Positions 1-64,000 of a stretch of 64,000 nt of DNA are shown piece by piece. This DNA comes from a bacterium (GTDB lineage: Bacteria > Zhuqueibacterota > QNDG01 > JAFGCO01), in assembly GCA_016932575.1 (NCBI GenBank), contig JAFGCO010000044.1, positions 20,980 to 84,979 of the forward strand, written 5' to 3'. The notes beneath the pieces are model-generated. The model saw nothing but the letters and a program-made list of their open reading frames with translations, had not been told where the DNA came from and ran no database searches. The position numbers and the translations under genes were made by a program. The stretch's first letter is position 1. The number at the start of each line of letters is the position of its first letter.

Positions 1-709
1 TCGCACTGAAATCCCGGTTCATCATGGATTCGAATGTATCGACGATCTGGATCTCAGTATTTCCTTCAATATAGGATTGAAAGCTTTTTCGACGTAGTTC
101 AAGCATTGTATTGAACAAGAGGCCGGTGGCAATCAATACCTGTCCTTTATTGCCCAGCATTTCAGCCATAAGCTCTGCACATTTTTTTCCTTCCGCAATC
201 GGATCTGCACCGATAAATCCAATACGCTTACAAGGGGCATCTGTAATCGAGTTAAAATCATCGATGATGGCATTTAAGTTGTCACGCAACAGGTGCAAGA
301 TTTCAGACAATGTTTGCATCGGTTGCGGTACTTTGGATGGCGGATAATTGGAATGAAGATGAAGCTTCTGTGTTAAATTACCCAGTGTCAGATTGGATAT
401 TCCGCGAGCCAGGGCCGGAAAGTCCCGTTCGGTAATCAACTTTCCGGTTTGTCTTAAATTTCGAATGGGCAGATATTTGCGGAAATAATTAAAAAGGGAA
501 AAATGTCCTGCGATTAGAAAAGCCAGTAAAAAGAGAAAACAGGAAATCAAGAAGACAGTACTGACAGGATCCGGCAGGCCGCGTTCTTTCAAATTCGGAT
601 ACGTTGAGAAGATTAAATGTCCGAATAAAACAACGAATAAAATAATCCACCCCATTATTATAATAAGATACCGATGTCGGTTCAGAAATTGTTTAATGTT
701 TGTTTTCAT
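1..709 (-). CDS. Membrane-anchored protein with PBP-like lobe (partial, cut at window edge)
   Basis: The minus-strand frame is open from an ATG at 709 to the window edge (236 codons visible, no stop), so the C-terminus lies outside. The ATG overlaps the TGA of the chemoreceptor gene (ATGA), which implies translational coupling. Two hydrophobic segments sit near residues 12-35 and 50-70, followed by a HAMP-like linker. A stretch beginning IGFIGADPIAEGKKCAELM then matches the second (C-terminal) lobe of type I periplasmic-binding proteins, as in its neighbour. It is a paralogue of the first 230 residues of that neighbour. Whether it also ends in a signalling domain cannot be seen. The two probably form a paired receptor or a receptor plus accessory sensor; that is inference. 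Confidence 0.75.
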   Translation of the reverse strand, partial: MKTNIKQFLNRHRYLIIIMGWIILFVVLFGHLIFSTYPNLKERGLPDPVSTVFLISCFLFLLAFLIAGHFSLFNYFRKYLPIRNLRQTGKLITERDFPALARGISNLTLGNLTQKLHLHSNYPPSKVPQPMQTLSEILHLLRDNLNAIIDDFNSITDAPCKRIGFIGADPIAEGKKCAELMAEMLGNKGQVLIATGLLFNTMLELRRKSFQSYIEGNTEIQIVDTFESMMNRDFSA

Positions 710-3117
710 GAAGTTGAATCAATGACCTCCATGTTATCTAATAAATGGGTAGAGACGTTAAATTTACCTAAAAGTTCAAGTTCGCTTTGAGCCATCATTT
801 CCAATGTTTCTGCGAGTTGCGTGACTTGCTGGAACTGCAAAACCATATCTTTTGTCGCCTGATTGACATTTTGAACGGATTCCGTATTTTTTTCACTGAC
901 CTCTGTCACAAGATTCATGGCTTCTTCAACACGATAAGAATAGGTTTGAATTTCAGCAACCGCATCTGCAATGCTTTTTAACCGACTCTGATCTGTTTCA
1001 ACCAGCGAGCGAATGTTATGTAAAGCACTCCGTGCATCTGTTGTTTGTTTTGCTGATTCCTGGACTTGGGACAAACCGGACCTCATGACATTTTCAATTT
1101 TTGATATGTCCTTTTTTACCTGGTTCACCAGCTTAATAATACCCTGAGTGGCTTTATCTGTATTTCTTGCCAGCCGGCGTACTTCATTTGCGACGACCAT
1201 AAATCCCTGACCTTCGTTGCCTGCTTGTATGGCTTCTATCGATGCATTAAAGGCAAGCACGTTTATTCGCGATGTAATGTCCTGAATCAAATCAACGACA
1301 TTATCGATTCGTTCAGAGTGTTTGTCCAGTTCTTCGATGGTTTGCCAGGATTCGGTAACAGACGTTTCGACATTTTTCACTATCGATAATGTTTTTTCCA
1401 TGGAATTGGCACCGTCAGTAATGGCGATGGCAGTGTTTGCGGTCGCTTTTGCGCCTTCTTCTGTTGCCTGGTTAACCTGATTGATATTGGCGAGCAAATT
1501 TTTCAGGATATCCTGTGTATGAGATACCTGATTGTTTTGCAGAACCGATCCTTCGGAGATCATATGCATGGCTTCTATGATTTTTTGTGTGAGATGGTTG
1601 GCTTCGTCTGCGTTGTTGCCCAGATCTTCACTAAAGTGCATAAGTTTTTCAGCCTGATCGGTAATGGACTGAATCAGGCCTTGAAGGCTGATTGGTTCGC
1701 TGTTGAACGTGATTACCGGAATGCCTTTTTTTACGGCCTTGTTGATCATTGGGATCATGCTGCGATCCAGAACGAGTGTGGCAATACCATCATATTTTTC
1801 ATTGATTGCGGATTCCAGGGCTTTTCTGAAAACAGCCCCTGCCCGCAGATCGGAGTAACCAGGAGGAACGATATAATCTATTGTCACATTGTGGGAAATC
1901 AGTTGCTCTTTGGCATTCATGACAGCCGCTTTTACGGGTTCCCAAAAGGCGGAAGTTGCCACGCACAAGACAGCGATGCGAAGCGGCCGATCATTCATTT
2001 TATCTGAAAGCTTGACAAGTTGGTTTAAGGATTCCTGCGATTGAATCATTCCGTGATCGGGATGCCAGAATTGTTGATAATTTTCAGGCGTGACCACATT
2101 TAATTGAGTCAGCATGCGCGGCGAAAAAGGTTTCCAGTCACCAACCAGGTAATTGTATAAAAGGATAACAGGATTGTATCCCTGGGCATAGGCATTCTGA
2201 TCCAATGTGGCCTGAATGATGCCTTTGGACAGGTATTCCATGGTAGAATCGGTAAGGTCGTGCCCCACAATTTTTATTAGTCCGACTTTATTTTTTTCCT
2301 GCACCGCACGTGCCGCACCAAAAGGAGTTGCGCCCTGAGTGATGTAGATGCCCCGAAGGCGGGGATATTGTTCGATGGCTTCTTTTGTGTATTGATAGGT
2401 TTTTTCATGATCTTCATGGTCTTCCAGAACCTTGAGTACTTTGATGCGGGGGAATTTGGTCCTGAGGGCATTGATGAATCCCTTTCGCCGGAGTTCGAAA
2501 TTTGTTGCTGAATAGAGGCCCACAATAATGATGACTTCTCCCTGGCCTTTCAGCAGCTCTCCCATGACCTGACCGCATTTCTGACCTTCTAAAAATGAGT
2601 CAGCACCGATATAACATAACCGATGGCATGGAACATCTGTAAGAGTGTTTAATTCATGAGCGCAGTCCTGTAATCCCTGAATGATATTTTTCAGTAGAAC
2701 CGCCAGCTCTTCCTGCTGATTCTGCTTTTCTGTCAATTGGATTGATTGGATATGCAGAGAAGCGGACAGATCGCCCTGGGCCAATTCACTCATCACGTTT
2801 GAGAATGCTTTAGTATCAGTTTCAGTGATTTCGTATAACTGGTGAATGACATCTTCCGAAGCTTTCCAGTCGTATTTATGATGCAGCCATGCCATAAAAA
2901 CAAGGGCTGCCAGGCCCGCCAGGAAAATAAGAATAGAATTCAAAATAAAATTGGGAAAAGGCTGAATGATATCAGCAGAATGATTTATACCAATAAGGTG
3001 ATGCTGGTAGAGAGCCCCGTACACAATACCGGCGACCAGTAAACAAAAGATAAATCCCAATACACAATAAAATAATTTATTTTCGCGAAACAGGTCCCAC
3101 AGCTTGGAAAATGGCAT
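706..3117 (-). CDS. Methyl-accepting chemotaxis protein with internal PBP-like ligand domain
   Basis: 803 aa. Transmembrane segments at about 15-37 and 56-78 enclose a loop of only ~20 residues, so there is no periplasmic sensor. A HAMP-like linker (80-160) follows. Residues ~165-330 look like the C-terminal lobe of a sugar-binding type I PBP (YIGADSFLEGQKCG, ELRRKGFINAL, ATLDQNAYAQGY). Residues ~378-475 look like the N-terminal lobe (LRIAVLCVATSAFWEPVK, PVITFNSEP). A coiled coil leads into a canonical MCP signalling hairpin whose tip is around 619-650 (AFNASIEAIQAGNEGQGF). With no membrane segment after residue 78 the ligand domain should be cytoplasmic. The lobe order is the reverse of the usual one. 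It probably relays a sugar-like or metabolic signal to CheA; the ligand is unknown. Confidence 0.9.
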   Translation of the reverse strand: MPFSKLWDLFRENKLFYCVLGFIFCLLVAGIVYGALYQHHLIGINHSADIIQPFPNFILNSILIFLAGLAALVFMAWLHHKYDWKASEDVIHQLYEITETDTKAFSNVMSELAQGDLSASLHIQSIQLTEKQNQQEELAVLLKNIIQGLQDCAHELNTLTDVPCHRLCYIGADSFLEGQKCGQVMGELLKGQGEVIIIVGLYSATNFELRRKGFINALRTKFPRIKVLKVLEDHEDHEKTYQYTKEAIEQYPRLRGIYITQGATPFGAARAVQEKNKVGLIKIVGHDLTDSTMEYLSKGIIQATLDQNAYAQGYNPVILLYNYLVGDWKPFSPRMLTQLNVVTPENYQQFWHPDHGMIQSQESLNQLVKLSDKMNDRPLRIAVLCVATSAFWEPVKAAVMNAKEQLISHNVTIDYIVPPGYSDLRAGAVFRKALESAINEKYDGIATLVLDRSMIPMINKAVKKGIPVITFNSEPISLQGLIQSITDQAEKLMHFSEDLGNNADEANHLTQKIIEAMHMISEGSVLQNNQVSHTQDILKNLLANINQVNQATEEGAKATANTAIAITDGANSMEKTLSIVKNVETSVTESWQTIEELDKHSERIDNVVDLIQDITSRINVLAFNASIEAIQAGNEGQGFMVVANEVRRLARNTDKATQGIIKLVNQVKKDISKIENVMRSGLSQVQESAKQTTDARSALHNIRSLVETDQSRLKSIADAVAEIQTYSYRVEEAMNLVTEVSEKNTESVQNVNQATKDMVLQFQQVTQLAETLEMMAQSELELLGKFNVSTHLLDNMEVIDSTS

Positions 3118-3383
3118 GCAGTTATCTCCTTTTTGAAATAGGTTATGCCATTTTGAAAGGCAATTCCCATGTCCTGCTGTTGATTATGTATTTATTTTAC
3201 GACATGTTAAGTGCATATTACCGACTACAATTTGAATTTTTAATGATGCAAAAGCCTTGCCAGAATTTATGATAATCATTGCCGGAAATCAAGCAAAACT
3301 ATCATATTTTATTGAAAATTTATCTTGATTCTTTTCTTCATTTTCTCTATACTAAAAAAGTTAATCAATATTATTCCGAGATT

Positions 3384-4922
3384 ATGTTTTCAAAAGTATT
3401 AAGCGCGGCCGTACTCGGCATTGAAGGATATATTGTGGAGGTGGAGTCCCACCTTGAAGGCGGACTGCCGTATTTTGCTACTGTCGGCTTACCTGACGGC
3501 GCAGTAAAAGAATCAAAAGAACGGGTTCTGGCAGCGATAAAAAATTCAGGTTTTTATCTTGCCAGCAAACGGATCACTGTCAATCTGGCACCCGCGGATG
3601 TTCGCAAGGAAGGATCGGCATTTGATCTGCCTATGGCCATTGGTATTTTATCTGCCAGCGGTTATATTCAGCAGGAAAAACTGGCGGATACGGTGATTTT
3701 AGGTGAACTGGCCCTGGATGGACAAGTTCGAGCCATACGGGGCGGATTGCCGATTTCTGTGGCTGTGCGGGATCGGGAGATATCCCGCATAATTTTACCG
3801 AAAGAAAATGCCAGGGAAGCGGCTATGGCCCAGGGATTGAATGTCTATCCAGTGGAATCTATTCATGAAGCTATCCGGCTGATTGAAGATGGCAGAAATG
3901 AGCCCCCTTTTCGGGTGGATATTTCTGAAGTTTTTTCACAAAACGCACAATACGGGGCTGATTTCAGTGATGTAAAAGGCCAGCAACATGTGAAACGTGC
4001 ATTAGAAGTCGCAGCAGCCGGCGGACATAATGTACTGATGATCGGACCGCCGGGATCCGGAAAAACCATGCTGGCAAAACGGTATCCGACCATCCTTCCG
4101 GATCTAACGCTGGATGAGGCCCTGGAAACCACCAAGATTCATTCTGTGGCAGGATTGCTTCCTCCTGATTCAGCACTTATCGCTGTACGTCCATTCCGAT
4201 CCCCCCATCATACCATTTCTGATGCCGGGCTTATCGGTGGCGGACGCATTCCGCGTCCCGGTGAAGTGAGCCTTGCCCATCACGGTGTGCTTTTTCTCGA
4301 TGAGATGCCTGAATTTCAAAAGAATGTTCTGGAAGTATTGCGTCAGCCCATGGAAGACGGTCGAGTGACAATTTCACGAGCTACGTTATCAATTACTTAT
4401 CCCGCAAAATTCATGCTGATTGCGGCCATGAATCCCTGTCCGTGCGGGTATTTTTCTGATACCACCCATGAGTGTACATGCACCGTTCCGCAGATTCAGA
4501 GATACCGAGCCCGAATTTCAGGACCGCTTATGGATCGGATTGATATCCATATTGAAGTGCCGGCCGTAAAATATAAAGAACTGACCGGCAGTGAATCGGG
4601 TGAGTCTTCGAAAAGTATCCGGGAGCGGGTAATGGCGGCTCGAAAACGGCAGTTGGACCGTTTCCGGGAATATCAGGGTATTTATTGCAATGCCCATATG
4701 GACACAAAGCTTATTCGTTCAAAATGTGATATCAATGATGAAGGTGATGCATTGCTTCATCAGGCCATAACAAAATTGGGGCTTTCAGCCCGGGCGTATG
4801 ACCGTATTCTGAAAGTCGCCCGTACCATTGCCGATCTGGAAGGAGAAGATATGATTCAGCCTGCCCATCTCAGTGAGGCAATTCAGTACCGGAGCCTGGA
4901 TCGGGAGTTTACAGGAATATAA
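3384..4922 (+). CDS. comM: YifB/ComM family Mg-chelatase-like AAA+ ATPase
   Basis: 512 aa from ATG 3384; a longer frame exists from a TTG at 3279, but homologues begin at [13 protein letters not shown]. The N-terminal S5-like domain (to ~170) is followed by an AAA+ module with Walker [14 protein letters not shown] and Walker [11 protein letters not shown], then the family signature around [17 protein letters not shown] and [13 protein letters not shown]. Length matches the family (~505-515). In naturally competent bacteria ComM is a branch-migration helicase acting after DNA uptake; here only the family assignment is firm. It is a single gene divergent from the chemoreceptor, with a structured RNA downstream on the opposite strand. 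Confidence 0.93.
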
Positions 4923-5040
4923 ATTGATTGCTTCTGATCAACTCAGCACCGGCCTTTGTTTTATACAATACCGGAGTGTTAAAAAATGATGATAAAATGA
5001 ATATTCCGTGAAGGATTCTTACGCTGTTTTCATAAAGAAT

Positions 5041-5237
5041 AAAAAACCCTGCAAAGCAGCCTTGGTTATAAAGGACCGTGCTATCGACACGGTGGGTGCT
5101 CTCCTGTCCGATTTTTACGTCCACTCTATGGAGGCATGTAATAGGCAGACAGAGCCGAGCTCCCTATAAATTAAAGTTGAAGGTCTTTATATTGCCGTTA
5201 GCTGCTCGTGCAGGGAAAGACCCGTATTCATATTTTC
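5041..5237 (-). ncRNA. ssrS: Structured RNA, probable 6S RNA
   Basis: A long imperfect rod on the minus strand. The closing stem pairs CCCTGC (5215-5210) and GCAGC (5205-5201) with GCTGC (5060-5056) and GCAGGG (5052-5047). The central bubble has a small hairpin ACCGTG/CACGGT on its 3' side. The distal stem is built from GGG-GCTC/GAGC-CCC with CTGTC/GACAG. This arrangement, with ~195 nt total length, is what 6S RNA (the RNA polymerase regulator) looks like. A promoter lies just upstream (5244-5272) and six T residues follow the closing stem (plus-strand A-run 5041-5046), which sets the orientation. I saw no tmRNA, SRP or RNase P signatures. The ends are estimates. Confidence 0.5.
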
Positions 5238-5243
5238 AATTAT

Positions 5244-5272
5244 AATTTGGAAATTTTATCATTGAATGTCAA
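5244..5272 (-). promoter_or_regulatory. Promoter for the probable 6S RNA
   Basis: On the minus strand TTGACA (5272-5267) is separated by 17 nt from CAAATT (5249-5244). The layout matches TTGACA-N17-TAAATT promoters at the cas operon and at 23350, with one mismatch in the -10. The predicted start is near 5237, about 20 nt before the closing stem. Confidence 0.45.
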
Positions 5273-5417
5273 GAAGAAATTTTGTGCTGTCAGTGGGATT
5301 GGGATTTCAATCCAAAGTAATGAAACAGATTCATCAATTCAGCGTTAAATTTTATGAGTCAGCATCGGTCTGAAATACAGTCAATATTTTTAAAACCTAT
5401 TTAATTTGGAGATAATA

Positions 5418-6704
5418 ATGAAACCTTTATCTGCTTTTTTCTGGAAGATGTTTTTGGTTTTACCTTCATTGGCGGCAGTTTCAGGTTTTGCAGCACATGT
5501 GGATTGGATTAAAGTAAACAGTTCGATTAATCCTATAACTGCAAAATATATCATGGACAGCGTGGATCTTGCAGAAGGAAATGGCGCGGAGTGTCTGGTG
5601 ATTGAACTGGATACACCCGGCGGATTAATGGAGTCTACCTGGGCTATTGATAAGCGTCTGCTGGCATCTGAAGTTCCTGTTGTTGTCTATGTCTCACCCA
5701 GTGGAGGACGAGCGGCTTCTGCCGGTGTGTTTATCAGTTATGCAGCACATGTTGCAGCCATGGCACCCAGTACGAATATCGGGGCGGCTCATCCGGTCAA
5801 TATGGTAGGCAGCGGAGGAGATTCGAGCCAGGTCATGATGGATAAAGTGGTGAATGACGCTGTTGCCCATATCCGGGGACTGGCAGACCAGAATGGAAGA
5901 AATGGAGATTGGGCTGAGGAAGCCATTCGAAACAGTGTCTCCATTACCGAAAAAGAAGCCCTGGAGATAAATGTCATCAATTTGATCGCGAAAGGTCAGG
6001 TGGATTTACTCAATCAGCTGGACGGCTTGACTGTGATGTCAGACGGCCAGGAAATCGAACTCGACACGGCATCAGCCCGTATTGTGGAACGTGGAATGGA
6101 TTGGCGGCATCAAATTTTAAATCAGATTGCCAATCCGAATATTGCCTTTATTTTGCTTGTTCTGGCCGGACTGGGAATTTATTTTGAATTTTCCAATCCG
6201 GGTTCGATTTTTCCGGGGGTCATCGGCGTTATCTGTGGAATTTTATTTTTATTTGCATCCCAGGTGCTTTCGATTAATGCGGCAGGGGTTCTGTTGATTC
6301 TGCTTGCGATTGTCTTTTTTATTGTCGAAGTTTATACACCGACATTTGGAATACTGACAGCAGGGGGAATTATATCATTTGTGGTTGGCGCATTGATGTT
6401 ATTTAAAACCCCGGGGGTGAAAGTGTCCTTAACGGTTCTTATTCCGGTGCTGGTGGTGTTTGTCGGTCTGATGCTTATCGGACTGATGCTGGCGATCCGT
6501 ACCAGGCTGACAAAACCCACGACAGGCAAACAGGGTCTGGTTGGTGAGATTGGTGTGGCACTTCAGAATATAACGAAGGAAGGCCAGGTTTCAGTTCATG
6601 GAGAGGTGTGGAAAGCAGTGGCTGATGAAAGAATAAAAAAAGGAGATCAAATAGAAGTGTTAGAGATCAATCGATTAAAATTGCGCGTTAAGAAAGTATC
6701 GTAA
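5418..6704 (+). CDS. NfeD family membrane-bound serine protease (long form)
   Basis: 428 aa from ATG 5418, preceded by GGAG at 5408-5411; the TTG four codons upstream is not preferred. Signal peptide or signal anchor (1-25), then a ClpP-class protease domain (~27-225) with nucleophile serine in GGRAASAGVF and probable catalytic lysine in MDKVVNDAVAHIRG. Four to five membrane segments (~235-370) and a C-terminal OB-fold NfeD domain (GKQGLVGEIGVA to end) follow. In archaeal and bacterial relatives the protease cleaves the hydrophobic C-terminus of the partner stomatin. The slipin gene follows after 32 bp, the classic NfeD-slipin operon for membrane microdomain quality control. Confidence 0.92.
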   Translation: MKPLSAFFWKMFLVLPSLAAVSGFAAHVDWIKVNSSINPITAKYIMDSVDLAEGNGAECLVIELDTPGGLMESTWAIDKRLLASEVPVVVYVSPSGGRAASAGVFISYAAHVAAMAPSTNIGAAHPVNMVGSGGDSSQVMMDKVVNDAVAHIRGLADQNGRNGDWAEEAIRNSVSITEKEALEINVINLIAKGQVDLLNQLDGLTVMSDGQEIELDTASARIVERGMDWRHQILNQIANPNIAFILLVLAGLGIYFEFSNPGSIFPGVIGVICGILFLFASQVLSINAAGVLLILLAIVFFIVEVYTPTFGILTAGGIISFVVGALMLFKTPGVKVSLTVLIPVLVVFVGLMLIGLMLAIRTRLTKPTTGKQGLVGEIGVALQNITKEGQVSVHGEVWKAVADERIKKGDQIEVLEINRLKLRVKKVS

Positions 6705-6736
6705 CGGTATCAGAAATTTAAACAAGGAGGTAAAAA

Positions 6737-7507
6737 ATGGGACCCGTACAATGGATATTTTGGGGGGCTGCTTTATTAATTCTTTTATTCAATATTTTCA
6801 AGATCCTGCGTGAATATGAACGCGGCGTGATTTTTCGTCTGGGGCGCCTGGTCGGATCCCGTGGCCCCGGATTGATTATTCTGATACCGGGAATTGAAAA
6901 AATGGTGCGCGTCAGCCTCCGTACAGTGGCTATGGATGTGCCTCCGCAGGATGTGATCACGAAAGACAATGTATCGGTCAAGGTGAACGCGGTGGTTTAT
7001 TTCCGGGTGATCGATTCGGCTAAGGCCATTGTCGAGGTGGAAGACTATCTTTATGCGACCAGCCAGCTGGCACAGACCACACTTCGATCCATTCTCGGAC
7101 AGTTTGAACTGGATGAGTTGCTTTCAAGCCGGGAGCAGATCAATGAGAGGCTGCAGGAAATTTTAGACAAGCATACGGATCCCTGGGGAATTAAAATATC
7201 ACTTGTGGAGGTCAAGCATATCGATCTTCCTGAGGAGATGAAACGGGCGATTGCCAGACAGGCCGAGGCGGAACGTGAACGGCGATCCAAGATTATTCAT
7301 GCGGAAGGTGAATTTCAGGCATCCAAACAGCTGGCGGCTGCTGCCCATACATTAGGCAAAGAACCAACATCCATTCAGTTAAGATTCTTACAAACATTGG
7401 TCGAAGTCGCAGCAGAAAACAATTCAACCATGGTTTTTCCTGTACCGATTGATCTTTTCAAGCCGTTTCTGGAAAAATTCGACAAATTGGGAAAAGATAA
7501 ATCATAG
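6737..7507 (+). CDS. Slipin (SPFH/band 7 stomatin-like protein)
   Basis: 256 aa with a strong AAGGAGG ribosome site before ATG 6737. One N-terminal membrane anchor (~5-24), then an SPFH domain ([53 protein letters not shown]) and a helical coiled-coil region rich in Glu/Arg ([19 protein letters not shown]). It lies downstream of the NfeD protease in the same operon and is its likely oligomeric partner and substrate at the membrane. The sequence is typical of the slipin-2 group that pairs with long-form NfeD; the group assignment is from context. Confidence 0.93.
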
Positions 7508-7707
7508 GTTTCGGGAAAGAACACGAGTCGGCGGGAATTATTATTGCGATATCCATGAATAAAAATGCGATACATCCATGGAATGAAATTTGATTATCTG
7601 TCTATTTTTGATTTTTAAGAATTTATCGGGTGTCTAATATTCAATATTTTCCGGGGGCTTGTTGTTTTTTCATCTTATCAATCCGTTGGATTCAGTGGAG
7701 GCAATAC

Positions 7708-8094
7708 ATGATTCACTTCAAACAATTGTGGTCTGCGATTGAATGGGGATTACTATATGGATTTATCACCTGGATATTGGGTACGGGTATTTCCAACCGC
7801 ATTCCCGGATGGGGTGTATGGCTGATTATCTTTGATCGTGTTTTTATGGCGATTGTGCTTTATTATTGTTTGGGATTGATTTTCCCTAAATGGCTGAAGG
7901 GGATTATTGCAGGATTGATTTTCAGCGTTCCTTTGGGATTGGTTGCTTCGCAATGGCCATTTTTTACACCGGCCATAGCACATTGCGGGGCTTTAGGGAC
8001 AGGCCTGATCGCAGGTGTTTTAATGGCTTATTTCATTCGTCTGCATGAACCTGAAGAAGCGGATTCAGACAATTCGAATATGGCGAAAACCTGA
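7708..8094 (+). CDS. Small integral membrane protein, unknown function
   Basis: 128 aa from ATG 7708, chosen because GTGGAGG precedes it; an open frame extends back to 7630 without a good ribosome site. About four hydrophobic helices are visible (LLYGFITWILGT, IIFDRVFMAIVLYYCLGLIF, GIIAGLIFSVPLGLVA, GTGLIAGVLMAYFI), leaving almost no soluble domain apart from an acidic tail. I do not recognise the family. It sits directly before an FMN-binding exported protein (17 bp to the next start), so the two are probably co-transcribed. A partnership in membrane electron transfer is conceivable but unsupported by motif. Confidence 0.7.
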   Translation: MIHFKQLWSAIEWGLLYGFITWILGTGISNRIPGWGVWLIIFDRVFMAIVLYYCLGLIFPKWLKGIIAGLIFSVPLGLVASQWPFFTPAIAHCGALGTGLIAGVLMAYFIRLHEPEEADSDNSNMAKT

Positions 8095-8110
8095 AGGAGC
8101 AATAAGACCA

Positions 8111-8560
8111 ATGCATTGCTGTTTTCAAAAGATGTTTTTTTTTATATTTGTTTTTCAGTGTTTTGGTGTGGCATCTGCCGGATTGACGAATGAGTTAATT
8201 TATGTTCAAAAAACAGAAAAAGATACAGCCGTCTGTAATCCGGATACAGCAGCATTTACAGATGTTTCATTGAATGATCATACTTCAGTAAAATATGCCG
8301 ATGGTATCTATACGGGTGAAAGTCCCGGGTGGACAGGAATGAAGGTTCAAGTGAAAATCAGGTGCGGAAGTATATGTCAGGTTAGAGTGCTGAGAGCCAA
8401 AGGCACACCGGAATTTTACAAAGAAGTGGTTCAAAAAATGCCGAGATACATGGCAAAGCAAGGTTGTGTCAATGTAGATGGAATCAGCGGAGCGACTTTA
8501 AGCAGTGAAAGTTTAAAAGAAGCGGTGCGAAACGCCCTGATCAAGGCAGAGAAGAAGTGA
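8111..8560 (+). CDS. Exported FMN-binding domain protein (flavinylation substrate)
   Basis: 149 aa from ATG 8111, with GAAGGAG about 13 nt upstream; the alternative start ATG 8132 would shorten the leader. The N-terminus is a hydrophobic signal peptide ending near VASAG. The remainder is an NqrC/RnfG-type FMN-binding domain (YADGIYTGESPGWTGMKVQVK) with the motif DGISGATLSS near the C-terminus. In this family the threonine of SGAT receives FMN through a phosphoester bond made by ApbE. An exported-type ApbE is encoded at 13740-14756, so this is a plausible substrate. Its electron donor and acceptor are not evident. The composite repeat region begins just after the stop. Confidence 0.85.
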   Translation: MHCCFQKMFFFIFVFQCFGVASAGLTNELIYVQKTEKDTAVCNPDTAAFTDVSLNDHTSVKYADGIYTGESPGWTGMKVQVKIRCGSICQVRVLRAKGTPEFYKEVVQKMPRYMAKQGCVNVDGISGATLSSESLKEAVRNALIKAEKK

Positions 8561-9317
8561 GGAAAGGGACAAGAATCAAGATAAGGTAATTGGGTAATAT
8601 GGTGACAAATATAGAGTCGTTGGTTGAGATGCTGAAACGGTGAACCGGAGAGACAGAGAAGGGGAGAACTGAGACAAATAGAACGTATGGATTGCGGTGA
8701 AAAAATTTCAAATAACAAAATCCAAATGACAAATAAATTCCAAATTCCAATGATCAAAATAACAAACAAAGATAAATGAGTTTGAGATTTATGATTTGGA
8801 TATTGTTTGATATTTGGGATTTGTAATTTGTGATTTTTCTACGGTCTACAGTCAGCGCTCTGTGGAGAGAGTCATAAAGTCATAGAGTCGTTGAGTCAAG
8901 AGTAGAAGAGTAGATGAGTAGAACATCTCCTTTTCTCAGTTTAGTTGAGGATCCCCCTTCAAAGGTAGACTCCCTTATCTCCCCTTGAGAGGGGAGACCC
9001 ACGGCGTCAGCCGAGGAAGAGGGGTGTAAATTTAGCGGAGTAAGGGGTAGACACATCAACCCATCAACTCGTTTACCCATCTACTGATTATTTACGTCCG
9101 TCGGTCCGCTGTCAACGGTCTGGAAACAGAAATGGTTAAATGGAGAAATAAAGAGAAAAAGAAGACTGACGATTAAAGATTAAAGAAAACCAATATTTTT
9201 TTCTTGTCCGGTTATGTTCTGTATTTCGTGCGTTGGAAGTTTTAAACAGCGATTTATGGATTTAAAGTTGATGAAAGCTGTTTTTATGTAATGTGAAGTC
9301 AGGTTGGATTTGATACC
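8561..9317. repeat. Intergenic composite repeat region
   Basis: No gene is supported in this 757-bp gap. It holds, in order: purine-rich filler; an AT-rich imperfect inverted repeat (about 8698-8840) built of CAAATGACAAATAAATTCC-like units with mirror arms ending GATTTGTAATTTGTGATTTT; a module reading ACGGTCTACAGTC (8841 on); AGTC-rich repeats with AGAGTAGAAGAGTAGATGAG (8872-8925); a perfect 8-bp hairpin TCTCCCCT/AGGGGAGA (8978-8997); an inverted counterpart of the AGTAGA units (9055-9085); and a second CGGTCCGCTGTC module (9099-9121). Shorter versions occur at 30640-30950 and 63840-64000. Confidence 0.75.
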
Positions 9318-10421
9318 ATGGATCAGGTAACGCGCAGACAATTTATGTCGTCTTCTGTAATGGTGGCGGGCGGAATGCTGTGTCCGATGAAAAACATTGC
9401 TGCCCCCTCATGGAATACGGAAGCCAGATACTATGAAAAGTTGCCGGATCATCAGATTCGATGCACATTGTGTCCCTGGCAATGCGTGGTGAAACCGGGT
9501 GAGCGGGGAAATTGTGAAGTTCGCGCCAACAGGAAAGGCACTTATTACTCTCTGGTTTACGGCCAGGTGGCAGCGCATCATAAAGATCCGATTGAAAAAA
9601 AACCACTATTTCATTTTCTGCCCGGTTCCACGGCATTTTCTATAGCGACGGCAGGCTGTAATGTGGAATGCAAATTTTGTCAGAATGCGGATTTGGCCCA
9701 AAGGCGTCCGGAGGAGCTGAGGACGGCCTCGTTTTCTCCGGAAGATGTGGTAAAATATGCAAAACAGACCGGATGTCAATCCATTGCCTACACATATAAT
9801 GAGCCTGTCATTTTTACTGAATATATGCAGGATATCGCTGTCATTGGCCAGGAACAGGGCATACGGAGCGTTGTGATTTCCAACGGATTTATTAATCAAA
9901 AACCCTTGAAGGATTTGTGCCGCGTTATTGACAGTTACAAGGTCGATCTTAAGGCATTTACCGAAGATTATTATCAAAAAATTGTTAACGCACGGTTGAA
10001 ACCGGTGCTGGATACACTGGTCACACTCAAAGCTGAGAATATTTGGACAGAAATTGTATATCTGGTTGTTCCGACATTGAACGATGATGAAAAATCGCTC
10101 AGCGAAATGGTGAAATGGATTTATCAGGAGCTGGGCCCTGATGTGCCGCTTCATTTTTCACGTTTTTATCCAAAATACAAACTTCTCAGTTTGCCGCCAA
10201 CTCCTGTTGCAACGCTCGAAAAAGCCTATCAAATCGGTCTGGATGCCGGGCTTCACCATGTATATCTGGGCAATGTGCCCGGGCATCAGGGTGAGAATAC
10301 CCTGTGTCCATCCTGTGGCGAGACGCTGATCCGGCGCGTGGGATATCAGATATATGAGAATCATATTCAATCTGGAAAATGTCAATTTTGCAATCATTCT
10401 GTCGCAGGGATATGGGGATAA
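9318..10421 (+). CDS. amrS: AmmeMemoRadiSam system radical SAM enzyme with twin-arginine leader
   Basis: 367 aa. The N-terminus (TRRQFMSSSVMVAGGML) looks like a Tat signal. The body is an AmrS/PflA-like radical SAM protein: an auxiliary cysteine cluster CTLCPWQCVVKPGERGNC (49-67), the [4Fe-4S]/SAM motif CNVECKFCQN (~112), and a C-terminal zinc-ribbon-like CPSC...CQFC pair. AmrS, Memo-like (AmrB) and AMMECR1 (AmrA) proteins form the conserved AmmeMemoRadiSam system, whose product is not established. The Memo-AMMECR1 fusion begins 28 bp downstream. A Tat leader on a radical SAM enzyme is odd, because SAM and reductant are cytoplasmic; it may be a folded-export leader or a retained anchor. Confidence 0.9.
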   Translation: MDQVTRRQFMSSSVMVAGGMLCPMKNIAAPSWNTEARYYEKLPDHQIRCTLCPWQCVVKPGERGNCEVRANRKGTYYSLVYGQVAAHHKDPIEKKPLFHFLPGSTAFSIATAGCNVECKFCQNADLAQRRPEELRTASFSPEDVVKYAKQTGCQSIAYTYNEPVIFTEYMQDIAVIGQEQGIRSVVISNGFINQKPLKDLCRVIDSYKVDLKAFTEDYYQKIVNARLKPVLDTLVTLKAENIWTEIVYLVVPTLNDDEKSLSEMVKWIYQELGPDVPLHFSRFYPKYKLLSLPPTPVATLEKAYQIGLDAGLHHVYLGNVPGHQGENTLCPSCGETLIRRVGYQIYENHIQSGKCQFCNHSVAGIWG

Positions 10422-10449
10422 AATAAAATATAGGGAAACAGAGGGATTT

Positions 10450-11973
10450 ATGAATCGATGGTCTGGTATTTTTTTCAGTATATTCATGATTTGTCTGCCT
10501 GTTGCATGCCAGCAAAAGGAAGCCGGTAAAAACATCCGGCCTCCGGCAGTGGCCGGGACGTTTTATCCCGGAGATGCCTCAACATTGAAACAGTCAATCC
10601 GTGAATTTTTAAATCGGGCAGAAGAGGTCGAAATTGATGGAAAAATCGTCGGGCTGTGGGCCCCTCATGCGGGCTATGTGTACAGCGGTCAGGTGGCTGC
10701 CAATGCCTACAGGGCCGTTGAAGGATTGACGTTTGATGATGTGATTATTATTGCACCCTCCCATCGGATTTATTTGAATGGCGCCTCGATCCCGAACTGG
10801 GATGCATATCAGACACCATTGGGTACTGTTACGGTGGATCAGAATTTGTGCAGAACAATCCGTAAAAGCTCCCCGCAGGTACAATCTGTAGAAGCAGCGC
10901 ACCGGCAGGAACACGCAGTAGAAGTACAACTGCCCTTTTTACAAACCGTGTTGCCCGGTGTTCCTATTGTACCGGTAGTGGTTGGACAGATGGAGATAAA
11001 GGATTGCCGGGCTCTGGCCAGAACAATTGTTCAGGCAGCAGGAGATAAAAAGGTGCTTTTCATTGCCAGTTCGGATATGTCACATTATCCCAATTATCAG
11101 GATGCCTGTAGCGTGGATGCTGAGATGCTTGGAGCGGTTCAGTCTATGGATCCCGTTCAAGTGTTTGACAAGGACCGCCAATTAATGCAGCAAGGTGTCC
11201 CGAATCTGAGTTGTACTCTGTGCGGGCTTACGGCATTGAACCTGGTCATGCTGGTCAGTCAATATATCGATGCGGACGTTGTCCGCTTGATGCCCTATGC
11301 GAATTCAGGAGATATATCCGGTGATCACAGTCGTGTGGTGGGATATGGTGCCGCATTGTTCATCGATTCAAAATCCGGCGATTCAAAGAAACAAGGAGGG
11401 GTGAACTTGGAAGAGCTTAATATCAGTTGTGAAGAACAGAAAACATTATTTCGAGTCGCACGGGAAAGTATTCGGGCTGCATTGAAGGGTGAGTCCACCC
11501 CCGATTTTAATATTGAAAGCGAAACACTCAAGAAAAAGCGGGGTGTGTTTGTCACGCTGACCAATCAGGGACGCCTGAGGGGATGCATCGGCCGATTTGA
11601 TGCTTCTTTGCCGCTCTATCAAATTGTCGCGCAGATGGCTGCCGCTGCTGCAGTGCAGGACACCCGGTTTGCTTTTAATCCGGTAACCCTTGCAGAACTT
11701 GAGTCGCTCGATGTGAAAATTTCGATTTTGTCTCCATTGAAAAAAATTGAATCTATTGACGAGATCGAGATCGGAAAGCATGGTATCTGGATCAAACAGG
11801 GAAACCGGCACGGAACCTATCTGCCCGAGGTAGCCACGGATCTGGGATGGAACAAGGAAGAATTCTTGAGCCATTGCTGTGCTGAGAAAGCAGGCCTTCC
11901 TGCCAACGCCTGGAAAACAGGAGCGGAAATCTATATTTACGCTTCTCAGGTATTGGATGAGAAGGAGAATTAA
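10450..11973 (+). CDS. Memo-like/AMMECR1 fusion protein (AmmeMemoRadiSam B and A)
   Basis: 507 aa from ATG 10450 (GAGGGA just upstream); an in-frame ATG at 10354 lies inside amrS and is rejected. The first ~24 residues are hydrophobic and end LPVACQQK, a loose lipobox, so this may be a lipoprotein. Residues ~32-300 are a Memo-like domain (RPPAVAGTFYPGD, WAPHAGYVYSGQVAANAY, SSDMSHYPNY, GDISGDHSRVVGYGAA). Residues ~320-500 are an AMMECR1 domain (GVFVTLTNQGRLRGCIGRF, DVKISILSPLKKI). The gene follows amrS in the same operon. Both proteins carrying export-type N-termini suggests that this copy of the system works at or outside the membrane. Confidence 0.9.
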   Translation: MNRWSGIFFSIFMICLPVACQQKEAGKNIRPPAVAGTFYPGDASTLKQSIREFLNRAEEVEIDGKIVGLWAPHAGYVYSGQVAANAYRAVEGLTFDDVIIIAPSHRIYLNGASIPNWDAYQTPLGTVTVDQNLCRTIRKSSPQVQSVEAAHRQEHAVEVQLPFLQTVLPGVPIVPVVVGQMEIKDCRALARTIVQAAGDKKVLFIASSDMSHYPNYQDACSVDAEMLGAVQSMDPVQVFDKDRQLMQQGVPNLSCTLCGLTALNLVMLVSQYIDADVVRLMPYANSGDISGDHSRVVGYGAALFIDSKSGDSKKQGGVNLEELNISCEEQKTLFRVARESIRAALKGESTPDFNIESETLKKKRGVFVTLTNQGRLRGCIGRFDASLPLYQIVAQMAAAAAVQDTRFAFNPVTLAELESLDVKISILSPLKKIESIDEIEIGKHGIWIKQGNRHGTYLPEVATDLGWNKEEFLSHCCAEKAGLPANAWKTGAEIYIYASQVLDEKEN

Positions 11974-12241
11974 AGACCGATGCACATTACCTGCATGTTC
12001 CATCGGGGCTGTACTAATGAGAAAAATATCAGAATTTGATTTTATACTTTTAATATAACGAGCGATGTATATTCAGGGCTCAGGCGTCCCGAGATCTGCT
12101 TCCGCCGGGAACAAAGGGTTTATAAGGGGCATGATATAATAATTTTCTAACATTTTCCCTCAAAAACCGCTTGTATAATATCCGAAAAACATTTATATTT
12201 TCAGAGTTCAGGAATTGCACCAGGATGAATCGGAGGTAAAG

Positions 12242-12577
12242 ATGAAGATAGAGTTGAAAGAGATCGATGATGTGAGCATTATGGCCGTTAAAGGAAAATT
12301 AATGGGCGGCCCTGAAACGATTTCCGTGCATGAACAGGTAAAATCGCTTATTGAGCAGGGCAGAAAGAAGGTGGTGATCGATCTTTCTCATGTTGCCTGG
12401 ATGAACAGCTCGGGATTAGGAACCATGATGGGATGTTTAACGTCTCTTAAAAGTGCCGGCGGTGATTTGAAACTGGCCGGTGTTACAGAAAAAGTGAAGA
12501 GTCTGTTTATGATTACAAAACTAATTACGATTTTTGAAACCTATGACACAGCTGACGAGGCGGCCGCTGCTTTTTAA
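12242..12577 (+). CDS. STAS-domain protein (anti-sigma factor antagonist type)
   Basis: 111 aa from ATG 12242, preceded by GGAGG. The whole protein is one STAS domain of the SpoIIAA/RsbV type, with the phospho-acceptor region WMNSSGLGTMM at about residues 57-67. In this family phosphorylation of that serine by an anti-sigma kinase controls partner switching. No kinase or phosphatase partner is encoded nearby, so the regulated target is unknown. A clear intrinsic terminator follows, so it is a single-gene transcript. Confidence 0.88.
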   Translation: MKIELKEIDDVSIMAVKGKLMGGPETISVHEQVKSLIEQGRKKVVIDLSHVAWMNSSGLGTMMGCLTSLKSAGGDLKLAGVTEKVKSLFMITKLITIFETYDTADEAAAAF

Positions 12578-12699
12578 ATCATGATTTTAATTTATCAAAA
12601 CCATAGAATGTTTTGGATTTTCCCGTCTGTTATAGACGGGGCGGCTTAGTTGCTGGTGAATTTTTCAAGTGATTAATCCTTTGAGTAAACTGATATTGG

Positions 12700-12725
12700 G
12701 CGGGAAGAAATCCCGCTTTTTTTTT
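12700..12725 (+). terminator. Rho-independent terminator after the STAS gene
   Basis: Stem GCGGGA (12700-12705) and TCCCGC (12711-12716), loop AGAAA, followed by nine T residues. Confidence 0.85.
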
Positions 12726-12729
12726 ATAT

Positions 12730-12758
12730 TTGACAAAAATAAAACAATTTTATACATT
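12730..12758 (+). promoter_or_regulatory. Promoter of the polyprenyl synthase operon
   Basis: TTGACA (12730-12735), a 17-nt spacer and TACATT (12753-12758). The expected start is near 12765, essentially at the ATG at 12766, which predicts a leaderless transcript. The ATG lacks a clear Shine-Dalgarno, which agrees. Confidence 0.55.
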
Positions 12759-12765
12759 GAAAGCC

Positions 12766-13743
12766 ATGGATCCTTTGCATTATGAATTTGATGATATTTT
12801 CCGACCGGTTCGACCGTTTCTCAATGCATTTCAGATCGCTTTTCAGAAAGAGTTTGAATCAATAAAAGCCGCCTATAACCTCGATTTTGATACACGCCAT
12901 CTCAACAAAGGCAAGCATTTACGACCCATTCTCTTTTTCTTATGTCAGGGGCTGATTGATGAACCGAATGAGAATTCTGTGGATATCGCTGTCATGCTTG
13001 AACTTGTTCACACAGCCAGTTTAATCCATGATGATGTCATTGATAAGTCTCACAGGCGGCGAGGTCAAAAAACACTGAATGCAGTATTGGGGAATCATTT
13101 TTCTGTACTCGTAGGAGATTTCCTGATTGCCCGTATGATGTTGATGAGCAGCTCTCGGGAAAAGGGAGAGATGGCCCCTCTTTTCGAAGCCATAATACAA
13201 ATGACCCATTCAGAAATACATCAGGCCATATGTGAAAAAGAAGCACGCATGGAAGAAGAAACCTATTTTAATATTATTCAAGGGAAAACCGGTGCGCTTT
13301 TTCAGGCAGCTGGCGTGCTTGCAGGTTGTGTGGTTCATGCATCGAAAAATCAGATTCAGCAACTGGGTTATTTCGGCAGCCAATTTGGGCTTGCCTTCCA
13401 AATCAAGGATGACATGCTTGATTTTACAGGTTCTGTCTCCCAGATGGGCAAACCGGTCCATCAGGATCTGCGATCCGGTCGATGGACCTTGCCGTTGATA
13501 CAGGCTTTCGATGAGCTATCCGAGAAAGATCGGGAACATTATCGACAACATATGATGGCCGATGATATTTCTCAGAAGAAATTGGTAAAGATGGTTGATG
13601 AACATGAGGGAATAAAAAAGAGTCAATCCTATCTCGAAGCCTATTCGGATCAAGCCCGGCAAGCTCTGCTTGAATTTCCGGCATCGAAATATCGGTCTAC
13701 GTTAGAGCAGATGATTGATTACAACAGGGATCGATATTCATGA
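12766..13743 (+). CDS. Polyprenyl diphosphate synthase (IspB-like)
   Basis: 325 aa from ATG 12766; the open frame runs back to a TTG at 12730, but that codon is part of the promoter -35. Trans-isoprenyl diphosphate synthase fold with both aspartate-rich motifs, HDDVIDKSHRRRG (~81-93) and IKDDMLDF (~205-212). It should condense isopentenyl diphosphate onto an allylic primer to make the long chain of a respiratory quinone or a similar polyprenol; chain length cannot be read reliably. The stop overlaps the start of the ApbE gene (ATGA), so it is the first gene of a coupled operon continuing into the LPS genes. Confidence 0.9.
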   Translation: MDPLHYEFDDIFRPVRPFLNAFQIAFQKEFESIKAAYNLDFDTRHLNKGKHLRPILFFLCQGLIDEPNENSVDIAVMLELVHTASLIHDDVIDKSHRRRGQKTLNAVLGNHFSVLVGDFLIARMMLMSSSREKGEMAPLFEAIIQMTHSEIHQAICEKEARMEEETYFNIIQGKTGALFQAAGVLAGCVVHASKNQIQQLGYFGSQFGLAFQIKDDMLDFTGSVSQMGKPVHQDLRSGRWTLPLIQAFDELSEKDREHYRQHMMADDISQKKLVKMVDEHEGIKKSQSYLEAYSDQARQALLEFPASKYRSTLEQMIDYNRDRYS

Positions 13744-14756
13744 GATCAGAAGGCCAATTCGTTTTGATTATCACAGGTTTGCTTCTGGCCTGCAGACAGC
13801 CATCCATATTGAATCATGCGGAACGCAACGGCTTTTTAATGGATACGGTCGTTCGTATATCGCTTTATGATTCAAGATCGCACGAAGAGCTGGAGAGAAG
13901 GGCGGATGAGCTGTTCGAATATATGCTGGGCATTGAAAAGAAAGTTTCCTTATATTTCGAAGACAGTGATCCACAGCGATTGGCATCCGCGAGCGGAAGC
14001 GGGCAGTTTATATCCATCAGTCATGAAACAGAGATCATATTAAAAGAAGCCATGGGTGCTTTTAAGGAATCCAATGGTGCTTTCGACGTCACAATCGGTC
14101 CCTTGAAGAAATTATGGGGATTCGACAGCGGTAATTATCGAATTCCAGATTCTTCAGAGATCGCGGCCTATCTGGAACTGGGCGATTTTAAGGATTTGGA
14201 AGTACGGAATGGCGAAGCCCGAATTACACGGCAAGGATTGGGTATTGATTTGGGTGGTATTGCCAAGGGATATATTTTGGATGCGGCTGTTCTTTGGCTA
14301 CAGGAAAAAGGCATTCAGTCCGGTCTGATAGAGGGTGGAGGAGATTTACGGGTGTTCGGACCGCATCCCAAGCGTGATTTATGGCGAATCGGTATTCAGG
14401 ATCCGAGAAATGAACGGGGCACGTTAATCGGAATTGTATCCCTTAAAAATCAAAGCATTGCGACATCAGGTGATTACGAACGATATTTTATCCGGAACGG
14501 ACGGCGGTATCACCACATCCTGGATCCTCAAACGGGCTTTCCATCGAGTAAAGCAATCAGTGTCACGATCATTGCTCCAAATGCATTGCTCGCAGACGCA
14601 TATGCAACAGCCGTATTTGTCATGGGACCGGATAAAGGCATCACCTTGCTTAATCGGCTGCCGGATATCGAAGGATTGATTGTATATGACAACGGAAATG
14701 GATTGTCCTACGGGTTGTCAAAAAAGGCCGGAGCCATGATCGAGATGGAAAAATGA
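13740..14756 (+). CDS. apbE: FAD:protein FMN transferase (ApbE)
   Basis: 338 aa. The N-terminus (LIITGLLLACRQPS) is a lipoprotein-type leader, as in periplasmic ApbE enzymes. Family motifs are present: FLMDTVVRISLY, SNGAFDVTIGPLKKLWGF, GIDLGGIAKGYILDAA, GLIEGGGDLRVFG, SIATSGDYERYF, HHILDPQTGFPS and LLADAYATAVFVMG. ApbE moves FMN from FAD onto a threonine of exported flavoproteins, with magnesium. The SGAT-bearing protein at 8111-8560 is a candidate substrate. The start overlaps the polyprenyl synthase stop, and the stop overlaps the next glycosyltransferase start, both as ATGA. Confidence 0.93.
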   Translation: MRSEGQFVLIITGLLLACRQPSILNHAERNGFLMDTVVRISLYDSRSHEELERRADELFEYMLGIEKKVSLYFEDSDPQRLASASGSGQFISISHETEIILKEAMGAFKESNGAFDVTIGPLKKLWGFDSGNYRIPDSSEIAAYLELGDFKDLEVRNGEARITRQGLGIDLGGIAKGYILDAAVLWLQEKGIQSGLIEGGGDLRVFGPHPKRDLWRIGIQDPRNERGTLIGIVSLKNQSIATSGDYERYFIRNGRRYHHILDPQTGFPSSKAISVTIIAPNALLADAYATAVFVMGPDKGITLLNRLPDIEGLIVYDNGNGLSYGLSKKAGAMIEMEK

Positions 14757-15814
14757 GTGAATCAAACCGTGACTGTTTGGATTCGGTCAATCGTATTTTA
14801 GTCATTCGGTTCAGTGCAATGGGAGATATTATTTTAACGACTCCTGTTTTACGCTGGATCAAGCAGCGTTTTCCTGATGCCCAATTAGATATGCTTGTGA
14901 AAACCGAATACAAACCGCTCGTTGAGAATCATCCTGCTGTCGATAGGGTATTAACGCTCTCAAAGAAAGTACAGGTTTCAAGATTAATCAGTGAAATCCG
15001 AAGGCGGCATTATGATGCAGCGGCAGATTTACAGGCCAATCTGTTATCCAGGTGGATCATTTATCATTGTGGCGCAAGAAAGATAGGTTTATACAAGCCC
15101 CAGCGGCGGGAGCGATTCTGGATGGTTTACTTCGGGTGGAATTTTTATCAGGATATTATTCAGCCGGTTCCACTTCGCTATCTTCGGGCAGTGGCGCCAT
15201 GGGGAGTTTTGGATGACGGACGGGGGACATCGATTTATCCGAAAAAATCAGAAATCCTGAGATTAGAAAATGCGCTCTCAGGATTTTCTGCAGACAAGCT
15301 GGCGGTGTTGGCGCCTGGCGCGGGCAGGCAGACCAAGCGATGGCCGACGGTATACTTTCAGGAGGTGGGGCATTATTTGCAAAGCAGAGGATATCAGGTT
15401 GTGATTGCCGGAGGAACAGAGGACCGGCCGGTATGTGAATGCGTTGCACAAACATTTCAATCCGGGATCAGAAGTTTGTGCGGTGATTTAACATTCATGG
15501 AGACGGCAGCCCTGGTTCAGCAATCGAAAATTGTCGTATCAAACGATACGGGAGTGATGCACATGGCCGGAGCCGTAGGTACGCCTGTTGTCGCTATTTT
15601 CGGACCCACCACTCAGCATTTGGGATTTTTCCCTTTTCGCTGTAACAGCGTCGTCGTTGAACATCCGGATCTTGCATGCAGACCCTGTTCATTTCATGGA
15701 ACAAAAACATGTCCGAAGAAACATTTTCGATGCATGAAAGATGTCACTCCGGATAAAGTTCAAAATGCTATTGAGATGATAATTGCAGAATCTTGTCCGG
15801 ACAGCAATCAATAG
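14753..15814 (+). CDS. Glycosyltransferase family 9 (ADP-heptose:LPS heptosyltransferase-like)
   Basis: 353 aa, ATG overlapping the apbE stop. GT-B fold of family 9: N-terminal ILVIRFSAMGDIILTTPVL (~18-36), central LAVLAPGAGRQTKRWP, then VVSNDTGVMHMAGAVGTPVVAIFGPT (~257-282) with the nucleotide-sugar site, and a C-terminal CxxC-type CRPCSFHGTKTCP often seen in this group. It probably adds heptose to the LPS inner core at the cytoplasmic face. The Kdo transferase gene follows after 125 bp, which supports an LPS-core role. Which heptosyltransferase step it performs is not determined. Confidence 0.9.
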   Translation: MSESNRDCLDSVNRILVIRFSAMGDIILTTPVLRWIKQRFPDAQLDMLVKTEYKPLVENHPAVDRVLTLSKKVQVSRLISEIRRRHYDAAADLQANLLSRWIIYHCGARKIGLYKPQRRERFWMVYFGWNFYQDIIQPVPLRYLRAVAPWGVLDDGRGTSIYPKKSEILRLENALSGFSADKLAVLAPGAGRQTKRWPTVYFQEVGHYLQSRGYQVVIAGGTEDRPVCECVAQTFQSGIRSLCGDLTFMETAALVQQSKIVVSNDTGVMHMAGAVGTPVVAIFGPTTQHLGFFPFRCNSVVVEHPDLACRPCSFHGTKTCPKKHFRCMKDVTPDKVQNAIEMIIAESCPDSNQ

Positions 15815-15939
15815 GGGAGTCTGGAATAAAGGATGAATTGCCGCTGAATCCGTCTGCCTTGCAGCCATGTGGCTGGGTTGAAATCATTATTTTCAGCTCT
15901 ATTGATTACAGAAGTATATTTGGAGGCTCATTTTAAAAA

Positions 15940-17244
15940 ATGCAAATGTTCTGGTTATTTCTTTACAATATAATTGCCGTGCCATTGATGTGGATTATAT
16001 TTCATCTTTTGGCCATTCGGAATCCAAAGATTCGGAAAGGTATCCAAGGGCGAAAAGCACTGTATAAAAAGCTTGCGTCCGAATTATCCGGGTATCCTGT
16101 ACATGCCCCGTGTTTCTGGATTCATAACAGCTCTATGGGTGAATTTGAACAGGCCAGACCTCTGATTCGGGAATTGAAGAAAAAATTTACCGACTGTGTG
16201 ATATTGGTCACCTTTTTCTCTCCTTCCGGATTGGAGCATGTTAAAGACGGCGATGGCGCTGATATCATTTCTTATATGCCGTTTGATTCATTCTTTGACG
16301 CACGCCGGTTTGTCCGATTGGTGCGGCCCAGAGCAGCGATTGTCGTCCGCCATGAATTTTGGCCCAATCATCTGTGCCGGTTAAACCGGGAGGGCATTCC
16401 TGTGATTCTTATTAATGCTTCTATCAGGCACGAAAACATATTTCGGTACCCATTCGTGATTTCGGGGCAGCGGTTTCTTTTTCGTTGCTTTGATGCCATT
16501 CTTTCTGTATCCCAGGAAACGCTGGGCCTATTAAAAAAATATAATCTTTATGCAAAGTATGCCGAGCTGGCAGGAGATACCCGATACGATCAAGTGGTCG
16601 AACGGGCCAGAAAAGCAGAAACCGCTGTTGCCTCTCTAAGACAGTTGAAAGGATCTCGCTGCTGTCTGGTTGCAGGCAGTACATGGCCTTCGGATGAAGC
16701 AGTGCTCTTTCCGGCGCTGGCACAATTGAAATCAAAAGATCTTCTGCCCTGGATTGTCCTTGTCCCTCATGAACCTACAGAAAAACATTTATCACAGGCA
16801 GAATTGGCGCTTCATCAATTTGAATTATCCACCTGCCGGTTTTCAGAACTCCAGAAAAGCGGTACTTCATGTGATGTACTGATTGTGGATCGTGTCGGGC
16901 TTCTGGCCAGCCTGTATGCACTGGGTGATATTGCTTTTGTGGGAGGTGGTTTTGGTCCAGGTGTACATCAAGTATTGGAGCCTGCTGCATTGGGATTGGT
17001 TGTTTTTTATGGCCCCAGGAGTACCAACTCTTACGAAGCTGGTTTTATACAAAAAAGAGGCGTAGGTTTTGTCGTCGATGATTCCAATAGACTGTATGAT
17101 CAGTTGTCCTTATTCTTGAAAAGTCCAAAACAAATGGAGACGATGGGACAAAAGGCAGCTGCACTTGTGAGAGAAAATATTGGCGCGTCCAAACGTATCG
17201 TGGCATGCCTTGAACATCATTTTTTTCATGATTCGAATCAATAA
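15940..17244 (+). CDS. waaA: 3-deoxy-D-manno-octulosonic acid (Kdo) transferase
   Basis: 434 aa, starting MQMFWLFLYNIIAVPLMW with a membrane anchor and GGAGG upstream at a longish spacing; ATG 15946 is an alternative. The catalytic glutamate region reads HNSSMGEFEQARPLI (~61-75). Further family signatures are VVRHEFWPNHL, INASIRHENIF, GSTWPSDEAV, VPHEPTEKHL and FVGGGFGPGVHQVLEPAALG. It transfers Kdo from CMP-Kdo to lipid A precursor on the inner membrane. Length is near the usual ~425. The 3' end overlaps the first ECF ATPase gene by 17 bp. Confidence 0.93.
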   Translation: MQMFWLFLYNIIAVPLMWIIFHLLAIRNPKIRKGIQGRKALYKKLASELSGYPVHAPCFWIHNSSMGEFEQARPLIRELKKKFTDCVILVTFFSPSGLEHVKDGDGADIISYMPFDSFFDARRFVRLVRPRAAIVVRHEFWPNHLCRLNREGIPVILINASIRHENIFRYPFVISGQRFLFRCFDAILSVSQETLGLLKKYNLYAKYAELAGDTRYDQVVERARKAETAVASLRQLKGSRCCLVAGSTWPSDEAVLFPALAQLKSKDLLPWIVLVPHEPTEKHLSQAELALHQFELSTCRFSELQKSGTSCDVLIVDRVGLLASLYALGDIAFVGGGFGPGVHQVLEPAALGLVVFYGPRSTNSYEAGFIQKRGVGFVVDDSNRLYDQLSLFLKSPKQMETMGQKAAALVRENIGASKRIVACLEHHFFHDSNQ

Positions 17245-17992
17245 TTTAACATACCGATATCCAGGAAGTTCATCGGACGCTTTAAAAGGCGTTTGTTGCG
17301 ACCTGAAATCAGCAGAAGTCACAGCCCTTATGGGAGCCAACGGATCTGGAAAGACCACTTTAATCAGGTGTCTGAACGGATTGATTCAACCCTCATCGGG
17401 TTCGGTGACAGTTGATGGCCTTGAGATACAAAATTCGAAGATGCTGTATGAAATTCGCAGGAAAGTCGGCATGGTTTTTCAGAATCCGGACAATCAAATT
17501 GTGGCCACTACAGTCGAACGCGAGATTGCTTTCGGTCTTGAAAATCTGGGTCTGCCAGTCGATCAAATGCATTCAATCGTCAATGATATGCTATATCAGT
17601 TCTCGTTAGAACAATACCGGCATACCGCACCGCATTTACTGTCAGGGGGCGAACGGCAGCGCCTGGCCCTGGCCGCTGTCTGTGCCATGGAGCCTGATTA
17701 TCTCATTTTGGACGAACCCACATCATTGCTGGATCCACAGGGAAGAAAGGATATTTTTCAATATATTATGCAGCATCGCGATTCAGGTATGGGTGTTATT
17801 CTGGTGACGCAATTTGCTGAAGAAGCGCTATTATGTGACCGTTTGATTGTATTAAATAACGGATATCTGGTTTTAGATGACGCTCCTCATACGGTATTTT
17901 CAAAGAGAGATAAAGTTCAGGAATTCGGCATACCTGTTCCTGTAAGTTTTGCATTGGAAGCCATTATCCAGGATGTTCAGTGTGCAAATTGA
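17228..17992 (+). CDS. Energy-coupling factor (ECF) transporter ATPase, EcfA1-like
   Basis: 254 aa from ATG 17228, inside the end of the Kdo transferase gene; an upstream ATG at 17180 would deepen the overlap and add a non-homologous tail. Complete ABC ATPase: Walker A GANGSGKTT, Q-loop VGMVFQNPDNQ, signature LLSGGERQRLALA, Walker B YLILDEPTSLLDP. The QNPDNQ sequence and length match EcfA/CbiO proteins powering vitamin or metal uptake. It pairs with the overlapping next gene as the usual heterodimer. No EcfT or S-component is encoded beside it, so those must lie elsewhere. Confidence 0.88.
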   Translation: MIRINNLTYRYPGSSSDALKGVCCDLKSAEVTALMGANGSGKTTLIRCLNGLIQPSSGSVTVDGLEIQNSKMLYEIRRKVGMVFQNPDNQIVATTVEREIAFGLENLGLPVDQMHSIVNDMLYQFSLEQYRHTAPHLLSGGERQRLALAAVCAMEPDYLILDEPTSLLDPQGRKDIFQYIMQHRDSGMGVILVTQFAEEALLCDRLIVLNNGYLVLDDAPHTVFSKRDKVQEFGIPVPVSFALEAIIQDVQCAN

Positions 17993-18836
17993 ACTTGAAA
18001 AAATATGTTTTGAATATCGCTCTTTGGTTGCTGAGCAACGTAAGGCATTAACAGATATCAGTTTTTCTATGGATTCGGGTGAGCTGGCAGCAATTGTCGG
18101 TGCCTCTGGATCAGGTAAGACAACGTTGATTCAACAAATCAATGGTTTGCTGCGTCCAACCTCGGGGCATCTTCGGATCGGCGATATTGATCTTGCAGAT
18201 CCCTCTGCAGATTTACAATGGGTTCGAAATCATGTGGGATTGGTTTTTCAATTCCCGGAAATTCAGCTTTTCGAAGAAACTGTTCAGGAAGATGTGGCAT
18301 TTGGTCCCAAAAATCTGAATTGGACGAAATCAAAGGTGGATCAGCAAGTCAAGACGGCTCTGGATCTCGTGGGTTTAGATATTAGACAATTCGGGACTTT
18401 GCATCCGTTTGAGTTGAGCGGAGGTGAAAAACGGCGTGTAGCCATCGCGGGTGTGCTGGCCATGGATCCTCAGGTTTTAATATTGGATGAACCCACTGCG
18501 GGTCTGGACTGGTCCGGGATGCAGAAAATAGAATCCATTATTCGTCAATATCATGATAATGGCCGCACAGTCCTCTTTGTTTCGCATGACATGGATTTGG
18601 TCGCGAGGCTGGCCGAACGCATTCTTGTGTTGCATCGCGGGCAACTCGTTTTTGATGGAACGCGGTCTGCTCTTTTTCAGCAGGAACTGCTGCTGCAGAA
18701 AGCAGGTCTTGAGATGCCCTGTATTGTACAGGCAATGAAAACATTAAAGAAAAAGGGAATCCGGATTCAGTCGGATGTCTTTTCTTTAACCGAAGCACGG
18801 GCAGAAATTGAACGGTATTATCTTGGGTCCAAATAA
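17973..18836 (+). CDS. Energy-coupling factor (ECF) transporter ATPase, EcfA2-like
   Basis: 287 aa from ATG 17973, overlapping the preceding ATPase gene by 20 bp. ABC motifs: Walker A GASGSGKTT, Q-loop LVFQFPEIQLFEETV (the FPE form typical of EcfA2), signature ELSGGEKRRVAIA, Walker B VLILDEPTAGLD, H-loop FVSHDMDL. It should form the heterodimeric motor with the upstream ATPase. The operon probably ends here, because AAACCGGTTT followed by a T-rich tract lies about 35 bp past the stop, a weak terminator candidate. Confidence 0.88.
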   Translation: MFSVQIELEKICFEYRSLVAEQRKALTDISFSMDSGELAAIVGASGSGKTTLIQQINGLLRPTSGHLRIGDIDLADPSADLQWVRNHVGLVFQFPEIQLFEETVQEDVAFGPKNLNWTKSKVDQQVKTALDLVGLDIRQFGTLHPFELSGGEKRRVAIAGVLAMDPQVLILDEPTAGLDWSGMQKIESIIRQYHDNGRTVLFVSHDMDLVARLAERILVLHRGQLVFDGTRSALFQQELLLQKAGLEMPCIVQAMKTLKKKGIRIQSDVFSLTEARAEIERYYLGSK

Positions 18837-18914
18837 ATATTTGGTATTACACTGGTTCCTATTTTTAAACCGGTTTATTTTTTTATAATCCCTGTTTCTT
18901 TTCAGGAGGATTTT

Positions 18915-21359
18915 ATGCGTTCCTATTGTGCGTTCTTTTTACTTTTTTCAGGTGCCCTGTTTTCTGTTTTGGGCAAACCTATCCTTCAGTTACAGGAAGA
19001 TGGTACATTTCAACAGCATGGCCTGTCTGTACTTGTTTTTAATAATGCCTATCCCATCGGGCATCAAGGGGGTATTGAGATTATTCAGCATGACCGGCGG
19101 GTGGCAACCAATGGAAATGTATGGCTGGAACCCACACCCGGTCAGTGGGATGCTGTGGCTGAAAACAGCGATCCTGTTCTCGATATTTCAAAAAACTGCA
19201 TTACAGTGGCTGGCGAGCATAAGGAAGCTGAAATAAAATATACTCTGCGGGTTGAGGCCCAAAATTCGCAAATTCAAATCCGGCTCGATCTGAACGGCCC
19301 GTTACCCGAGGCATGGAATGGTAAAGCAGGATTCCAGATGGAGTTGTTTCCTGGTTTGCTGTTCGGGCAATCGTGGCATATGGACGGTCAGTCAGGAATT
19401 TTTCCTTGTCAGGCCAACGGGCCCGTGACCAGGTATGGAGAATCGGTTGTGCCGCAACCGCTTGCCGAGGGAAAAATGCTGACGATCGCTTCTGAAAATC
19501 CTGAGTGCCGAATGACCATAGAATGTCCAAACGGTTCTCTGCAACTGATCGACGGCCGAATTCCCGATGACAACGGCTGGTTTGTAGTAAGAAGCCTGAT
19601 TCCGTTCAATCGAAGCAAAAACGCTGTTTCATGGATTATTTGTCCGCATGTCATCGAGGGTTGGCTGAGCCAGCCTAAAATTTTACATTCCCAAGTGGGG
19701 TACCACCCGAATCAATCGAAACGTATTCTTTTCGAGCTGGATAAAAACGATCCGGGTGAAACACTGGCAGTGCTCACGAGAGTGAATCCTGATGGTACAG
19801 AAACCATTGTCCGTTCTGATCTCCCGGTTTTATGGGGAAATTACCTTCGGTATCAGTACCGTGTTCTGGATATCACCGATATCATCCAAACCGGTATTTA
19901 CAGAGTGCAGTATGGTGCAGAAACATCATCCCTGTTTCGAATTCATCCGAAGGTTTATCAAAGGGATGTATGGCAGCCAACCCTGGAAACGTTTTTCCCG
20001 GTACAGATGTGCCATATGCGTGTGCGGGATAGGTTCAGAATCTGGCATGACGCTTGTCACATGGACGATGCTTTACAGGCGCCTGTGGATCATCAGCATT
20101 TTGACGGCTACCGTCAGGGCAGCACCGCAGACACCCCGTTTGATCCTGGAGAACATATTCCTGGCTTGAACCAGGGGGGGTGGCATGATGCCGGGGATTA
20201 CGATTTGGCTGCCGGATCACAAATTAATACTGTCATGATGCTTGCATTGATCAGGGAACAATTTTATGTGAATACCGATCAAACCCTGATAGACCATAAA
20301 CGGCGGATGGTTGTGATGCATCAGCCGGACGGCATGCCGGATATTGTGCAGCAAATCAAACAGGGCGTTTTGCAAATATTATCTGGTTTTCAAGCGGCCG
20401 GTCACTGTTTTCCCGGAATTATTGCCGCGACCATTACACAGTATGTGCATTTGGGTGAGAGTGCTGCGATGACAGACAATCGTATTTTTACTGGGGGAGC
20501 CCTGAAAAAGCTGCCCGGTTGGCTGCCGGGCACCATGGATGACCGATGGGTGTTTACCAATCGGTCCACGGCTTTAAATTTTGCAGCCGCCCGGGCACTG
20601 GCTGCAGCCAGCCGCGTGCTTCGTGTGGTTGACGATTCGCTGGCGACTGTATGTCTTGAGACGGCATTGCAAACATGGGCGGAAGAAGTCACCCGGGAGC
20701 CGGTTGAACATCGAAGTGCCTATGTGCCCAGAAATTACCAGGCAGAAGAGATACTGGCTACCATCGAGCTTTTTCTGACGACGCAGGATAAGGCCTTTTT
20801 ATTGCATCTGAAAGATCGGATCCCGATTATTGAAGAACAGATAAAATATGTCGGCTGGTCGCTGTGCCGGTTGCTTCCATTTATTGAAGATCAGGATTTA
20901 CATAAACGAATATGCCAGTTCATCCTTCAGCTTCCTGATCCGGATCTGACCGACAGTCCCTTTGGCGTGACCGGACGATTTTATATTTGGGGTGTTGCCT
21001 GGCAGATTCAGCAGCAGGCAGTGGGACAATATTTTCTGCATCAGGCTTTTCCTGACAGGTTCAGTGTTGATTTTATTTACAATGCAGTCCATTATGTGCT
21101 CGGTTGTCACCCGGCATCAAGCACATCGCTGGTGTCCGGTGTTGGCAGTCATTCGTTGACCACTGCCTATGGGGTCAATCGTGCGGACTGGTCTTACATT
21201 CCCGGCGGTTCGGTTTCTGGACCGGCATTGATACGTCCAGATTTTCCTGAGTTGAAAGAACCATGGCCTTTTCTCTGGCAGCAGACCGAATATGTCATGG
21301 GGGGTGCCGCGTCATATATCTTCTGCGTGCTGGCAGCAGATCAACTGCTGAATATGTGA
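18915..21359 (+). CDS. Secreted glycoside hydrolase family 9
   Basis: 814 aa with CAGGAGG before ATG 18915 and a signal peptide (1-20). A long N-terminal beta-rich region (~21-250), an Ig-like CelD_N module (~255-340, HSQVGYHPNQSKRILF), then the (alpha/alpha)6 GH9 catalytic domain (~345-814). The nucleophile/base motif is NQGGWHDAGDYDLAAGS. Near the C-terminus LGCHPASSTSLVSG leads to WQQTEYVMGGAASYIF, where the glutamate matches the family proton donor. GH9 enzymes cleave beta-1,4 glucans or related glycans. There is no T9SS C-terminal domain, so it may be periplasmic or exported by another route. Confidence 0.88.
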   Translation: MRSYCAFFLLFSGALFSVLGKPILQLQEDGTFQQHGLSVLVFNNAYPIGHQGGIEIIQHDRRVATNGNVWLEPTPGQWDAVAENSDPVLDISKNCITVAGEHKEAEIKYTLRVEAQNSQIQIRLDLNGPLPEAWNGKAGFQMELFPGLLFGQSWHMDGQSGIFPCQANGPVTRYGESVVPQPLAEGKMLTIASENPECRMTIECPNGSLQLIDGRIPDDNGWFVVRSLIPFNRSKNAVSWIICPHVIEGWLSQPKILHSQVGYHPNQSKRILFELDKNDPGETLAVLTRVNPDGTETIVRSDLPVLWGNYLRYQYRVLDITDIIQTGIYRVQYGAETSSLFRIHPKVYQRDVWQPTLETFFPVQMCHMRVRDRFRIWHDACHMDDALQAPVDHQHFDGYRQGSTADTPFDPGEHIPGLNQGGWHDAGDYDLAAGSQINTVMMLALIREQFYVNTDQTLIDHKRRMVVMHQPDGMPDIVQQIKQGVLQILSGFQAAGHCFPGIIAATITQYVHLGESAAMTDNRIFTGGALKKLPGWLPGTMDDRWVFTNRSTALNFAAARALAAASRVLRVVDDSLATVCLETALQTWAEEVTREPVEHRSAYVPRNYQAEEILATIELFLTTQDKAFLLHLKDRIPIIEEQIKYVGWSLCRLLPFIEDQDLHKRICQFILQLPDPDLTDSPFGVTGRFYIWGVAWQIQQQAVGQYFLHQAFPDRFSVDFIYNAVHYVLGCHPASSTSLVSGVGSHSLTTAYGVNRADWSYIPGGSVSGPALIRPDFPELKEPWPFLWQQTEYVMGGAASYIFCVLAADQLLNM

Positions 21360-21400
21360 GTATCTTTTCACATGACATTCATCATCAAGGGAGCGGCTTC

Positions 21401-22990
21401 ATGAAATTTATTCACAACCTCTGTTTGTTTCTGATAATCGTTATACAAGTTTTTGCTTCAGATTCATCGGACCGGGAAGACGGCCGGCCTGACGGATGCA
21501 CTACAATTACAGTGGGTAAGGATGCATCCGAGGATGGTTCGGTGATGACTTCTCATACCTGTGACAGCCATCGTACCCGTTCCTGGCTGGATATTAAACC
21601 GGCCCGGAAACACTCCAAAGAGAGCCTGGCTGTCATTAGAAAAAGGGAATTGGATGATTCACGGGCAATGCCTGCTTACAAACATACGCCGGTCGGCGAG
21701 ATGGCACAGGTGCCTTTAACCCATGGATTTATTAATACTGCATATCCCTGTATGAACGATCATCAGCTGGCTGTTGGAGAATCCACTTTTGGCGGACGGG
21801 AGATTCTGCAGTCGGATTCCGGCTGGATCGATTGTCAGGCGCTGGTTCGGTTAATGATGGAGCGATGTGTGACAGCGCGACAGGCGATTCGTCTGGCTGA
21901 TTCGCTGACCTTAAGATACGGCTGGATTGACGAAGGAGAATGCCTGACGATTGCCGATAAAAAGGAAGTGTGGCATTTTGAGATTGTAGGGCCGGGGAAA
22001 GGGAAGAAAGGTGCAGTTTGGGCTGCTCAGCGGGTGCCGGATGGTCATGTGTCCGTGAATGCCAATGCGAGTCGGATTCGTCAGGTGGATTTATTCAAAA
22101 AGGATTTTTTCATGGCTTCTCAAAATCTGACGCAGGTTGCTCAGGACAGCGGATGGTGGTCGCCGGATGAAGGACCGTTTGAATTTTGTTACGCATATGA
22201 TCCCGAAGGCCGATTATCACTGGCAGCTCGCCGCCGGGAATGGCGTGTGTTTGATTTGGTATCTCCATCTCTTCATCTGCATCCGGAATCTGAGAATTAT
22301 CCTTTTTCTGTCAAACCGGATACACTGGTAACGCTTTCCAAACTCATGCATATTTTTCAGGATTATTATGAGAACACACCCTACAATTTTATTAAAGACA
22401 TTACTGTGGCGGATGATAGTGGACGCGTTGTTATTTCACCACTGGCCAATCCTTTTATGCCGTATGATATGAACAAGATTTTTAAAATAAACGGAGGGTG
22501 GGGATGGCGAGGCGAACGGACCATTGCCAGGTGGTATACTATGTATGCAACCATCACGCAGTCCCGCGCCTGGATGCCGGATGCTGTAGGCGGGCTTGTC
22601 TGGCTGGCATTTGATAATGTGGCATCATCTGTATATGTGCCACTTTACTGCGGTATCACAGATGTGGCTCTGCCGTATAAAACACCGGGTCGCGTCCACG
22701 GGTACAACAGAAAATCCGCATGGTGGGCTTTTAACCGGCTGGGAACATTAAGTGCTCAGCGTTGGGGTGATATGCGTCATGATGTTCGATCGGTTTGGGA
22801 TTCGCTTCAGGAGACGTTTTTAGTCAATCAGCCGGATATTGAGAAAAGGGCCTGTCGATTATATAAAAAAGATCCCAATAACGCCCGTCAATATTTAACT
22901 CAATATAGTATTCGATGGGGAAATGAAGTTGTTGAAAAAGCATTACAGATCGGTGATTCACTCTGGACAAAGTATGATGAGAAATTTTGA
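21401..22990 (+). CDS. Exported dipeptidase, peptidase family C69
   Basis: 529 aa from ATG 21401 (AAGGGAG upstream); a longer open frame begins inside the GH9 gene and is not used. A signal peptide is followed by the Ntn-hydrolase N-terminus PDGCTTITVGKDASEDGS, where the cysteine at about residue 28 should become the N-terminal nucleophile after processing. Further C69/PepD features are MNDHQLAVGESTFGGRE, GWIDEGECLTIADKKEVW and ASRIRQVD. The protein likely degrades dipeptides outside the cytoplasm. It follows the GH9 gene by 41 bp and may be co-transcribed with it. Confidence 0.88.
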   Translation: MKFIHNLCLFLIIVIQVFASDSSDREDGRPDGCTTITVGKDASEDGSVMTSHTCDSHRTRSWLDIKPARKHSKESLAVIRKRELDDSRAMPAYKHTPVGEMAQVPLTHGFINTAYPCMNDHQLAVGESTFGGREILQSDSGWIDCQALVRLMMERCVTARQAIRLADSLTLRYGWIDEGECLTIADKKEVWHFEIVGPGKGKKGAVWAAQRVPDGHVSVNANASRIRQVDLFKKDFFMASQNLTQVAQDSGWWSPDEGPFEFCYAYDPEGRLSLAARRREWRVFDLVSPSLHLHPESENYPFSVKPDTLVTLSKLMHIFQDYYENTPYNFIKDITVADDSGRVVISPLANPFMPYDMNKIFKINGGWGWRGERTIARWYTMYATITQSRAWMPDAVGGLVWLAFDNVASSVYVPLYCGITDVALPYKTPGRVHGYNRKSAWWAFNRLGTLSAQRWGDMRHDVRSVWDSLQETFLVNQPDIEKRACRLYKKDPNNARQYLTQYSIRWGNEVVEKALQIGDSLWTKYDEKF

Positions 22991-23197
22991 TCAGTTTTTC
23001 TTTTCAGTATTATCGTTGTTTTGATATTTGAATTCAGGTTCTAAAATGTAGATGGAAAAACATTTGGCGCAATAAATCGTTTGAGGTCGGGATGAAGGAA
23101 GAATGTTTTGTTCACATTTGCATTTTGGACAGGTTACGATCCGCAGATTAGGCTTTTCGGGATGTTTTCTTGATTTTGTAATAAAAATCGAAAACAT
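22991..23197 (-). CDS. Small zinc-ribbon protein
   Basis: 68 aa on the minus strand, with AGAGGCG upstream of its ATG. Two CxxC pairs, TCPKCKCEQ and YCAKC, are about 20 residues apart and make a zinc ribbon like those of MJ0042-type motifs. The rest is basic. The stop codon abuts the stop of the C69 dipeptidase gene, so the two genes converge with no spacer. Function unknown. Confidence 0.6.
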   Translation of the reverse strand: MFSIFITKSRKHPEKPNLRIVTCPKCKCEQNILPSSRPQTIYCAKCFSIYILEPEFKYQNNDNTEKKN

Positions 23198-23511
23198 AAT
23201 ACGCCTCTACGCAAAATTTTTCGATTTTATAGTGAAGTTTAATCAATCAATTTAGTAATGTCAAGTAGTTTTTGTAATTATCATCAAATAGAATAAAAGT
23301 GACGCAACAGCCAGAGTACGCCTGCTATTTTCTATCAGGGACAATTTGCTTGACATTTTTCAAGGAAAATCTTAAATTGAATTTAATATTATTATCGTTT
23401 AATTCCTTGTCAAACCAGAGGACGCGTGTTTATTTATTTTTGCCCGAAATTGTCAGCAATACACAAATCCGTCTGTTTTGCAGGTTATTCATTTGTGGCT
23501 GAGGAGGCATC
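23198..23511. other. Intergenic region with one promoter
   Basis: No gene is supported. It holds the upstream region of the minus-strand zinc-ribbon gene and, on the plus strand, a strong promoter (23350-23378) for the next small gene. A 67-codon open frame at 23299-23502 lacks a ribosome site and spans that promoter. Confidence 0.6.
23350..23378 (+). promoter_or_regulatory. Promoter of the 61-aa zinc-ribbon gene
   Basis: TTGACA (23350-23355), a 17-nt spacer and TAAATT (23373-23378); the same hexamers and spacing appear upstream of cas3. The predicted start near 23385 leaves a ~125-nt leader. Confidence 0.6.
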
Positions 23512-23697
23512 ATGGCCCATATTGTTTTCCAGGAGATGATTGTTTCGTGTGAAGCCTGCAATACAGTGAAAAAATTTTCGGTAAAAACTGAAAAAGAATG
23601 TGAAAATATTTTTAAAAAATATCATTGCCCGAATGGATGTGGTCGGAATATGTACAGTTATTTTTCCGTAGGCCGCCTAAAACCGGATAATGAGTAA
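23512..23697 (+). CDS. Small zinc-binding protein
   Basis: 61 aa with a very strong GAGGAGG site before ATG 23512 and its own promoter. It contains CEAC (~14-17) and CPNGCG (~39-44), four cysteines that could bind one zinc. Otherwise it is hydrophilic and of unknown function. It is the second tiny cysteine-pair protein within 700 bp, on the opposite strand from the first, and they are not clear paralogues. Confidence 0.72.
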   Translation: MAHIVFQEMIVSCEACNTVKKFSVKTEKECENIFKKYHCPNGCGRNMYSYFSVGRLKPDNE

Positions 23698-23806
23698 TCC
23701 ATTTAAAAATTTTAGGATTTGATTTCAAAGGTTAATTTTTGTTCTATATGTGTTGTTTATTTTTGTCATTTGTCTGAGTAAGGTGAAGCAGATTATTATT
23801 TTCATC

Positions 23807-23834
23807 TTGACAATTAATGATATTTTATTATATT
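23807..23834 (+). promoter_or_regulatory. Promoter of the tRNA cluster
   Basis: TTGACA (23807-23812), a 16-nt spacer and TATATT (23829-23834), about 135 bp upstream of the first tRNA. It is the only convincing promoter between the zinc-protein gene and the tRNAs. Confidence 0.55.
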
Positions 23835-23970
23835 TATGATTCGTCTGATCATTATTATTTTATTGCTGGTCGGATATTTGTTCTTTCATAGACATACGCA
23901 AAAAACAGACAGATTGCTTCGTCTGAAAAGAGAAAAAATTTTGCGGCGATTAAGACGAGAGGATGATTAA

Positions 23971-24043
23971 GCGGGAATAGCTCAGTTGGTAGAGCATCAC
24001 GTTGCCAACGTGAATGTCGCGGGTTCGAGTCCCGTTTCCCGCT
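23971..24043 (+). tRNA. tRNA-Gly (GCC anticodon)
   Basis: 73 nt. Acceptor stem GCGGGAA/TTCCCGC, D-arm with AGCTCAGTTGGTAGAGC, anticodon GCC in the loop flanked by CACGT/ACGTG, T-loop GGTTCGAGTCC. The 3' CCA is not encoded. Confidence 0.95.
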
Positions 24044-24046
24044 CAG

Positions 24047-24119
24047 GGCGGCGTAGCCAAGTGGCTAAGGCAGAGGTCTGCAAAACCTTTATTCAGCGGT
24101 TCAAATCCGCTCGCCGCCT
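24047..24119 (+). tRNA. tRNA-Cys (GCA anticodon)
   Basis: 73 nt. Acceptor stem GGCGGCG/CGCCGCC, D-arm TAGCCAAGTGGCTAAGGCA, anticodon GCA within TCTGCAAAA, T-loop GGTTCAAATCC, discriminator T as expected for tRNA-Cys. It starts 3 nt after tRNA-Gly. CCA is not encoded. Confidence 0.95.
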
Positions 24120-24128
24120 CTAAGTGAT

Positions 24129-24214
24129 GCCGGGGTGGCGGAATTGGTAGACGCAAGGGACTTAAAATCCCTCGTCCATTTATGGACGTGCCGGTTCGAT
24201 TCCGGCTCCCGGTA
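24129..24214 (+). tRNA. tRNA-Leu (TAA anticodon)
   Basis: 86 nt class II tRNA. Acceptor GCCGGGG/TCCCGGT, anticodon TAA in CTTAAAA, long variable arm CGTCCATTTATGGACG, T-loop GGTTCGATTCC. It reads UUA. CCA is not encoded. Confidence 0.95.
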
Positions 24215-24248
24215 CTTCGAATTTTTTATTATTATTCTGATATTTATT

Positions 24249-24271
24249 GCCCACCGGGAGGTGGGCTTTTT
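24249..24271 (+). terminator. Terminator of the tRNA cluster
   Basis: GCCCACC (24249-24255) pairs with GGTGGGC (24260-24266), loop GGGA, followed by five T residues. Confidence 0.85.
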
Positions 24272-24291
24272 CATATGGAAATGAGGTTTAA

Positions 24292-24969
24292 TTGTATCCC
24301 GGAATTATTTTTGATATGGATGGTGTTATTATTGACAGTGAGCCGATTCACCATCGGGCAGAACGGATTTTATTATCCAATTACGGTGTTTCTGTTACTG
24401 ATAAAGAATTGCATGTATTTACGGGCAAAGATGCTTCTCAATTGCTGAAAGGATTTATTAAACAATATCGTCTGTCTGTTGAATTTACCACTTTCTATCT
24501 ACAGCATCAGACAAATCTTGAACATGTTTTCAAGACATCAGAAATTCCCGGTACGGACGCTGTTCCGTTGATCCGGGAAATTCATCGCAGAAACATACCG
24601 CTGGCATTGGCTTCGAGCAGTCACCGAAAACTTATTCAATTGGTTCTGGATCGTTTGAACATGGCTGATTATTTTCAGGTCATTATCGGCGGAGATGAGG
24701 TTCAGCGAGGAAAACCCTATCCGGATATTTATATTGAAGCGGCCGAAAGATTGAAAAGAGCACCGGGATTGTGCATTGCGATTGAAGATTCAAAAAACGG
24801 TGTGCAGTCCGCAAAAGATGCAGGCTGCTTTTGTGTGGGATATATCAATCCAAACAGCGGGAACCAGGATTTAAGACGGGCGGACAAAATTGTCCGTCAT
24901 TTTTCGGATCTTAACATTGAGGCGCTATTGGAATGTGTGAAACCCCGTGAATCCATGTATATCCGTTAA
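24292..24969 (+). CDS. HAD-superfamily phosphatase / beta-phosphoglucomutase-like
   Basis: 225 aa starting at TTG 24292. An in-frame stop lies immediately upstream, and GAGG sits 6 nt before, so the TTG start is well supported. Motif I is FDMDGVIIDSEP at residues 7-18 (nucleophile and acid aspartates), motif II ALASSSH (~100), then the cap region and IGGDEVQRGKPYPDIY and IEDSKNGVQSAKDAG for the catalytic lysine and magnesium-binding aspartate. Subfamily IA with a helical cap: acts on a phosphorylated sugar or similar small molecule. Galactokinase follows 10 bp later, so a sugar-phosphate substrate is plausible. Confidence 0.88.
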   Translation: MYPGIIFDMDGVIIDSEPIHHRAERILLSNYGVSVTDKELHVFTGKDASQLLKGFIKQYRLSVEFTTFYLQHQTNLEHVFKTSEIPGTDAVPLIREIHRRNIPLALASSSHRKLIQLVLDRLNMADYFQVIIGGDEVQRGKPYPDIYIEAAERLKRAPGLCIAIEDSKNGVQSAKDAGCFCVGYINPNSGNQDLRRADKIVRHFSDLNIEALLECVKPRESMYIR

Positions 24970-24979
24970 AGAGATTGAT

Positions 24980-26134
24980 ATGAATCTGCATCAACAATTT
25001 CAATCCATATTCAAAAGAACACCGGTGATTCAGACGAAAGCACCGGGACGGGTGAATCTTATTGGTGAGCATACAGATTACAATGATGGTTTTGTGATGC
25101 CGATTGCTATCCAATATACGGCTTGCATACTTGCTGCACCGAGAAACGATAATGAGGTTCATGTATACTCCGTTGATTTTCAAGAGCGCGCATCCTTTGT
25201 GATCAGCCATCATATTCCATTTGATAAAAAGAATACATGGAGTAATTATCAACGAGGTGTAATGGATCAATTAATCAGGCATGGATATAAACTCCATGGA
25301 GCCGATTGCCTGATTCATGGCGATGTGCCTATCGGTGCCGGCCTGAGTTCATCGGCTGCCATTGAAATGGCTGCGATTGTTGCCTTCAGGTCTCTGAATG
25401 ATCTGGATATTTCAATGGTAGAGATGATACGGCTTTCTCAGGCTGCAGAGAATCAATTCGTGGGTATGAATTGCGGTATTATGGATCAGTTTATTTCAGG
25501 TATGGGCCAAAAAGGCATGGCGTTATTCCTGGATTGCCGAAGTCTGGATTATGAACTGGTGCCTTTTCCAGGAGACACTTATACTGTTGTTATTATGAAT
25601 ACCAGGGTTAAACGGGAATTGACAGGAACGGAATACAATGAGAGACGCAGCCAATGCGAAGAAGGAGTTCAGCTGCTGAAGAAAAAACTGCCCGGTATAC
25701 AAGCGCTTCGTGATGTCTCAATTGCTGATTTTGAAATGCATAAAAACTGTTTGCCGGATATTGTGCGGAAACGGTGCCATCATGTGATTTATGAAAATGA
25801 GCGTGTACGTGCATTCTCAGAAGCTCTGAAAGAAAAGAATACCGAACGTATGGGTCAACTGCTTTTCAAGTCGCATGAAAATTTGAGGGATGATTATGAA
25901 GTGAGCTGTCCGGAACTGGATTTGATGGTAACGCTGGCCATGGAAGTCCCGGGCGTCATTGGGGCGCGGATGACCGGAGCCGGATTCGGGGGTTGTGCTA
26001 TTGCTATAGTTGAGAAGGGTCATGAAAAAGATGTGAGAGAAAAGATTTTCTATGAATATCCTGTCAAAACGGGTATTGAACCCGAAATATATCTTTCAGC
26101 CCCCTCGCAAGGAGCGTCGGTGACAGTGTTGTGA
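24980..26134 (+). CDS. galK: Galactokinase
   Basis: 384 aa from ATG 24980; an in-frame ATG at 24947 lies inside the HAD gene and is not needed. GHMP kinase signatures: galactokinase box APGRVNLIGEHTDYNDG (~20-36), ATP-binding GAGLSSSAAIEMAA (~118), and C-terminal TGAGFGGCAIAIV (~340). Length fits GalK (~380-390). It phosphorylates galactose at C1 for the Leloir pathway. galT and galE are not in the window; the HAD gene upstream is likely in the same transcript. Confidence 0.95.
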   Translation: MNLHQQFQSIFKRTPVIQTKAPGRVNLIGEHTDYNDGFVMPIAIQYTACILAAPRNDNEVHVYSVDFQERASFVISHHIPFDKKNTWSNYQRGVMDQLIRHGYKLHGADCLIHGDVPIGAGLSSSAAIEMAAIVAFRSLNDLDISMVEMIRLSQAAENQFVGMNCGIMDQFISGMGQKGMALFLDCRSLDYELVPFPGDTYTVVIMNTRVKRELTGTEYNERRSQCEEGVQLLKKKLPGIQALRDVSIADFEMHKNCLPDIVRKRCHHVIYENERVRAFSEALKEKNTERMGQLLFKSHENLRDDYEVSCPELDLMVTLAMEVPGVIGARMTGAGFGGCAIAIVEKGHEKDVREKIFYEYPVKTGIEPEIYLSAPSQGASVTVL

Positions 26135-26245
26135 GCGTTTTTATAACAGCTTTGTACTGTATCGACTAGCCCTGACGCGTCTTATTTCAAGAATTCATTG
26201 CCTGTTTATTTTCAGTATTTCAGAATCAAATAAAGGTTTTTTCCC

Positions 26246-27196
26246 ATGAAAATTATCAATATTCCTTTAAAAGAAATCCGTGAGGATTTCTCTTTTTGTT
26301 TTACTTCCCGTAAGGAAAATTTTCAGCTTCACGCATCGGTTTTAAAAAGCGGCGTACGCACACCCTTACACGTTCACCAATTGAAAGGCGGCTATCGTGC
26401 GATATCAGGTTTTAAGCGGATTTGCATCGCGAAAACGCTGGGGATGAAAACCATACCTGCCGAGGTGGTGGATGATTCCAGCCTTCCGGATATTTTTATT
26501 CATGTGATTCATGAACAGGTTGTTCATTATCCCCTGACACTTGTTGAAAAAGCGCGGGCCATTGGGATTTGCGAAGCACTGGGCATGAGCCGGAAAAGGA
26601 TGATCAAGGACATATTACCGATTCTGGATTTACCGGGGCGTCCGGACCTGTTTCAGCAATTAAAGCGCATCCGCAATTATCCAAAATCAGTGCAGCAGTA
26701 TTTTGAGCAATTCGATATTTCCTTGAAGAAATTCTATGTATTTTCAATCCTTAATGCGGAGGCACTGGAGCTCGCGATGCAAATTGCGGGCAGGATAGGA
26801 CTGCGCCCGGTTGAGCTTTCTGAAATCGTTACGCTGATCACCGAGATTGGCAAGCGGGAGTCTCTGTCCTTTAAACAGGTATACAATGATCTTAATCTGG
26901 ACCCTGTTATTGAGGAACCGGAATTGTCACGGAATGCTAAAGTCGATTTGTTAAAAATGAAATTAAAAGAACGTCGGTATCCCCGTTTGCTTGATTGGCA
27001 GCAGCGCCTTGAAGACATGCGAAAATCCATGCTTCTTCCTTCCTGTGTTCATGTATGCTGGGATGCGAATCTTGAGACACCGGGTGTTTTGTTGAAGGCG
27101 ACCTTCCGATCGTCAGCAGATGTTGATAAGACGGCTGAATTTATCCGAAATAAAAAAAACAGGGCGCTATTTGAAAAGATGTTTCAGATTGTATAG
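26246..27196 (+). CDS. ParB/Srx-domain protein of unknown role
   Basis: 316 aa. The first ~95 residues are a ParB-like N-domain (IPLKEIREDFSF, SGVRTPLHVHQLKGGYRAISGFKRICIAKTLG, IPAEVV), followed by a helical region resembling the ParB helix-turn-helix linker (VEKARAIGICEALGMSRKRM) and a C-terminal stretch ending FIRNKKNRALFEKMFQ. There is no ParA beside it, so chromosome segregation is not indicated. An SPL-type radical SAM gene follows after 83 bp on the same strand, so a joint role, perhaps in DNA damage handling, is possible but only by context. Confidence 0.75.
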   Translation: MKIINIPLKEIREDFSFCFTSRKENFQLHASVLKSGVRTPLHVHQLKGGYRAISGFKRICIAKTLGMKTIPAEVVDDSSLPDIFIHVIHEQVVHYPLTLVEKARAIGICEALGMSRKRMIKDILPILDLPGRPDLFQQLKRIRNYPKSVQQYFEQFDISLKKFYVFSILNAEALELAMQIAGRIGLRPVELSEIVTLITEIGKRESLSFKQVYNDLNLDPVIEEPELSRNAKVDLLKMKLKERRYPRLLDWQQRLEDMRKSMLLPSCVHVCWDANLETPGVLLKATFRSSADVDKTAEFIRNKKNRALFEKMFQIV

Positions 27197-27279
27197 ATAA
27201 ATTCAGGGCAGAATCATGACTTGTCGTTTGTATAATTTTTTCATGTGACAGCCGTACCATTCAACAAACAAGTTTGTCC

Positions 27280-28428
27280 ATGGCAAAGTATATTCATATG
27301 ATCTCAAGAATTCAGGAAATTATCATTCATCCGGATATAGTTGAATCGGAGCTGGCAAAACGTGTGCTTTCAAATCGCTGTGAAATACCCTTTAAAATCA
27401 CTTCAACAGTTCCGGAAACCATTCCACTCCGGACCGGAAAAAAGATCCTCTATGTCACGGATATGCCCGGCCGGCTGGTCAAACCGTGTCCGGCCACGGG
27501 TCTGCCGTATCTCTGCTGTCAGTATACTGTCATTCATTCTTGCCTGCAATGTCCGGCGGACTGCACTTACTGTGTGCTTCAGAATTATCTGGACATGCCG
27601 GTCATTTCGTTGAATGTCCGGCTGCCCGATATAATCAATGAGATCAATGGTCTGCTGCGTAATCAGCCCCGCCGTTTTTTCCGGTTCGGTACGGGTGAGC
27701 TGGGAGACAGCCTGGCTCTGGATCCCCTTACAGGCTTATCCAAAGATTTTATCCTTTTTTTTAAAAAACAGCGGAATGCAATCATCGAGTTGAAAACCAA
27801 ATCCGTGCATATCGAACGGTTGCTCGAGATCGATCCGGCAAACACGGTTGTATCCTGGTCGGTTAATCCCGAACCTGTGATCCGGACCGAGGAATTGCAT
27901 ACACCTTCCTTGAAGATGCGTCTTGATGCGGCTCGTCAATGTCAGGAAGCCGGATATCTGCTGGGCTTTCATTTTGATCCCATCCTCCATATCAATCATT
28001 GGGAACTTTTATACAGGGAAGTGGTCGATCAGATATTTTCTTCTGTTGATGCAAACCGTGTGGCCTGGATCAGTCTGGGCAGCCTTCGGTTCCCTCCGGC
28101 GCTGAAGCAAGTGATTCAATCCCGGTTTCCAGGCACCCGGATCATATATGAAGAGATGATCCGCGGACTGGATGGTAAAATGCGATATCTCAAACCCCTG
28201 CGTACAGCGTTGTATCAACATATTTATCAACGTATCCGCTCATTTGCGCCTGATGTTTTTATTTATTTCTGTATGGAATTGCCCCAAATCTGGGAACGAA
28301 TAACCGGAAAGCATCCCATGAATAATGCGGAACTGGATTACTGGTTTGCTGAGAGTTTATGGCGCAGGTTCGGTCCTGAATTGAATATGGATGAACCGAG
28401 GCTGCCGGATTATCCGCTGGTGAAGTAA
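27280..28428 (+). CDS. Spore photoproduct lyase-family radical SAM protein
   Basis: 382 aa from ATG 27280 (ATG 27298 is an alternative). The cluster motif is CPADCTYCVLQNYLD (C-x3-C-x2-C) at about residues 91-105, as in the SPL family, followed by RFGTGELGDSLALDPLTG and SWSVNPEPVIRTEE. SPL enzymes repair the 5-thyminyl-dihydrothymine lesion with a SAM radical. Nothing in the window suggests sporulation, so this is probably one of the SPL-like relatives found in non-spore-formers. The ParB-like gene immediately upstream is its likely partner. Confidence 0.85.
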   Translation: MAKYIHMISRIQEIIIHPDIVESELAKRVLSNRCEIPFKITSTVPETIPLRTGKKILYVTDMPGRLVKPCPATGLPYLCCQYTVIHSCLQCPADCTYCVLQNYLDMPVISLNVRLPDIINEINGLLRNQPRRFFRFGTGELGDSLALDPLTGLSKDFILFFKKQRNAIIELKTKSVHIERLLEIDPANTVVSWSVNPEPVIRTEELHTPSLKMRLDAARQCQEAGYLLGFHFDPILHINHWELLYREVVDQIFSSVDANRVAWISLGSLRFPPALKQVIQSRFPGTRIIYEEMIRGLDGKMRYLKPLRTALYQHIYQRIRSFAPDVFIYFCMELPQIWERITGKHPMNNAELDYWFAESLWRRFGPELNMDEPRLPDYPLVK

Positions 28429-28962
28429 GGAGTGCTCTCAGAGCAGTATTTTGTTGTTTGATAATTATGGTGAATGATTAATAAGAATCGCAATTTTTAC
28501 CGAAGAGCTTCGCTTTCGGGACAGTTTCAAAAGAAAAGTGCCCAAAGAAACTTTTGCTTTTTGCATGCTCATGGAACGGTTACAGTCTGTGCAGGGACTG
28601 ACGGATTTGAATTTCCTAAAGCAAGATTACATGAAGCCCGCTTTCCGCACAAAAAGCCTGATCCGTGAGATGGTGAAGCCTATCTCACGGGGTGGGGCCA
28701 CACCCTGCCGCCTAAAAAAAATCCTATCTGTAATGACTGGCAATGAAAATTGCAGGTGTTGCTTCGCAACACCATGATTGTTCTTCTGATCGTTCGCTCC
28801 ATCAGGATTGTTATGCGGAGATTTTTCGAATGCCAGGAAGCCCATCCCCGCCAAATCAAATGGCGGGCAGGCCTGACAAAAAGAAAAAGCGATCAAAATT
28901 AATATTTGCCGCAGTTCATTTAAATTGTAACCATTTTATCACTCTATCGTCTTTATAATTGA
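28429..28962. repeat. Non-coding gap with a cluster of perfect hairpins and an ECF promoter
   Basis: No gene is supported. Stable hairpins include CCGTGAGAT/ATCTCACGG (28663-28690), GGTGTTGC/GCAACACC (28755-28773) and CCCGCCA/TGGCGGG (28847-28867); a weaker one around CGAAG/CTTCG lies near 28501-28512. The segment has no second copy in this window, but its mosaic of hairpins resembles dispersed intergenic repeats. The ECF promoter occupies its right end. Confidence 0.6.
28926..28951 (+). promoter_or_regulatory. ECF-type promoter of the sigma/anti-sigma operon
   Basis: TGTAAC (28926-28931), a 16-nt spacer and CGTC (28948-28951). This is the AAC/CGT form recognised by many ECF sigma factors (compare Bacillus sigma X and sigma M). 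It ends 11 bp before the sigma gene ATG, so the operon is probably autoregulated and its mRNA nearly leaderless. Confidence 0.6.
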
Positions 28963-29493
28963 ATGAAGCAGATGCAATACAAGATGGCATTCAGAAAACA
29001 CCGGGACAAGGTGTTTGGATTTGCGTTTTACCTGCTGCGAAATCAGGAAGATGCGGAAGACGTGACTCAGGAAGTATTTGTCAATCTTTGGAAACACTGG
29101 AAAGGAATCAATAGACAGAAACAGGAAGCATGGATCATGAAAACGACCAGAAACAAATGCATTGACGTCATTCGAAAACGGCAGTCCTCTTTATCCCGGG
29201 TACAGGGTATCGAATGGGAGAGCCTTGCATTTTCGGTCGATGAAACCGAATCACCCCATGCACAACTGGAATTAACGGAAACCCAGGATTCCGTGCTTCG
29301 CGTTTTATATACTTTGCCGGAAAAAATTCAAAGTGTTTTACTGCTTTATTATTTTCAGGATATGAAGATCAATACAATCGGCGATGTGCTTGATGTGAAT
29401 TTAAACACTGTGAAAGTCACGCTGCATCGCGGCCGAAAAATGTTAAAAGAGGCGTTGAAAAACCAGTGTCCTGATGTTGTAGAGGGATTATAA
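28963..29493 (+). CDS. ECF-subfamily RNA polymerase sigma factor
   Basis: 176 aa (start 28963; ATG 28972 is possible). Region 2 reads FGFAFYLLRNQEDAEDVTQEVFVNLWKHW in overlapping pieces (~20-48), with EAWIMKTTRNKCIDVIRKR as region 2.4. Region 4 reads LLYYFQDMKINTIGDVLDVNLNTVKVTLHRGRKML (~126-160), with a helix-turn-helix. It directs RNA polymerase to stress- or envelope-type promoters such as the one upstream of itself. The anti-sigma gene starts 1 bp after the stop and two DUF4252 proteins follow, a gene order common in Bacteroidota. Confidence 0.93.
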   Translation: MKQMQYKMAFRKHRDKVFGFAFYLLRNQEDAEDVTQEVFVNLWKHWKGINRQKQEAWIMKTTRNKCIDVIRKRQSSLSRVQGIEWESLAFSVDETESPHAQLELTETQDSVLRVLYTLPEKIQSVLLLYYFQDMKINTIGDVLDVNLNTVKVTLHRGRKMLKEALKNQCPDVVEGL

Positions 29494-29494
29494 A

Positions 29495-30031
29495 ATGAAT
29501 AAGAAATGTCAAGACATGCAAGCACTGCTGGACCTGTTCATTATGGATGATCTTTCAGGAAAAGAATTAAAGATGCTGCAGGATCATCTGGATCAATGTG
29601 CTGACTGCCAGCGGGTGATCGAAGGAGAAGCCTGGGAGAAATTACTTCTTCATTTACCGAAGCGCCGTTGTCCTGAGCGTGTGATTCGACGTGTGGAATC
29701 CATGATACGGCAGGAAAGGAAACGGGCCGGAGTGTTCCGATGGCAGGCAGGACACTGGCGGCAGACAGTATTTGCCGGAGCGGCTTTGGCGGCACTGCTG
29801 ATATTTCTGATTATAAGGCATCAACCTGAAGAGCATCAATTCACGCCCCAGGCATATACACAGGAAGAGATTGAGCAGGCACGTGAAGCCATGAAATGGA
29901 CCATGGTCTACACCGCCCAAAAAATTAAAAAGTCGGAAACGCGGGTGATTGACGAGGTGTTTACCCATCGTTTACCCGAGTCTGTACAAAAATCCGTAAG
30001 AAAAGTATTACCCATATTACAAGGAGATTAG
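29495..30031 (+). CDS. Transmembrane zinc-finger anti-sigma factor
   Basis: 178 aa. The N-terminal zf-HC2 anti-sigma domain carries HLDQCADCQR (HxxxCxxC, ~31-40). A basic linker and one transmembrane helix (VFAGAALAALLIFLII, ~92-108) follow, with a short outer domain containing the AREAMKWTMVYTAQKIKKSE helix. It should sequester the co-transcribed ECF sigma at the inner membrane and release it on signal. The next gene starts 2 bp downstream behind GGAG. Confidence 0.88.
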   Translation: MNKKCQDMQALLDLFIMDDLSGKELKMLQDHLDQCADCQRVIEGEAWEKLLLHLPKRRCPERVIRRVESMIRQERKRAGVFRWQAGHWRQTVFAGAALAALLIFLIIRHQPEEHQFTPQAYTQEEIEQAREAMKWTMVYTAQKIKKSETRVIDEVFTHRLPESVQKSVRKVLPILQGD

Positions 30032-30033
30032 TC

Positions 30034-30615
30034 ATGAAGCAATTTTCTCTGTGTCTTATGACAGCTGTGCTGATTTTTGGGATGATTCAGGCGCAGGAGA
30101 ATTACAAAAATCATCCCGGATATATCGATCTTTCCAGCATTGAAATTCCAAATGATGCCGGTGAGGTGACGGAAGTGTGCATTGGTCCCGAACTGTTCAT
30201 GATGTTTCAGAATTTTTCGGATGAGAAAGATGACGCCGAGATGCCTTTTGGAGACGGTGGCATGTTCTCGATCAATGTGAAAACGTTTGAAATTAATGCC
30301 GATCAATCCGAGAAAGTCAGTGCTGAGATGAAAAAAATCGAAGAGAAACTTAAAAGAGAGAAATGGACGCCCATTGTTCGGGTCAAAAGCGGTGATGAGA
30401 CCACCAATATCAGTGTGAAATTTGACAAGGGAAATAATAAAACGATGGGGTTGCTTATCATGTCTCTGGAGCCCGGCCATGAAGCCGCATTTGTAAACAT
30501 TGTCGGTTCGGTGCCGCTTGAAGCAATCGGCAATATGGGCGTGGACATGAATGAAGATGCCCTGGACAGTTTGAAGCAGGTGCTGGGGGGTAAATCAACG
30601 GGAAAAAATGAGTAA
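30034..30615 (+). CDS. Exported DUF4252-like protein (first copy)
   Basis: 193 aa with a signal peptide ending near MIQAQ and the motif HPGYIDLSSIEIP just after it. The central part (GMFSINVKTFEI, KVSAEMKKIEEKLKREKW) and the ending LLIMSLEPGHEAAFVNIVGSVPLEAI resemble DUF4252, whose members sit in sigma/anti-sigma operons of Bacteroidota and relatives. Function unknown; probably an envelope protein under control of the ECF system. It is the third gene of the operon. Confidence 0.75.
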   Translation: MKQFSLCLMTAVLIFGMIQAQENYKNHPGYIDLSSIEIPNDAGEVTEVCIGPELFMMFQNFSDEKDDAEMPFGDGGMFSINVKTFEINADQSEKVSAEMKKIEEKLKREKWTPIVRVKSGDETTNISVKFDKGNNKTMGLLIMSLEPGHEAAFVNIVGSVPLEAIGNMGVDMNEDALDSLKQVLGGKSTGKNE

Positions 30616-31003
30616 GAATCATGAATAAGAGACAAGAACAAAGATTAAATAGTGTCATTGGGCCGTTGAGTCATAGAGTCTTTGAGTCATTGTGTCGTAG
30701 AGTCAGAAGAAATAAGAAACGAGAGAATAGGATTAAAGATAAAGAGAACAAATGGGTTGTTGATGCAAAAATTCCAAATAACAAATTCCAAATGACAAAT
30801 AATACTCAAATAACAAATATCAAATTTCAAACGATTCAATTGCAGTTTGATTATTTAATTTTCTTGGTGCTTGAAATTTGTTTGTCATTTGCTATTTGGT
30901 TTTTGTGATTTTTTTTACGGTCCGCTGTCCATGGCCGACGGTCTGATGTGAAAAAAAGCGAACAGGAGAAATTATCAGGGTTCACATTTAAGGGAGTTAT
31001 CCA
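30616..31003. repeat. Composite dispersed repeat between the DUF4252 genes
   Basis: No gene. AGTC repeats (GAGTCATAGAGTC... at 30668-30710) are followed by an AT-rich imperfect inverted repeat (30767-30916) with left arm units CAAATAACAAATTCC / CAAATGACAAATAA and right arm ATTTGTTTGTCATTTGCTAT. A CGGTCCGCTGTCC...GACGGTCTG module (30918-30944) ends it. All three parts also occur between 8698 and 9122. Confidence 0.75.
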
Positions 31004-31549
31004 ATGAAAATTTTACGGGATGCTGTATTATTACTATTCCTTCTTGGTCAGGTGATATATGCAGAAGAGAATCTTCAAAAACTTCCGGGATATGTGGATT
31101 TGGATGATCTGAAATTGTCCAAGATAGCAGATGAAGTCGGCAAGTTACATATTCCCCGGTTTACCGTAACTGATGATAACGGTGAGACAACGAATATCTC
31201 TGTTTATCTCAAATACTATAAAGTACATGAAGAATGCGAAGACAAGTTGCAGAAGGCCATTGAGAAACTGGATAAAATATTAAACAGAAAAAAATGGATT
31301 CGGATTGTTCATACGGAAAGTAAAGATGACTATATGAGTATTCGCATGTGTTTTGATAAGGATACAAACAAATGCCTGGGATTGATGATGGTGTCCATGG
31401 ATTCAGGTTGTGATGATGTCGGTTTTATCAATATTGCCGGATCGGTTTCTTTGAAAGGAATTCAGAATTTGGATATTCCGGTTGATGAAGATGTTATGGA
31501 TAGCCTGGAACATGCTGTTGAATATGTTTGTACAGAGGATGATGAATGA
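31004..31549 (+). CDS. Exported DUF4252-like protein (second copy)
   Basis: 181 aa, AAGGGAG before ATG 31004. Signal peptide ending near VIYA, then LPGYVDLDDLKL, matching the PGYIDL motif of its neighbour, and a shared C-terminal pattern LGLMMVSMDSGCDDVGFINIAGSVSL. It is diverged from the first copy and shorter in the middle. It probably belongs to the same regulon, separated from it only by the inserted composite repeat. Function unknown. Confidence 0.72.
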   Translation: MKILRDAVLLLFLLGQVIYAEENLQKLPGYVDLDDLKLSKIADEVGKLHIPRFTVTDDNGETTNISVYLKYYKVHEECEDKLQKAIEKLDKILNRKKWIRIVHTESKDDYMSIRMCFDKDTNKCLGLMMVSMDSGCDDVGFINIAGSVSLKGIQNLDIPVDEDVMDSLEHAVEYVCTEDDE

Positions 31550-31599
31550 CCGTATCATTATCATATATCGTGGTTATGACTTCAATCGAAGTTAATGCA

Positions 31600-31626
31600 A
31601 ATCCGGTTTTTTAGCCGGGTTTTTTT
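31600..31626 (+). terminator. Probable terminator after the DUF4252 genes
   Basis: Short stem CCGG (31603-31606) with CCGG (31615-31618), extended by A-T and G-T pairs, then seven T residues. Confidence 0.5.
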
Positions 31627-31810
31627 CGACTTATCAATCCTGAAATAAAGTAACCTGCCTTCTCATTATGTTGTATATTCATGAATTTTCCAATGCTGCC
31701 GCCTTGTATTTTATCAATTTGATTTTTATATTGATTTGTATTTTTTATTGCGGGCGGTGGTAAGAGACTAAATTTTATTCAACAAAAGCTTTACATTCAG
31801 GACAATCCGT

Positions 31811-32338
31811 ATGCAACCTGAAGAACCTCAGAGTGTGAAATTATTATGCGGTGTTTTGTACAGCGATCCAGAGACGCTTGAACATGCATTCAGACGGCTG
31901 GAGTCGGTTTACGGCCCGGTGGATTACAGAAGTACGGAGTTTCCGTTTGACTTGACGGATTATTATGTGTCTGAAATGGGCAGCCCTATCATGCGTCTTT
32001 TTCTTTCTTTTCAAAAATTAATGCATCCAAAATCCATCGCCCGGATTAAGATTGAAACCAATGCGATCGAGTCCGACATTATGGTCAACGGAAGGAGGCG
32101 GGTGAATCTGGATCCCGGTTATATGGATTATGACAAGGTTGTTTTAGCATCGGCAAAGTACAACGGTCAGAAGATTTACCTGGATCACGGCATCTGGGCG
32201 GATTTGACCCTGCATTATACGAAGGGGCATTTCGATCCTTATCCCTGGAGCTTTCCGGATTTTAAACTTGGACTCTATAATGAGGTATTTTTAGAAATAC
32301 GCCGGTTGTATAAAGAGCAGCGGAAGCAGGGGCATTGA
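31811..32338 (+). CDS. DUF4416 family protein
   Basis: 175 aa. The pattern VKLLCGVLYSDPETLEHAFRRL, GPVDYRSTEFPFDLTDYY, RIKIETNAIE, RRVNLDPGYMDYDKVVLAS and YLDHGIWADLTLHY matches DUF4416, a family scattered through thermophiles, deltaproteobacteria and candidate phyla and often described as GTP-binding-like without proof. No enzymatic motif can be named here. It is a single gene between the ECF locus and the distal end of the CRISPR array. Confidence 0.85.
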   Translation: MQPEEPQSVKLLCGVLYSDPETLEHAFRRLESVYGPVDYRSTEFPFDLTDYYVSEMGSPIMRLFLSFQKLMHPKSIARIKIETNAIESDIMVNGRRRVNLDPGYMDYDKVVLASAKYNGQKIYLDHGIWADLTLHYTKGHFDPYPWSFPDFKLGLYNEVFLEIRRLYKEQRKQGH

Positions 32339-32476
32339 ACGTTGAATAATAATGATTGAATTTTTAAAAGTGAAATCTTTCCGGTTATTTTTTCAAACCT
32401 TAATTCGTCGAAGCACCAATCGGTTACAATTAGAAGATAACCCAGTCGGCCCCTGACTGCCACCGACTTTATAATC

Positions 32477-34025
32477 GTTTCAATCCACGCGCCCGCGGGG
32501 GGCGCGACTTTCAAGAGCAAAAAACAGATGTTCAAAAGATATGTTTCAATCCACGCGCCCGCGGGGGGCGCGACGCTTATAGCTGATCTATTATGACTAT
32601 CCGGTATGTTTCAATCCACGCGCCCGCGGGGGGCGCGACTTGGACAATATACACAATTTGAACAGGATTTAAGTTTCAATCCACGCGCCCGCGGGGGGCG
32701 CGACAGTCACCGATTATAATATCCTGCAAAACAACGCTGTTTCAATCCACGCGCCCGCGGGGGGCGCGACTACGGTTTAATGTAAAGCGCCCTTTCTTAT
32801 AAGTTGTTTCAATCCACGCGCCCGCGGGGGGCGCGACCCCAAATAAACGGCAAGCATATATCCAATAATATGTTTCAATCCACGCGCCCGCGGGGGGCGC
32901 GACTGCCCCCGTGCAAATGCATATCAATTTCATAATTATGTTTCAATCCACGCGCCCGCGGGGGGCGCGACGCCCGTTTGTCTATCTCAAACGCTGTTCT
33001 TACCGTTTCAATCCACGCGCCCGCGGGGGGCGCGACGTAAAAGAATATGAAATCCCTTTGCACCAGAAAAGTTTCAATCCACGCGCCCGCGGGGGGCGCG
33101 ACCATGAGAAACGCTTTCTACTAATAATTTTAAATAGTTTCAATCCACGCGCCCGCGGGGGGCGCGACTTTGAATAATCTGGTTTAATATGATTTTCATA
33201 CTGTTTCAATCCACGCGCCCGCGGGGGGCGCGACCGTAGTCAAACCCCTCCCGTTCGCAAGCTATCAAAGTTTCAATCCACGCGCCCGCGGGGGGCGCGA
33301 CGTGCATCTTGATATAGATACCCGACCGATAAAAGTTTCAATCCACGCGCCCGCGGGGGGCGCGACTGATAGGTGTGTTGTAACCGATGGTACTAATACA
33401 GTTTCAATCCACGCGCCCGCGGGGGGCGCGACGTCACATTCTACACCTAAAGATTTATAATAAGTCGTTTCAATCCACGCGCCCGCGGGGGGCGCGACCT
33501 GTCATTGTTATGATCCGGTCCGCCCAGATAAGTTTCAATCCACGCGCCCGCGGGGGGCGCGACTCCGATTCCGTCCTGCTCAATAACGTGGAACTTAGTT
33601 TCAATCCACGCGCCCGCGGGGGGCGCGACACATAACGCGCCGTGCATAACCGGACAAGGCAAGTTTCAATCCACGCGCCCGCGGGGGGCGCGACTCATTA
33701 AAACTAATTACCATATTTTTAGGAGAACGTTTCAATCCACGCGCCCGCGGGGGGCGCGACGTTACCGCATGCCATGAAACGTCTTCAATATGTCTGTTTC
33801 AATCCACGCGCCCGCGGGGGGCGCGACACGTGCTTTTGAAAGCATGGTTGAAAACAGAGATGTTTCAATCCACGCGCCCGCGGGGGGCGCGACTTTAATC
33901 ACGCCTCTTTCTTTCTTCACTTTTTCTGTTTCAATCCACGCGCCCGCGGGGGGCGCGACTCATCTATCTTTATATTTTTATCTTTCTATTTAAGTTTCAA
34001 TCCACGCGCCCGCGGGGGGCGCGAC
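32477..34025 (-). CRISPR. Type I-C CRISPR array, 24 repeats and 23 spacers
   Basis: The 32-nt repeat on the plus strand begins GTTTCAATCCACGCG and ends GGGGGGCGCGAC. Its reverse complement ends in ATTGAAAC, the I-C hallmark, so transcription is leftward, the same direction as the cas genes. Copies start at 32477, 32543, 32608, 32673, 32739, 32806, 32872, 32940, 33005, 33071, 33137, 33203, 33270, 33335, 33401, 33467, 33532, 33598, 33663, 33729, 33796, 33862, 33928 and 33994. All 24 read identical, including the leader-distal one at 32477. Spacers are 33-36 nt (mostly 34) and none repeats another. The repeat is strongly palindromic (CGCGCCC/GGGCGCG), giving the crRNA hairpin. Confidence 0.98.
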
Positions 34026-34339
34026 AGGGGCTGTTTTCAGCCCATAAATTTCATTGACTTATCACCTCCATATCGGGAACTTGTCTTATATTCAATGAAT
34101 TAATCATTATTATTTTTTAATATAAACTATAAATCATTGTTTTTTCAATACCGCTAACTTTCGGTATAATATTATGATGCTTTCGGTCAGCGATAACAAT
34201 ATATATTAACTGAACATATCAGAAGGTAACCTTTTTACCGGTGTTTTTTAATGAATTTTTCATACTGATTATATTTTATTTTAAAAATAGATACTCTTAA
34301 AAGGTTACCTTCTGAACAATTGTCCTTAAAAATTAAATA
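34026..34339 (-). promoter_or_regulatory. CRISPR leader
   Basis: AT-rich leader between cas2 and the first repeat. A minus-strand promoter candidate TTGAAA (34148-34143)-N18-TATATT (34124-34119) would start RNA about 85 nt before the array. The stem GGGCTG/CAGCCC (34028-34043) touches the first repeat. A Shine-Dalgarno-like GGAGGTGA (minus, 34069-34062) lies between them. Two direct copies of ACCGAAAG (plus-strand CTTTCGGT at 34158-34165 and 34180-34187) are 22 bp apart, upstream of the promoter. Roles are inferred from position. Confidence 0.5.
34221..34313. repeat. cas-locus palindrome, copy a (long loop)
   Basis: Left arm AGAAGGTAACCTTTTT (34221-34236), right arm AAAAGGTTACCTTCT (34299-34313), separated by 62 AT-rich bp. 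It lies in the leader region, next to the cas2 stop. Confidence 0.85.
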
Positions 34340-34630
34340 TCAAACAATCAACAAACCTTCAGGATCATAACCGGCTTTTACACCATGATGTTCAATCCGA
34401 CGTTTCCAGTTCGAACCTAGAAAATAAAAACGAAGGCTGTCTTTTTCGGGTTCATATAATTCCAGAAGCCTCGCTTTTAGTTTTTCCCATTGATCCGGCT
34501 CAAGATTGCACTCGAATACCGAATTTTGCACCCGTTGTCCCTTTCCCACACACGTACGTGCGATTTTTGAAAGACGCTTTTGTCCGGATGGGTGAAGGGT
34601 TTCAACATCATAGCAAACCAACACCATCAT
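34340..34630 (-). CDS. cas2: CRISPR-associated endoribonuclease/adaptation protein Cas2
   Basis: 96 aa from ATG 34630 (GGAGAG upstream; ATG 34627 is equivalent). An upstream extension to 34723 would read through palindrome b and is artefactual. Ferredoxin-like Cas2: MVLVCYDVETLHPSGQKRL carries the first-strand aspartate, then RVQNSVFECNLEP and the C-terminal HHGVKAGYDPEGLLIV. It forms the Cas1-Cas2 integrase that adds spacers. It is the last cas gene before the array, separated from cas1 by palindrome b. Confidence 0.95.
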   Translation of the reverse strand: MMVLVCYDVETLHPSGQKRLSKIARTCVGKGQRVQNSVFECNLEPDQWEKLKARLLELYEPEKDSLRFYFLGSNWKRRIEHHGVKAGYDPEGLLIV

Positions 34631-34661
34631 AATGATCTCTCCTGTTAGAAGGTGACCACTT

Positions 34662-34694
34662 AGAAGGTAACCTTTTTCAAAAAGGTTACCTTCT
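34662..34694. repeat. cas-locus palindrome, copy b
   Basis: AGAAGGTAACCTTTTT (34662-34677), one C, then its exact inverse (34679-34694). It sits between cas1 and cas2. A partial half-copy TTAGAAGGTGACC lies beside it at 34645-34657. Confidence 0.95.
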
Positions 34695-34713
34695 AAAAAA
34701 CCGTACAAATTCC

Positions 34714-35748
34714 TCATCTCCATAAAACCGCCGGATAATATTCCAGATCTCCGCGTATATGTCTTGCCAGCAGCCTTGCCTGCGTTTGAAAAAATAAACC
34801 GATCTCCATCTTTTCTTCTAAAAATGGATGCAACATGGTTTCTTTTTTCCGGTTTTGATATGCCACAATCAATTCTTTACGGCAATCATCATCCATTTGT
34901 ACTTCACCCGTTCCATGAATTTTGAATTGTTTGGACTGAACCTGCTTCCGGTTAATTAATCCCAAAACCAGACGGTCCGCCAGCGGGGCTCTTAGCTCTT
35001 CCATCAAATCCAGGGCCAGGCCGGGTCTTCCGGGCCGGTCTGCATGCAAAAATCCCACATACGGATCAAGACCCACTGTTTCCAGGGCAGATCTCATGTC
35101 AAACACCAGAATTGTATATAAATAGGAAAGCATTGCGTTCACCCGGTCCTTTGGCGGGCGCCTTGAACGGCCCTTAAACTGAAACGATTCTTTCTGCTGC
35201 ACGATCATATGATCAAATACCTGAAAATAGACATTAGCCGCTTCACCTTCAATTCCGCGTAATTGATCAAGATTCATGCAATTTTGTGTGTCCGACAAGA
35301 GTCTTGCCAGGTTATCGATTTTTATTTTTATCGTATCTGTATGAGCATAATCCGGCTGATTCCTGAGAAAACGGAGCAAACTGGTCCTGCTGTTGTTAAT
35401 TTTTCCCGCGACCACGCATCTTGCGATTCCGAGTGATTTCTCAGCATCATCCGCCCAGCGATGCTGTTCTCTTCTTAACAGCACATTGCCTTTAACCGGC
35501 CCTTCCATTCTGCCAAGAAAACGACCGGTTTCTGTAAGCCAGGCAATGCTTACCCCGCTTTCAGCGCAGAAGGCCATAAGCGGTGCCGTCACAACAATAT
35601 CGAATCCGAAACATACAATCTGGCCGATGGTATGTATAGGAAGCTGCATGGTTTTTTGCCCATCCTGTTTCACCACCACAGTGCTGCCCTCTTTATGCAG
35701 CCAGGTGTTTTGCTGGGTTACATAAAGCGTGTTCTGCATATGTTTCAT
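34714..35748 (-). CDS. cas1: CRISPR-associated endonuclease Cas1 (type I-C)
   Basis: 344 aa, ATG 35748 overlapping the cas4 stop as ATGA. The N-terminal beta domain (MQNTLYVTQQNTWLHKEG, HTIGQIVCFG) precedes the helical catalytic domain, with the metal-binding glutamate in LRGIEGEAANVYF (~165-177), then histidine and acidic residues in GFLHADRPGRPGLALDLMEELR (~228-249, read in two parts). It is the integrase subunit for spacer acquisition. Length and sequence are typical for I-C. Confidence 0.96.
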   Translation of the reverse strand: MKHMQNTLYVTQQNTWLHKEGSTVVVKQDGQKTMQLPIHTIGQIVCFGFDIVVTAPLMAFCAESGVSIAWLTETGRFLGRMEGPVKGNVLLRREQHRWADDAEKSLGIARCVVAGKINNSRTSLLRFLRNQPDYAHTDTIKIKIDNLARLLSDTQNCMNLDQLRGIEGEAANVYFQVFDHMIVQQKESFQFKGRSRRPPKDRVNAMLSYLYTILVFDMRSALETVGLDPYVGFLHADRPGRPGLALDLMEELRAPLADRLVLGLINRKQVQSKQFKIHGTGEVQMDDDCRKELIVAYQNRKKETMLHPFLEEKMEIGLFFQTQARLLARHIRGDLEYYPAVLWR

Positions 35749-36440
35749 AACGGCTCCTGTGGTTGAAACAGCGATTGACGATATTTTACGGATTTAACGG
35801 ACATCCGTTTGGGCATGCAGATATCTTTCAGAGAGCATGCCCGGCAGCGCTTGTCGTTGATAGGTGGAGGCGTTGTTCTGTTTTGGAACAGAGCGTGGAG
35901 ATTTTTGATTGCATTCCTTGTTAGATCCTTAAGTTCCTGATTAATTAACACATCTTCACGCCGCCGGATACGCCGATAAAATAAAGATGCCTGTTTGATT
36001 TCGACACCTAACATTTCTTCAATGCACAGAACCTGAGCGCAGAGCTGCACCCGGTCGCAGTCATTTTCCTTTGGCTGTCCGTGTTTAAATTCAACCGGGT
36101 ATACGCGCCAGGTCCCTTTTAAATGAAATGAAGGCAAATTCGATTGACCCTTTGGATTAATTTCTTCCAGTTCCAGCACATCGATGCGGCCGTGAATTTT
36201 CAGTTTTTCCGACTGAATATACAGCCCCGAAATCTGCCGTTTGCCTCTCCTGAATTCTCTGTATCCGCTGTCCGCCCGGTCATGTTCCAGCCTGCCACGG
36301 GCAGTCAGCACATTTTCAGACCATTCCTGCTCAATATGGATGAGTGTGCACTGCCGCGGGCAAAATATAAAATGCTGCAGGGCAGAGACAGGTAATGAAT
36401 CATTTTCTTTGTCATTCATAGCGAGATCTTTGTTTGTCAT
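35745..36440 (-). CDS. cas4: CRISPR-associated exonuclease Cas4
   Basis: 231 aa (ATG 36440; ATG 36419 possible). RecB-like nuclease with the N-terminal cluster cysteine in FIFCPRQCTLIH and the C-terminal three in CRACSLKDIC, holding an Fe-S cluster. The nuclease core GRIDVLEL and PVEFKHGQPKENDCDRVQL carries the Asp, Glu-x-Lys and Gln motif. Cas4 selects PAM-containing prespacers for Cas1-Cas2. It is coupled to cas1 by ATGA. Upstream lies the RAYT gene, so cas4 may depend on transcription reading through it or on its own promoter. Confidence 0.95.
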   Translation of the reverse strand: MTNKDLAMNDKENDSLPVSALQHFIFCPRQCTLIHIEQEWSENVLTARGRLEHDRADSGYREFRRGKRQISGLYIQSEKLKIHGRIDVLELEEINPKGQSNLPSFHLKGTWRVYPVEFKHGQPKENDCDRVQLCAQVLCIEEMLGVEIKQASLFYRRIRRREDVLINQELKDLTRNAIKNLHALFQNRTTPPPINDKRCRACSLKDICMPKRMSVKSVKYRQSLFQPQEPL

Positions 36441-36454
36441 TTCTTATTTTTATT

Positions 36455-36487
36455 ACAAGGTAACCTTTTTGAAAAAGGTTACCTTGT
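36455..36487. repeat. cas-locus palindrome, copy c (compensated variant)
   Basis: ACAAGGTAACCTTTTT (36455-36470), G, and AAAAAGGTTACCTTGT (36472-36487). Both arms changed together relative to the other copies (AGAA to ACAA, TTCT to TTGT), so pairing is kept. It lies between the RAYT gene and cas4. Confidence 0.95.
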
Positions 36488-36526
36488 GAAAGTGATCATG
36501 CGAAATCGACTCTGCAAATATGTTAT

Positions 36527-37081
36527 CTATTCCAATTTTACTTTATCCAGTTCCTTGTCATCTTCATCCAAATGATCCATGACAAATTCTTTGTAAGCCT
36601 GCTTATCAGGAAATTGACTGATAATAATCTCTGTTGCAGGTAAAGATCCATGACGGAGTCCGGCATATTCATGATAACTGGAATAGGGCCATTCTTCCGG
36701 TACATTTACCAACCCGGCTTTCACAGGATTCAGATGAATGTATCTCGATAATCGAAGCAGCTGGTTGTTATTTTCGATTCTTATTTTTTTATAGGTATCC
36801 TGAAAAAGATGACCATTCCGCTGAAATCGTTTGTTGATGGCTTTTGCATAGGATGTCTGCAAGCTCAGCATTGTCTTTTTAAGATGGTTGTCTATTGTTT
36901 CTTTCATCAATAAATGAAAATGATTGGGCATCAGGCAATATGCAATAACAAGCTGTTTTCCCTTTGATGAGTATTTTCGAAGGCGATTTAGAAAAAAACG
37001 GTAATTATCCTTATTATAATAAATAGGCTGCTTTTCATTCCCCCGATTGATGACATGGTAGTATTCTTCTGCATACGTCAT
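36527..37081 (-). CDS. REP-associated tyrosine (Y1/IS200-like) transposase, RAYT
   Basis: 184 aa. Y1 transposase fold: HVINRGNEKQPIYYNKDNY (~9-27), the HUH motif in MPNHFHLLMK (~51-60), catalytic tyrosine region TSYAKAINKRFQRNGHLFQ (~75-93), and ENNNQLLRLSRYIHLNPVKAGL. Length and the RYIHLNPVKAGL signature are those of single-domain RAYTs, which are usually domesticated, non-mobile, and act on palindromic REP sequences. It lies between cas7 and cas4 in the same orientation as the cas genes and is flanked by two copies of the local palindrome (36455 and 37141). The frame is intact. Confidence 0.93.
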   Translation of the reverse strand: MTYAEEYYHVINRGNEKQPIYYNKDNYRFFLNRLRKYSSKGKQLVIAYCLMPNHFHLLMKETIDNHLKKTMLSLQTSYAKAINKRFQRNGHLFQDTYKKIRIENNNQLLRLSRYIHLNPVKAGLVNVPEEWPYSSYHEYAGLRHGSLPATEIIISQFPDKQAYKEFVMDHLDEDDKELDKVKLE

Positions 37082-37140
37082 TTGAGATTCCTTGAGACAG
37101 TTAATGAATTAGCTTTACAAACACTTTCAATCAGCCAATC

Positions 37141-37173
37141 AGAAGGTAACCTTTTTAGAAAAGGTTACCTTCT
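37141..37173. repeat. cas-locus palindrome, copy d
   Basis: AGAAGGTAACCTTTTT (37141-37156), AG, AAAAGGTTACCTTCT (37159-37173). It begins 1 bp after the cas7 stop, between cas7 and the RAYT start. Confidence 0.95.
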
Positions 37174-37174
37174 A

Positions 37175-38207
37175 TTAAACATTTACCAATGTTTTTATCT
37201 CATTGACTGGCTTGCCATCTAATGTGATCAAATAATCCTGAAATGACCTGGCTGGTTTATCCCTGTTTTCCTTTTTTCTTATGCATTCAACAGTAGCAAA
37301 TAATTCCTGTGCCTGTTTATTGCCTAATTCTGATTTGTGTTTGAATATTATTAACCTTCTTGTTGCCATTTCACCCCTAGCCGCAGATCTGTCATGATCA
37401 AACATATTTAAAAGGGCTTCCCAGAACAGTTCAATATCTTCTTCCGAAAATCCGGTTTTTTTTGCAAGGGGGGCTGAGATGAAGCCGTGTGTACGGTAGA
37501 GACCATAAGGAACAATTGCTTTGCGTGCTCCTAATCCTTTATCATCTGGCTTATCGACTGAGACTGCCGCTGTCCGAAACATGGCTATATCAAGTCCCAA
37601 AATCGTTTCAACACTTCTAGAAAAGCACAATTGAACCGGACCCCTGACTTGGCCACAAGTTTTATCTCCAGTTGACATAACTGAGCCAAAAGTTCTAACA
37701 TCATAAAAATTTTTACACATCCACTTTTTCGCAATTCTATCCTTGCTGTCGATAAATAGTTCTTTCAGTTTGGCAAGAGATGCATCAGAAATATCTTTTA
37801 GTTTTCCAACTTCTTTCTTTATTTTTTCAATATCAACATTCAGGCATAAGTAAACACCTTCGTTTTCAAAGCCTACACCTTCAGGGTAATTCTTATAATT
37901 ACTTAACTCTTCGCGTAAATCAGAGGGTAAATAAACATATAATCTCTCATTATCTAAAGCTAAATGTGCCCGTTTATGATGTTCTGATAAAAAAGCGCCC
38001 TCACGAACATGAATTTCATAAGGTGCTTCGTTCTGCTTAACCATATCAATGTAATTTCTCACTTTTCTTTTCAAACACACATCGGTCACAATACCGTGCC
38101 CGGTTTCAGGATCAATTCGTGGCAAATTGCCTGCATCCGGATCACCGTTGGGATTACCATTTTTCACATCAAAAAAAAGGACAAATTCATATCGATTATT
38201 GATTGCT

Positions 38208-38215
<8 letters not shown>
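37175..38215 (-). CDS. cas7: Type I-C Cascade backbone protein Cas7 (Csd2)
   Basis: 346 aa from ATG 38215, chosen for GGAGAG upstream and for homologues starting near NNRYEFVLFFDVKNGNPNGD; the open frame extends to 38287 inside cas8c. DevR/Csd2-type Cas7: DVKNGNPNGDPDAGNLPR (~15-32), VTDVCLKRKVRNY, DVRTFGSVMSTG, GQVRGPVQLCFSRSVE. Multiple copies coat the crRNA spacer in Cascade. The start overlaps the cas8c stop by 8 bp. Transcription next meets palindrome d and then the RAYT gene. Confidence 0.96.
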
Positions 38216-42735
<4,520 letters not shown>

Positions 42736-42907
42736 ATGAATATCCTTCCTGAATTGAATTGCGGTCCATTCTTATTACCTAAAGTGTGCGGACAAAGTAT
42801 GCTTAAATATTTTTTTTGCAGTGCAGAGGTGTATTGATAAGTCGGGAAGCTTGAGTCACATGATGTCGCGTTTTCAGAATACTATAAAGGTGTCGAAATT
42901 TGTTTGA

Positions 42908-42936
42908 AATTTAGGATGAATTTTTCTTAATGTCAA
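42908..42936 (-). promoter_or_regulatory. Promoter of the cas3-cas5-cas8c-cas7 operon
   Basis: Minus-strand TTGACA (42936-42931), a 17-nt spacer and TAAATT (42913-42908). Start expected near 42900, leaving a ~165-nt leader before the TTG of cas3. Identical hexamers and spacing occur at 23350-23378. Confidence 0.6.
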
Positions 42937-43005
42937 GTCTGTTTATCGGAAAAAGAATGAATATTGGATAAATATGGTGATAATTGTATTAATAAATAAG
43001 CTTTT

Positions 43006-43038
43006 AGAAGGTAACCTTTTTGAAAAAGGTTACCTTCT
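43006..43038. repeat. cas-locus palindrome, copy e
   Basis: AGAAGGTAACCTTTTT (43006-43021), G, AAAAAGGTTACCTTCT (43023-43038). About 70 bp upstream of the cas promoter -35. Confidence 0.95.
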
Positions 43039-43154
43039 GATTTGCTGACTGATTATCTAATAACCAACAATCCCCTGGCATTTGGATGGAAAGATTTTTT
43101 TTGATAATATTTGATAACCGGATTTTATGAAATTCGAGTTTGAGTTATTATTGC

Positions 43155-43252
43155 AGAAGGCAACCTTATTATAGACAGGTTTTTTTAAAACCCGTTCATC
43201 ATTAAAATAATGGATTTATAAGATAAGAATCTTTGAAAAAAGGTTGCCTTCT
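43155..43252. repeat. cas-locus palindrome, copy f (long loop, compensated variant)
   Basis: Left arm AGAAGGCAACCTT (43155-43167), right arm AAGGTTGCCTTCT (43240-43252), about 70 bp apart. The GTAACC core has become GCAACC and the partner GGTTGCC, so complementarity is preserved. This outermost copy mirrors copy a at the other end of the locus. Confidence 0.85.
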
Positions 43253-43274
43253 AAGCAGGATAGTCTACAGCCCT

Positions 43275-43619
43275 TTAATCACGTGATGGAGATGATGGAT
43301 TGATATCCGAATCGGACGCCTTGGTTTTTAGCTCAACGATCGTTACCCCCCAGTGGCCGGTCTGGGGAGGCGCATCACCGAAACAGGCGACATCCGGATG
43401 CTTCTTGAGGATTTGATATACTTCCCATTTTAACCTGCTTTTTCCCTTGCCGTGAATAATCCGGACCTGTGTGTAATGCTTTTCACATGCGTGCTGTAAA
43501 AACGCCCGGACAATTTCTTTCACCTGTTCAGGGAAAAATCCGTGCAGGTCCAGAACATCTTCCACTTCAATGGGCCGGGTAAAATCCTCAATACGATTTT
43601 CAGGCGTTTTTTTATTCAT
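43275..43619 (-). CDS. Smr-domain protein
   Basis: 114 aa consisting of one Smr (small MutS-related) domain: VLDLHGFFPEQVKEIVRAFL (~23-42) with the DLHG motif, VRIIHGKGKSRLKWEV (~52-67) with HGKG, and a C-terminal GHWGVTIVEL. Stand-alone Smr proteins bind or nick DNA or RNA; the substrate here is unknown. The ATG overlaps the preceding lipoprotein gene by 8 bp, the last step of a four-gene minus-strand operon. Confidence 0.88.
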   Translation of the reverse strand: MNKKTPENRIEDFTRPIEVEDVLDLHGFFPEQVKEIVRAFLQHACEKHYTQVRIIHGKGKSRLKWEVYQILKKHPDVACFGDAPPQTGHWGVTIVELKTKASDSDINPSSPSRD

Positions 43620-44034
43620 TTTTTGGGGTTTGTATAGTCAGCTGCACACTCATATCCTGGCTTAAAGCAAAATGAATATTGGTGCCGTCTTCGATATAAA
43701 AGGGGTCCGGTTCATTGTCGTACATTTCGTCCATTAAGACCGGAATCGTGTTGTAATACTCATTACGGTTGTCTTTTTTCTCAGTTCCGGCCAATGCTGT
43801 TAATGTATCGATTAAGGTAAAATTGCGGGTGTAAAGCATGGCGATATAGGTGCCGGCTTCGGCAAGATTTTCATGATCATCCGTCCCGTTCCAAAAGACG
43901 GAATATTCTCCGGATTGCATTGGACCGCTGATTAATGTACGCACAATACGATCATTATTTGATAACGGATCACTGCACATGATGAATAAAAACACAGACA
44001 CAGGCAATAGTGCTTTCATATAATTATAAGTCAT
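43612..44034 (-). CDS. Lipoprotein-like protein with FlgD-type Ig domain
   Basis: 140 aa from ATG 44034, which overlaps the peptidase stop (ATGA); a longer frame to 44088 lies inside the peptidase gene. The leader LLPVSVFLFIMCSDPL ends in a cysteine compatible with lipidation. The segment QSGEYSVFWNGTDDHENLAEAGTY is the FlgD/Ig-like fold common in secreted proteins of T9SS-bearing bacteria. The rest has no recognised motif. It may be an outer-membrane partner of the co-transcribed peptidase homologue. Confidence 0.7.
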   Translation of the reverse strand: MTYNYMKALLPVSVFLFIMCSDPLSNNDRIVRTLISGPMQSGEYSVFWNGTDDHENLAEAGTYIAMLYTRNFTLIDTLTALAGTEKKDNRNEYYNTIPVLMDEMYDNEPDPFYIEDGTNIHFALSQDMSVQLTIQTPKNE

Positions 44035-46046
44035 GGTGTTTCCTCTTGTGTATATTGAGAAATCCAACTGAGAACGGTCTGCCACCACAATCTGGCATTT
44101 GCGGGATTTTTAATTTCATGCCCTTCATTATAGAAATGCAGATACTGCGATGGAACCCGGTGCCGCTGCAGAGCTGTAAACATTTGCAATCCCTGATTCA
44201 CGGGAACACAATCGTCCAGCGCACCATGAGTCACCAGGGTGGGTGTGGTGAAATTATGGGCAAATTTTATGGGTGACCATTTATCATACTGTTTGGCGTT
44301 ATTATAGGGAGTGCCATCAAACTCCCATTCAGGAAGCCAGAGTTCCGTAGTCGTGCCGTAATATGAAATCAGATCAAATATACCGGCATGGGATACCAGA
44401 CATTTGAATTGCTGCGTGTGGCCTGCAATCCAGTTTACCATATATCCTCCATAGAATGCGCCGGCTGAGGCGATGTTGTCCTTATCAATAAATGGATATT
44501 CCCGGATGATAAATGCTAAACCTTCCATCAGATCACGATAGGATGGCCCCCCCCAGTTTTTTATAATGGCATCGCTGAAATTCTGACCGTATCCCTTGGA
44601 TCCCCTGTGATTGATCATAACAACCACATAGCCGCGGGATGCAAACATTTGGGCATTCCATGATTTTTGGAATCGATCCTGCCAGGTGTCATGAGGACCC
44701 TGATGAATCAATAAAATGGCAGGATATGTTTTGGCAGGATCGAAAAATGGCGGTTTAATGAAAAAACCGTGTATCAGTTTTCCATCAAAGCTGGGAAACC
44801 AGAAATCCTGAGCCTCATTCATTTCGATTTCATTGAGCATTGCATGATTTAAAAATGAGAGCTGTCGAAGCCCGTTTCCTTTGATATCACAGGTGTATAT
44901 TTCCGGCGGCCTGTTTATCCGGGATCGGATGAAAAATAACCGGTCGCCTTCCGGGGAAACTGTTAATACGCGATTATGGCCTGAATTTAATAAACCATGG
45001 ATTTTTTTGGTTTTTACGTCTAAAGAAAAAATAACGATACGACTCTGATCCAAGGCCGTGAAAAAAAGATGATCACCAGAAGGATGCCAGTTAATTTCAT
45101 CAACATCCAGATCAAAATTGGTTGTCATATTGGTGAGGTGCCTGCTGTTCCGATCATAGATCATCAGATCATACTGGTCGTACTGATGGCCGGGCCGGCG
45201 TGTTGAACGGTAGGCAATGTATTTCCCTCTGGGGGAATAAACAGGCTGGTTGTCATTGCCCAGGTTTAAAGAAATACGACGAAGTGTGCCACCGTGGGCT
45301 GAGACAGTATAGATGTCATTATTTGTTGAAAGTGCCCAGGTAGAATCAATATTTCGTACAAAGGCGATTTCTTTTCCGTTTGGAGAAAAAGTAAAATCCT
45401 GATGGCTTCCCAAATGAGAGGAGGGTGAGTGATAATCGCCAGGTGTAATATCCCACGGAGTTCCTCCTGAATAAGTCATCACAAAAAGGTGCAGATGCCG
45501 GTTTCTCTGCCATTCGTCTTCAAGATGAAAGGGAAATCTCCGGATCATTTTCATGGTTGAACCGATCAGGAATAAACTGTCGGATGTCTGTTTGTGAGAC
45601 ACATCAATCCACGATGTAAAAGCAAAATAATCTCCATTGGGTGACCAGATAAAATCCTGAATACCATTTTTAACTTGGCTGATGGGATGGGCTTCTCCTC
45701 CGTCCATGGGAAGCACATGGATTTGCCGTTGACCTGTCCGGTCAGAAATGAACGCCAGCAGCGATCCGTCCGGACTCCATTGGGGAGAGCCGTCATATCC
45801 TGGATAGGCGGTGAGTTGTCTGGCTGATCCGCCCTGGCTCGTAATAAGATAGAGATCCTGATTCTCATGATCGTTCTGAGATCTTGCAGCCGATATGACA
45901 ATCCAATCACCGTCGGGTGACAGCGCGTAATCTTCTATATGTTGAAATTCCCAAAGATCATCGATGGTCAAGCTGCGTTTTTGTGCCTGAGCCGATGCCA
46001 TGATGAATATCAGGACGGCATAAACATGATAACATCCAGATTTCAT
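44031..46046 (-). CDS. S9 peptidase homologue with altered nucleophile site
   Basis: 671 aa, signal peptide ending near ASAQAQ. The N-terminal beta-propeller (~25-390) has TolB/PD40 repeats (YALSPDGDWIVISA, PQWSPDGSLLAFISDRTG, FTFSPNGKEIAFVR). The C-terminal alpha/beta hydrolase (~410-671) has the oxyanion region HQGPHDTWQDRF. Where S9 enzymes read GASYGGYM the translation gives GAFYGGYM, so the nucleophile serine is replaced by phenylalanine (codon TTC instead of TCC). The acid aspartate (HGALDDCVPVNQG) and histidine (NEGHEI) are present. It is either catalytically dead or a single-base sequence error. It starts 1 bp after the upstream gene. Confidence 0.88.
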   Translation of the reverse strand: MKSGCYHVYAVLIFIMASAQAQKRSLTIDDLWEFQHIEDYALSPDGDWIVISAARSQNDHENQDLYLITSQGGSARQLTAYPGYDGSPQWSPDGSLLAFISDRTGQRQIHVLPMDGGEAHPISQVKNGIQDFIWSPNGDYFAFTSWIDVSHKQTSDSLFLIGSTMKMIRRFPFHLEDEWQRNRHLHLFVMTYSGGTPWDITPGDYHSPSSHLGSHQDFTFSPNGKEIAFVRNIDSTWALSTNNDIYTVSAHGGTLRRISLNLGNDNQPVYSPRGKYIAYRSTRRPGHQYDQYDLMIYDRNSRHLTNMTTNFDLDVDEINWHPSGDHLFFTALDQSRIVIFSLDVKTKKIHGLLNSGHNRVLTVSPEGDRLFFIRSRINRPPEIYTCDIKGNGLRQLSFLNHAMLNEIEMNEAQDFWFPSFDGKLIHGFFIKPPFFDPAKTYPAILLIHQGPHDTWQDRFQKSWNAQMFASRGYVVVMINHRGSKGYGQNFSDAIIKNWGGPSYRDLMEGLAFIIREYPFIDKDNIASAGAFYGGYMVNWIAGHTQQFKCLVSHAGIFDLISYYGTTTELWLPEWEFDGTPYNNAKQYDKWSPIKFAHNFTTPTLVTHGALDDCVPVNQGLQMFTALQRHRVPSQYLHFYNEGHEIKNPANARLWWQTVLSWISQYTQEETP

Positions 46047-46047
46047 G

Positions 46048-46614
46048 TTAAAAATCCCAGGGTTTACATAAGATACCGCGGATTTTCAAGTTAAAGAAAC
46101 GTGTCGCATTGGCCGGACGAATGACGGCAGCAGTGTCAGCCCCTTGTCCGCTTCCTCCCACAGCAATGATATCATGTGTTGTATCAATCCATCCGGCATC
46201 AGCCGCCATTAATGTGATTTCCGCTATTACCTTCATGCCCTGGCCAAATACACGAAGCGTATTTGCGATAAATTCTTCCAGAGAATGGGTATTGTACTGC
46301 AGCCGCAATGCCCGGCCCACGCCGCCAAATGCATGCTGACATGTCAATACTCTGCCTCCGGAGTCTTCAATGGCTTTTCGACGGGAAGAATCCATCTCCT
46401 GGAGATCGGCTTCGCGAAAGCCTGCGGAGTGACTCACCACAATGATTTGATGATGCTGGATGGCTTTTACTGCCTGAAAACCTGTCTCCCCTGATGTCGA
46501 AGCCACAAGGATGTTACTGATGTCCAGACGATCGGCCCAATCCTGGACGAGTTTGAGTACCGTTTTTGTGTTTTCTCCGCCGGATTCGTCAAAATAGCGT
46601 GTTTGGTATTCCAT
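46048..46614 (-). CDS. Pyruvate kinase C-terminal-domain-like protein
   Basis: 188 aa with AAGGAG before its ATG. The sequence matches the stand-alone alpha/beta domain related to the pyruvate kinase C-terminus: FDESGGENTKTVLKLV, ILVASTSGETGFQAVKA, IIVVSHSAGFREADLQEM, VLTCQHAFGGVGRAL, EITLMAADAGWI and DIIAVGGSGQGADTAAVI. Such proteins lack the catalytic barrel, and their role is unknown; a nucleotide- or phosphate-responsive function is possible. It is the first gene of the operon leading to the S9 homologue. Confidence 0.82.
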   Translation of the reverse strand: MEYQTRYFDESGGENTKTVLKLVQDWADRLDISNILVASTSGETGFQAVKAIQHHQIIVVSHSAGFREADLQEMDSSRRKAIEDSGGRVLTCQHAFGGVGRALRLQYNTHSLEEFIANTLRVFGQGMKVIAEITLMAADAGWIDTTHDIIAVGGSGQGADTAAVIRPANATRFFNLKIRGILCKPWDF

Positions 46615-46845
46615 GTGTGTCTCCTTAATATGACAGGAAATAGTCTTTAAATAAGAATCAATCCAGCGAGAGAAAAAGAGTGAACTTTTTCAAAGATAAT
46701 CATTTATTTTTCAAAAGCCAGTTTATTTTCTTTTGCAAGATATTTTTACTTTTGTATTCTCGGTATAAGGAGTATATAGATTATAATGATAATGAAACAA
46801 CCAATGTTTCAAATGAATGGTGAATTTTAAAGGAGGCCATGTATC

Positions 46846-46879
46846 AGGAAAAAACCGGGTTTCCGCAGGAAATCCGGTT
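46846..46879 (-). terminator. Terminator of the zinc-finger gene
   Basis: On the minus strand AACCGGATTTCC (46879-46868) pairs with GGAAACCCGGTT (46864-46853) with one mismatch, followed by a T run. The stem starts inside the stop codon. Confidence 0.75.
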
Positions 46880-47118
46880 TACCATCCATCGTCCAGTGTG
46901 AGCGATAAATCGCCATTGGAATCTTCATAATCTTCCAGGTTGAGGCGATTTTCCTCTTCGTTACCATTGAGACCAATCACTTCAGCTTCAGAGTAGGGTT
47001 GTGTCTGGCTGCATTCGACACAGGTTGTGGCATCCGGCAGTATTTCCAGTCTTTCTTCAGGGATCTCTTTGCCGCAGAATTCACAGTATATTTTTTTATT
47101 ATTAGACGTCTTTGGCAT
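46879..47118 (-). CDS. TraR/DksA-type zinc-finger protein
   Basis: 79 aa, GGAGGA before its ATG. The N-terminal half is a DksA/TraR C4 zinc finger (CEFCGKEIPEERLEILPDA followed by CVECSQ); the C-terminal half is highly acidic (EEENRLNLEDYEDSNGDLS). It lacks the coiled coil that DksA uses to enter the RNA polymerase secondary channel, so it is not a full DksA. It could be a small regulator. It is a monocistronic gene with its own terminator. Confidence 0.82.
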   Translation of the reverse strand: MPKTSNNKKIYCEFCGKEIPEERLEILPDATTCVECSQTQPYSEAEVIGLNGNEEENRLNLEDYEDSNGDLSLTLDDGW

Positions 47119-47236
47119 TGAACCATTCCTCCATCGCGTGGTCTGTGAAAAATTCTACGATCTGGTACGTTTTCCTTTAAAAATGGTTCCATAAAGATAA
47201 TAAAAAAATAAGCCGTGTCAAGTAAAAAATGATGAT

Positions 47237-50200
47237 TTATTTCAGAAAGATCATTCGCCGTATTTTTTGCCACTCATCTGTCTCAATCCGATAAAAATAC
47301 AGGCCCGATGCCATATTGGTTCCGTGCCATTGAATTTGATAAGTACCGGGTGTTTGCAGTCTGTCTGTCAATGTGGCCACAATCTCTCCGCGAATATTGA
47401 GAACCGTTAATCGGACATGCGTTTTACGCGGGATGCCGTAGCAGATTGTGGTTTCCGGATTAAACGGATTGGGATAATTCGGTGCCAGGAAGAAGGCTTC
47501 CGGAACCCCGGCTGTCTTTTGTTCGACAGCTGTGACAAGAATGCCGATCGTCAGGGTGTCTTTTGCGGATGCCTGTTTCGGGTCTTTAACCGTAAATTCA
47601 ATATGGAAATCACTCATCATTCCTGTAGCTTCTATGGTGACCTTATGGGTGCCGGGATCAATGAACACGATTACATTCTGTGAATCGATTAATGAATAAC
47701 TCCATGTGAGTTCATTATCCTCGTTATCCGGATCTATCACAAAATCATCCAGGGCGAGAGTCCAGCGGACTGTATCCGGATCTTGAAACTGCGGATCCGG
47801 AAATGAGAGATTGAACACCGGTGGATCGTTGATCTGTTCAATACACACTGTCACGGTGAGTGAATCTGTCAGTGGGGCGTCCGGATGATTATCAGAAATA
47901 ACCACGCGGAATGAGGTATTCTGACAATTGGCAGGTACTTTCCCCCGGATAATCCGGCCCATAGGTTTCATCCAGTCCGGATAAGATAAAAATTGCACGG
48001 AAATATTCGGTCCGTCAATGTCTGTTGCCGTTACTGAGTATGAACAGACCTGATGCTCGGTAGCCTGGATTGTATCCGGTGAAGTAATCTTTGGCGGATC
48101 ATTGACATCAAGAATAGAAATATGGACCTGTTGTGTGTCGAATAACGCAGACGCCTCAGCGATGACTGTGAAAAGTGTATCTTTTTGTCCATTGGCAGGA
48201 GTGCCGCTTACGACGGTTTGATTCAGGGTCAGCCAGGAGGGAAGATTCAAAATGGCAATTGAAACCGGATCTCCCTCTTCATCCGTGGCCGTGGCTGTAT
48301 AAGTAAACAATTGGTCCTCAGTTGCAGTTACTGAATCAGCAGATGTGATTTGAGGCGGATCGTTCACCGCCGATACTGAAATTGTGACATTCTTTTGATC
48401 AGTTTTTCCGTTGGCTGTGGCGGTGACTTTAAAGCTGAATGTGGTGACATCATTGGCGGGTGTCCCTTCAATGACTGCACCGGAGACGGTCATCCAGTCC
48501 GGATAATTGGAGTAAGTGAAATGAATCGGATCATTCTCTGGGTCCGTGGCTGCAGCTGTATACCGAAAGAGAATATCTTCGGTTGCATTTCCTGCAGAGG
48601 CGGATGTTATGTGGGGCGGATCATCCACGGAGGTGACAGACACGTGAACGATCAACTGATCCGTTTTCCCATTGGCTGTAGCGGTGACTGTAAAATTGAA
48701 TGCGGTGACACCTTCGACTGGCGTTCCCTGAATCGTGCTTCCGGATACTGTCATCCAATCCGGATATTGTGAAAATGTCAGTATGATCGGATCATTTTCT
48801 GCATCTGTTGCTGAGGCGATATATGAAAATAAAACATCTTCGACAGCATTGACAGCCTCTTCAGAAGTAATTTGAGGCGCATCATCGACAGCCTGAACCG
48901 CCACATTCACGGTTTGCTGATCTGATTTGCCGTTCGCAGTGGCTGTTACCGTAAATGAGAAGGCTGTGACCCCTTCGGGGGGGGCACCCTGAATCACGGC
49001 ACCCGAGGCGCTCATCCAGTCCGGATATCCGGAAAATGAATAAGTAATCGGATCATTTTCCGGATCTGTGGCTGCTGCCGTATAAGAATAATTGATGTCC
49101 TCGGTCGCATTGCCTGTATCATCGGATGTGATTTGAGGCGGATCATCAACTCCGGCAATGGAAATGGTGACTTCCAATTCATCCGATTTTCCATTGGCTG
49201 TGGCAATGGCTGTAAAGTTGACTGATGTGACGCCTTCCGGAGGTGCTCCCTGGATCGTGGCGCCAGAGACACTCATCCAGCCTGGGTATCCGGAAAAAGA
49301 ATAGGTGATCGGATCGTTTTCCGGATCCGTAGCAGTAATGGTATAGATAAAGTTTTGTTCTTCTGTTGCGTCTGCGGCTGCAGGCGATGTAATATTGGGC
49401 GGATCATCCACCGCAGTGACAGTGAGATTCACTTGCTGCGATACTTCAAAAATACCATCGCTTACCTTCACGGTGAAGGATGTGCTTGTGATCCCTTCTG
49501 TGGGTGTGCCGCTGATGGAAGCTTCATCTGCATTCAGCCATCCTGGATAATTTTCAAATGAAAATGTCAGCAGATCGTTTTCTGCATCTGTGGCTGTGGC
49601 TGTGTATATAAAGAAAATATCTTCGGTAGCCTGAGCATTTTTTGCTGAAGTGATATCAGGAGGCGTCACCTGAGTGCTAAAATTTCGGGGTCCTTTCTGC
49701 CTCGAATTTCCGGCTTTGTCATAAGCGATGACTTTCCAGGTATGGTTACCGTTTGATAATGTCGCAGACAGGGTGTGTTCGGTCTGTTGTGCGGTTAAAT
49801 CATCGGCTACTTTTTGATCATCCACAAAAAGTTCGAAATGGTCGAATCCGGATGTGGCGTCTGTTGTGGTTTGCCATGAAAATGTCGGTTTGTTATGAAA
49901 AACCGTTTGAGAAGGGGTGGGTGAAATTAAATTGAAGCCGGCCGGCGGTTGCGTATCTACGGTGAAGTGCCATTTCGATGTCCAGGTCGAGTTGCCCACT
50001 TCATCGACGGCGATGACCTGCCATGAATGTTCTCCCTCAGATAGAGCCGAAACCGGTGTTGTCGATGTGGTGGATAAGCCATCCCTGTTCAATGCTTCAT
50101 CGATATATAACTTGTATTCCGCAATATCAGTGATCGCATCCGTGGCACTCTGCCAGGTGAATGTCGGCAGATTTGTATTCACAAAGGCGTTATTCATCGG

Positions 50201-52792
50201 AGATAAAATATTAAAAGCTTCCGGCGAGGTAATATCAATGCCAATGGTGAAGGTGGCACTGGAGGCTCTGCTGTTTCCCAGAACATCTTTAGCGACAATG
50301 TACCACGTATGTGTGCCTTCGGGAAGGGACTGAGCCTGGGTAAGGGAAAGCTGTGTGATATCCGGTGAAATATCGTCGATCCAGGGGGAGCTGTCTCCGT
50401 CAATATGGAGTTCATATTCGGCTAAACCGCATCCGCCATCCTGTGATGCCTGCCAGGAAAATGTGGGCGTATCGGTCTGGTGCCATGAATTGTTTGACGG
50501 GCCTACCAGAGAGAAGGCCTGTGGAATTACATTATCAATTTTGATTGTCCAGGTCTGGGTTGATGACCGTTCATTGAAAGCCGAGTCCACAGCGACAATG
50601 TACCAGGTATGGCTGCCTACAGCCAGTGTCACAGTATTGATGGATGTATTGTCAGGCGGAATATTGTCTGCAATGGGGCCGGCTCCGCCATCTACAAAGA
50701 GTTTGTAATGATGGATGCCGGTAATGTCATCTGTCGCTGCTTCCCAAGTGAATTCAGGATTGATATTTTTAGTCCAGCTGTTGTTGGCCGGTGCGGCCAG
50801 ATTAAACGGATTGGGAGGTGTGTTGTCTTCCGCAGCTGTGATGCTCCACGTCGCTGATTGACGTGCCTGTCCCGCCATGTCAACTGCACGAACAAACCAG
50901 TTATGCTGACCGTCGGTCAGTTTTTCCTGGCTGGTCAGTGTGTAGCTGTTTGCAATCAGATTATTTTTTACGGTTTGACCGTCAATCACCAGTTCATAGT
51001 GATCCAGACCGGAAAGATTATCGCTGGTGGCCTGCCATTGAAATGTCGGCTGTAAATCAACAACCGAATCGTCACCCGGAGATGTCAGATTAAAGGCATT
51101 CGGCGGTTCTGAATCAATGGTAAAAATGCTGCTGGTATATTTTGACAATTTTACATTTTTACTGTTATAGGCCACAATTCTTATCTGAACTGCGGAAGAA
51201 TTGACATTGCCGGGTGTCCATGACTGACTTAAAGCTGCAGGAGAAACATTCTGTGCCGCAGTTATCGGAAAACCGTCTCCCGGCGTTGCGGAAACCACAA
51301 TAGAAAAGTGATGGAAAACAATCTGGCTGGTATGAAATGTCCACTCAATGGTCTGTGACTGGGTGCCGGCCCAAAGGTCCCCTCCGGTCGGTGCCTCGAT
51401 TGTCAGATTGTCATTGACCAGTTGTGCGTATACATCCGATGCTGAAGAACGATTGTCCTGCCATAGAGTCATGGCTCCGCCGGATCCGTCCGATACCATT
51501 TTATGCCAGTATTGTTGGCCAGAGGCACTGCATATCGAAAGGCCATTGGTATTCCAGAGCCGGTTTCCGTTTGTATTCATATGTTGAGCATAAATATCAA
51601 AATCTCCGCTCCTGTTATCCATCCACGTAATAATGCAGCCTCCGGCATCGTCTGACAATATTTCAGGATATCCTTTCCAGCTTTGAGAAGAAATGACCGG
51701 AATGCCATCGGCTGCCCAGACAGGGGCTCCGCCAACGGCCATACGCTGTACGTAGATATCATTGCCGGAACGGGCATCCTGCCAGGTGATAATGACTCCA
51801 TTGTCCGCACCCCTGCATATTTTCGGATTGGTCTGATCACCGGATGCATCGCTTATCACCGTTCCGTTTACAGTGCTCCATCTTGGATCTGCATTCATGT
51901 TAAATAAATGGGCATAAATATCGTATTGATCGTTTCGTTTGTCGGCCCATGCAATACCTATCTTGTTTCCGGTATAGATGATATCCGGATTTTTTTGAGA
52001 GCTGTTTGCCGTACATACGGGGATTCCCTCATAATTGCCATCGTAATACCATTGACGTGTTCCAGAGGCATTAAGACATTGCATATAAATATCTGTATCT
52101 GTTGTCCCCTGATTCCGATAATCGGTCCAGACGACAACGATGCCGCCGCTTCCATCGATGACAGCGGCAGATTGTGACTGAAGTGCAGCAGCGTTGGTTA
52201 CAGCCACTCCGACAGCAGCCCACATTTTATTCCCCTGGTTGTCCAGTCGTTGTGCATAAATATCTGTTCCCATGGAAGCATAATTACGATCATCCTCCCA
52301 AGCCAAAATAATGCCTCCATTGTTGTCGGGAACAATTTTTACTGAACGTTGCGCAGCAGAGGTGTTTGTCACATAGACACCATTCACTGTCCATAACGGA
52401 TTTCCACTGGAATTCAATCGTTGCGCTTTGATTCGGCCGGAGCCTTCATCTGTCCATGCGATGTAAAATCCACCGTTGCCATCAGGTGCAACTGATGGAT
52501 TTTTTTGATTCAATCCACCGATATCCACCGGTTTTCCAGCAACCCCCCAACGGGGAGTTCCGCTGCCATCCAGCCATTGCGCATATATGTTAATATCCGG
52601 AGACAGGTCGTTTTCATAGGCGAGAAATGTCCCTCCCTGACCATCAGAAACTGCACTGACATTGATGAGTGAGGCATTACTGCTGCTTGATTTTATACCA
52701 TCGGCTGTCCATTGAATTTGAGCATATAATCCACAGGTGAGTGATATCATGATAACGAACAACCCGGCTTTTTTATAAACATTCAATTTCAT
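47237..52792 (-). CDS. Giant multidomain secreted protein with T9SS C-terminal sorting domain
   Basis: 1851 aa with a signal peptide (1-25). Residues ~30-470 hold eight repeats built around DIYAQ and GNPLW-like segments with GGxxxxW-D-R, an apparent beta-propeller. After a linker, five Ig-like repeats (~565-1040) share PTFSWQAT-type and GxHTWYI-type strands. Then seven ~87-residue He_PIG/cadherin-like repeats (~1045-1660) share PPxITS, ATEDxxxxYTATATD, NDPI, YPDWM and GTPxxGVT, plus a divergent eighth. The C-terminal ~80 residues (NYPNPFNPETTICYGIP to ASGLYFYRI) are the type A sorting domain removed on secretion through T9SS. Probably a cell-surface adhesin or matrix protein. Confidence 0.93.
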   Translation of the reverse strand: MKLNVYKKAGLFVIMISLTCGLYAQIQWTADGIKSSSSNASLINVSAVSDGQGGTFLAYENDLSPDINIYAQWLDGSGTPRWGVAGKPVDIGGLNQKNPSVAPDGNGGFYIAWTDEGSGRIKAQRLNSSGNPLWTVNGVYVTNTSAAQRSVKIVPDNNGGIILAWEDDRNYASMGTDIYAQRLDNQGNKMWAAVGVAVTNAAALQSQSAAVIDGSGGIVVVWTDYRNQGTTDTDIYMQCLNASGTRQWYYDGNYEGIPVCTANSSQKNPDIIYTGNKIGIAWADKRNDQYDIYAHLFNMNADPRWSTVNGTVISDASGDQTNPKICRGADNGVIITWQDARSGNDIYVQRMAVGGAPVWAADGIPVISSQSWKGYPEILSDDAGGCIITWMDNRSGDFDIYAQHMNTNGNRLWNTNGLSICSASGQQYWHKMVSDGSGGAMTLWQDNRSSASDVYAQLVNDNLTIEAPTGGDLWAGTQSQTIEWTFHTSQIVFHHFSIVVSATPGDGFPITAAQNVSPAALSQSWTPGNVNSSAVQIRIVAYNSKNVKLSKYTSSIFTIDSEPPNAFNLTSPGDDSVVDLQPTFQWQATSDNLSGLDHYELVIDGQTVKNNLIANSYTLTSQEKLTDGQHNWFVRAVDMAGQARQSATWSITAAEDNTPPNPFNLAAPANNSWTKNINPEFTWEAATDDITGIHHYKLFVDGGAGPIADNIPPDNTSINTVTLAVGSHTWYIVAVDSAFNERSSTQTWTIKIDNVIPQAFSLVGPSNNSWHQTDTPTFSWQASQDGGCGLAEYELHIDGDSSPWIDDISPDITQLSLTQAQSLPEGTHTWYIVAKDVLGNSRASSATFTIGIDITSPEAFNILSPMNNAFVNTNLPTFTWQSATDAITDIAEYKLYIDEALNRDGLSTTSTTPVSALSEGEHSWQVIAVDEVGNSTWTSKWHFTVDTQPPAGFNLISPTPSQTVFHNKPTFSWQTTTDATSGFDHFELFVDDQKVADDLTAQQTEHTLSATLSNGNHTWKVIAYDKAGNSRQKGPRNFSTQVTPPDITSAKNAQATEDIFFIYTATATDAENDLLTFSFENYPGWLNADEASISGTPTEGITSTSFTVKVSDGIFEVSQQVNLTVTAVDDPPNITSPAAADATEEQNFIYTITATDPENDPITYSFSGYPGWMSVSGATIQGAPPEGVTSVNFTAIATANGKSDELEVTISIAGVDDPPQITSDDTGNATEDINYSYTAAATDPENDPITYSFSGYPDWMSASGAVIQGAPPEGVTAFSFTVTATANGKSDQQTVNVAVQAVDDAPQITSEEAVNAVEDVLFSYIASATDAENDPIILTFSQYPDWMTVSGSTIQGTPVEGVTAFNFTVTATANGKTDQLIVHVSVTSVDDPPHITSASAGNATEDILFRYTAAATDPENDPIHFTYSNYPDWMTVSGAVIEGTPANDVTTFSFKVTATANGKTDQKNVTISVSAVNDPPQITSADSVTATEDQLFTYTATATDEEGDPVSIAILNLPSWLTLNQTVVSGTPANGQKDTLFTVIAEASALFDTQQVHISILDVNDPPKITSPDTIQATEHQVCSYSVTATDIDGPNISVQFLSYPDWMKPMGRIIRGKVPANCQNTSFRVVISDNHPDAPLTDSLTVTVCIEQINDPPVFNLSFPDPQFQDPDTVRWTLALDDFVIDPDNEDNELTWSYSLIDSQNVIVFIDPGTHKVTIEATGMMSDFHIEFTVKDPKQASAKDTLTIGILVTAVEQKTAGVPEAFFLAPNYPNPFNPETTICYGIPRKTHVRLTVLNIRGEIVATLTDRLQTPGTYQIQWHGTNMASGLYFYRIETDEWQKIRRMIFLK
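48330..49640. repeat. Tandem 261-bp coding repeats in the giant secreted protein
   Basis: About five consecutive units of 87 codons encode near-identical He_PIG domains (ATANGKSDQ / ATANGKTDQ recurs). The DNA similarity between units is high enough to allow recombination and copy-number change. Confidence 0.75.
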
Positions 52793-53178
52793 GGGTGATT
52801 TCCTATGTTAGGATCGACGTTATGGTCAAATTTTATTAAATGATTAAGCAAATTTTATACCATGTATAAAATATGACATTTTAGACATACATTTTGCATT
52901 GATTTAAAGAAAATGATGCAAACTGTAAACGACTATAAAAGGAAATTATTGGTACCTGTTGAGGCGTGGTAGACTGTGGATGATTTGAAATCGAATTGCA
53001 TCAAAGATCTATTGTGCCTGGTTTTTATAAGCGAGAATATCAATTCCAGTTAAATAGAATTTTCAGACATTGATTTGTAAAGACACACTTACAATGAAAA
53101 ATTCGAATTTTTATCACCCCAGGTTGTATAAATTAAAAGCGTTTGCTTCTCGGTGAAAAAATTAGTAATTTGTGGCCT
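52793..53178. promoter_or_regulatory. Divergent promoter region of the giant protein and porX
   Basis: 386 bp without a gene. A perfect inverted repeat TTTTATAC/GTATAAAA with 3-bp gap (52853-52871) lies ~60 bp from the giant gene's ATG and could be an operator or overlap its -10. I could not assign promoters with confidence. Confidence 0.4.
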
Positions 53179-54741
53179 ATGAAAATAACCAAAGGTAAAA
53201 TTTTATGGGTGGATGATGAAATTGATCATCTGAAACCGCATATTCTTTTTCTCGAAGAACGCGGTTATTCGGTGACGCCGGTAACCAATGCTGAAGACGC
53301 GATCAGTTTGATTCAAAACGATCAATATGATTTGGTTTTAATGGATGAAATGATGCCAGGTATGGACGGATTGGAAGCGCTGCCTGTGATTAAATCCATG
53401 CGTCCGTCTTTACCGATGATTATGGTGACAAAGAGTGAAGAAGAAAATTTAATGGAAGAAGCCATTGGCGTTCAGATTGAAGATTATTTAACAAAACCGG
53501 TCAATCCCAGTCAAATTTTTTCTACGTGCAAACGGATTTTGGAACGACAGCGGATCTCTCAGGAAAAAGTTGCTCGCGAGTATACATCGGAATTTGGTGA
53601 GATATCAGCAATTTTGAACCAGAATATGACTCCGGAAATGTGGATTGATATCCATATTAAATTATCCGAGCGGGATCTGGATTTGGATGCCCATCCCGAT
53701 TTGGGATTGCGGCAGACTTTACATGATCAAAAAAGAGAATGCAATCAGGGCTTTGGAAAATATATACGCAATCAATATATCGGATGGCTGGCCAGCGATT
53801 CCAGGCCAACCCTGTCTGTAGATTTAATTCCGAAATTTGTTCTTCCGTCACTTAAGCAGGATAAACACGTTCTCTTTATTATTATTGACAATTTAAGGCT
53901 GGATCAGTGGCTGATTTTGGAGCCGATACTTTATGACTGGTTTATGATCCGCCGGGATTATTATTTTTCTATTTTACCAACGGCCACGCCATATAGCCGT
54001 AATGCGATTTTTTCAGGTTTGTTTCCGGCAGAAATCGAAGCTCAATATCCCGATCTCTGGAAACAGGGCGAAGATGATGAATACAGCAGGAATCGTTATG
54101 AGCATCCTTTGCTTCTGGATCATCTCGAGCGGTTAGGGATTATGTTGAAACCCGAGCCTAAATATGTAAAAATGGTCGATGCGAGCGATACGCGGGGAGT
54201 CATGAAGAATATTGACGCGTACTTGTCCTCACCGCTTTCAGCCATGGTTTTTAATTTTGTGGATATTATGGCGCATAGACGAAGTGATTCTCAAATTTTA
54301 CGTGAAATTGTTCCAGACGAATCAGCTTTTCGATCATTGACACGCACCTGGTTTGAGCATTCCGCACTGTTTCAGATATTAAAGGCATCTGCACGGGCTG
54401 GTGTCAAAGTCGTACTTACTTCGGATCATGGATCCATACGCTGTATGCGGGGATCTACTGTTCACGCAGACAAGGAAACCAGCACCAATGTGCGTTATAA
54501 ATACGGACGGGCCATTCGGGGCGAGCAAAAACACTGTATTGAGGTTAAAGATCCCGGCAAATTCAAATTGCCTGCAAGAGGAATTAATACCAATTATCTG
54601 ATAGCTCTGGAAGATTACTATTTTGTCTACCCAACGAATTACCATAAGTATTTATCTTTATATCGCGACAGTTTTCAACATGGCGGCGTATCGCTTGAAG
54701 AGATGATTTTAACCGCCGTAACACTTGATCCGAAATCCTGA
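53179..54741 (+). CDS. porX: PorX-like response regulator with PglZ domain
   Basis: 520 aa from ATG 53179; the open frame extends to a TTG at 53143. A receiver domain (1-125) with phospho-acceptor in DLVLMDEMMPGMDG and conserved lysine in DYLTKPV is followed by a helical linker and a PglZ (alkaline-phosphatase-like) domain with metal ligands in LFIIIDNLRLDQW (~230-242) and VVLTSDHGSIR (~410-420). This is the architecture of PorX, which controls T9SS genes and secretion together with PorY and an ECF sigma, and has been reported as a zinc phosphodiesterase. Its divergent neighbour is a T9SS cargo. tsaE follows after 4 bp. Confidence 0.92.
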   Translation: MKITKGKILWVDDEIDHLKPHILFLEERGYSVTPVTNAEDAISLIQNDQYDLVLMDEMMPGMDGLEALPVIKSMRPSLPMIMVTKSEEENLMEEAIGVQIEDYLTKPVNPSQIFSTCKRILERQRISQEKVAREYTSEFGEISAILNQNMTPEMWIDIHIKLSERDLDLDAHPDLGLRQTLHDQKRECNQGFGKYIRNQYIGWLASDSRPTLSVDLIPKFVLPSLKQDKHVLFIIIDNLRLDQWLILEPILYDWFMIRRDYYFSILPTATPYSRNAIFSGLFPAEIEAQYPDLWKQGEDDEYSRNRYEHPLLLDHLERLGIMLKPEPKYVKMVDASDTRGVMKNIDAYLSSPLSAMVFNFVDIMAHRRSDSQILREIVPDESAFRSLTRTWFEHSALFQILKASARAGVKVVLTSDHGSIRCMRGSTVHADKETSTNVRYKYGRAIRGEQKHCIEVKDPGKFKLPARGINTNYLIALEDYYFVYPTNYHKYLSLYRDSFQHGGVSLEEMILTAVTLDPKS

Positions 54742-54745
54742 ATCC

Positions 54746-55222
54746 ATGACGAAATTAAAGACCATTGAGATTGTCACAGCAGGTTGGGAGGCAACGTTCA
54801 GGACGGGACAAAGCATAGCCAATTTTTTATATCCGGGAGATGTCCTTGCGCTTTTCGGAGATTTGGGAAGCGGTAAAACGGTTTTTACCAAGGGCGTTTG
54901 CAAGGGACTTGGTGTAACCGATGTGGTCACCAGTCCCACGTTTACACTGGTCCAGGAGTATTCAGGCCGGATGCCGGTATATCATTTTGATTTTTATCGT
55001 TTGACTGCTTTGCATGATATCGAAATGCTTGATCTGGATTATTATTTTAATGCGGGTGGAATATCAATCATTGAATGGGCGGAACGCGGAGAACAATTGC
55101 TGCCTTTTTCGATATTCAGAATTGAACTGGATTGTTATTCTGAAAACACAGGCGATTTTGAAAAGCGCAGGCTGAGAATCACAGCCCCGTCGGACCGTAT
55201 CCTTGATCAGGTCTCTTCATGA
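54746..55222 (+). CDS. tsaE: tRNA threonylcarbamoyladenosine biosynthesis ATPase TsaE
   Basis: 158 aa from ATG 54746; an in-frame ATG at 54725 lies inside porX. P-loop LFGDLGSGKTVFTKG (~36-50), followed by VTSPTFTLVQEY and VYHFDFYRL, then ISIIEWAERGEQLLP, all typical. TsaE drives turnover of the TsaB-TsaD complex that makes t6A37 in ANN-reading tRNAs. The stop overlaps tsaB. Confidence 0.95.
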   Translation: MTKLKTIEIVTAGWEATFRTGQSIANFLYPGDVLALFGDLGSGKTVFTKGVCKGLGVTDVVTSPTFTLVQEYSGRMPVYHFDFYRLTALHDIEMLDLDYYFNAGGISIIEWAERGEQLLPFSIFRIELDCYSENTGDFEKRRLRITAPSDRILDQVSS

Positions 55223-55887
55223 ATGTTCTGGGAATCGATACAGCGACGCCGGTTTGCAGTGTGGGACTGGCAGGTGATAACGGTTTGATCGCGGAACACC
55301 GCTTGGCAAGAAAACACAGCCATGCAGAAATGCTGTCGGATATGGTGGATTGGGTCTGTACTTCTGCAAATATTTCTCTTAAAACATTGGACGGCATCGC
55401 TGTATCCAATGGCCCCGGTTCGTTTACAGGGCTGCGCATCGGATTGGGATTTGCGAAAGGGCTCGCCTTTGGTGCGGATGTGGACTTAATTGCTGTTTCT
55501 TCATTGGAGGCCATGGTATGGTCTATTCCACCGGTTTGCACAAGCGCCTGTGTGCTGCTGACGGCACGAAAAGGTGAAGCTTACCGCGGATTATTTCACT
55601 GGCGGAAAAATCGGTGGGTCGCCATACAGGCAGCAGACACTGTCAATGAAGATTGTATTTTTCAGGGATTTGGTGACGATCAAATTTTATTTGTCGGCAG
55701 CGGAACCAGGCAGTTTCAAAGGAAGCTTGAATGTGATCATCGTGCTGTTCTTTTAAAAACAGAATTTTATGCCTCCAGTGGATTTTCAGTGGCGGCTCTT
55801 GGGCGTGAGAAAATGAATGCCGGCGAACACACCAGCCTGGATGAAGTGGTACCGCAGTACATTAAGCGGTTTCAGGGTGTGGAATAA
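55219..55887 (+). CDS. tsaB: t6A biosynthesis protein TsaB
   Basis: 222 aa, 4-bp overlap with tsaE. ASKHA fold: VLGIDTATPVCSVGLAG (2-18), then HSHAEMLSDMVDW and VSNGPGSFTGLRIGLGFAKGLAFG (~62-85, read in parts), the standard TsaB pattern. It scaffolds TsaD and TsaE; it is not itself catalytic. tsaD is not in the window. rimI follows 105 bp later, completing a common three-gene order. Confidence 0.95.
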   Translation: MNVLGIDTATPVCSVGLAGDNGLIAEHRLARKHSHAEMLSDMVDWVCTSANISLKTLDGIAVSNGPGSFTGLRIGLGFAKGLAFGADVDLIAVSSLEAMVWSIPPVCTSACVLLTARKGEAYRGLFHWRKNRWVAIQAADTVNEDCIFQGFGDDQILFVGSGTRQFQRKLECDHRAVLLKTEFYASSGFSVAALGREKMNAGEHTSLDEVVPQYIKRFQGVE

Positions 55888-55992
55888 AACGCAACTTATA
55901 AAAAATGAATCTGACCGTGATTTATGAAAATCATTTATTGTGATGATTCAGAGAGGCAGTAAAGTTGAACACTGTTTTTGCTTTAATAAAAA

Positions 55993-56466
55993 ATGGTGAT
56001 CATGCATCAGCATATTGATGATTCGAGCTGGAGTGTCCGACCCATGGCGGAGGATGATCTGGATGAAGTGATGGCGATTGAGATAAACAGTTTCAAATCA
56101 CCATGGAGTCGGGTAAGTTTTTTAAATGATCTGCGCCGCTCTGATGCGATAAGCCTTGTGGGTGATTGTGATCATCATGTGATCGCTTATCTGGTGGCAT
56201 GGCAGGTGAAAGATGAGGTTCATATCGGCAACCTCGCAGTGCATTCGGATTGGCGGCGAAGGGGGCTGGCTCAGGATATGATCCGTCAATTATTCATTCA
56301 CCGCTCTTATTTGCGGTGGGCCTGGCTGGAAGTCCGAAAATCCAATAAAACCGCCAGGCGGCTGTACAGTAAACTGGGGTTTAAGGAAATCAGTGTTCGC
56401 AAGAATTATTACGAGGCGGAACATGAAGATGCGATTGTGATGGCTAAGGATTTGCTGCAAGATTAA
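55993..56466 (+). CDS. rimI: Ribosomal-protein-alanine N-acetyltransferase RimI
   Basis: 157 aa (ATG 55993; ATG 56002 possible). GNAT fold: WSVRPMAEDDLDEVMAIE, FKSPWSRVSFLNDLR, VHIGNLAVHSDWRRRGLAQ carrying the acetyl-CoA loop RRRGLA, and EVRKSNKTARRLYSKLGF. It likely acetylates the N-terminal alanine of ribosomal protein S18 or related proteins. Its place behind tsaB supports RimI over other GNATs. Confidence 0.92.
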   Translation: MVIMHQHIDDSSWSVRPMAEDDLDEVMAIEINSFKSPWSRVSFLNDLRRSDAISLVGDCDHHVIAYLVAWQVKDEVHIGNLAVHSDWRRRGLAQDMIRQLFIHRSYLRWAWLEVRKSNKTARRLYSKLGFKEISVRKNYYEAEHEDAIVMAKDLLQD

Positions 56467-56626
56467 AAATATGAAAACAGTCAATGATGATCCGCACTGT
56501 TTTCAATGCGATACAGCAAAATTTTTTTTAATGCATTACATGGTGACATTTTTTTAATTTTGATGAGGTTTTTTATTTTGAAAATTATCATTATAACTTG
56601 TTTTATCCAACCAGTGCGAGGTATAT

Positions 56627-57466
56627 ATGGCCTGGTTTAAACGGAAAAAACCGGGGCTCATGGCCCAAAAAAAGAAAGAAATGCCTGACGGATTATGGCT
56701 GAAATGTGAACGCTGCAATGAAATTATCTATCGAAAACAACTGCAGGAAAATGCATACGTATGCAATCATTGTGATTTTCATTTTCGCATTACAAGCCGT
56801 GATTATATGGATCTTCTTCTGGATAAGGGCAGTTTCAGAGAAACCGAAACAGATTTGGAACCCGAAGATTTTTTGAATTTTAAAGATAGCAAACGTTACG
56901 AAGATCGACTCAAGGCGGCTCAGAAGAAAACAGGACTCAAGGATGCGATTCGAACCGGTTCCGCAAATATCAAGGGTGTTCCAGTCATGTTTGGGGTGAT
57001 GGATTTTCGTTTTATTGGTGGCAGTATGGGATCCGTGGTAGGTGAAAAAGTCGCCCGTGTGGTGGATCAGGCCAGAGGCCGCAAGATCCCTCTGATCCTG
57101 GTGTGCGCTTCTGGCGGGGCAAGAATGATGGAATCGATTATTTCGCTGATGCAGATGGCGAAAACTTCGGCAAAATTATCGCGTTTTTCAGATGATGGCG
57201 GACTGTACATTTCAATTCTGACCAACCCGACTACAGCAGGTGTTGTGGCCAGTTATGCCATGCTGGGAGATATTCATCTGGCCGAACCCGGTGCCCTGAT
57301 CGGATTCGCGGGACCCCGCGTGATCAAACAAACCATAGGCCAGGATTTACCGGAAGGTTTTCAGCGGTCTCAATTCCAACTGGAACACGGATTCGTAGAT
57401 GCAATCGTACATCGAAAAGAGATGCGTGATACACTTGAAAAAATATTAACGTTTTTTATAGGATGA
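56627..57466 (+). CDS. accD: Acetyl-CoA carboxylase carboxyltransferase subunit beta
   Basis: 279 aa. An N-terminal zinc ribbon (CERCNEIIYRKQLQ with CNHC, residues ~26-48) is followed by the crotonase-like carboxyltransferase core: GVMDFRFIGGSMGSVVGEK, CASGGARMMESIISLMQM, ISILTNPTTAGVVASYAMLGD and GFAGPRVIKQTIGQDLPEGF. It works with AccA to carboxylate acetyl-CoA for fatty acid synthesis. accA is not seen here. surE overlaps by 4 bp. Confidence 0.96.
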   Translation: MAWFKRKKPGLMAQKKKEMPDGLWLKCERCNEIIYRKQLQENAYVCNHCDFHFRITSRDYMDLLLDKGSFRETETDLEPEDFLNFKDSKRYEDRLKAAQKKTGLKDAIRTGSANIKGVPVMFGVMDFRFIGGSMGSVVGEKVARVVDQARGRKIPLILVCASGGARMMESIISLMQMAKTSAKLSRFSDDGGLYISILTNPTTAGVVASYAMLGDIHLAEPGALIGFAGPRVIKQTIGQDLPEGFQRSQFQLEHGFVDAIVHRKEMRDTLEKILTFFIG

Positions 57467-58236
57467 ATAAGAAAAAAAAACCTTTCGTGATGCTGACCAA
57501 TGACGACGGGATCGCTTCCCCCGGATTGTTGGCTTTACGTCAAAGTTTTAAGCATCAGTATGAAGTGGTCATTGTTGCACCGGCTACTGAAATGAGTGCC
57601 GTGGGACACGCCATTACATTGTCAGATCCTCTTAGAGTATTCGACTATTCGCGCAATGGAGAATTTTACGGCTATGCAGTGAAGGGAACACCTGCAGACT
57701 GTGTGAAGATCGGGTACTGGGCCATTCTCAAAAGGAAACCGGATATTGTCATTTCCGGAATCAATATCGGTCCCAATACGGGGATTAATACCATTTATTC
57801 AGGAACGGTTTCAGCAGCGACAGAAGGTGCAATATTGGGTGTTCCCTCTTTTGCAATTTCCCTGGGGACATTTCACAATCCTGATTTTACTTATGCCGCA
57901 AAATTTGCCAGAAAATTAGCGGATATGCTGCTCAAAAAAGGTCTGCCGAAAGACGTATTTCTTAATGTTAATATCCCTGCCTGTCAGGAAAAGAAAATTC
58001 GAGGTGTGGCGATTACAAGGCAGGGATCGGCTTTATACCGGGAAGATTTTGACAAACGCATTGATCCTCATGGAAGGACGTATTACTGGTTGACCGGTCA
58101 AAAACTCAATAAAGAATCCTCTATTGAATACGATGACGGTGCAATCGATCAGAATATGGTTTCGATTACGCCGATTCATTATGATTTGACATGTTATGAT
58201 TTTCTGGAACCGTTGAGAGCCTGGAAACTATCCTGA
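57463..58236 (+). CDS. surE: 5'/3'-nucleotidase SurE
   Basis: 257 aa, ATG overlapping the accD stop. MLTNDDGIASPGLLALR (~10-26) supplies the metal-binding aspartates, APATEMSAVGHAITL the phosphate loop, and SGINIGPNTGINTIYSGTVSAA (~97-118, read in parts) the conserved asparagines. Length matches the family. It dephosphorylates nucleoside monophosphates or short polyphosphates in the cytoplasm. Confidence 0.95.
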   Translation: MNKKKKPFVMLTNDDGIASPGLLALRQSFKHQYEVVIVAPATEMSAVGHAITLSDPLRVFDYSRNGEFYGYAVKGTPADCVKIGYWAILKRKPDIVISGINIGPNTGINTIYSGTVSAATEGAILGVPSFAISLGTFHNPDFTYAAKFARKLADMLLKKGLPKDVFLNVNIPACQEKKIRGVAITRQGSALYREDFDKRIDPHGRTYYWLTGQKLNKESSIEYDDGAIDQNMVSITPIHYDLTCYDFLEPLRAWKLS

Positions 58237-58394
58237 TTTCAGATAGAACTTGAATCATACATGCGCCCTAAAACTTTGAAGATATCAAGCGATAAGATGA
58301 TATATTATTAAAAAACAAGCAATTATTTCTGTTAAAAATATTCCAGGTTTATTATTCCTGTTCAATTGACAGGTCCTTGAATTAAAGGAGATGC

Positions 58395-59933
58395 ATGACT
58401 TCGCTTCGTGATGAAATAATTTTGATTCTCGATTTTGGTTCTCAATATACGCAGTTAATTGCCCGCAGAATTCGCGAAAAGCGTGTTTATTGTGAAATTG
58501 TGCCGTTCAATCATTCAATAGAGGCCATCAGAAAAATGCAGCCCAAAGGCCTTGTGCTATCAGGCGGTCCCGGCAGCGTGTATGAAGATAATGCCCCCCA
58601 TCCGGATCCTCGTATTTTTTCCCTGAATATTCCGGTGTTGGGTATATGTTATGGGCTGCAGCTGATCGGACATTTTTTGGGAGGTGAGGTGAAAAATGCG
58701 GCTCGACGGGAATATGGTCACGCGGTTCTTTTTGTGGACGATTATTCGGACCTTTTTCACGATATGCCGAGTGAACTCAATGTCTGGATGAGTCATGGAG
58801 ATCATCTGGTGAGCCTTCCATCTGATTTTCAAAAATTGGCACATACTGAAAATGCGGAGATTGCGGCAATTGCAGACCGGCAGCGCTTAATTTATGGCAT
58901 TCAATTTCATCCGGAGGTTGTGCACACCGAGCAGGGTGAGCGAATCCTGGAAAATTTTGTCTATCGTATTTGTCAATGCACGGGTCAATGGACGCCCGAG
59001 CATTTTGTTGAATCTTCTATTGAGATGATTCGCGATCAGGTTGGAGAAGGGAAGGTGTTGTGCGGATTATCAGGAGGCGTAGATTCCGCCGTGACTTCCA
59101 GACTTATTCATCAGGCAATTGGCGGCCAGTTAACTTCAGTATTTGTCAATAATGGTCTGCTGCGAAAAAATGAGGCGGAAGAAGTGCTTCAGGCATTTTC
59201 AGATCTTCATCCGGTGTACGTCGATGCAACAGAATCTTTTCTTTCCGATTTGGCGGGTGTGATCGATCCTGAAATCAAGAGAAAGTCAATTGGCAGGCGG
59301 TTTATCGACGTATTTGAAAAAGAGGCCAAACGTATCGGTCGGGTCCGTTTTTTGGCTCAGGGCACCCTGTATCCGGATGTCATTGAGAGCGTGTCCACAT
59401 GGGGACCTTCGGCCACCATAAAATCTCACCACAATGTCGGCGGCCTTCCCGAGCGAATGAATCTGTCGCTGGTGGAACCCCTTAGGGAATTGTTCAAAGA
59501 TGAAGTACGCGCTGTTGGGAAGGTTCTCGGAATTCCCGATTCTATTTTAAGGAGACATCCTTTCCCGGGTCCTGGCCTGGCCGTTCGAATACTGGGAGAG
59601 GTTACACAAAACCGTATTGATCTGCTCCGGGAGGCAGATGTGATTTTTATCGATGAATTAAAAACGTCCGGATATTATGACAAGGTCTGGCAGGCATTTG
59701 TGGCGTTATTGCCGGTACAAACTGTTGGCGTCATGGGGGACGAACGTACTTATGAACATGCAGTTGTACTTCGGGCCGTGACCAGTCAGGATGGCATGAC
59801 CGCAGACTGGGCGAAACTTCCCGACGACCTGTTAACCCGTGTTTCAAATCGTATTATTAATGAAGTTCGGGGTATCAATCGGGTGGTTTATGATGTGAGT
59901 TCGAAACCGCCAGGCACAATCGAGTGGGAATAA
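58395..59933 (+). CDS. guaA: GMP synthase (glutamine-hydrolysing)
   Basis: 512 aa, AAAGGAG before ATG 58395. A class I amidotransferase (residues 10-195) with nucleophile in [13 protein letters not shown] and His/Glu in [10 protein letters not shown] is fused to the ATP-pyrophosphatase domain (P-loop [14 protein letters not shown]) and C-terminal dimerisation domain ending [17 protein letters not shown]. It converts XMP to GMP. Single-gene transcript judging from the gaps on both sides. Confidence 0.97.
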
Positions 59934-60150
59934 CAGGTGAGGATCCCTGGTGAGAATTGATAAACTGAATAATGAACTGGAAAAATAAAGATGTCGTTTT
60001 TGCGCGGAATTGTTCATTTCATTGGAAATGATGGTGTATTGTCCGGAGCCATCCGAAATTTATATGCACAGGGGTTTATCAGTCAAATTAGGGCTTGTAT
60101 GATTCATAGAAGACAAGTATATTGTTCATGAAATTTTATGGGGAATTGTC

Positions 60151-61977
60151 ATGTGCGGGATTGTCGGTTATGTGGGTGATAAACCTGTCTTGCCTTTGTT
60201 GATTAACGGACTCAAACGTTTGGAATATCGTGGGTATGATTCGGCCGGGGTTGCTGTGATCGATGAAGGTCAGCTTTGGTATAAAAAAAAGCAGGGTAAA
60301 ATTTCGGGTCTGGAATTGGAGATTAATGGTGTGGATTCCAAAGCTTCGATTGGTATTGCACATACCCGCTGGGCGACTCATGGAGAGCCTTCAGAACGGA
60401 ACGCTCATCCGCATTTTGACCAGGATTACAAAATTGCTGTTGTCCACAACGGTATTATTGAAAACTATGTCCAATTGAGAGATTCGCTGCTTGCCGATGG
60501 CTATCGATTTTATTCAGAAACTGACTCTGAAATTTTAGTTCACCTGATTGCCATGTGTTATGACGGGGATATGGCATTTGCCATCCGTAAAGCGCTGCAA
60601 CTGGTACGGGGAACATTCGGTATCCTGGTGCTTTCTTCTTATGAGCCTGATAAACTGTTTGCGGCCCGGCGTGGCAGTCCACTGGTGATCGGTATCGGCG
60701 ATGAAGAAAATCTGATCGCGTCTGACGGATCTGCATTGGTGGAGCATACTCGCGATGTGATTTATCTGGAAGATGATGAGATGGCGGTTGTGGATAAAAA
60801 AGGTGCAAAGGTTCGAACGCTTCAGGATAAAACCGTTTTCAAAGCCGTGGAAAAGCTGCCTTTTGATTTGACACATCTTCAAAAGGGCGGTTATGCACAT
60901 TTTATGCTGAAAGAGATTTTTGAACAGCCGGATACCATCTGGGATTCTATGCGGGGCCGGTTGCTGGTTGAAGACGGCAATGCCAAATTGGGGGGATTAC
61001 AGAACTGCATTGAAAGAATGGCGCATAGCTCACGTCTGATTATTACAGCGTGCGGCACATCATGGCACGCAGCTCTGATCGGGGAGTATCTTATTGAAAA
61101 ATACGCCAATATACCGGTTGAAGTGGAATACGCATCTGAATTTCGCTATCGTGATCCCATTGTCTCCCGCGTCGATACAGTGCTCGCTATTACACAATCC
61201 GGAGAAACAGCTGATACACTTGCAGCCGTTCGTGAAGCCAAGCAAAAAGGCGCTCTGGCGCTGGGATTGTGCAATGTCGTGGGCAGTACGATTGCCCGGG
61301 AAACGCATGCAGGGGTTTATTTACACGCAGGCCCCGAAATTGGTGTGGCTTCAACCAAGGCATTTACTTCTCAAGTGATCACTCTGGCTTTAATTGCGCT
61401 GGCTTTGGGCCGGATGAGTCATCTGTCTGCCGAAGACGGCAGGGAAATTGCTCAAGCCTTAAAGAAACTGCCCGATAAAATGCATTCTATCCTCAAACAG
61501 GCCAATCACATCGAATCCATTGCAAAAAAAATGGTAACCCACCATCATGCGCTTTATTTGGGCCGCGGTTTTAATTATCCGGTTGCGCTGGAAGGCGCAC
61601 TGAAAATGAAGGAAATTTCCTATATTCATGCCGAGGGATATCCGGCTGCGGAGATGAAACATGGGCCCATTGCGCTGATTGATGCGCAAATGCCGGTAAT
61701 TTTTATTGCTGTCAAAGATGCGGTTTATGAAAAAGTGATCAGCAATATAGAGGAAGTGAAGGCAAGAGGCGGATGGGTGATAGCGGTGGTCTCGGATGGA
61801 GATGATACATGTACATCCCTTTGTGATGAGGTTATCGAAATACCCCATACCATTCAGAGTCTTATGCCGGTACTTACAGTCATTCCGCTTCAGCTTCTGG
61901 CCTATTACACAGCAGTTATCAAAGGCTGTGATGTAGATCAACCAAGAAATCTGGCGAAAAGCGTGACTGTAGAATAG
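60151..61977 (+). CDS. glmS: Glutamine--fructose-6-phosphate aminotransferase
   Basis: 608 aa beginning MCGIVGYVGDKPVLPLL; Cys2 is the glutaminase nucleophile after Met removal, which fixes the start. Glutaminase domain (2-220) with THGEPSERNAHPH, then two SIS domains (ITACGTSWHAALIGEYL, ITQSGETADTLAAVREAK, YLGRGFNYPVALEGALKMKE) and the end LAKSVTVE. It makes glucosamine-6-phosphate for peptidoglycan and LPS. I saw no glmS ribozyme signature in the 217 bp upstream. The next gene starts 16 bp later. Confidence 0.97.
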   Translation: MCGIVGYVGDKPVLPLLINGLKRLEYRGYDSAGVAVIDEGQLWYKKKQGKISGLELEINGVDSKASIGIAHTRWATHGEPSERNAHPHFDQDYKIAVVHNGIIENYVQLRDSLLADGYRFYSETDSEILVHLIAMCYDGDMAFAIRKALQLVRGTFGILVLSSYEPDKLFAARRGSPLVIGIGDEENLIASDGSALVEHTRDVIYLEDDEMAVVDKKGAKVRTLQDKTVFKAVEKLPFDLTHLQKGGYAHFMLKEIFEQPDTIWDSMRGRLLVEDGNAKLGGLQNCIERMAHSSRLIITACGTSWHAALIGEYLIEKYANIPVEVEYASEFRYRDPIVSRVDTVLAITQSGETADTLAAVREAKQKGALALGLCNVVGSTIARETHAGVYLHAGPEIGVASTKAFTSQVITLALIALALGRMSHLSAEDGREIAQALKKLPDKMHSILKQANHIESIAKKMVTHHHALYLGRGFNYPVALEGALKMKEISYIHAEGYPAAEMKHGPIALIDAQMPVIFIAVKDAVYEKVISNIEEVKARGGWVIAVVSDGDDTCTSLCDEVIEIPHTIQSLMPVLTVIPLQLLAYYTAVIKGCDVDQPRNLAKSVTVE

Positions 61978-61993
61978 TCAGGGAGTGACAATT

Positions 61994-63838
61994 ATGAAAA
62001 TTTACAACAAAATTATTTTTCTTTTTATCATTACGATATGCGTACTCCATGCCCAGGAAACACAGCTTATTGACAGTTTATTTTACCGCGGCGTTAATAC
62101 TTATCAAGCAGGACAATTTCAAGGAGCCCTGCAGCAGTTTGAATTTATGGACCGGGTCTATCCGGGACATCGTAGAAGTACAGGTTCGCTGCTGATGCAG
62201 GGAAAGGCCCTGAATCGGATGGGAGAACATCAGCGGGCGATAGAAGCCTTTAATGAGCTGGTGATGGATCATCCGTCCAGCAGCTATGTAGATGATGCGC
62301 TTTATGGCAAGGCAGTGGCTTTTTATCAATTGGGAGCCAATGAAGATGCCGTTCGCGTTTTGTTTCAGTTATTGGACCGGGGAGGCGATACTCGATTGAT
62401 GCATAAAGCTGCCAATTTGTCTTCTGATCTCATGGATTTTCGGCTGGATATCAATGGTCTGAAACAGCTGCATGAAACGGTTCATGATGAGCGGGGCCAG
62501 GCCGCTATTACCCTTCGTCTCGTGCAGCGTTTGATAAAAAATGAACAGTACCAGCAATGCAAGGATTTATTAAATGGTTTTCTGGAAAAATTTCCTCAAA
62601 GCATGTATATTGTGGAAATTCAGCAAAAATTACGGCAAGTGAATATGCTGGCCAGAGGGAGTGTGAAACTGGGAGTGATACTGCCGTTGAGCGGAGAGTT
62701 GGCGGAACAGGGAAAGGCAGTTCTGTCAGGCATCAAGTATGCTGTTGATATGCATAACTCCAAAGATTTAACCAAAGTGGAATTGATTGTTGAAGATACA
62801 CAGGGGGAAATTTTGACAGCCATTAAAGCCGCTCAAAGTCTATGTGAAGATGAGGGAGTGGTGGCTGTCATCGGAGAACTCGAGAGTGATCAAACTGCAG
62901 CGGTGGCTGCTGTAACCCAGGAACGACAGGTTCCGTTGCTGTCGCCCACTGCATCCGCTTTGGGTATTGCTGAAGTGGGCTCTTATGTCTTTCAATTGAA
63001 TCCTCCTTTAAATGTTCGTGCAAAAATGCTGGCTGATTATGCTGTGTCCGGCCTGGGATTAAAAAAATTCGCTGTTCTGGCGGAAGCCGGTGAATATGGC
63101 CGGGTTATGCACGATGCTTTCAAGAGACATGTTATTGAACTGGGCGGAGATATTCTGATTGAAAAATGGTATTATTCCGGTGATGAGCATCTCGGAGTAC
63201 AATTTAAGACAATTCGCGAATTCGGGCTGCGGAAGATGCTGGACGATTCGGTCCTGATTAGAGTTCCAAAGAACCAATTGGATAAACAACGCCGTATCCC
63301 GGGCGTACAGTTTGTCGACCGGGGCGTGGAAGATCTCGTAGATTCTACAGCCCTTACTGTGACAGCCTTTCAGGGCATGTTTTTGCCGGTTCTTCATGAA
63401 GACCTGCAATATATTATCCCTCAATTTGCAAAATATAATTTCAGTGCAAAAGTTTTAGGGGGTGTGCCATGGAATGATGTGGAACTATTAATCGATCACA
63501 GCCGGTTTATTGATAGCCGATATCTTGAAGGATTGGTTTTTCTCAGTGATTTTTTTGCGGATCCTTCAGATTATCAATATAATCAGTTTATGACCGATTA
63601 TCGTCTGACCATGCGAAGGTCTCCGGACAAATTGGATGTATTCGGATATGATGCGGCTTCAATATTACTCAGCCTTGTTGAGGAGGGACATCCCGGAAGG
63701 GAACGTCTCGCAAAGCGGCTGGGCCAGGTTCGTGATTTTAAGGGAATTCAGGGACCCATTTCATTCGAATCGGAGCGAGTGAATACATCCATTCATCTTA
63801 TGCAGTTTCGGGGGGGGAAGATTATACCGATAAGGTGA
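61994..63838 (+). CDS. TPR plus Leu/Ile/Val-type ligand-binding protein (LpoA-like)
   Basis: 614 aa from ATG 61994 with GGGAG upstream. A signal peptide (1-20, ending HAQ) is followed by TPR-like repeats (~25-210: YRGVNTYQAGQFQGALQQF, GKALNRMGEHQRAIEAFNEL) and a type I periplasmic-binding domain (~215-614: KLGVILPLSGELAEQGKAV, VAVIGELESDQTAAVAAV, FAVLAEAGEYGRVMHDAF, DVFGYDAASILLSLVEEG). TPR plus Peripla_BP_6 is the layout of LpoA, the outer-membrane activator of penicillin-binding protein 1A, but a ligand-receptor role is equally possible. No lipobox is obvious. Confidence 0.85.
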   Translation: MKIYNKIIFLFIITICVLHAQETQLIDSLFYRGVNTYQAGQFQGALQQFEFMDRVYPGHRRSTGSLLMQGKALNRMGEHQRAIEAFNELVMDHPSSSYVDDALYGKAVAFYQLGANEDAVRVLFQLLDRGGDTRLMHKAANLSSDLMDFRLDINGLKQLHETVHDERGQAAITLRLVQRLIKNEQYQQCKDLLNGFLEKFPQSMYIVEIQQKLRQVNMLARGSVKLGVILPLSGELAEQGKAVLSGIKYAVDMHNSKDLTKVELIVEDTQGEILTAIKAAQSLCEDEGVVAVIGELESDQTAAVAAVTQERQVPLLSPTASALGIAEVGSYVFQLNPPLNVRAKMLADYAVSGLGLKKFAVLAEAGEYGRVMHDAFKRHVIELGGDILIEKWYYSGDEHLGVQFKTIREFGLRKMLDDSVLIRVPKNQLDKQRRIPGVQFVDRGVEDLVDSTALTVTAFQGMFLPVLHEDLQYIIPQFAKYNFSAKVLGGVPWNDVELLIDHSRFIDSRYLEGLVFLSDFFADPSDYQYNQFMTDYRLTMRRSPDKLDVFGYDAASILLSLVEEGHPGRERLAKRLGQVRDFKGIQGPISFESERVNTSIHLMQFRGGKIIPIR

Positions 63839-63841
63839 TGT

Positions 63842-64000
63842 GAGCCTTTGAGTCTAAGGGTCATTGGATCCTAGAGTCTTTGAATCAAAAGCAGAAAAGC
63901 AGAAGAGCAGAAAAGTAGAAGAGTAGAAGAGTAGAAGAGTAGAAGAGTAGAAGAGTAGAAGAGTAGAAGAGTAGAAGAGTAGAAGAGTAGAAGAGTAGAA
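63842..64000. repeat. AGTC-type repeats leading into an 8-bp tandem array at the window end
   Basis: TTTGAGTCTAAGGGTC and GAGTCTTTGAATC (63847-63887) resemble the AGTC units near 8880 and 30670. From 63914 the unit AGTAGAAG repeats without interruption for almost 11 copies and runs past the window edge. Confidence 0.9.

Follow-up and report, generated by a model that had tools for sequence, protein, structure and literature searches.

The type I-C CRISPR-Cas operon in the 64,000-nucleotide stretch of DNA that we analysed ("the window") contains six copies of a palindrome. Judging from the sequence, these are probably the cognate hairpin repeats of the REP-associated tyrosine transposase (RAYT) encoded between cas7 and cas4, and the gene and its repeats would together be a module of the REPtron or TIRtron type that was inserted into the operon. 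The genes and the array of the locus are as follows.

cas3, 40549..42735, minus strand, identified by profile matches
cas5c, 39902..40534, minus strand, identified by profile matches
cas8c (Csd1), 38208..39905, minus strand, identified by profile matches
cas7 (Csd2), 37175..38287, minus strand, identified by profile matches
RAYT gene, 36527..37081, minus strand, REP-associated tyrosine transposase of 184 amino acids with NHFH and SRYIHLNP motifs
cas4, 35745..36440, minus strand, identified by profile matches
cas1 (type I-C), 34714..35748, minus strand, TIGR03640 match of 495 bits
cas2 open reading frame, 34340..34723, minus strand, Cas2 domain beginning at residue 32
CRISPR array, 32477..34025, minus strand, 24 copies of a 32-nt repeat

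The direction of the array assumes the usual orientation of type I-C repeats. Because the Cas2 domain begins only at residue 32, the start codon of cas2 is likely near 34630, beyond copy b of the palindrome. The six copies (no strand assigned) are:

Copy a, 34221..34313, 93-nt two-arm, REPIN-like element in the leader-side gap that separates cas2 from the CRISPR array
Copy b, 34662..34694, compact 33-nt palindrome in the cas1/cas2 gap
Copy c, 36455..36487, compact palindrome downstream of the RAYT gene, with a compensated base change (ACAAGG/CCTTGT)
Copy d, 37141..37173, compact palindrome upstream of the RAYT gene
Copy e, 43006..43038, compact palindrome upstream of cas3
Copy f, 43155..43252, 98-nt two-arm element upstream of cas3, with a GGC/GCC arm variant

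All six had been described in an initial annotation of this DNA, and all are present where it placed them. A search with the 13-nt arm, allowing up to two mismatches, gave 23 matches in the window (0.97 expected), and 22 of these lie within the six copies. If we instead require a stem of at least 13 pairs (one mismatch allowed) and a loop of at most 4 nt, then only the four compact copies qualify across the whole 64 kb. The arms, AAGGTAACCTT, are predicted to form an RNA stem of 15 pairs with a folding energy of about -19 kcal/mol, and the arms of copy a are complementary at 15 of 15 positions. Two details of the annotation held up as well: the paired substitutions in copies c (ACAAGG/CCTTGT) and f (GGC/GCC) leave the arms complementary, and, given that the outermost elements measure 93 and 98 nt, the loops of about 62 and 70 bp reported for them are about right.

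The covariation of the arms is real, including at positions that our search pattern left free: at one such pair (12/18), 56 of 67 distinct compact copies have Watson-Crick partners (C-G in 37 and T-A in 19), versus 31.9 if the two columns were independent. Such covariation is expected for a hairpin of single-stranded DNA as much as for RNA. It also bears on another idea, in which every arm would serve as the operator site of a DNA-binding protein that regulates the cas genes. A single arm is itself nearly a dyad, but the GGC/GCC and GGG/CCC variants break the dyad within the arm while keeping the pairing between arms, and the distance between arm starts varies between about 19 and 97 nt; we give the operator idea hardly any credence.

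The initial annotation had described the palindrome as confined to the CRISPR-Cas locus. A search of the organism's own draft genome (4.41 Mb) does not bear this out: with contig ends that share the same flanks taken once, there are 20 elements, of which 6 are in the 9-kb CRISPR locus and 14 are elsewhere. Eight of the 14 are intact two-arm forms of 96–110 nt that resemble copies a and f. Across the 10 long forms, the two inverted ends are conserved and the spacer is variable. Many copies throughout the genome with no link to cas genes had been named as an outcome that would speak against the annotation. Because 14 elements lie outside the locus, this is partly what we found, although the clustering is strong: 6 of the 20 elements are within 9 kb, when an element is expected to have about 0.08 neighbours at up to that distance.

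Among the compact palindromes with exact arms found in a search of the phylum, 10 of 23 are in the cas loci of four genomes. In 18 stretches around copies from ten other genomes (L221 and L093 represent a single contig, counted twice), there was neither a cas match nor a RAYT match, and one genome (G011) has 20 copies of the palindrome but one weak RAYT match. A phage origin was also considered, and no exact match to the compact form was present in viral_contigs.

The identity of the RAYT gene, which had been proposed in the initial annotation, is upheld by a match to NF047646 at 85.8 bits, above the cut-off of 80; the protein also matches the Y1_Tnp domain. Its alignment to the TnpArep structure 4er8 is weak (E = 4.4e-4) but continuous, and the residue numbers that we give for 4er8 are counted from this alignment. 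The window's protein has H-F-H over H59-M-H61 and a tyrosine over Y115, and so keeps the HUH motif and the catalytic tyrosine. At E100, H101, and R104, which a passage of PMC6006769 names for contact with the GTAG tetranucleotide, the window's protein has K, I, and E.

The link between RAYT genes and palindromes extends beyond this locus. In the window, compact copies lie on both sides of the RAYT gene (c and d). Across the phylum, 17 of 43 RAYT genes have the same palindrome of about 33 nt on both sides, as compared to 0 of 332 control open reading frames (the palindromes on the two sides had to share a 10-mer). The AAGGTAACCTT palindrome itself also flanks the RAYT genes of G015 and G019, two further genomes, on both sides; the proteins are 53% identical to the window's, and the genes lie directly after cas6 in type I-B-like cas loci. 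Other RAYT genes of the phylum have palindromes of the same build and another sequence on both sides. In G031, the RAYT beside the palindrome belongs to another lineage with repeats of its own. The remaining 26 of the 43 loci did not show such flanking palindromes by this test, which means that the rule does not hold for RAYTs in general. In one other phylum, nine related RAYT loci had no stem-13 palindromes within the fetched flanks.

Could the palindromes instead be MITEs that belong to a cut-and-paste (DDE) transposon unrelated to the RAYT, whose ends would be AGAAGGTAACCTT, with the RAYT as a bystander? The long forms do look like elements of about 100 nt with terminal inverted repeats of about 16 nt. 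However, reading the flanks of the own-genome copies by eye, we saw no target duplication of constant length, as an insertion sequence or MITE should have, and this account does not explain why the same palindrome is on both sides of a RAYT gene in three genomes or why other RAYTs have palindromes of their own. We consider it very improbable.

The initial annotation instead viewed the palindromes as cas-specific regulatory or RNA-processing elements that divide the operon into interference, RAYT, adaptation, and array modules. In its favor, the copies occupy the gaps cas7-RAYT, RAYT-cas4, cas1-cas2, and cas2-array as well as the region upstream of cas3, an RNA stem of 15 pairs is predicted, and the exact-arm compact palindromes are often in cas loci, as described above. 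Against it, the type I-C loci of three relatives (G059, G029, and G047 (C153)), which span cas7-cas4-cas1-cas2 and are comparable to the window, have neither a RAYT match nor such a palindrome. None of the six copies was among the terminator-like matches in a scan for a G+C stem followed by a T-run, and the palindrome matched no Rfam family. The statement that no copy lies inside a coupled gene pair is also misleading: copy b is in the gap between cas1 and cas2, and this pair nearly abuts in three type I-C relatives (in the three type I-C loci with both genes, the aligned ends are about 8, 19, and 43 nt apart, far tighter than in the window). Given the 14 other genomic sites, the three type I-C loci that lack the palindrome, and its general association with RAYT genes, the division into modules is not supported. 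What stands of the earlier interpretation is a structured and clustered palindrome, and a regulatory role as its explanation seems unlikely.

Returning to a RAYT with cognate repeats, the window resembles several described systems. As in TIRtrons (TIRYT; passages of PMC3733652), a RAYT-like gene has inverted repeats at a short distance, some of which are self-complementary; in both cases the repeats are unrelated to GTAG repeats and may form moderately abundant families (in some genomes, for TIRtrons). The TIRtron species listed in those passages include Pseudomonas, Stenotrophomonas, and Acidobacteria, unlike the window's phylum, and the same passages describe no location in a cas operon, unlike the window's RAYT. 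As in REPtrons (TnpAREP with its cognate REPs; excerpts of PMC8266576), the gene has its own palindrome family, both beside it on either side and dispersed (20 elements, 14 of them outside the locus), and perfect palindromes are shared with REPtron group 3. But relative to the REPtrons in those excerpts, the window's family lacks a GTAG or GTGG tetranucleotide, has a two-arm palindrome of 33 nt, and is low in copy number. Neither GTAG nor GTGG is found directly at the foot of any of the six copies, so they are not canonical REPs.

The long forms (copies a and f and eight others) are similar to REPINs as described in parts of PMC3116915, with inverted ends that are more conserved than the spacer between them and a length of about 100 nt. 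There are 10 intact long copies here, versus several hundred REPIN doublets in P. fluorescens SBW25, and, unlike for REPINs, the form without a spacer is frequent. For double-foot REPs, a passage of PMC6006769 suggests that they could stem from an inverted REP dimer that lost its central part, and the compact copies may have arisen in the same way, although double-foot REPs bear GT[AG]G feet and the compact copies do not.

We propose that a RAYT module entered the type I-C cas operon and that further copies of the hairpin were likely seeded from it into neighboring gaps. Other TnpAREP proteins are reported to bind and nick the single-stranded hairpins of their REPs in vitro. By analogy, the window's RAYT would bind and nick its hairpin as single-stranded DNA and paste copies elsewhere. 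The mobile unit would be the REPIN-like form of 93–110 nt, and the 33-nt forms would derive from it by loss of the center; compare one locus of the own genome that was assembled twice with the same flanks, at 108 nt (L048) and at 54 nt (L049). The cas-located RAYT of G015 has repeats that resemble insertion scars (90 nt of the end of cas6 and 54 nt of the start of cas4); around the window's RAYT we found no bracketing repeat besides the palindromes. Since the hairpins are predicted to fold in the cas mRNA, an effect on expression of the operon is possible.

In this phylum, RAYT genes are inside CRISPR operons more often than would follow from how many of them the genomes contain: 5 of 55 cas1 loci have one, whereas 0.54 would be expected. 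If the window is left out, the count is 4 of 54. They belong to more than one RAYT lineage. (Our RAYT tree has all but three of the 43 loci (G009c, G033, and G040b) plus six others taken from cas loci and from the organism's own genome; the neighbor scan covered 71 neighbors, which is a subset.) In five of seven untruncated cases, the cas-located RAYT adjoins the adaptation genes cas4 and cas1 and is on the cas strand. In one other phylum, 8 of 195 genomes had nine RAYT loci, with no cas genes within the fetched flanks, so we limit the claim of recurrence to this phylum. This recurrence looks new: in the titles and the openings of abstracts that we surveyed, nothing places RAYTs in cas operons, the main text of PMC6006769 does not contain the word CRISPR, and the CRISPR passages in the parts of PMC3116915 and PMC3733652 that we consulted concern repeats in general. 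It might be that RAYTs are recurrently recruited as accessory CRISPR-Cas genes, with the HUH nuclease and the hairpins either taking part in the acquisition of spacers or setting how the adaptation module is expressed, but we consider this unlikely.

Palindromes between cas genes may thus be the repeats of a neighboring transposase instead of CRISPR signals, which calls for caution in interpreting them. And with RAYT-hairpin modules of more than one lineage in its cas operons, this phylum offers a bounded setting in which to ask whether such modules have come to serve the host.

All six palindromes listed in the initial annotation are present in the window, at a type I-C locus that runs cas3, cas5, cas8c, cas7, RAYT (a REP-associated tyrosine transposase gene), cas4, cas1, and cas2, followed by a 24-repeat array. 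Four of the palindromes are compact and near-perfect, and the two long copies have the same arms as the compact ones (arm sequence AAGGTAACCTT). When one mismatch is tolerated, the four compact copies are the only places in the whole window with a stem of at least 13 and a loop of at most 4.

Palindromes and RAYT in the window
34221-34313, copy a, long, 93 nt
34662-34694, copy b, compact, 33 nt, in the gap between cas1 and cas2
36455-36487, copy c, compact, 33 nt
36527-37081, minus strand, RAYT
37141-37173, copy d, compact, 33 nt
43006-43038, copy e, compact, 33 nt
43155-43252, copy f, long, 98 nt

The palindrome had been thought to be confined to the CRISPR-Cas locus, but a genome-wide search identified 14 elements outside it. 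The source is a 4.41-Mb draft genome (72 contigs, 94.5% complete). We counted elements by an arm search and a palindrome search, and then read the places found; contig ends with identical flanks (C11/C12/C15 and C22/C42) were merged, and two single-arm matches within ORFs (C69 and C6:321880) were excluded as chance. With the six at the locus, this gives 20 elements: 10 intact long, 8 compact, and 2 long with a decayed right arm (on C32 and C43, by our own reading). Because five neighbors lie within 9 kb of an element, versus about 0.08 expected, the copies are clustered though not confined. In the long forms, the arms are conserved and the AT-rich center is variable. One element was assembled twice with identical flanks, as 108 nt (L048, end of C11) and as 54 nt (L049, end of C12). 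This difference suggests that the assembly contains strain variants, some of which probably lost the center.

The window RAYT, used as a query, had 43 matches in 29 of the 82 genomes of the phylum (E 1e-20). Within 260 nt on either side, 20 of these 43 RAYTs had palindromes (stem of 13 or more) on both sides; in 17 the two sides shared a 10-mer, and 26 failed this shared test. Among 332 other ORFs of the same loci, two had palindromes on both sides and none had a common 10-mer. The palindromes vary in sequence from one RAYT to another and have a common build (mostly 31–39 nt with a loop of 1–4), and by eye each half is nearly symmetric itself.

Allowing up to three mismatches, the compact palindrome occurs in 20 of the 82 genomes (a reversed control pattern, in one). 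A scan of genome_contigs, which may omit records near the window's own genome, found it in 12 stretches (3 candidate division KSB1, 8 "bacterium," and 1 Ignavibacteriales). The phylum search yielded 67 distinct compact copies. At pair 12/18, which was unconstrained by the search pattern, 56 of them have Watson-Crick pairing (37 C-G and 19 T-A), versus 31.9 under column independence; pairs 13/17 and 14/16 are barely above independence (50 versus 43.5 and 29 versus 23.6). This covariation fits folded single-stranded DNA or RNA. It is not proof of selection, because template-switch repair of imperfect palindromes could likewise keep the arms matched.

Three RAYTs are flanked on each side by the AAGGTAACCTT palindrome, and every one is in a cas locus: besides the window's, these are in genomes G015 and G019, with 53% protein identity to the window RAYT. 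Below, G000 is the window's own genome.

Untruncated RAYTs in cas loci, with NF047646 scores (cut-off 80)
Window: between cas7 and cas4; AAGGTAACCTT palindrome on both sides; 85.8
G015: after cas6, before cas8b; AAGGTAACCTT palindrome on both sides; 79.5
G019: after cas6, contig ending soon beyond; AAGGTAACCTT palindrome on both sides; 80.0
G000:C52: between cas4 and cas1, in the genome's second CRISPR-Cas system (type I-B; L154, 2090-12271); 82.9
G015, second RAYT/IS200-like gene (L166, contig C112), 16352-16816: between cas3 and cas4; surrounded by CAAGGGGTTG..CAACCCCTTG palindromes; 43.2
G017: between cas4 and cas1; repeats other than AAGGTAACCTT; 59.9
G031 (L270, G031:C56): directly before cas1; repeats other than AAGGTAACCTT; 87.7

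Two of the seven (G017 and the second in G015) are thus well under the cut-off. By coordinates, all seven point the same way as the adjoining cas genes, and five (window, C52, second G015, G017, and G031) adjoin cas4 or cas1. The C52 repeats differ from AAGGTAACCTT, and GTAGG-type repeats are nearby (by eye). The search of G031 found a single compact AAGGTAACCTT palindrome, and it lies in the RAYT operon (cas7, cas5, cas3, cas4, a PQLLE-family gene, RAYT, and cas1). Two further palindromes lie in the cas3-cas4 gap and immediately after cas4, giving three different RAYT-style palindromes in successive gaps of this operon; these and the RAYT fall within 6433-9314. The G017 locus has a further, truncated RAYT (weak match) before cas4.

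Two other loci gave separate observations. An Xpf/Hef-like nuclease gene (partial match, well below the curated cut-off) lies between cas3 and cas4 in G017 (L144, 8138-8779). In L287 (G020:C3), at 7842-8432, at least six TTGATTCCATCGCTT palindromes, resembling one beside the G013b RAYT, are spaced by ~112 nt about 1 kb before a cas1 match.

Overall, there were 55 cas1 matches (some partial) in 34 of the 82 genomes, and we considered up to about 10 kb per side, often shortened by contig ends. Our HMM, which may miss other RAYT subclasses, placed a RAYT near five. From the background density (355 matches in 383.5 Mb; NF047646, E 1e-6) and hand-entered stretch lengths of 13–20 kb for four loci, 0.54 such loci are expected, and the probability of at least five by chance is ~1.7e-4. 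Excluding the window locus, which was our starting point, leaves 4 of 54 versus 0.48 expected (~0.0015). G019 has no cas1 match and is outside this count. On a tree of 46 RAYTs, with several long branches and rough placements, the cas label of the seven requires four changes, at least two of them forced by well-supported branches; its clustering exceeds all but 1 of 500 shuffles. Among 71 proteins neighboring RAYTs, six match cas families (Cas4 2, Cas6 2, Cas7 1, and Cas1 1), and no family has more than two matches among the first 25 families listed. The enrichment does not distinguish a preference for cas operons from a preference for dispensable operons generally.

The following comparisons bear on a predicted insertion of RAYT modules into cas operons. 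Type I-C loci spanning cas7, cas4, cas1, and cas2 in G059, G029, and G047 (C153) contain neither a RAYT match nor a stem-13 palindrome. Their cas1-cas2 aligned ends are separated by 8, 43, and 19 nt, respectively, versus roughly 80 nt in the window. Contigs C106 of G075 and C354 of G047 are also without a RAYT, and neither reaches cas4-cas2; the G075 contig has a palindrome of different sequence from the window's. Repeats bracket several cas-located RAYTs. Around the G015 module, 90 nt from the end of cas6 are repeated at 94% identity, and the last codons of cas6 come from the palindrome; around the second G015 gene, 54 nt from the start region of cas4 are repeated at 89%. An 84-nt direct repeat (84.5%) brackets the RAYT at C52, and direct repeats of ~150–170 nt flank the one in G031. 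Around the window RAYT, we found no bracketing repeat apart from the palindromes.

In vitro, TnpAREP proteins are described as recognizing, cutting, and joining the folded single-stranded DNA of their own REP, with the REPs beside the gene being members of dispersed families (PMC8266576). TIRtrons are presented as RAYT genes with flanking inverted repeats that are unrelated to GTAG REPs and sometimes self-complementary (PMC3733652), and an inverted REP dimer that lost its center would give a fused form (PMC6006769). The window fits this picture: its RAYT retains the HUH and tyrosine of TnpAREP but not three GTAG-contact positions, the long repeats are REPIN-like, and the compact copies would correspond to the fused form of inverted REP dimers. 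By analogy, the window's RAYT protein would move these repeats. Because each compact copy would fold as RNA (predicted at about -19 kcal/mol), the hairpins might possibly alter cas expression; a terminator scan found none at the palindromes. The finding is a RAYT-hairpin module within a cas operon. The window's module is of a known kind and stands apart by its sequence build and its place; what is surprising is that RAYTs of more than one lineage recur within cas operons of the phylum.
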